Shown one piece after another: positions 1-14,914 of a stretch of 14,914 nucleotides of DNA; the stretch's first letter is position 1, and each line of letters begins with the position of its first letter. The DNA lies in the NCBI GenBank assembly GCA_021828935.1, contig JAJZCU010000007.1, forward strand, positions 1-14,914, written 5' to 3'. The translations under genes and the position numbers were made by a program. A model generated the notes under the pieces. It searched no databases and had not been told where the DNA came from. It was given only the letters and a program-made list of their open reading frames with translations. The DNA is from Planctomycetota bacterium. Lineage in GTDB: Bacteria > Planctomycetota > Phycisphaerae > WQYP01.

Positions 1-164
1 GCCGTCCCCGCGGCATTTGCGCACTTGCCGATTTCGGGCCACCACCTCGGCGGGCGGTCCACATGATCATTATCTAAACGTGGCACACCGCCCGGTCGCC
101 GCCCCCTTTGCGGCCGGGGGCTATAAGTATGTGCGGTTTCACGCCTGCGCCTGCGGCTTGGCTC

Positions 165-186
165 GCCGGCATATTTATATGCCGGC
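165..186. repeat. Perfect palindrome, 10-bp arms
   Basis: The arms GCCGGCATAT and ATATGCCGGC are exact reverse complements separated by only TT. With so short a centre it fits a dimeric-protein binding site or a cruciform better than a normal RNA hairpin. No promoter or gene start could be assigned beside it, so its role is unknown. Confidence 0.6.
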
Positions 187-296
187 TAAGATGGGTTGGC
201 GCGGCATGGGTTGCGGGGCACCCTGTGTCGGCGGTGCTAACCGCCCAATTCGCCACGCCACGGGGACAATTTATCCTCCGGCCATTTTCCCCGCCG

Positions 297-382
297 CCGG
301 GGCGCGACCCGCGGTCGCGGCTTTATGGGCGATTGCTACGCTCCACCGGGGCGCGACCCGCCGCCGTAATGGCTTTATGGGC
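297..382. repeat. Imperfect tandem repeat of about 50 bp, two copies
   Basis: The 16-mer CCGGGGCGCGACCCGC occurs at 297-312 and 346-361. Each copy is followed by GGCTTTATGGGC, at 319-330 and 371-382. The first copy also forms a 7-bp stem (CGCGACC/GGTCGCG, 303-319) with a CGC loop, which the second copy has lost. It looks like a decayed duplication of a small palindromic intergenic element. Confidence 0.6.
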
Positions 383-397
383 AACGCGCATTCCCGG

Positions 398-1429
398 CTA
401 TGTCTCCGGCTGCTCAAATGATGGCGCGGCCACGGCGGGCGGGGCGTCGCCGCGCAGGGCGGCCACGATTTCTTTCACATGCACATGGCAGTTTTCCAGG
501 AATATTCGGTAGTGGCTTTGCGTGCCCGCGATTGCCGTGCCGGCCACATAGACGCCGGGCACGTTGGTTTCCATGGTGCGCGGGTTGAACACCGGCACAT
601 TGCCGGGCTGGCGCAGCTCCACCCCGGCCATGCGGCACAGCGACATGTCGGCTTCATAGCCGGTTAACAGCAAAACAAAATCGGCGTCCACATTTACCAA
701 TTCTCCGGCGGCGTTGATCAGCGTGGCGGCGCCGGGGCGGATCTCTTTTATGGTGCTGTTAAAATATCCGGCAATGGCGCCTTCGCGCAGCAGGCCGCGC
801 ACTTCGGGGTACAACCAATATTTAATAGCGCGGGCGTCTAAGTCGGCGCCGCGATAACTTAAGCTGACCCGGGCGCCCGCGCGGTGACAGCGCAGCAGGG
901 CTTCGACGGCTGAGTTGCCGCCGCCCACCACCAGCAGGCGCTGGCCGAAGTAGCTGTGTGGATCTTGAAAATAATGGCTGACCTGGGGCAGATTCTCGCC
1001 GGGAATGTTAAGCATGCGCGGCCGGGCAGTGCCCCCGGTGGCCAGAACCACTCGCCGGGCGCGCCAGGCGTGTCGGCCCTTGAGACCATCGGTGGTCAGC
1101 GTGAACCCATCCGCAGCCCGCGCAAAATCCACCACCGGGTGATAGGTGTGAATATCCAATTTGTACTGCCCCACCACCGCCCGCAGATAGGCCAGATAAT
1201 CTTCCCGTGACGCCTTTTCCTGCCACGACGTAACCAGCGGCACGCCGGCAATGCCAATGCGATCATTGGAACTGAAGAACCGCGTGCCGGGGGCAAACCA
1301 GGAAATCGTGTAACCGATTTGACTGCCTTCCAGATGCAGAAAGTCGATGCCAGCCTGCTGGCAGGCCACAGCCAGTTCAATGCCGATTGGCCCGGCGCCA
1401 ATGATCGCAACGTCCGCGGAGTTTTTCAT
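398..1429 (-). CDS. YpdA-family FAD/NAD(P)-dependent oxidoreductase
   Basis: A 343-residue two-dinucleotide-binding-domain flavoprotein. The FAD-binding Rossmann motif GAGPIG is at residues 11-16, the NAD(P)H motif GGGNSA at 169-174, an LATGG hinge at 129-133 and the closing FAD motif ETNVPGVYVAGTAIAG at 287-302. The FFSS stretch near 51-54 and the HYF segment near 152-154 are typical of the YpdA family. In Firmicutes that family is proposed to reduce oxidised bacillithiol using NADPH. There the first motif reads GPCG with a reactive Cys; here that Cys is Ile15, so the same chemistry should not be assumed. No bacillithiol synthesis gene is nearby. The ATG at 1429 gives the full N-terminal Rossmann strand, and a TAGAAT box six bases upstream suggests a leaderless mRNA. 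It diverges from gyrB. The family is secure; the substrate is unknown. Confidence 0.85.
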   Translation of the reverse strand: MKNSADVAIIGAGPIGIELAVACQQAGIDFLHLEGSQIGYTISWFAPGTRFFSSNDRIGIAGVPLVTSWQEKASREDYLAYLRAVVGQYKLDIHTYHPVVDFARAADGFTLTTDGLKGRHAWRARRVVLATGGTARPRMLNIPGENLPQVSHYFQDPHSYFGQRLLVVGGGNSAVEALLRCHRAGARVSLSYRGADLDARAIKYWLYPEVRGLLREGAIAGYFNSTIKEIRPGAATLINAAGELVNVDADFVLLLTGYEADMSLCRMAGVELRQPGNVPVFNPRTMETNVPGVYVAGTAIAGTQSHYRIFLENCHVHVKEIVAALRGDAPPAVAAPSFEQPET

Positions 1430-1435
1430 GCGGAC

Positions 1436-1441
1436 ATTCTA
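1436..1441 (-). promoter_or_regulatory. Putative -10 box (TAGAAT) for a leaderless transcript of the YpdA-like gene
   Basis: On the minus strand TAGAAT is followed by GTCCGC and then the ATG. Transcription starting about seven bases after the hexamer would begin at the start codon itself. There is no Shine-Dalgarno sequence and no convincing -35 box. The same arrangement occurs at guaA. Confidence 0.45.
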
Positions 1442-1570
1442 GCGGGTGAACGATGGGCACGGTATTGTGGCCGGACGGCGTGCGCGGCGAACGATGGAAG
1501 ACGTGGCGGGAGGAATTTGCCCCGGCGAGGTCAGCGCATTTTGGGCCGCATTTTTTATGGCCGCGTTCCA

Positions 1571-1599
1571 TTGTAACGTGCGGCGTTTCGCCCTATAAT
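1571..1599 (+). promoter_or_regulatory. Sigma-70-type promoter of gyrB
   Basis: A TTGTAA -35 box (1571-1576) and a perfect TATAAT -10 box (1594-1599) are separated by exactly 17 bases. The spacer is GC-rich. Transcription should start near 1606, giving a leader of about 107 nt before the gyrB ATG. It is the closest match to consensus in the window. A supercoiling response, as for gyrase genes elsewhere, is possible but not shown by the sequence. Confidence 0.75.
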
Positions 1600-1606
1600 A
1601 ATCGCG

Positions 1607-1679
1607 TAAACCAATGGTTGTTACGAACGCTTTTTGAATCACTGGAATGACCCGCTCAGACCGATAATACATTGGTTTA
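1607..1679 (+). promoter_or_regulatory. Inverted repeat in the gyrB leader
   Basis: TAAACCAATG (1607-1616) and CATTGGTTTA (1670-1679) are exact 10-bp reverse complements enclosing 53 nt. The first arm begins at the predicted +1 of the gyrB promoter, so the pair could close a stem at the 5' end of the mRNA. The second arm ends just before a GAGGG purine run (1681-1685). It may stabilise the transcript, regulate translation or be a protein site; none is established. Confidence 0.5.
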
Positions 1680-1688
1680 AGAGGGTAG

Positions 1689-4316
<2,628 letters not shown>

Positions 4317-4413
4317 TCAGGGTCGCAATGCGCGCTGTGGGCGTCTCGCGGTACGCCTTGATCAATGGTTCGCCGGGCCCTTTGTCGCCCTTCGCGCTTT
4401 CGCTCCCAGCCGG

Positions 4414-4419
4414 TAGAAT
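4414..4419 (+). promoter_or_regulatory. Putative -10 box (TAGAAT) for leaderless guaA
   Basis: TAGAAT ends six bases before the guaA ATG (TAGAAT-TCCGCC-ATG). The expected transcription start is the A of the start codon. There is no Shine-Dalgarno sequence in this interval, and the -35 region is weak. It implies that guaA has its own promoter rather than relying on gyrB read-through. Confidence 0.45.
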
Positions 4420-4425
4420 TCCGCC

Positions 4426-5994
4426 ATGGAAAAATCGCCCACCAAGCAACAATGCGTGCCCGTGCTGGATTTTGGCTCGCAATATGCCCAACTGATCGCC
4501 CGCCGTGTGCGCGAGGCCGGCGTTTACAGCGTGCTGGTCCGCCCGGATATTTCCGCAACCGAACTGGCGGCCCTCTCCCCCATTGGCATCATACTTTCGG
4601 GGGGCCCGGCCAGCGTGTACGAAGGCCATGCCCCCAGGTGCGATCCGGCGGTTTTCCAGGTGGGCGTGCCAGTCCTGGGAATTTGTTATGGAATGCAAAT
4701 CGGGGCGGAGCTTCTCGGGGGAACCGTGGCGCCGGCCAAGGCCCGCGAATATGGCGCTGCGAAGCTGCATCTGCTGCCCGAAGGCGCAGAAACCGGGGGT
4801 TTTTTGGGCGGCGTGCCGGAACAGACCACCGTCTGGATGAGTCACGGCGATCAGGTGCAAAGTTTAGGCGCCGATTTTATCCCTCTGGCCAGTACGCCCA
4901 CATGCCCGCTGGCCGCCATCCGCCACCGCAACCGGCCCTTCTTTGGCGTGCAGTTTCATCCGGAAGTGACGCACACGCCGCACGGGGCACAGATCATTGA
5001 AAATTTTCTCTACCGCATCTGCCGCGCCGCTGGCGACTGGCAAATGGGTAATTTTGTGGATGCGGCGGTCGAAAAAATTCGCGTGCAGGTCGGGCATAAC
5101 CGCGTGATATTGGGGCTTTCCGGCGGGGTCGATTCTTCCGTGGCGGCGGCGCTGCTGCATAAGGCAATCGGCAATCAGTTGGCGTGCATATTTGTTGATA
5201 ACGGCCTGCTGCGCCAGAATGAACGAAACACTGTGGAAAGCATGTTTCGCGACCACTTCCACATGAACCTGCGCACCGTGGACGCCTCCGCGGAATTTTT
5301 GGGGGCTCTGCGCGGCGTGACCGAACCGCAAAAAAAACGGACCATCATTGGCAAGTTATTCGTGGAGGCCTTCCGCGGCGCAGCAAAATCCATCCCCGAC
5401 GCCAAATTTCTCGCCCAGGGCACGCTTTATCCGGATGTCATCGAAAGCGGCCACGGACACGCCGGCACGGCCGCCAACATTAAATTGCACCACAATGTCG
5501 GCGGTCTGCCGCGGGAACTGGGCTTTGAACTTGTCGAGCCGTTGCGCGATTTATTCAAAGATGAGGTGCGGCGCCTCGGCGAGGTGTTGGGCCTGCCGGA
5601 AAGTTTGATCTGGCGGCACCCCTTCCCCGGCCCCGGGCTGGCCGTGCGGTGCATCGGCGAAATTACCGAAGAAAAACTGACGGTGCTGCGTCAAGCCGAT
5701 GAAATCTTTTTGGAAGAACTCATTGCCGCGAATTTATACCGCAGTGCCGCCCAGACATTCGCCGTGATTTTGCCGGTGGCATCGGTGGCGGTGATGGGTG
5801 ATGGCCGCAGTTATCAGCCCGTGGTGGCGTTGCGCAGCGTGGATTCCACCGATTTTATGACCGCCGACTGGAGCCGCCTGCCGTATGATGTTCTGGCGCG
5901 GGTCAGCAGCCGGATTGTCAACGAGGTCCGTGGCGTAAGCCGGGTGGTTTACGATATAACCAGTAAGCCGCCGGGCACCATTGAATGGGAGTAG
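4426..5994 (+). CDS. guaA: GMP synthase (glutamine-hydrolysing)
   Basis: Converts XMP, glutamine and ATP to GMP in the cytoplasm, the last step of guanine nucleotide synthesis. The 522 residues match the usual bacterial length of about 525. A class I glutamine amidotransferase domain comes first, with nucleophile Cys87 in GICYGM and the His178/Glu180 pair in FHPE. The ATP-pyrophosphatase domain follows, with the P-loop SGGVDSS at 232-238. The C-terminal dimerisation domain ends in KPPGTIEWE, close to the standard GuaA terminus. All catalytic residues are present. The gene lies 109 nt after gyrB with its own -10-like box, and the zinc-ribbon gene starts 29 nt downstream, so those two may be cotranscribed. 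Confidence 0.97.
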
Positions 5995-6023
5995 ACGCCC
6001 CAGGGTGGGAAATCCGGCAATAA

Positions 6024-6509
6024 ATGAAGCGAAGAAAATCGCGAATATGGTGCGCACAGATGGCCTCCACGGAAACACAAGTTCATCCCCACGATGTCGG
6101 ACTGCCCAGCGGGGTGGTGCGAAAACGCCACCGGTTTAGATACATTGGTTATTGGATGATTACCATATCGATACTCACCGCCATACCGGGCTGGGCCATT
6201 TACGGCGTGTCCATCTGGCAGGCCCTGGACATACGCAACCAGCCGCCGTCCCGCGCCATTTTCGCCTACGCCCTGCTGATTATTTCCAGCGTCACTCTGG
6301 TGCTGGGATTCTGGTATTTATTGTTAGCGCATGTGCGGCGCATCGCCCGCATGGTTGAAGACGGCACCGCCATCACCCCCGCAATGTCCGATGAACAGGT
6401 GCATTGCCCCAACTGTGGCTGGACCTGCGACTACCCGGACCGCTTCTGCCGCCATTGCGGAAAACCATTCGGCATGTCCATTGGGCCGCGCGGCGGGCCG
6501 GCGGCGTAG
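6024..6509 (+). CDS. Small two-helix membrane protein with C-terminal zinc ribbon
   Basis: A 161-residue protein I cannot assign to a named family. A basic N-terminus is followed by two hydrophobic helices at about 40-65 and 79-102. The C-terminus carries Cys128, Cys131, Cys142 and Cys145 in a CPNC...CRHC pattern, which is a zinc-ribbon type metal site. Cys135 lies between the two pairs and may be free. The positive-inside rule, with Arg/His/Lys-rich flanks before helix 1 and after helix 2, predicts both termini in the cytoplasm, so the zinc ribbon would face DNA, RNA or cytosolic partners. The start at 6024 has only a weak purine run (GGGTGGGA) about 14 nt upstream; Met13 at 6060 is an alternative start. 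It sits 29 nt after guaA and 90 nt before lptB. The function is unknown. Confidence 0.75.
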   Translation: MKRRKSRIWCAQMASTETQVHPHDVGLPSGVVRKRHRFRYIGYWMITISILTAIPGWAIYGVSIWQALDIRNQPPSRAIFAYALLIISSVTLVLGFWYLLLAHVRRIARMVEDGTAITPAMSDEQVHCPNCGWTCDYPDRFCRHCGKPFGMSIGPRGGPAA

Positions 6510-6599
6510 GGGCGCCCGGGGTACACGCCGGCGGCGGGTCCGACGGCAGTAGTTTTAATAGCAATTTGGCAAACGCATTACGGCTTGTTCTGGTGAAGA

Positions 6600-7337
6600 T
6601 TGATCCTGTTAAAAGTCAACGGCCTGGTCAAACGCTACGGCGGCCGCACGGTCGTAAACAATGTTACGTTTGAAGTCGGCAGCCGCGAGGTCATCGGCCT
6701 ATTGGGCCGCAACGGCGCGGGAAAAACGACCACGTTCCGCATGGTTGTGGGCATGGTTACGCCCGACCAGGGGCAGGTGATGTTTGACGGTTTCGACATT
6801 ACCCGCCTGCCCATGTACCAGCGGGCCCGCAAGGGCATGGGCTATTTATCGCAGGAACCGTCGATCTTTCAACGCATGACCGTGGAACAAAATCTGCTGG
6901 CCATTTTGGAAACCACGCATCGCAACGGCGCGGCGCGCAAGGCCGAAGCCGAACGACTGATGGAACAATTCGGCCTCACCAAGACGCGACGGCAAAAGGC
7001 GATGACGCTGTCCGGCGGCGAGCGGCGCAAACTGGAAATCGCCCGCGCCTTGGTTACCAACCCATCGCTGATTCTGCTGGATGAACCGTTCAGCGGCGTG
7101 GACCCCATCGCCGTGGAGGATTTGCAGCGGGAGATCCGGCAACTCAGGGAACAACTGGGCAAGGCTATTTTGATTACCGACCATAACGTGCAGCGCACGC
7201 TGGAGGTCTGCGACCGGGCCATTATCATTGCCGAGGGCACCGTGCAGGCCGAAGGCGCACCCAAGGATTTAATTAACGACCCCCTGGTGCGTCAGTCTTA
7301 CCTTGGGCACACATTCAAGGGCGACGAATTCGGATAA
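6600..7337 (+). CDS. lptB: LPS export ABC transporter ATP-binding protein LptB
   Basis: A 245-residue cytoplasmic ATPase of the LptB type, which with LptF/LptG extracts lipopolysaccharide from the inner membrane for delivery to the outer membrane. It has Walker A GRNGAGKT at 36-43, a Q-loop Gln85 in YLSQEPSIF, the signature LSGGE at 137-141, Walker B LILLDEP at 157-163 and an H-loop His195 in ITDHNVQ. The segment YLSQEPSIFQRMTVEQNLLAIL and the C-terminal YLGHTF are LptB-like and separate it from the related branched-chain amino acid ATPases. It starts at TTG, with GGTGAA just upstream as a weak Shine-Dalgarno sequence; no in-frame ATG lies close by. No lptA, lptC, lptF or lptG is in the window. 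Its presence argues for an asymmetric, LPS-bearing outer membrane. Confidence 0.9.
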   Translation: MILLKVNGLVKRYGGRTVVNNVTFEVGSREVIGLLGRNGAGKTTTFRMVVGMVTPDQGQVMFDGFDITRLPMYQRARKGMGYLSQEPSIFQRMTVEQNLLAILETTHRNGAARKAEAERLMEQFGLTKTRRQKAMTLSGGERRKLEIARALVTNPSLILLDEPFSGVDPIAVEDLQREIRQLREQLGKAILITDHNVQRTLEVCDRAIIIAEGTVQAEGAPKDLINDPLVRQSYLGHTFKGDEFG

Positions 7338-7356
7338 GGCGCCGCCCAGCATGGGG

Positions 7357-7375
7357 GGTGGCCATCTTGGCCGCC
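7357..7375 (+). terminator. Possible terminator hairpin after lptB
   Basis: A 7-bp stem with one G-T wobble and an ATCTT loop begins 20 nt after the lptB stop. There is no T tract behind it, so it is a weak intrinsic terminator at best and may equally be a dispersed repeat. Confidence 0.3.
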
Positions 7376-7522
7376 AGGTCGTGCGCCTCCATTGCAACCT
7401 TCGCCGAAATCCTGCTATCGGCTTGACTACGCCCGGCTGGAAGCCCGTGCCCCCCGTTCGTTCACAGCGGCGGGCGGTCGGCAACCGCCAGCGATCCATT
7501 CGCGGGAAATAATGGGCCCACG

Positions 7523-7539
7523 GCGAGCGATCCGCTCGC
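7523..7539 (-). terminator. Possible terminator hairpin after the TPR-like lipoprotein gene
   Basis: A perfect 7-bp GC-rich stem (GCGAGCG/CGCTCGC) with a 3-nt loop lies 14 nt past the stop codon on the minus strand. It is well placed to end the six-gene operon or to protect the mRNA 3' end, but no U-rich tail follows. Confidence 0.35.
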
Positions 7540-7552
7540 GGTCCACGGAAGC

Positions 7553-10195
7553 TCAATGCACCCCGTATTCCTGCATAAACTTTTCAAACGCCTTGTGCCG
7601 CCGCTTTCCGCCTATCGCGGACCCGTAAATTGTCACCAGGCTTTCCAGCGAGTCGCGGGTGGCCTTCACGTTCTTGTGCATCTTCTCATTGCACTTAATA
7701 ACGAAATAATACCCATCCCAGAACGACGGCGACCCGGGAGGCAACTGCTCAATGATGCGCACCCAGAAGTCGTGGGAATAAGGGTACTTCTTGGCATAAT
7801 AGGCGGCCCGCGCCTGGCCGATGAAGTTGCGGATGTCCGCCGGGCGTTCATGTTGCAACTGTTTGAACAGCGCCATGGCCTTGGTGGCCTGACCGGCGCG
7901 TATCAGCGTGTCGGCCAAAATCTGCTGATAGCCATATACATCGCGCTTGGCATTGAGCTGGGCCCCGGCTTGCTTAATAAGCTGGCTTAACAGCGCCGCC
8001 GCGTCGCCGGCCAGCCGCTTGGCACGGGCCGGGTGGCTCTTGCGCAGCCGCCGGCTTTGCGCATCCCATTGGCCGATCAACCCCTTGATGACCTCCTGCT
8101 TGTTCTGTCCGGCGCCGCCGGCGATCTGGTCCACCACCTGCAGCACTTTGCTGTTTTTGTGCTCCAACTGGTACTGCCGAATGCGGTAACGCAGAATGGC
8201 GCTGCGTACGGCGGGGGTCAGGTCGGCGCCCATGGCCTGTAAACGCGTGAGGTCCTTCCCGGCGGCCTTGGGGTTGCGCAACGGGCTTAGGTTGGTGCTG
8301 GCCAGAATTAAATAAATATCCGGCATATACAATCGTGCGCGCTTAACCGAGGCCCCCGCCACGGTGGCCGGCGGACGACGCAACACCTGCAGGAATTGGT
8401 CGCTGCGTTGTACCAACTGGGCGGCGGCGTGCAGACGCAGTCGTTGGCTGGCCTTTTTATCTTCCAGCCGCGAAAGCCGGTCCGTGGCGATGCGCAACAG
8501 CCGGTAATGGGCGTCGAGGTACAACGGACTTGACGCTGGTACTTTATCAAACATGGCTGCGGCCTGGGCGAATTTCTTTTGCTTTTCAAGCTGATCGGCA
8601 TAGGCGAAAGCCCAGCGCTTTTCGCCGAGGTTCACGTAGGCCAGTTTCAGCGCCTTGCGCAGCAGCGCCCGCACCTTGGTGGAGGCGTGGCCGGTGTCGG
8701 TGAGTTTGGCCAATTGACTTAGCGCCAGGGCCAGCACGCTTTTGGATTTAGGATCGTGCGGGGCCATGGTGACATAGGCCACATTAAGCCGCGCCGCCGC
8801 GCTTAGCCGGCCCAGCCGTCCGGCGCAGATGCCCTCAATAAGCGTAGCCTCCAGCCGGGATGCCTTGGACGCATGGGCATTTTTCCGGACCGCCCGCGCC
8901 GCGTGAAGGGCGGTTAAATTATTAGCCCGGGTATTTTTCTGGGCGGCCTTCCACGCCAGGGCCAGCGCCTGCAGCGGCGCCATGGTCTTATAGTGGCCCG
9001 CGTGGCCGGAATTCATGACCGCGATTTGCTCATAAACCAATGGCGCGAAAGAGGGATTGGCCTTCACAATGGCGTGCAGGATGCCCACGGCCTTTTTCCG
9101 CGCCGCCGCCTGCGCCGCCGCGTTGGGCAGCGACCTGGCGCGGATCATTTCCACCCGATAGGAAAGCATTTCCACGCCGACTTTCGCGCCCGGGCCCGAC
9201 GTCTGCGGGCTCTTGCCCAGCCACTGTTGAAATGCGTCAAGTATCTTGGTGGCCTTGTCGAAACGCTTGCGCTGGGCGTACAAAAGCACCTCTTGATATC
9301 GCGCATTGTATTGCACAAACGGCGGCGCCTGGGCCACCGCGGCCTTGCGCAGGTCGCTTAATGCCCGGCTGAATTCACCCGCGGCGCTGGAGGCTTCGCC
9401 CGCCAACAACCATGACTGATACAAAACCCCCGTGCGCTTGCCGCGCTTAATCCACGGCTGCAAAAGCCGCACGCATTGCGCCATGTACTTCTTGCGCTGC
9501 GGGCCCGGCGCGGCGGCCAATCCCAGTTGATACTGCGCCTGCGGCATCAAATAACTGGCGCCGGCGTGACCGGCCTGCGCGGCGGCGTATTGGGCTTCGT
9601 CAGCGTTGGTGAACGGTTCCAAATTTTCCGTGTAGTGCATCATCCCGTAAAGCGTGATGTCCGCAATGTTTACCAGCTTCGCAAAAACGCCAGCCGACGC
9701 CGCCAGCCGACGCCGCGTGGCCGCCGTGTCCGCCACAAAGCGCACCTGCTTGGCCAGTGGGCTGGTAATATGCAAATAAATAAATCTGGCTTGGTCCAGC
9801 GCCCAGTAACCATCGAGCTCTCCGGGACGCCCGCGCAGATACAGCGCGATGTCCGCCACATATTGCCGTTCCAACTTCCGCGCATGGCGGGGCGTTCCGC
9901 CCGAAAATTCCGACATGATGGCCGCCGATTGATAGAGCGCCTTGAGCGGCGCGGTGGCGGCATGCGCGGCCCGGTATTGCAATAAGGTGGTTAAACCCGC
10001 GTCGGCAAGCCGGTCAGCAAACTGCGTATCAGAAGCCTGCAGCCCCGGCATAATAAGGTATTGTTTGGCGTTGATCTTGTGCCAGTTCATGCGGGCCATA
10101 ACCCGGCCGCAGCCGGCCATGCCCGCGATGCCCGCCCCAACCAGGACCATCGCTGCCGCCGGTCCAATTATCCTGCCAGTTCTATGCACTTTCAT
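7553..10195 (-). CDS. Large TPR-like helical lipoprotein
   Basis: An 880-residue protein from the ATG at 10195. The N-terminus has basic residues (His4, Arg5, Arg8), a hydrophobic segment at about 9-27 and a lipobox ending Met-Ala-Gly-Cys29, so it should be exported and lipid-anchored. The rest is mostly amphipathic helices with the spacing of tetratricopeptide-like repeats. The clearest are near residues 260-325, 530-570 and 755-835. The protein is Ala- and Lys-rich and has no catalytic motif I recognise. The start was chosen because GGAGG lies 10 nt upstream; a GTG at 10219 would put residues in front of the signal peptide. As last gene of the ExbB/ExbD/vWA operon it is a plausible outer-membrane or periplasmic scaffold for that complex, by loose analogy with TPR partners of Tol-Pal. 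The export signal is well supported; the function is inference. Confidence 0.8.
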   Translation of the reverse strand: MKVHRTGRIIGPAAAMVLVGAGIAGMAGCGRVMARMNWHKINAKQYLIMPGLQASDTQFADRLADAGLTTLLQYRAAHAATAPLKALYQSAAIMSEFSGGTPRHARKLERQYVADIALYLRGRPGELDGYWALDQARFIYLHITSPLAKQVRFVADTAATRRRLAASAGVFAKLVNIADITLYGMMHYTENLEPFTNADEAQYAAAQAGHAGASYLMPQAQYQLGLAAAPGPQRKKYMAQCVRLLQPWIKRGKRTGVLYQSWLLAGEASSAAGEFSRALSDLRKAAVAQAPPFVQYNARYQEVLLYAQRKRFDKATKILDAFQQWLGKSPQTSGPGAKVGVEMLSYRVEMIRARSLPNAAAQAAARKKAVGILHAIVKANPSFAPLVYEQIAVMNSGHAGHYKTMAPLQALALAWKAAQKNTRANNLTALHAARAVRKNAHASKASRLEATLIEGICAGRLGRLSAAARLNVAYVTMAPHDPKSKSVLALALSQLAKLTDTGHASTKVRALLRKALKLAYVNLGEKRWAFAYADQLEKQKKFAQAAAMFDKVPASSPLYLDAHYRLLRIATDRLSRLEDKKASQRLRLHAAAQLVQRSDQFLQVLRRPPATVAGASVKRARLYMPDIYLILASTNLSPLRNPKAAGKDLTRLQAMGADLTPAVRSAILRYRIRQYQLEHKNSKVLQVVDQIAGGAGQNKQEVIKGLIGQWDAQSRRLRKSHPARAKRLAGDAAALLSQLIKQAGAQLNAKRDVYGYQQILADTLIRAGQATKAMALFKQLQHERPADIRNFIGQARAAYYAKKYPYSHDFWVRIIEQLPPGSPSFWDGYYFVIKCNEKMHKNVKATRDSLESLVTIYGSAIGGKRRHKAFEKFMQEYGVH

Positions 10196-10302
10196 CAACC
10201 CCATGCCTCCACGGACCACATCAAAAAGCCACTGATCTCATGCGCCAGCGGCCAGTTTCACCGGGCGCAGCGTCAAGACCGCGGCGCCAACCGCGCATTT
10301 TC

Positions 10303-10773
10303 TCAATGGGCATAGGCGAAACCCACCGCTTTAAAGCGCGCCTGCGTACAATCCTGGTAAGTCGTAATAACGTCCTGGTATGGTACGCCGTTGCCGGGCA
10401 TGATCAGTATGCCCATCTTCAGGTTGTGCAGGCTGCGCAACTTGCGCTGCTTTTGCTTCAGCCACTTGGCCAACTGCCCGGAAAGGTCTTCCGTTTGGAA
10501 ATTGGCGATGGTGGCCATGGTATGGGCGCCGCGGCGGGCCAGTTTAATGTCAATGCGGGTGGCGGGCATTTTCGCGCTGCCGGTGGCCTTGTTTAATCCG
10601 CCGGTTTTAACCGCGGGCGTGTTATTGGTTAAATACAGGTCCGGCGACGCGAACGTGGTGCCCAACATAAAAAATATCAAGATACACATGACAATGTCCA
10701 CCATGGGCGTCATGTTGGGGCCGCTGTGCAACGACTGCTTGGACAACCCGCGATTTTTCTTTCCTGATTGCAT
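10303..10773 (-). CDS. ExbD/TolR-family biopolymer transport protein, second copy
   Basis: A 156-residue inner-membrane protein. After a short basic cytoplasmic N-terminus comes the family motif NMTPMVDIVMCILIFFML at about 20-37, with Asp26 at the position of the proton-carrying Asp25 of E. coli ExbD. The remainder is a periplasmic domain. An AAGGA Shine-Dalgarno sequence lies about nine bases before the ATG. Between helix and domain it carries a Thr/Asn/Lys-rich stretch (about 45-70) that the first ExbD copy lacks. It lies 86 nt after that copy and 107 nt before the lipoprotein gene, in the same direction. It should sit in the pore of the ExbB-type channel and use the proton motive force. 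The family is clear; the partner is inferred from context. Confidence 0.9.
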   Translation of the reverse strand: MQSGKKNRGLSKQSLHSGPNMTPMVDIVMCILIFFMLGTTFASPDLYLTNNTPAVKTGGLNKATGSAKMPATRIDIKLARRGAHTMATIANFQTEDLSGQLAKWLKQKQRKLRSLHNLKMGILIMPGNGVPYQDVITTYQDCTQARFKAVGFAYAH

Positions 10774-10859
10774 GGTCCATGATCCTTGTTTTTATTTAGG
10801 TCGCCGAACCGGGGCGCCACCCGGGGGCCCGCTGAATTTTTCGGCCGCGGGGCGGCTGA

Positions 10860-11291
10860 TCACCGTCGGGTCATAAAATTGACGTTGGTAATGCCCGCCT
10901 CGGTGGCGTCTTCAAGCACCGGCGCGATAAATTTATAAGGCAGATGCGCGTCGGCCCGCAGCACCAGCTTGGTTCTTGGGTCCAGACGCTTCTCCTGCCG
11001 CATCAATTGCACCAGCTTGTCGGGCAATACGTCCTGCTGAAACACGACAATGGTCGGCTGATCACGGTAGTCCAGCGGCTTGTGCGGCACTAAATTCACA
11101 ATCAGTTCGTGCTTCTTGATGGCCATGTCCTGGGCGTGCTTGGCGATGGGCACATGAACCCCTTTCACGGATTCGCCGCGGGCCAACTGGCCGCACACCA
11201 GGAAGAAAATAATCAGGCACATGACCACGTCAATTAAGGGGGTTACATTGACGTGGTCGTCGTGCATTGGTTGCATGCCGCGCTTAACCAT
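10860..11291 (-). CDS. ExbD/TolR-family biopolymer transport protein, first copy
   Basis: A 143-residue protein with one N-terminal transmembrane helix. The motif NVTPLIDVVMCLIIFFLV at about 15-32 contains Asp21, which matches the essential Asp25 of E. coli ExbD. A periplasmic domain of roughly 105 residues follows, with an LVLRADAHLPYKFIAPVLE segment typical of the family's conserved alpha/beta fold. GAAAGGAC upstream of the ATG serves as Shine-Dalgarno sequence. It follows the ExbB-type gene by only 47 nt and precedes a second, divergent ExbD copy, as is frequent where two ExbD proteins share a channel. Whether they form a heterodimer is inference. Confidence 0.92.
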   Translation of the reverse strand: MVKRGMQPMHDDHVNVTPLIDVVMCLIIFFLVCGQLARGESVKGVHVPIAKHAQDMAIKKHELIVNLVPHKPLDYRDQPTIVVFQQDVLPDKLVQLMRQEKRLDPRTKLVLRADAHLPYKFIAPVLEDATEAGITNVNFMTRR

Positions 11292-11338
11292 GGGGATGTC
11301 CTTTCAGGCAATGGGAGCAGAGGCTGTAGCGCCACGCC

Positions 11339-12181
11339 TCAGGCCTCGCTGGTGGAAGATGGCGCCGGGCTGGGCGCCGCGCGGCGCGGGCTGGGACGCG
11401 CGGTGGCGCCGCGGCCTTCGCCGGACTTTTGGTCGGGCCGTAATGATTCCAGCAACTCTTCGGACAGCAAACTTGCCTTCATGGTTATTTTGTCAATTTT
11501 TGTTCGGTAGAAGCCAAACACCACCAGAGAAGGAATAGCCACCGCCAGGCCGCCAAACGTGTGCCACAGCGCCACAGAAATGCCCCCAGCCAATTGCGCG
11601 GGTTTGGCCGCGCCATTGGCGTTGTGCAGGGCTTCAAAGGCCATGATCATGCCCAGCACGGTGCCCAGCAGGCCGATCAGCGGGCCAATGTTGCCGATGA
11701 CATTCAACAATTCAATTCGGCGGAATAAGTTGGATGTTTGCTCGCCGGTACTGGATTCCAAACCTTCGCGCATGGCGGAGTAACCAAGGTGCGCGCGGCG
11801 GATGGCGGTGTGCAGGGCGCGGCTGACAAACGAATCATCCGTGCCGGTGAATTCCATGAGCTCATCAAACTGCCGGGCATTAATAAGCGTGCGAATGTGT
11901 TCGGTGGAATCTTCCGGCAGAATGCGACTTTCGCGCACATGAATCGCGGCGTCAATGATCAGCGCAATGCTGCAGATGCTCGCCAGGATCAATACGCCGA
12001 TGACCATGTAATCCAATATAAGAAAGAACACGTTGACATGACCTGTCCCGGCGGCGGCCGCCGCCGCGGGACCACCGCCGCCGGCCGCCATGGCAATGTG
12101 ACCCAGGCCCACCACTGCGCCCACCAGCAACGTGGCCAGCAGGCCCACCCGAAACTTTGATTGTGCGTACCGGGAAAACAT
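11339..12181 (-). CDS. MotA/TolQ/ExbB-family proton channel protein
   Basis: A 280-residue inner-membrane subunit from the ATG at 12181, which has CAGGAG seven bases upstream; an in-frame start at 12232 is poorer. A signal-peptide-like N-terminus ends near AMA-AGGG (30-36). The three family helices follow at about 50-77, 162-184 and 203-226, with a cytoplasmic loop between the first two and a basic, Pro/Ser/Ala-rich tail. Helix 2 has NIGPLIGLLGTVLG, in which Thr174 matches E. coli ExbB Thr148. Helix 3 reads ISVALWHTFGGLAVAIP. Thr208 matches ExbB Thr181, but Val203 stands where ExbB has Glu176. The gene lies between the vWA genes and the two ExbD genes, so it should form the pentameric channel of this operon's motor. 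Confidence 0.92.
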   Translation of the reverse strand: MFSRYAQSKFRVGLLATLLVGAVVGLGHIAMAAGGGGPAAAAAAGTGHVNVFFLILDYMVIGVLILASICSIALIIDAAIHVRESRILPEDSTEHIRTLINARQFDELMEFTGTDDSFVSRALHTAIRRAHLGYSAMREGLESSTGEQTSNLFRRIELLNVIGNIGPLIGLLGTVLGMIMAFEALHNANGAAKPAQLAGGISVALWHTFGGLAVAIPSLVVFGFYRTKIDKITMKASLLSEELLESLRPDQKSGEGRGATARPSPRRAAPSPAPSSTSEA

Positions 12182-12273
12182 AAGGACGCTCCTGAAACTA
12201 AAAAAGCCGCTAAAAAAATTGCCAATTATCACATTTCGCCGGCGCCCTTGCGTCCGGCATTTCCGCGCGGCGG

Positions 12274-13413
12274 CTACGATCCGCCGAAGAAATCCTTGCT
12301 GCTTAACACCTTGAATTTTCCGCCGCTTTGTTCGGCGATTTCCCGCAGATGCTTGGTGATCTGCGGCAGCGTAAAGTCGTTATTACCGGTGCCGCCCAGA
12401 TACTTGCCGGCGTTTCGTCCAATGCAGGCATACGCCACGATGCGAATGCGCTTGCCGGGATTGATTTTGCGAATGGCCGCCACCAGTTTGGGATTAAACC
12501 GGCCATCGGTAAGGAAATAGACCAACTGCGGTTTAAGCGCAAAGGCGGCCCGCAACGGGCGGTAAAACTTACTGTAAGAATAGGTGTCCGCCCCCTGTGC
12601 CAGCACGGCCTTAAGCCCGCGGCGGGCCATGCGTTTGGTGCGGCTGGTGGCTCGCACCAGATGCGTGGGGCCGATAAATTTATAATGGTCGGAAAAGGTG
12701 ATGACGGCAAAGCGTTGAATGGGCTGCAGGTTTTCAATGCTGCGAATGGCCTTGCGTTTAACTATGTCAAAAATGTCAACCATGAACCCGGAACTGTCCA
12801 GCACATAAACAATTCGCGTGGCGTTCCCCCCCGCCACGCCCATGAAGTTGCTTTGCGGGCCGATGCCGCTGCCCCCGCCGCCCACGCCAAAGCTGGCCAA
12901 CGCCCCGCCGGAGCCGCCCACCCCGGCCGTGTCGCTGGCGCCGCCGGTGGAGCCCACGGCAATCATGCTTGATAAATTTTTGCCGCCGGTGCCATTTAAT
13001 AAAGTAGCCGCGGACACGCTCATATGCTGGGCGAAGCCGTGGGCGTTGAGCAGTTTCTTTTCCTGCTGCCGGGCCTTGTGCAGGGGGTCTTCCTTGGTGC
13101 CGGGGTTGGGAATGCCACCGGGGTGCTTCGTATACGGGCTGTTCATGGCCATGGGAATGATGATCGGGTGGGCTTTTTTCTTAATAACATGCTTGGCAAT
13201 AAGCACGCCGAAAAGCAGCAGAACAAACAGCCCGAGGTGCAACAGAAAACTGGCCAGCCACGGAAAGGCCTGCTCCACGCGGTCGTTGTGCGCGGCGCCT
13301 TCCACCGGCTCTGATGGATCGGCGGGATCAACGCTGTTCACAGGATCAGCGGTCGTGTCCTGATCCTGCTGCGCCGATGCTTTCCGCGCATTGGACGCGA
13401 ATGTTTCTGCCAT
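12274..13413 (-). CDS. TonB-like membrane anchor fused to a vWA-type domain (paralogue 1)
   Basis: A 379-residue protein. An acidic, Asp/Pro-rich cytoplasmic N-terminus is followed by one transmembrane helix at about 52-73 containing SFLLH (Ser55, His59), the Ser-x-x-x-His pattern by which TonB couples to ExbB. A conserved PIIIPMAMN motif (84-91) and a charged helix lead into a Gly-rich linker (about 143-187). The C-terminal vWA-like domain starts at IVYVLDSSGF (201-210) and includes FAVITFSD, Thr277 in GADTYS and Asp303 in LTDG. The metal site is incomplete: Phe210 replaces the second Ser of DxSxS. The domain should be periplasmic. GAGGAG lies eight bases before the ATG. It is about half identical by eye to the next gene upstream, with the same DFFGG C-terminus. 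The ExbB-type gene begins 92 nt downstream. The vWA call is strong; the TonB-like role is inference. Confidence 0.85.
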   Translation of the reverse strand: MAETFASNARKASAQQDQDTTADPVNSVDPADPSEPVEGAAHNDRVEQAFPWLASFLLHLGLFVLLLFGVLIAKHVIKKKAHPIIIPMAMNSPYTKHPGGIPNPGTKEDPLHKARQQEKKLLNAHGFAQHMSVSAATLLNGTGGKNLSSMIAVGSTGGASDTAGVGGSGGALASFGVGGGGSGIGPQSNFMGVAGGNATRIVYVLDSSGFMVDIFDIVKRKAIRSIENLQPIQRFAVITFSDHYKFIGPTHLVRATSRTKRMARRGLKAVLAQGADTYSYSKFYRPLRAAFALKPQLVYFLTDGRFNPKLVAAIRKINPGKRIRIVAYACIGRNAGKYLGGTGNNDFTLPQITKHLREIAEQSGGKFKVLSSKDFFGGS

Positions 13414-13750
13414 CGTTTACACTCCTCGGACGCTTTTCCTAAAGGCAACCGCCGTGCCACGCCGATAATCGCCGTCGCGCGGCCGTCGGATCCGGCGTCC
13501 GGGGCCGGGGCCGGCTTTCAGTCATACAATGGCGGTAATCGCCTGATTTACTGGGGTTCCCGCTGAAAACTGGATCATTTCGCAGAGCCGTTTGGAAAAA
13601 ATCGCCCCTGATTATCGTGTGGCCAATCGCCGCGGGATACCTGTAACGCATCTACAATTACTTGTGACAAATTTGGCAAAATCCGCAGGTCATGTGACGC
13701 CGTTGTCACGCGCCGGCGAACGACGTTCGCACCATCTCTTGAGCCGGGAT
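13414..13750. other. Spacer between the vWA paralogues with small inverted repeats
   Basis: No gene is seen in these 337 bases. On the minus strand TTGTCA (13665-13670) could be a -35 box for the downstream vWA gene, but the hexamer 18 bases on (TTACAG) is a poor -10 box. Small inverted repeats are TTGT-G-ACAA (13662-13670), GTGAC-N6-GTCAC (13694-13709) and GCGAACG-A-CGTTCGC (13716-13730). The last lies 20 nt past the upstream gene's stop and could act as an mRNA hairpin. The gap may therefore hold an internal promoter, but this is not demonstrated. Confidence 0.4.
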
Positions 13751-14833
13751 TTATCGCCCGCCGAAAAAGTCTCGGCCACTGATCACCTTAAACTTCCCAT
13801 GATTTTGCGCCGCAATTTCGCGCAGACGCCGCTTGATATTGGGCAGCGTGAATTCATTGTGCCCGTTGCCAGGCGCAAACTTGGCGTTCCGGGAAATACA
13901 TGCATAAGCCACAATGCGCACCTGCTGCCTGGCATTAAGTCGGCGAATCGCAGGCGGCAACTTGGCGCTGAAATGACCGTCCGTCAGGAAGAAGATCAAC
14001 TGTGGTCGCAGGGCGAAAGCCGCCCGCAACGGCCGGTAAAACTTGCGGAAAGAATAGGTATCCGCTCCCTGGGCCACCACCGCAAGCAGGCTGCGGCGCA
14101 GGCGGCGTTTGGCCCGCGCCGTGGCGCGCACCAATCGGGGCGGCCCTACAAAATGATAGCGGTCGGAAAAAGTAATCACTGCAAAGCGCTGCACCGGCTG
14201 CATTCGGGCCACGGAATGCATCACCTTCTGTTTGACAATATGAAACACGCTGGCCAGGGCGCCGGAGCTGTCCACCACATAAACAATGCGCGTGGCATTG
14301 ACGCCCTCGCCAAAAATCTGGGACCTAAGGCCAGCCTGGTTTCCGCCTCCGCCCAAGCCGTATGGCGCCATGGGTCCGCCCGAATCCCCGAGTCCCACAT
14401 GCCCGTGGAGCCCCCCGGTAGATCCGACGGCAATCATGTGGCTGATGCTCTGCCCGCCGGCGCCGGTTAATAATGCCGAGACATTGGGCGCGATTTTATT
14501 CGCAAACCCCGATGCGTGCATCAAACGTTCCCGTTGCTGTTTGGCCTGCCGCAGCGGATCGTGCTTTGTGCCGGGGGTGGGAATCCCGCCGGCATTACGG
14601 TGGAACGCCGTGTTCATGGCAATGGGAATGATGATCGGTCGCGCCCGCGCGGCCATGACATGCCGGGCGACGCCATAGGCAAACAGCGCCAGCAGGGCCA
14701 GCCCCAGGTGAAGCAGAAAGCTGGCCAGCCACGGAAATGCCCGTTCCATGGGCGGTTGGTTTGTTCCGGGCGCTTCTTCGGCCGGCCGGTACGGGGAAGG
14801 AATAAACACTTCGGGGGGCAGTGTCTGGGCCAT
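13751..14833 (-). CDS. TonB-like membrane anchor fused to a vWA-type domain (paralogue 2)
   Basis: A 360-residue paralogue of the next gene, with the same architecture. It has a short Pro-rich N-terminus, a transmembrane helix at about 35-56 with SFLLH (Ser38, His42), PIIIPIAMN at 66-74, a charged helix, a Gly-rich linker (about 135-165) and a vWA-like domain from IVYVVDSSGA (183-192). Metal-site residues Asp188, Ser190, Thr259 and Asp285 are kept, but Ala192 replaces the second Ser of DxSxS. It ends in DFFGG plus Arg. The start at 14833 was chosen because AGGAG sits seven bases upstream; an in-frame start at 14875 has no such signal. It is the first gene of the operon visible here. Conserved residues lie in the membrane helix, juxtamembrane motif and vWA core, which suggests both copies use the same ExbB/ExbD channel. 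Confidence 0.85.
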   Translation of the reverse strand: MAQTLPPEVFIPSPYRPAEEAPGTNQPPMERAFPWLASFLLHLGLALLALFAYGVARHVMAARARPIIIPIAMNTAFHRNAGGIPTPGTKHDPLRQAKQQRERLMHASGFANKIAPNVSALLTGAGGQSISHMIAVGSTGGLHGHVGLGDSGGPMAPYGLGGGGNQAGLRSQIFGEGVNATRIVYVVDSSGALASVFHIVKQKVMHSVARMQPVQRFAVITFSDRYHFVGPPRLVRATARAKRRLRRSLLAVVAQGADTYSFRKFYRPLRAAFALRPQLIFFLTDGHFSAKLPPAIRRLNARQQVRIVAYACISRNAKFAPGNGHNEFTLPNIKRRLREIAAQNHGKFKVISGRDFFGGR

Positions 14834-14847
14834 GGCGCGTCTCCTGA

Positions 14848-14863
14848 TGGGGTCAATACCCCA
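14848..14863 (-). promoter_or_regulatory. Leader hairpin next to the vWA paralogue 2 Shine-Dalgarno sequence
   Basis: TGGGGT and ACCCCA pair perfectly over six bases around a four-base loop. The stem ends three bases before the AGGAG sequence (complement of 14841-14845). It could modulate ribosome access or only cap the transcript. No trigger is known. Confidence 0.4.
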
Positions 14864-14880
14864 CTTATTAGGCAATCCGC

Positions 14881-14913
14881 GTGCCGCAGTGTCCGCGCGA
14901 AGCGTTGCGGCAC
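14881..14913. repeat. 8-bp inverted repeat at the right edge
   Basis: GTGCCGCA (14881-14888) and TGCGGCAC (14906-14913) are exact reverse complements with a 17-nt GC-rich loop. It lies upstream of the vWA operon. It could be the terminator stem of a gene beyond the edge or an operator; the window ends before this can be judged. Confidence 0.45.
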
Positions 14914-14914
14914 A

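Follow-up and report, generated by a model that had tools for sequence, protein, structure and literature searches.

We found that two adjacent genes in the window (the whole stretch of DNA analyzed here, 14,914 nucleotides), vWA-A and vWA-B, likely encode force transducers of the TonB/TolA type whose end domain is a vWA domain; we infer their docking on a motor, the force they deliver and the partner they hold. This TonB-like reading is well supported by sequence and model, because the Ser/His motif of the membrane helix is invariant among anchored homologs of the first set, the genes are linked to exbB and exbD in an operon, the neighboring ExbB retains partner residues and the proteins have a three-part fold. 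The first-pass annotation had proposed a TonB-like transducer ending in a vWA-type domain, and the same four lines lend that proposal strong support. The genes concerned are as follows.

13751..14833, minus strand: vWA-B, 360 aa from ATG; helix with S38/H42 (SFLLH); vWA domain with a MIDAS-like DSSGA
12274..13413, minus strand: vWA-A, 379 aa; helix 44-78 with S55/H59 (SFLLH); PIIIP at 83-87; mostly disordered linker; vWA domain at about 188-379 with a MIDAS-like DSSGF
11339..12232, minus strand: ExbB/TolQ-like motor subunit, 297 aa, PF01618; S85, P234, T191 and T225 conserved
10860..11291, minus strand: ExbD/TolR-like subunit 1, 143 aa, PF02472; PLIDVV with the proton-carrying Asp
10303..10773, minus strand: ExbD/TolR-like subunit 2, 156 aa, PF02472; PMVDIV
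7553..10219, minus strand: P, 888 aa; hydrophobic N-terminus, predicted all-helical TPR-type solenoid; usually the last gene of the operon

All six genes run in one direction on the minus strand, in the order vWA-B, vWA-A, ExbB, ExbD, ExbD, P. Coordinates and the PF01618/PF02472 matches bear out the earlier description of two vWA genes directly upstream of ExbB and ExbD genes in one orientation, and the SFLLH helix that it reported in both proteins does lie within a block common to them (FPWLASFLLHLG; S55/H59 in vWA-A, S38/H42 in vWA-B), the overall identity being 55-58%, varying with the aligner. For vWA-B a longer frame from a TTG at 14875 is also possible; the protein database entry of its own copy (P0003) has 360 aa. 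The motor genes are clear by Pfam and the vWA domains weak, with PF00092 scoring 24.7 bits in vWA-B against a cut-off of 23.8 and PF13519 scoring 22.5 bits in vWA-A, below its cut-off of 27. Scans for sigma-70 promoters and terminators gave signal near shuffle level. The host genome (54% complete, in 490 contigs) encodes a third vWA paralog, which has SVLLH in its helix and whose gene lies at the end of a different contig.

Homologs were first collected as 60 stretches (full-length matches first, some vWA-only), which together with the third paralog's contig and the window make 62 sequences. These hold 81 vWA-like frames, 74 of them membrane-anchored and seven without an SxxxH helix. Both S55 and H59 are kept in 74/74 anchored homologs and are the sole invariant positions of the transmembrane helix, the next most conserved being Trp52 (60/74); the alignment thus agrees with the expectation that Ser and His would be the most conserved helix positions. 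When all collections were pooled, the set came to 151 vWA-like frames, no two identical in their letters (148 once cut copies of one gene are collapsed): 140 with SxxxH, including two (L136 and L206) scored after the script had first chosen another helix, three with AxxxH, one with TxxxH and the seven already mentioned, which have no SxxxH helix. Ser and His do not vary freely, since SxxxH is found in 140/144 anchored frames and the other four retain the His, in a sample that leans to close relatives because its phylum-level loci are the best 30 of many matches. The background frequency is low: among 607 other open frames that have a hydrophobic helix, some of which may not be genes, 10 show SxxxH within the same 31-residue span. 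Judged from these sequences, the SFLLH motif of the vWA helices is not a chance occurrence. As a yardstick, nine strong TonB_C proteins of the same class comprise six with SxxxH, one with AxxxH and two with neither, by which measure the vWA proteins hold to the motif no less strictly than these TonBs do. The full SHLS pattern, with Leu at His+7 and Ser at His+11 (spacing from PMC12905483), is absent, as neither of the two outer positions is conserved; vWA-A itself has Leu66 but Val70. No ExbB was found in the stretches that contain six of the seven motif-less frames, and the seventh lies upstream in an operon locus; signal peptides, in these frames as in the second TPR-like protein described below, were judged by eye or by simple patterns only.

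The operon recurs within Planctomycetota, the homologs in named records coming nearly all from uncultured bins labeled Planctomycetota, Phycisphaerae or Phycisphaerales; the window thus most likely belongs to the same class. An ExbB gene was found in 41 of the 62 sequences, accompanied by an anchored vWA gene in 41/41 and by P in 38/41; because loci were sampled around vWA genes, the 41/41 shows consistency and not an unbiased rate. Among 48 named loci, many of them from genomes already in the first set, vWA and ExbB occur together in 42 and P as well in 39. Linkage of the vWA gene to exbB/exbD, as anticipated in the first-pass annotation, is therefore common (42/48 named loci), but it is not universal. 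Many second vWA copies stand alone, and 13 of 20 wider phylum-level stretches show no ExbB close to the vWA gene, which is not an unbiased rate because the 20 were picked partly for having no motor in their short flanks; two of the 13 retain the second TPR-like gene. Unlinked vWA copies still carry SxxxH, one having Thr in place of Ser. Conversely, in two genomes of one genus in the window's family (G010 and G016) the motor has just one ExbD, and the stretch examined contains no vWA gene; the G016 contig is cut on the downstream side, so the presence of P there cannot be judged. ExbB with a single ExbD and no adjoining vWA gene is seen at L114:7112-8442 and L115:197-1524, in one genus of the family. 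A further motor cluster, divergent in sequence and comprising ExbB, two ExbD and a weakly P-like protein, adjoins the vWA operon in two loci (L197:1-5461 and L205:702-4870); the one in L197 also includes a vWA-like gene with SVIAH. Four vWA proteins without SxxxH stand in a row at L091:6249-9735 (G006, same family), with no motor genes nearby.

The vWA assignment is weak by sequence and firm by model. In the AF2 model of vWA-A, built from 52 sequences (mean pLDDT 72), a confident helix at 44-78 is followed by a mostly undefined chain to about residue 187, broken by a short helix (residues 110-123), and then by a confident vWA domain from about residue 188 to the end, which matches PDB vWA domains in Foldseek. 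No TonB_C (PF03544) match was found in the window's vWA proteins, nor among the families matched by the 52 aligned members. Just after the helix of vWA-A is the PIIIP box (83-87), in which P87 is kept in 59/74 homologs and position 86 is I or V in 67/74. In TonB, the D-box QPISVTMVTPAD lies directly after the membrane anchor and is bound by the ExbD pair (PMC10907165). Because the PIIIP box is shorter, with three residues between its prolines as against seven in the D-box, and is not modeled as a strand in AF2, where confidence is low, its likeness to the D-box is suggestive only.

On the motor side, the 41 operon ExbB proteins keep S85 and P234 in 40/41 each and T191 and T225 in 41/41. In E. 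coli, TonB Ser16 and His20 contact ExbB Ser34 and Trp38, and Trp38 touches Pro190 (PMC12215075); the TM1 Ser of the motor is reported in the same paper as a contact of the Ser and His of TonB and TolA. Alignment to solved TolQ equates S85 of the window's ExbB with this TM1 Ser, four residues before a Trp, and the Trp position is occupied by Ile, Val or Leu in 37/41. The operon ExbB thus retains two of the three partner positions (Ser and Pro kept, Trp replaced), and in these alignments the replacement is a real difference from the TonB-contacting motor. A pattern match located the pore Asp of ExbD in 77 of 85 ExbD-like frames; it can be seen in six more, and the remaining two are long frames.

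P is modeled as an all-helical solenoid (mean pLDDT 87), for which Foldseek returned generic helical solenoids with low TM-scores. TPR_14 was matched in 19 of 31 aligned P members; the window's own P is without any Pfam match, and a protein search with it returned its own copy and one weak relative, nothing else. P was also considered as a conserved lipoprotein, which we reject because 27 of 39 P-like frames have no lipobox match in the first 160 residues; the window's P has a lipobox-like AGC, by a loose pattern match only. Other families encode, between the vWA and ExbB genes, a second TPR-like protein of mostly 355-422 aa, represented by 14 frames, 10 of which (query included) were recovered using the first as query; of the 10 that were scanned, five have TPR matches (one above cut-off) and five none. 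The TPR-type proteins of the operon presumably resemble CpoB of the Tol-Pal system.

The metal ion-dependent adhesion site (MIDAS) of vWA domains requires DxSxS and a further Asp. It is intact in 41 of the 74 anchored homologs, and is thus far less conserved than the Ser/His motif. Both window proteins lack the third MIDAS Ser (DSSGF and DSSGA), and retain the further Asp; the third paralog of the same genome has an intact site. Ten tandem pairs were found in the family, and in 9/9 besides the window's the upstream copy is MIDAS-intact and the ExbB-adjacent copy altered, both copies of all nine retaining Ser/His. Because upstream and ExbB-adjacent copies form two separate groups in the tree, one old duplication may explain these pairs, and the nine should not be treated as independent of one another. 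Intact sites do not run through the whole upstream group: eight of its stand-alone members (L061-L068) are altered. The window's own two proteins group together (support 0.997) and represent a separate duplication.

The first-pass annotation knew of no described system of this design, a view that has to be given up, as has the candidate of an undescribed class: vWA force transducers (Tichowtungia-type) were described in June 2025 by Williams-Jones et al. (PMC12204202), with a Ser/His motif helix and a vWA fold encoded beside tolQ-like, paired tolR-like and TPR genes, and were reported in Planctomycetes and other phyla. Gliding is suggested there, and the function is given as unknown. The window's proteins share with that class the docking helix, the disordered linker and the vWA end domain, as well as the tolQ-like, paired tolR-like and TPR neighbors (the window's TPR assignment resting on its relatives), and differ in being tandem transducers. 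The terms MIDAS and metal ion do not occur in the main text of PMC12204202, which thus contains no split between MIDAS-intact and MIDAS-degenerate copies; nor do the sections compared contain a family census of motors, TonB_C, TolB and receptors. The kind is thus already known, and what we add is the quantified invariance of Ser and His, a provisional near-monopoly on the family's motor and the MIDAS split; as no function was given when the class was published, the census and the paralog split serve to narrow an existing question and do not open it. A 2026 review (PMC12905483) cites PMC12204202, and vWA is absent from its main text; no other description of the class was found among the literature matches listed (titles and abstract openings, leaving aside subscription papers and preprints).

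Compared with TonB, the window's proteins have the same single N-terminal helix with SxxxH, a linker and ExbB/ExbD neighbors, but a vWA domain in place of the TonB C-terminal domain, in a family where receptor plugs are rare. TolA shares the docking motif, and among solved structures the best relative of the window's ExbB is TolQ, but no TolA end domain was seen and TolB_N is absent from the matches in the genomes searched. The TPH-vWA proteins of PMC12204202, a TolR-replacing kind, are likewise membrane-anchored vWA proteins encoded beside a TolQ-like gene; as described there, they are without the Ser/His motif and exbD genes and have the pore Asp, whereas the window has two exbD genes and its vWA helices have no conserved Asp in columns 52-70. 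We therefore rejected this kind for the window's proteins.

The system likely works as follows. We infer that the N-terminal helix of each vWA protein would dock outside the ExbB pentamer through its Ser and His, as supported by the AF3 complexes of homologs in PMC12204202, in which the helix is docked on the motor through the His. The short post-membrane box would possibly be gripped by the ExbD pair, the long, mostly disordered linker would place the vWA domain in the periplasm, and the passage of protons through ExbB/ExbD would cause that domain to be pulled or released while it holds a periplasmic or outer-membrane partner. Gene order, the one line of evidence used here, makes the co-encoded TPR-type P the most likely partner or scaffold, joined in other families by the second TPR-like protein, and two or three vWA transducers appear to share one motor. 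The presence of several vWA copies per motor, with MIDAS-degenerate copies adjoining ExbB, would also suit a vWA protein that docks on ExbB as a regulator or scaffold, gating the motor in response to a ligand or holding the TPR-type protein near. We regard this as unlikely, because about 110 mostly undefined linker residues, as in TonB and TolA, better suit reach across the periplasm and because TonB and TolA are reported to meet the motor through the same docking residues (PMC12215075). Less probable still, and hardly to be expected, is that the motif is kept for helix packing or vWA dimerization and that the operon reflects a shared pathway without contact; although unlinked copies retain the motif with no adjoining motor, they can use a motor in trans, and neither the conservation of two of the three ExbB partner positions nor the presence of SxxxH in 6/9 strong TonB_C proteins of the class fits such a role. 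A force transducer thus remains our preferred reading of the vWA proteins.

What such a transducer would serve can be approached through the other possible clients of the motor. Of the 28 genomes in the window's family, 25 have at least one strong ExbB-type motor, taken as a PF01618 match at E below 1e-15, and 23 have exactly one. The only strong motor found sits in the vWA operon in 20/28 genomes (20 of the 23 with one), the three single-motor genomes with the motor elsewhere being G009, G010 and G016. TonB_C matches number 30, in 23/28 family genomes, and most of them are not motif-bearing TonBs, a candidate that we rejected because SxxxH is absent from 11 of the 12 loci examined (of these, two are truncated by the end of the locus and one is a fragment of 99 aa); the exception, in G008, occurs with a receptor plug. 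Five loci (L103, L104, L105, L112 and L113) encode proteins, about 360-400 aa long, that end in a TonB_C-like region and whose membrane helix has Ser without His; no receptor plug domain was found in their genomes. Among the loci examined, the vWA proteins would thus be nearly the sole SxxxH clients of one strong motor, a near-monopoly that is provisional because the genomes are drafts and 18 of the 30 TonB_C matches lie outside the examined set.

This census bears on the possibility, compatible with a force transducer and naming its purpose, that motor, vWA rod and TPR-type proteins are the lineage's replacement for Tol-Pal and tether the outer membrane during division. It is consistent with the sole strong motor of most family genomes lying in the vWA operon, with receptor plug domains in only 2/28 family genomes, with TolB_N in 0/61 genomes by a profile search whose control matched 3/14 known genomes, and with OmpA/Pal-type domains in 59/61 genomes (none in the scanned window proteins). 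We consider it possible but somewhat doubtful, since plug domains (14/61 genomes searched) and strong TonB_C proteins occur in other vWA-bearing families of the class, no division gene was recognized within the window, and a profile search of draft genomes may miss a divergent TolB. A broader purpose can be put forward just as tentatively: with receptors and TolB missing from most or all of the genomes searched, the system would be this family's general outer-membrane energizer, replacing both Ton and Tol-Pal, in which one motor with an unequal ExbD pair drives a matched set of vWA rods, some able to bind a ligand through the MIDAS and others that have lost the site while retaining the motor docking. 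If the force-transducer reading is true, TonB and TolA are not the only proteins moved by ExbB/ExbD-type proton motors, and vWA rods may be the main client of the motor in a bacterial family. The near-absolute conservation of Ser and His offers a clean mutational test of docking, and the MIDAS split offers a handle on what the vWA rods hold.

Beyond P, an LptB-type LPS export ATPase gene (window 6600-7337; TIGR04406, above cut-off) converges on the operon, and gyrB and guaA lie farther along on the plus strand of the window.
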